A stretch of DNA of 6,735 bases from Pseudomonadota bacterium (GTDB lineage: Bacteria > Pseudomonadota > Gammaproteobacteria > Burkholderiales > Thiobacillaceae), in NCBI GenBank assembly GCA_021802595.1, contig JAJZRT010000207.1, forward strand, positions 1 to 6,735, written 5' to 3'. The notes beneath the pieces are model-generated. The model made no database searches. It was given only the letters and a program-made list of their open reading frames with translations, and was not told where the DNA came from. Below, one piece after another: positions 1-6,735 of this stretch (position 1 is the first letter of the stretch; each line of letters begins with the position of its first letter). A program made the translations under genes and the position numbers.

Positions 1-661
1 TTCCGATCTCCATGCGTCGGATGCCGTCCTGCAGCTTGCGGATGGGGCGGATGATGAGGACGAACATGAGATAGATCAGCAGGGCCGTGCCGGCCATGGC
101 CAAGCCCACCAGGGAAAGCTGGATGGAGCGCAGCAGGCTGGTCTTGCGGGCATTGTCCTGCTCGATGCGCAGCACCAGCTCGTTGATCATGCTGACGTAG
201 CGCTCCACCGCCGGGCGGTAGGAACGCAGCAACAGGCGGCGCGCTTCCGGGTCCGTGCTCGCCAGCGCCTCCTCCAACATGGGTTTGATGTTGCCGTACC
301 ACTCGCCCTTGAGTTCCTCCATCTGGGCGTTCACCGCCGGATCGCGCGGCAGGAACAGGGGCCGCGCCGGGTCACCCCGTTCCAGCTCCCCCAGCACCTT
401 CTCGAAATTCGTCATTTCGAGACGTACCTCCCGCTCCATGGCGGAAAACTCCAGGCCCTGATAGACGTTGTGGCTGAGGAGATAGGCCAGACGGTAGGAC
501 CGCATGCGCTCGCTGCCCGCGTCGTTGATCGCCGCGCCGCCCCCCTCCAGCTGCCAGGAGTAGTACAGGGTGGAGCCTATGGCCGTGAGGGCCACCAGGA
601 AAAACACCATCAGGATGCCAATCAGCTTGAAGCTGAGTTTCTGAAAAACAACTCCGGTCAT
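1..661 (-). CDS. narX: NarX-like nitrate/nitrite sensor histidine kinase, N-terminal part (runs off the left edge)
   Basis: This is the first 220 codons of a membrane sensor that begins at ATG 661-659 and is still open at base 1. A purine-rich ribosome site (GGAAGGGG) lies about 7 bases upstream of the ATG. Visible layout: a short cytoplasmic N-terminus; TM1 at about residues 12-33; a periplasmic helical sensor region of about 140 residues; TM2 at about 178-203; then the start of a HAMP linker (RPIRKLQDGIRRMEIG). Just after TM1 the sequence AINDAGSERMRSYRLAYLL closely resembles the P-box of NarX/NarQ, whose conserved arginine binds nitrate or nitrite. The family passes the signal to a response regulator (NarL/NarP) that controls anaerobic nitrate respiration. 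The kinase domain is outside the window, so a PilJ-type chemotaxis transducer sharing this sensor domain is the main alternative. The SYRL form of the box favours NarX. The gene is divergent from the small secreted protein gene at 821. Confidence 0.75.
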   Translation of the reverse strand, partial: MTGVVFQKLSFKLIGILMVFFLVALTAIGSTLYYSWQLEGGGAAINDAGSERMRSYRLAYLLSHNVYQGLEFSAMEREVRLEMTNFEKVLGELERGDPARPLFLPRDPAVNAQMEELKGEWYGNIKPMLEEALASTDPEARRLLLRSYRPAVERYVSMINELVLRIEQDNARKTSLLRSIQLSLVGLAMAGTALLIYLMFVLIIRPIRKLQDGIRRMEIG

Positions 662-735
662 GGGGACCCCTTCCGCATTGGTTAAAGGGATGTTCCATAA
701 AGACCGGGGCCATGTAAACCCGTGACATCAAGAAA

Positions 736-797
736 ATCCCATCTCCTGCGTCAACGTCACTCATTTAGGTACGTTGATCTAACATGGGATATCCCAT
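736..797. promoter_or_regulatory. Divergent intergenic region with palindromes (candidate operators)
   Basis: The 159 bases between the divergent starts at 661 and 821 contain three related elements. ATGGGATATCCCAT (784-797) is a perfect 14-bp palindrome. A further ATCCCAT half-site lies at 736-742. An inverted repeat, TCAACGT (751-757) and ACGTTGA (771-777), has a 13-base spacer. These positions suit control of the rightward gene, the leftward sensor gene, or both. I see no convincing complete -35/-10 pair. A weak -10-like TAACAT lies at 780-785. The regulator is unknown, and binding is inferred from symmetry only. Confidence 0.4.
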
Positions 798-820
798 CCT
801 CACCCAAGGAGAAACCGACC

Positions 821-1234
821 ATGAAGATCACGCGCCTCACCCTCGCTGTTTCCTCGCTGTTGCTGGCTCTGCCGGTGCTGGCCGCGCCCCCTGGCGTGGA
901 AAAACGCCAAGCCAACCAGGAGATGCGCATCAATCAAGGCATACAATCCGGACAGCTGACCTCCCAGGAGGCGGCGCGTCTGGAAAAAGGCCAGAACAAG
1001 ATCGACCGCATGGAAGACAAGGCCATGTCCGACGGCACTGTCACCCGCCAGGAACGCAAACGCCTGCAACAACAGCAGGATGTCCAAAGCCGGCAAATCT
1101 ACCGGGAAAAACATGACCGCCAGCGGGACATGGACCGTGACGGGCGGCAAGACAAACCCGGCAACAAGAGCAAGGACTACGGCAAGGAGAACAACCCCGG
1201 CAAGCACAAAGGCTGGCGCAACAAGAAAAACTGA
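821..1234 (+). CDS. Small secreted, highly charged repeat protein of unknown function
   Basis: The protein has 137 residues. I chose ATG 821 because AAGGAGA (806-812) sits about 8 bases upstream and the protein then starts with a classic signal peptide: MKITR, a hydrophobic core, and a likely signal peptidase I cut after about residue 22 (LPVLAA). An in-frame ATG at 722 would place a non-signal extension before it and crosses the palindromes. The mature protein has no cysteine and is rich in K, R, Q, D and E. A repeat of about 28 residues is visible: SGQLTSQEAARLEKGQ (43-58) aligns with DGTVTRQERKRLQQQQ (71-86). Each unit has the form G-x-[LV]-T-x-x-E followed by a helix, which recalls a degenerate EF-hand-like turn. 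The C-terminal 40 residues are basic and probably disordered. Similar proteins occur widely in betaproteobacteria as hypothetical proteins, as I recall. I propose no function. A terminator follows. Confidence 0.85.
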   Translation: MKITRLTLAVSSLLLALPVLAAPPGVEKRQANQEMRINQGIQSGQLTSQEAARLEKGQNKIDRMEDKAMSDGTVTRQERKRLQQQQDVQSRQIYREKHDRQRDMDRDGRQDKPGNKSKDYGKENNPGKHKGWRNKKN

Positions 1235-1250
1235 TCCCCTTCTCCTTCAG

Positions 1251-1274
1251 AAGCCCGGCAAACCCGGGCTTTTT
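1251..1274 (+). terminator. Rho-independent terminator after the small secreted protein gene
   Basis: The left arm AAGCCCGG (1251-1258) and right arm CCGGGCTT (1264-1271) form a perfect 8-bp stem with a 5-base CAAAC loop. A short T run (1270-1274) follows. It lies 16 bases after the stop at 1234 and only 14 bases before the next ATG. Confidence 0.85.
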
Positions 1275-1288
1275 CATGCCATTACGCC

Positions 1289-1660
1289 ATGCTCTACCGC
1301 CTGCTCGCCGATGCCGTCGTACTGCTGCACCTGTCCTTCGTGGCCTTCGTCATGCTGGGCGGGTTTCTCGTGTTGCGCCGGCCCAGACTTGCCTGGCTGC
1401 ACCTGCCGGCAGTGGCGTGGGGGGCGTGGATCGAATTCAGCGGCACCCTCTGTCCCCTCACGCCCCTGGAAAACGCACTGCGCGTCCTCGGCGCCCAAAG
1501 GGACTATGGCGGCGGTTTCGTCGAGCATTATCTCCTCGCCGCCCTCTATCCCGAGGGCCTGACACAGGAAGCGCAATGGCTGCTGGGATTACTGGCATTG
1601 GCCGTCAATGCTCTGGTCTATTGGCGCATCGGGCGGCGGCGTTTCCCGTCTAAGACATAA
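1289..1660 (+). CDS. DUF2784 family membrane protein
   Basis: The protein has 123 residues and is recognisable as DUF2784 from its core: LHLPAVAWGAWIEFSG, then CPLTPLEN, GGFVEHYLL and a YPEGLT segment before the last helix. Hydrophobic segments lie at about residues 7-29, 38-52 and 93-113, which suggests a three-helix inner-membrane protein with a basic C-terminus (WRIGRRRFPSKT). The length is usual for the family, whose function is unknown. Start 1289 gives the typical N-terminus (LYRLLADAVVLLHL), but I see no Shine-Dalgarno sequence. The start lies 14 bases after the hairpin terminator, so expression depends either on read-through or on a promoter I cannot identify. A second terminator begins at its stop codon. 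Confidence 0.9.
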   Translation: MLYRLLADAVVLLHLSFVAFVMLGGFLVLRRPRLAWLHLPAVAWGAWIEFSGTLCPLTPLENALRVLGAQRDYGGGFVEHYLLAALYPEGLTQEAQWLLGLLALAVNALVYWRIGRRRFPSKT

Positions 1661-1692
1661 AAAAACGGGAAGATTCTCTCTTCCCGTTTTTT
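1660..1692. terminator. Bidirectional rho-independent terminator
   Basis: AAAAAACGGGAAGA (1660-1673) and TCTTCCCGTTTTTT (1679-1692) are perfect 14-base complements around a 5-base loop. The A tract on one side and T tract on the other let it end transcription from both directions. It closes the DUF2784 gene (stop 1658-1660). From the right it would serve a leftward gene ending near 1715, which fits the guaA-like stop found there. Confidence 0.9.
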
Positions 1693-1714
1693 GCCCCGCA
1701 ACCAGCCCTTCCTG

Positions 1715-1751
1715 TCATTCCCACTCTATCATAAATGGCGCAGTAAGCGCC
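1715..1751 (-). other. Candidate island attachment site: orphan guaA 3' end
   Basis: Read leftward, 1729-1715 is ATAGAGTGGGAATGA, which encodes I-E-W-E-stop, the C-terminus of GMP synthase (usually P-x-T-I-E-W-E). The codons before it (P-F-M) no longer match GuaA, and no guaA coding sequence lies to the right. An inverted repeat, GGCGC (1737-1741) and GCGCC (1747-1751), lies immediately beside it. The 3' end of guaA is a known integration target for tyrosine-recombinase islands, which leave a copy of the gene end at their far boundary. The orphan fragment followed by a terminator fits that pattern. The other att copy and the integrase are not in the window, so the assignment is inferred. Confidence 0.55.
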
Positions 1752-1788
1752 TTGATTTGTCTATTGTTTTTCCACATCGAGTTTCGCA

Positions 1789-1809
1789 ATACCCTGCTGT
1801 ATACCCTGC
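1789..1809. repeat. Two 9-bp direct repeats, candidate integrase arm sites
   Basis: ATACCCTGC occurs at 1789-1797 and again at 1801-1809, with a 12-base period. On the minus strand this reads GCAGGGTAT twice. From memory, short GGGTAT-type tandem repeats near island ends are typical of P4-like integrase arm-binding sites. They lie about 60 bases inside the guaA-like fragment, on the island side. Confidence 0.45.
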
Positions 1810-1993
1810 CGAAAAAATTCTTGCTCTTGCCTGTCGTTGCCAGATCCAATTGGAGGAATTCTTTTATTTTGCATCGCCGTGGCGTAATTAAACTACGATA
1901 CGACGCACTAGGTTAAACGGACATGGCTTAGATCGGAAATCCTCAATAACCGTTTGGGACCTTTGCCGGGCTCCCTCCTCGCGCTCACTGCAT

Positions 1994-4021
1994 TCATGCT
2001 GGCTCTGGCGCATCGGCCAACTGTGTAAAGCTGTCTTCAATGAATGCCGGAACTCTTTGTGAAGACAGAAGAATCAGGTACTGCCCTGCACGCGTCATCG
2101 CCATATAGAGCTTCCTGGCATTTTCTTCCACCTCGGCCGCCTGTACCTCCTTGCCGAGGCTTGGAGTGTCACTACCTGAGAGAAGATTCTCCATGCCGAT
2201 CAGAAACACCACGCCAGCCTCCAGGCCGGTGGCAGTTTCGAGATTCGCCAGGCGCAGATAGTCCCGCTCGCATCCCTTCGGCGGCGCCTTGCGGTGTTCC
2301 TTCTTGTTGAGCCACCAGACGCTGTCCGCGCCGAATCGCCTGCACAGCCTGTCATACAGCAAGGCCTTCTGCACATTCTCGCCGTAGATGACCAACAGGT
2401 CGCCCAATGCCATGGTCCGCTCCTCAATATTGGCGGAGAGTTCGTTCACGAGCCGGTCCACCGAGTCCTGCGGCGAGTCGGTATAGACCAGCATCGGTTT
2501 GACACCGGGTTCCATGCCAGAAAGATCGGGCACCAGGAAATCATCCGGATCGCCTTGGGCATACTGCGCGAGAATGCGGTTCGCCGAGGCGAGAATCGCC
2601 TGCGTCGTACGATACGAGCGGCGCAGCTTCTTGGTGCGGCCAGACACATCGAGTCCGACACTCTTCCAGCTGAGCCGGTTCTTCATGAAACCCTGATTGG
2701 GATCGGCGCAAAGAAAAAGGCTGCTCCGCTCGCACATGGCCAGCCGGACCGCCTGAAACCAGGAGGGCGCGAAGAACTGTGCTTCGTCGATCAGGACATG
2801 ATCGTATTTCTCCATGGCCGTCTGATCCGTTGCCTGGCAGATTTCGAGCGGAACCGCACTCCACAGCCGCTGGCCACTCCGGTTGAGCGTGGACGTCACA
2901 GCCTGGAACAACTCCCAGACCGCAGCCCGTTCCTTTGGTTTCAAAGCGAAGCCACGGCCGGCACGATTGGCGTTGAAGTAACGCTCCGCATCGGTAATCA
3001 GCGACTCGTTGATGAAATCGAGCTCCTCGCGCAGGAGTGATTCCGGCTGTCCCAGTTCCGGCCAGCGGGTCCGATAGTGCGCGATCAGTTCTTCTATCTC
3101 GCATGGCGTAGTGGTCAGTTTCAGCGGTTTCTTATAGAGATTCCGCCACTGGCGGTGCGCCCAACCGAAGAAGGTTTCGATCTCCAGATTCCCAGGCAGC
3201 GCGCCCTTGGTGCGAGTCAGTTTCGCTTTGATGTCGGCAACCACCGGCGTGTTGTGGATCAGCACCAGTACTCGCTGATCCGGATACAACTCGGACAGGA
3301 GCTGGGCGCGCGAGAGGGCAATCAGGGTCTTGCCGCTGCCCGCCACCCCGTTCACCAAGCGAATGGAAAGATCCTTTGCCGCTTCGGCCTGTTCCGGGGG
3401 CGGCTCCAAGTCGAGTTTCGCCGCCCATTCCTGCTGGTGATCCAGGAAGAACCGCTGAAGCCTCGCCGAGTTGTCGCGACAAAAATGGCGGCGGGTCGTG
3501 CAGGTGGCGTGAATTTCCGCTTCCGGAAAATAGCGGCTCAGAATGGCCTGCTCCGCCTCGGCGTCGATGGGCTCAAGTAGACGCGGCACCAGCTTGGCGC
3601 CAAGCTCCAGGAACTGGGCCTTGGAGAGCAGACGGATACCGAACCGCGCAAGATGCTGTCCGGCGATCATTCGCACCTCGTCCTGGCTGCATTTCCACAT
3701 CAGGATCAGCTTTCCGAGAGGTGCCCGGCTTGTGCCAGGGAGGGCGGGAAAAGCCTGAAAGTCGGCAAGCAGTTTCTCGAAGGCGGCGCGCGCCTCGTTC
3801 TCGAACAACTGGTCGCCGGCCAGGGCGGAAAACGGCGTGTCGGCGACCGCGATGGCCAGCCAGCCGTTCTTCGGATGTTGGACGAAGAAATCGGGCAGCC
3901 ACTCGCTGCGCCGGATCGGCGTGCGCACCACATGATCGTCATCGAGCGTGCTGAGCGTGCGCTTGATATGGATGCCGCGGGCGCTTACCGCGCCGACCCG
4001 TTCCGGAATGAACGTCGCCAT
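1994..4021 (-). CDS. UvrD-like SF1A helicase with degenerate NERD-like N-terminus
   Basis: The protein has 675 residues from ATG 4021-4019. This start lies 2 bases after the stop of the preceding gene (TAG 4026-4024), with GGAAGG/AGGTGG upstream. A farther in-frame ATG at 4078 would overlap that gene by 55 bases. SF1 motifs in order: Walker A GVAGSGKT (about 225-232), Walker B LIDEAQ (410-415), motif III LCADPNQGF (437-445), motif IV LRRSYRTT (466-473), motif V around NLETATGLEAGVVFLIG (593-609), and motif VI LYMAMTRAGQYLIL (638-651). All key ATPase residues are present, so the motor is probably active on nucleic acid. Residues about 40-59 (EWLPDFFVQHPKNGWLAIAV) resemble the NERD nuclease-fold core, but the expected I-E-V-K reads I-A-V-A. 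It is the last gene of the leftward cluster and is likely translationally coupled to the SF1B helicase gene. Family identity is confident, but the role (defence or repair) is inferred. Confidence 0.9.
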   Translation of the reverse strand: MATFIPERVGAVSARGIHIKRTLSTLDDDHVVRTPIRRSEWLPDFFVQHPKNGWLAIAVADTPFSALAGDQLFENEARAAFEKLLADFQAFPALPGTSRAPLGKLILMWKCSQDEVRMIAGQHLARFGIRLLSKAQFLELGAKLVPRLLEPIDAEAEQAILSRYFPEAEIHATCTTRRHFCRDNSARLQRFFLDHQQEWAAKLDLEPPPEQAEAAKDLSIRLVNGVAGSGKTLIALSRAQLLSELYPDQRVLVLIHNTPVVADIKAKLTRTKGALPGNLEIETFFGWAHRQWRNLYKKPLKLTTTPCEIEELIAHYRTRWPELGQPESLLREELDFINESLITDAERYFNANRAGRGFALKPKERAAVWELFQAVTSTLNRSGQRLWSAVPLEICQATDQTAMEKYDHVLIDEAQFFAPSWFQAVRLAMCERSSLFLCADPNQGFMKNRLSWKSVGLDVSGRTKKLRRSYRTTQAILASANRILAQYAQGDPDDFLVPDLSGMEPGVKPMLVYTDSPQDSVDRLVNELSANIEERTMALGDLLVIYGENVQKALLYDRLCRRFGADSVWWLNKKEHRKAPPKGCERDYLRLANLETATGLEAGVVFLIGMENLLSGSDTPSLGKEVQAAEVEENARKLYMAMTRAGQYLILLSSQRVPAFIEDSFTQLADAPEPA

Positions 4022-4023
4022 GC

Positions 4024-5769
4024 CTACAACGCCACCTTCCGGCATTGGCTGATCATGTCCCGATGCCAGGCCACCCACTGCCGGATCGTCTCGTTACCGT
4101 TGTTGTCCGGAATGTCCCCGATTTCCGGGCCGATGACGATCAGCTTGGTCATCGCCCGCGTGACGGACACGTTGAGCCGCTCGGGCTGGAAGAAGAATTC
4201 GGCGATCGCCGAGAGGAACGCCTCGTCGCCCGTGGCCAGCGACAGAATGATAAGTTCGCGCTCCTGCCCCTGCATCCGCTCCACCGTGTCGGCCACCACC
4301 TGCCGGGCCGCCTCGCGGCCGAAACGTTCTGCCAAGAGCGTGCGTATGGTCCGCCCCTGGGCACGATAGGGCGAAACGATGCCGATCTCACTCATCGGCA
4401 GGCCGCCGGCGGCGATGGCCTCAACCAGGTCCGCCACCAGTTCGGCCTCTTTCCAGTTCTTCGTCCGCGCCGAGGTGTCCGGCGTCGGGATGAAAACCGC
4501 CGGGCTGTCAGCATCAAGCACGGCGGAGAACCGCGCCGGCATGCCGGAAAGCCGAAGTCGCCGTTCCCGGTTCTTCCCGGCCGCCTGCAAGGCACCGCCA
4601 TAGAAGGTCCGGCTCGGCCAGTCGGTCAGCCAGCGGTTCATGCGGTAGGTCTCCTCCAGCATGACCAGGTGCTCGGCCTCGCGCGAGGTCAGGTGGGAAA
4701 AAACCGAATGCGACTCCTTGTCGAGCACGGAGCGAGACAGGAGCACGGGCGGCAACTGCCGTTGGTCGCCAATGAAGATGAAGCGTTTGCCCTTGCGCAT
4801 GGCCATCAGCGCCAGCGGCACAGTGATCTGGCTGGCCTCGTCGAAAAGAATGGTGTCGAAGCCGTAGTTTTCGAGGCGGGACGTGCAGGTGGCGAACGGC
4901 GTAGCTCCGACCACATAGCCGTTGGTGGGGCGATCCTCCCAGCCGTCGAGCCCTTCGAAGTTCGGGATCGCGTCATCGAGCCCCTTGCGTTGCGTGGCGC
5001 GGCCAACCTTCACCACCGGCACACCCTGGACGTGAATCTTGTTCAGGGCGTTGTTGATAGCCATGTGGGTGTGCGAGGTCATCAGAATCCGCTCGCCGCG
5101 TTCCACGGCCAGCCGGGCGATCAGCGAGAGCACGCGGGTCTTGCCGGTTCCGGGCGGCCCCTGGATGCATGCTATATGCTGCGCGCCATGCGCCCAGCCG
5201 ACCGCTTCCGCCTGCTTGTCGTTGCAGCCTTCGGCCTGAGCGATGCGAATCGCTTCCGCCATCGCACCCTCGTCGAACCCGATGTCCAACTGGCCGGACA
5301 GCAGCGGCATCAGGGTTTCCCTGCCGGCGGCGGAAGTAGCGATCTCTTCCAGGGTCTGCCTGTAGTAGCCGGTGAGGTCCATCGCGTCGGGGTCGACGTA
5401 GCAGGTCCCGCCCATGTAGTCGTTAAAGGCCGCAACGGCGCGTATTCCTCGCAGCAGCCAGCGATTGTCTTCCTCCAGCTCGAACGAGAGTCCCCGGCAA
5501 AGCGGTTCCAGTGGATTGCCCTGATGCAGGCAGAGCAGATCGCCTTCCCGAAAGCGCGATTCGGTATCGTCGGGATAGGCCCACAGCGTCGTCGGCTCAG
5601 GACCGCGTTCAATGCGGACGAAGCCCTGTGTAATGCCCTTCTGGAGCTTGTCCGACAAGGGACGCTCCCAGGTGGTAAAGAGCTGATGATTGGCGGTCTG
5701 CTGCTCGTCATGAACGAGCTGATACAAATCGGAGAGAAGACCGGCGGTATTGGACATGCGTTTTCCCAT
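4024..5769 (-). CDS. Upf1/DNA2-like SF1B helicase (AAA_11/AAA_12 type)
   Basis: The protein has 581 residues from ATG 5769-5767. This start follows the HNH stop by 13 bases, whereas the longest frame (from 5877) would overlap the HNH gene with non-conserved sequence. ATG 5757 (MSNTAGLL) is an equally possible start, because neither has a strong ribosome site. About 200 N-terminal residues of unrecognised sequence (YQLVHDEQQTANHQLFTTWE) precede the motor. Motor motifs: Walker A GPPGTGKT (204-211), Ia TSHTHMAINNAL (about 232-241), Walker B FDEAS (309-313), III GDQRQLPPV (334-342), the YRMN segment (375-378), V ADTVERMQGQERELIILS (about 493-510), and VI RLNVSVTRAMTKLIVIG (531-547). These are the hallmarks of the Upf1/Nam7/DNA2 group, which unwinds RNA or DNA 5' to 3'. 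All catalytic residues appear present. Co-transcription with two nuclease-like genes and another helicase suggests a multi-subunit nucleic-acid-processing system. Confidence 0.9.
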   Translation of the reverse strand: MGKRMSNTAGLLSDLYQLVHDEQQTANHQLFTTWERPLSDKLQKGITQGFVRIERGPEPTTLWAYPDDTESRFREGDLLCLHQGNPLEPLCRGLSFELEEDNRWLLRGIRAVAAFNDYMGGTCYVDPDAMDLTGYYRQTLEEIATSAAGRETLMPLLSGQLDIGFDEGAMAEAIRIAQAEGCNDKQAEAVGWAHGAQHIACIQGPPGTGKTRVLSLIARLAVERGERILMTSHTHMAINNALNKIHVQGVPVVKVGRATQRKGLDDAIPNFEGLDGWEDRPTNGYVVGATPFATCTSRLENYGFDTILFDEASQITVPLALMAMRKGKRFIFIGDQRQLPPVLLSRSVLDKESHSVFSHLTSREAEHLVMLEETYRMNRWLTDWPSRTFYGGALQAAGKNRERRLRLSGMPARFSAVLDADSPAVFIPTPDTSARTKNWKEAELVADLVEAIAAGGLPMSEIGIVSPYRAQGRTIRTLLAERFGREAARQVVADTVERMQGQERELIILSLATGDEAFLSAIAEFFFQPERLNVSVTRAMTKLIVIGPEIGDIPDNNGNETIRQWVAWHRDMISQCRKVAL

Positions 5770-5782
5770 TGCAGCGGCCTGC

Positions 5783-6112
5783 TTACCCCGCCTGTAATAC
5801 CTTCTCATGGTACCAGGCAAGGTGGATCGCGTGCTCCGGCGCCTGCCAGCGCAGCCGGATATCCGCCGTGAGGCCAAGTTTCGCGGGGGCTTCCGGGGCC
5901 AGTCGTGGCGAGATCAGCGGTACCCCCGAATCATCGAAGCTGATGAGGCCCCGGTCGAAGAGCGCGTCGAAATTGGCGATCAGCAGAAAGCCATTGAACA
6001 CGTCGAGCCGTTCCGCATCTGCGTCGCAGTCGGCCCAGGGTTTTGCATGGCTGGACCGCAGCACTTCAGGCATATTGCCCCCAGTCACCGTGCAAGCGCC
6101 CCAGTCGTCCAT
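5783..6112 (-). CDS. HNH endonuclease domain protein, N-terminally truncated
   Basis: This 109-residue frame is nearly all HNH_2-type domain: C7-T-V-T-G, EVLRSSHAKPW (H22), ERLDVFNGFLL (N40), then FDALFDRGLISFDDSG and LISPRL, ending with HLAWYHEKV. H22 and N40 fit the H-N-H core. The third position, often H before the aspartate of the LFD segment, is N47 here, a variant that also occurs in ββα-metal nucleases. Full family members usually carry a long N-terminal region. Here the family-like reading continues upstream of ATG 6112 (G-T-F-R-T-A-L) to an in-frame TAA at 6136-6134, where relatives commonly have Q, so CAA to TAA is plausible. It may be a remnant or a minimal standalone nuclease. Only 68 bases separate it from the preceding gene's stop, so no room is left for the missing region. 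Confidence 0.75.
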   Translation of the reverse strand: MDDWGACTVTGGNMPEVLRSSHAKPWADCDADAERLDVFNGFLLIANFDALFDRGLISFDDSGVPLISPRLAPEAPAKLGLTADIRLRWQAPEHAIHLAWYHEKVLQAG

Positions 6113-6180
6113 TAAGGCCGTACGAAAGGTCCCTTATACCCCTCAAAACCACAGATTTCTGGCGAAGAGCACAACATTGG

Positions 6181-6735
6181 CTACGCAGCTGAAGCCGAAA
6201 ACTCAAGGAACGCATGATGCAAACGTATTGGCATTGACTGCTCAGGACGTGCGTGCAAGCTCTGCCAAAACGGTCCGTCACTAACGCCGCTTGGGTCGAG
6301 GCGATCTGCTGGACGCGAAACCCGTTTCAAGTGAGCATTTACGCCATCGGCACATTCTGGCGGCGAACCGGAGAGCACGTAACCCACCATGAAGCCAACT
6401 GCATGGTTCTCCCCGTACTTCTCCTGGATGAATCGATCCATGCCCTCGACTACATATTCGCGGCATAAGTGGGTATCCAACCCGGCGATTCGTTTGCATT
6501 CGATGATCGCATGCGGGTCATGCTCGCCGAAGCGCAAAAAGATTTCGACAAACGCCAGCGGGATGTCGGTACGCCCGTCCGGCAGCACCACGCTGCTCTT
6601 GGATCGTGACTCAGTACCCGGCAGTACCCAAATCTGCTTATATGGCGAGTCCTTTGGAGCTTCTTTCTGCACACGGCGCATTCCGTCGCGCAAGCGCTCC
6701 GTTATTAGAACCTCGCCAGCATTGGCATTTATATC
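6181..6735 (-). CDS. PD-(D/E)XK-like nuclease domain protein, partial (5' end off the window)
   Basis: The frame is open from the window edge to a TAG at 6183-6181, giving 184 visible residues. TTG 6693 and ATG 6681 are possible internal starts, but coding-like sequence (DINANAGEVLITERLRDGMR) precedes them, so the true start is probably beyond 6735. The key signal is G-R-T-D57-I followed about 22 residues later by I-I-E79-C-K81, the D...ExK core of a restriction-endonuclease fold. After it come YVVEGMDRFIQEKYG, GFMVGYVLSG and the final IRLHHAFLEF, a conserved arrangement I associate with uncharacterised nuclease-like proteins near defence genes. It is the first visible gene of the leftward cluster, 68 bases before the HNH frame. 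Base composition looks lower in GC than the helicase genes. Nuclease activity is inferred from the motif. Confidence 0.7.
   Translation of the reverse strand, partial: DINANAGEVLITERLRDGMRRVQKEAPKDSPYKQIWVLPGTESRSKSSVVLPDGRTDIPLAFVEIFLRFGEHDPHAIIECKRIAGLDTHLCREYVVEGMDRFIQEKYGENHAVGFMVGYVLSGSPPECADGVNAHLKRVSRPADRLDPSGVSDGPFWQSLHARPEQSMPIRLHHAFLEFSASAA

Follow-up and report, generated by a model that had tools for sequence, protein, structure and literature searches.

A probable attR of a guaA island, recognised by its att core and paired arm repeats without its integrase

We analysed a window of 6,735 nucleotides (the whole stretch of DNA considered here), part of an 11,051-base contig, and found that its minus-strand positions 1806-1715 are, with high probability, the attR, or integrase-distal end, of an island inserted into the guaA 3' end by a P4-type tyrosine integrase resembling those of epsilon15 and GIsul2. 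We see the core, both arm repeats and their spacing directly in the window, and the same layout is found in guaA-type attPs and in whole guaA islands. The window island's own integrase would be of the epsilon15/GIsul2 kind, an intact guaA should lie at the far (attL) side, and the genes to the right (two helicases and an HNH remnant) are presumably island cargo. The kind is already known, because guaA is an established landing site: experiments show both excision and integration of GIsul2 at the 3' end of that gene (PMC9376610), phage ZX5 inserts there with a 17-base core, attgagtgggaatgatt, described as previously shown for phiV10 and epsilon15 too (PMC9782041), and the integrases of epsilon15, CMGI-3 and relatives are reported to form one cluster whose target is the guaA 3' flank (PMC8138268). 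The preliminary description of this DNA had likewise called the guaA 3' end a known hotspot for tyrosine-recombinase islands. The junction in the window is very probably a genuine attR of that known kind, and its features, with the chromosomal flank on its left, are as follows.

1289-1660, plus strand: gene for a DUF2784 protein, outside the island (PF10861, 130 bits)
1660-1692: intrinsic terminator with a 14-pair stem and A and T tracts, in the chromosomal flank
1715-1729, minus strand: copy of the guaA 3' end, the att core region (ATAGAGTGGGAATGA, I-E-W-E-stop)
1719-1726, minus strand: recombination core GAGTGGGA, matching the core that GIsul2 att sites are reported to have in common (PMC9376610)
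1737-1751: small 5-pair hairpin, GGCGC/GCGCC, between the core and the arm sites (hairpin scan)
1789-1794, minus strand: putative proximal P-arm integrase-type site GGGTAT, its GGTA 67 bases before the core
1801-1806, minus strand: putative distal P-arm integrase-type site GGGTAT, its GGTA 79 bases before the core

The orphan guaA end is short and distinctive. As first described, fifteen minus-strand bases encode I-E-W-E-stop and no GuaA coding sequence continues upstream of minus 1729 in the window translation: the preceding codons read A-P-F-M, and all six translated guaA ends have PPAT at that place. A search with ATHGARTGGGARTGA that allowed up to two mismatches returned a single match in the window, which is exact, against a shuffle mean of 0.07. 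The exact 12-mer GAGTGGGAATGA had no copy in 168 DUF2784 loci (1.52 Mb, both strands), and the 8-mer GAGTGGGA had 42 copies in the same loci. Identity of the att core with the guaA 3' end (GAGTGGGA plus stop), one mark of a guaA island, is present in the window. The isoleucine codon is ATA, where most guaA ends that we read have ATC or ATT (L082 is an exception); L290 and L274 show the same codon at their element-side cores, so the ATA of the window may be of element origin.

Upstream of the GAGTGGGA core, two minus-strand copies of GGGTAT start at 1806 and 1794, and it is these arm repeats at 1789-1806 that supply most of the weight for reading the junction as an attR. The interval first proposed for the boundary, 1715-1751, includes the small hairpin and ends before them. 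Paired arm sites at a fixed P-side distance, which are 79 and 67 bases in the window, form a second mark of guaA islands, one that we derived in the present analysis rather than took from print; a literature search not aimed at that spacing rule did not come upon it. The pair was first spotted by eye in the window, so a test on outside sequences was needed. We scanned IMG/VR with a tighter pattern, and L263 was the sole stretch matched: it has the window's own arm letters, the exact spacing and a guaA-type core, directly followed by an integrase of the P4 type that has an arm-binding domain. Protein similarity to the L263 integrase then led to epsilon15, phiV10, Tyrion, SPN1S and others, from which we took six phages (fetched out of 30 listed among 428 matching records) and 13 viral integrase loci, four of them without a core where the contig ends and one, L277, a guaA-side junction.

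The arm pair stood at 79/67 in 13 of the 14 attPs with a readable P arm (six phages and eight viral records, several of them near-copies of each other) and at 78/66 in the remaining one. In the epsilon15 record itself, GTGACGGTAT at the outer arm position carries the annotation 'integrase'. The stretch that separates the arms from the core is only loosely alike, with 19-27 of 53 positions shared between the window and the compared elements; for the weakest match, UViG_2574180442, 208 of 2000 shuffles score as well. A search by DNA similarity with positions 1700-2000 against E. coli genomes, plasmids and phages gave no match. As an observation apart, the att/integrase region of the virus record L266 is flanked by two open frames, which we take to be reverse-transcriptase-like, perhaps part of a diversity-generating system.

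We then looked at guaA in bacterial genomes. The sampled family is that of G668 and G672 (Thauera), presumably Rhodocyclaceae, and we took it as the likely host family; the names of several homologues of a 137-aa gene at 821-1234 point to Rhodocyclaceae. An integrase 39-63% identical to the phage-record integrase P0361 lies within 1.5 kb of guaA in 16 of 60 loci, which were taken up to 20 kb downstream and picked mostly for long contigs, and hence are not a random sample. Three of six guaA loci fetched earlier have an integrase as well. In three of the 60 (L290, L305 and L315), a second guaA end with an arm pair lies 14.8-18.9 kb from guaA, with arm distances at this distal end of 78-80 and 66-68 bases. 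Across 3.39 Mb of comparison DNA (both strands, some stretches counted twice), the arm layout was present to within one base at four of 181 copies of GAGTGGGA, and all four sit in the guaA islands of L290, L305 and L315. Since the arm distances are those of 13 of 14 attPs and the layout occurs at so few cores, each in a guaA island, we read 1715-1806 as an attR. The proposed island boundary at a guaA-type site is thereby borne out by the P-arm geometry of guaA-type integrase attPs, by the integrases beside guaA and by the three whole islands.

Several features of these islands were seen in passing. One of the four copies of the layout, 0.9 kb from guaA, is an additional L315 junction; it stands before the integrase gene, in the stretch 0-2450 from the guaA end, and two guaA-type junctions so close together suggest a tandem insertion or what is left of an older island. 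Wherever we read an element on either side of its core, the main arm letter (C, T or G before GGTA) agreed between the two, and the window's letter is G. In a tree of 28 of 29 chosen integrases (L315 was left out on a motif test), those with the same arm letter tend to group together; two C-type rows, however, sit next to the T-type ones, and the letter does not define clades strictly. On the P' side, arm sites are near-fixed in many of 19 attP/attL loci of guaA elements, at about +134, +146, +182 (reversed), +208 and +280 from the guaA end, and mostly share their first letter with the P side.

The alternative that survives best is that the junction is the attR of such an element at a secondary site other than guaA, with the 12-base match supplied by the element's own attP core; we regard this as unlikely, though the least so of the alternatives. 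The attP cores themselves contain GAGTGGGAATGA, stop codon included, so the 15 bases alone are no proof that guaA was the target, and the stop after the core gives no preference for guaA since the attPs have it too. The flank also leaves room for such a site, since DUF2784 was not a neighbour of guaA in any relative examined: no DUF2784 gene stood in the 20 kb that follow guaA in 66 loci (some stretches shorter than 20 kb, all from distant relatives), and no GuaA in 204 DUF2784 stretches (not all distinct places, again all from distant relatives). The native order first proposed, with guaA facing DUF2784, was thus seen in none of them, which at such distances speaks neither for nor against it. 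A closer relative was sought by DUF2784 among genomes sampled from G001's class, order and family, from the G668 family and from two genera; the best DUF2784 identity in the searched genomes was 67% among the matches listed, and two DUF2784 proteins outside them, P0002 and P0003, stand at 84-85%. In all seven genomes that match both, the 137-aa gene and DUF2784 are on different contigs. Rare low-specificity insertion is described, as is GIsul2 on plasmids at unrelated sites; against a secondary site, however, the same source calls GIsul2 integration away from att sites rare (PMC9376610), and the reported target of the epsilon15 integrase cluster is the guaA 3' flank (PMC8138268). All 19 integrase-adjacent junctions that we found lie at guaA; having been retrieved with guaA as the bait, they are no test of secondary sites.

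A chance match, in which a random I-E-W-E-stop happens to stand near two unrelated repeats, is very improbable. The motifs are short, and when we scanned IMG/VR with a wide-gap pattern built from the window, 11 of the 12 matched stretches looked like chance and were set aside as such, with other gaps and no guaA-like end after the core; the twelfth was L263. Both arm distances are nevertheless those of epsilon15-type attPs, which were retrieved via the integrase protein and not via the arm pattern, and the layout at the 181 cores occurs in guaA islands only. It is just as hard to believe that guaA was deleted save for its last codons with no island involved, even with merely 15 bases of guaA left, since what precedes the core is not decayed guaA but P-arm DNA bearing integrase-type sites, and a search of 180 genomes of the likely host family recovered guaA in 167 at the threshold used; we dropped the idea of a decayed guaA at 1715-1729 because of the arm sites upstream.

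With the attR of a guaA island as the preferred reading, the chromosome begins to the left of the core. The terminator at 1660-1692 folds into a hairpin of 14 pairs with no mismatch, with a folding z of -5.6. The bidirectional terminator of the preliminary description stands as to its hairpin; the terminator scan reports it on the minus strand only, and we read it as acting both ways from inspection of its A and T tracts. To the right of the core lies the candidate cargo:

1730-1993: end stretch of the island, no gene listed, 47% G+C (base composition)
1994-4021, minus strand: UvrD/Rep-type SF1 helicase (profile matches), start codon inferred
4024-5757, minus strand: Upf1/IGHMBP2-type SF1 helicase with AAA_11/AAA_12, start inferred from the L162 relative
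5783-6112, minus strand: C-terminal piece of an HNH_2 nuclease (PF13391; PADLOC HNH profile positions 168-232 of 286)
6181-6735, minus strand: open frame of 184 aa that runs off the window, no family match

The first 264 bases right of the core have a G+C of 0.47, against 0.60-0.64 in the neighbouring genes. Beyond them, UvrD-type and Upf1-type SF1 helicases stand back to back at 1994-5757, and just upstream of these the HNH_2 piece, which has no N-terminal part of its family, is probably a remnant. The UvrD-type helicase belongs to a 90%-identity cluster found on 11 contigs; it was absent from the 66 guaA-downstream stretches, and a scan of viral contigs gave no relative. Among 297 genomes of the likely host family, two have the helicase pair, each in a setting of its own, between housekeeping-type genes in L162 and beside a coupling-protein-like gene in L163 (both by ORF reading), and neither of these two relatives has it at guaA. 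The 'defence-like cluster' first seen to the right of the fragment remains a fair description of these genes, but no named defence system, Mokosh included, was matched in full: the best MkoA stretch covers profile positions 775-1074 of 1112, short of full length, and the PLuB helicase scored 199 bits against a cut-off of 999. The pair may be an undescribed defence or mobile module. More speculatively, the island could carry a two-helicase undescribed defence module while the arm letter serves as a barcode by which orphan ends could be matched to the integrases they lack; the window's end would then go with a G-type integrase such as the one in UViG_3300038704.

By analogy with GIsul2 and ZX5, the integrase would recognise the core together with the two arm sites, which read GGGTAT here, and strand exchange would take place within GAGTGGGA, between the attP core and the final guaA codons. 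At the attL side, beside the integrase gene, guaA would then regain a complete end from the core that the element brings, and the 15-base orphan guaA end would be left at the attR, between the island and the flank with the terminator and DUF2784 gene. The end of a guaA-type island without its integrase, normally hard to spot, becomes recognisable from about 90 bases by a core and two arm repeats at nearly fixed distances, and this layout could assign short metagenome contigs to guaA islands with guaA and integrase unseen.

Among known systems, L290 is an island at guaA that we take to be GIsul2-like from its gene order and its three cores, a number also described for GIsul2; like the window, its distal end has the arm pair, at 78/66, but with the letters TGGTA where the window has GGGTA. 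GIsul2 itself has the core GAGTGGGA at the guaA 3' end, as in the window (PMC9376610), though its cargo differs from the window's. The phages epsilon15, phiV10, Tyrion, SPN1S and BUCT711 share with the window the core GAGTGGGAATGA and the arm pair at 79/67, and for epsilon15 and phiV10, as for ZX5, the guaA 3' end is the reported target (PMC9782041). The arm sites of the epsilon15 group read CGGTA where the window has GGGTA, and its members are phages, whereas the window has helicases and no recognised phage gene. The virus record IMGVR_UViG_3300038704_000019 (84 kb) has GGGTA arms at 79/67 and a guaA-type core, as the window does, with a P4-type integrase (PF13356 and PF00589) directly after the core; that record is an attP, and the window is an integrated end.
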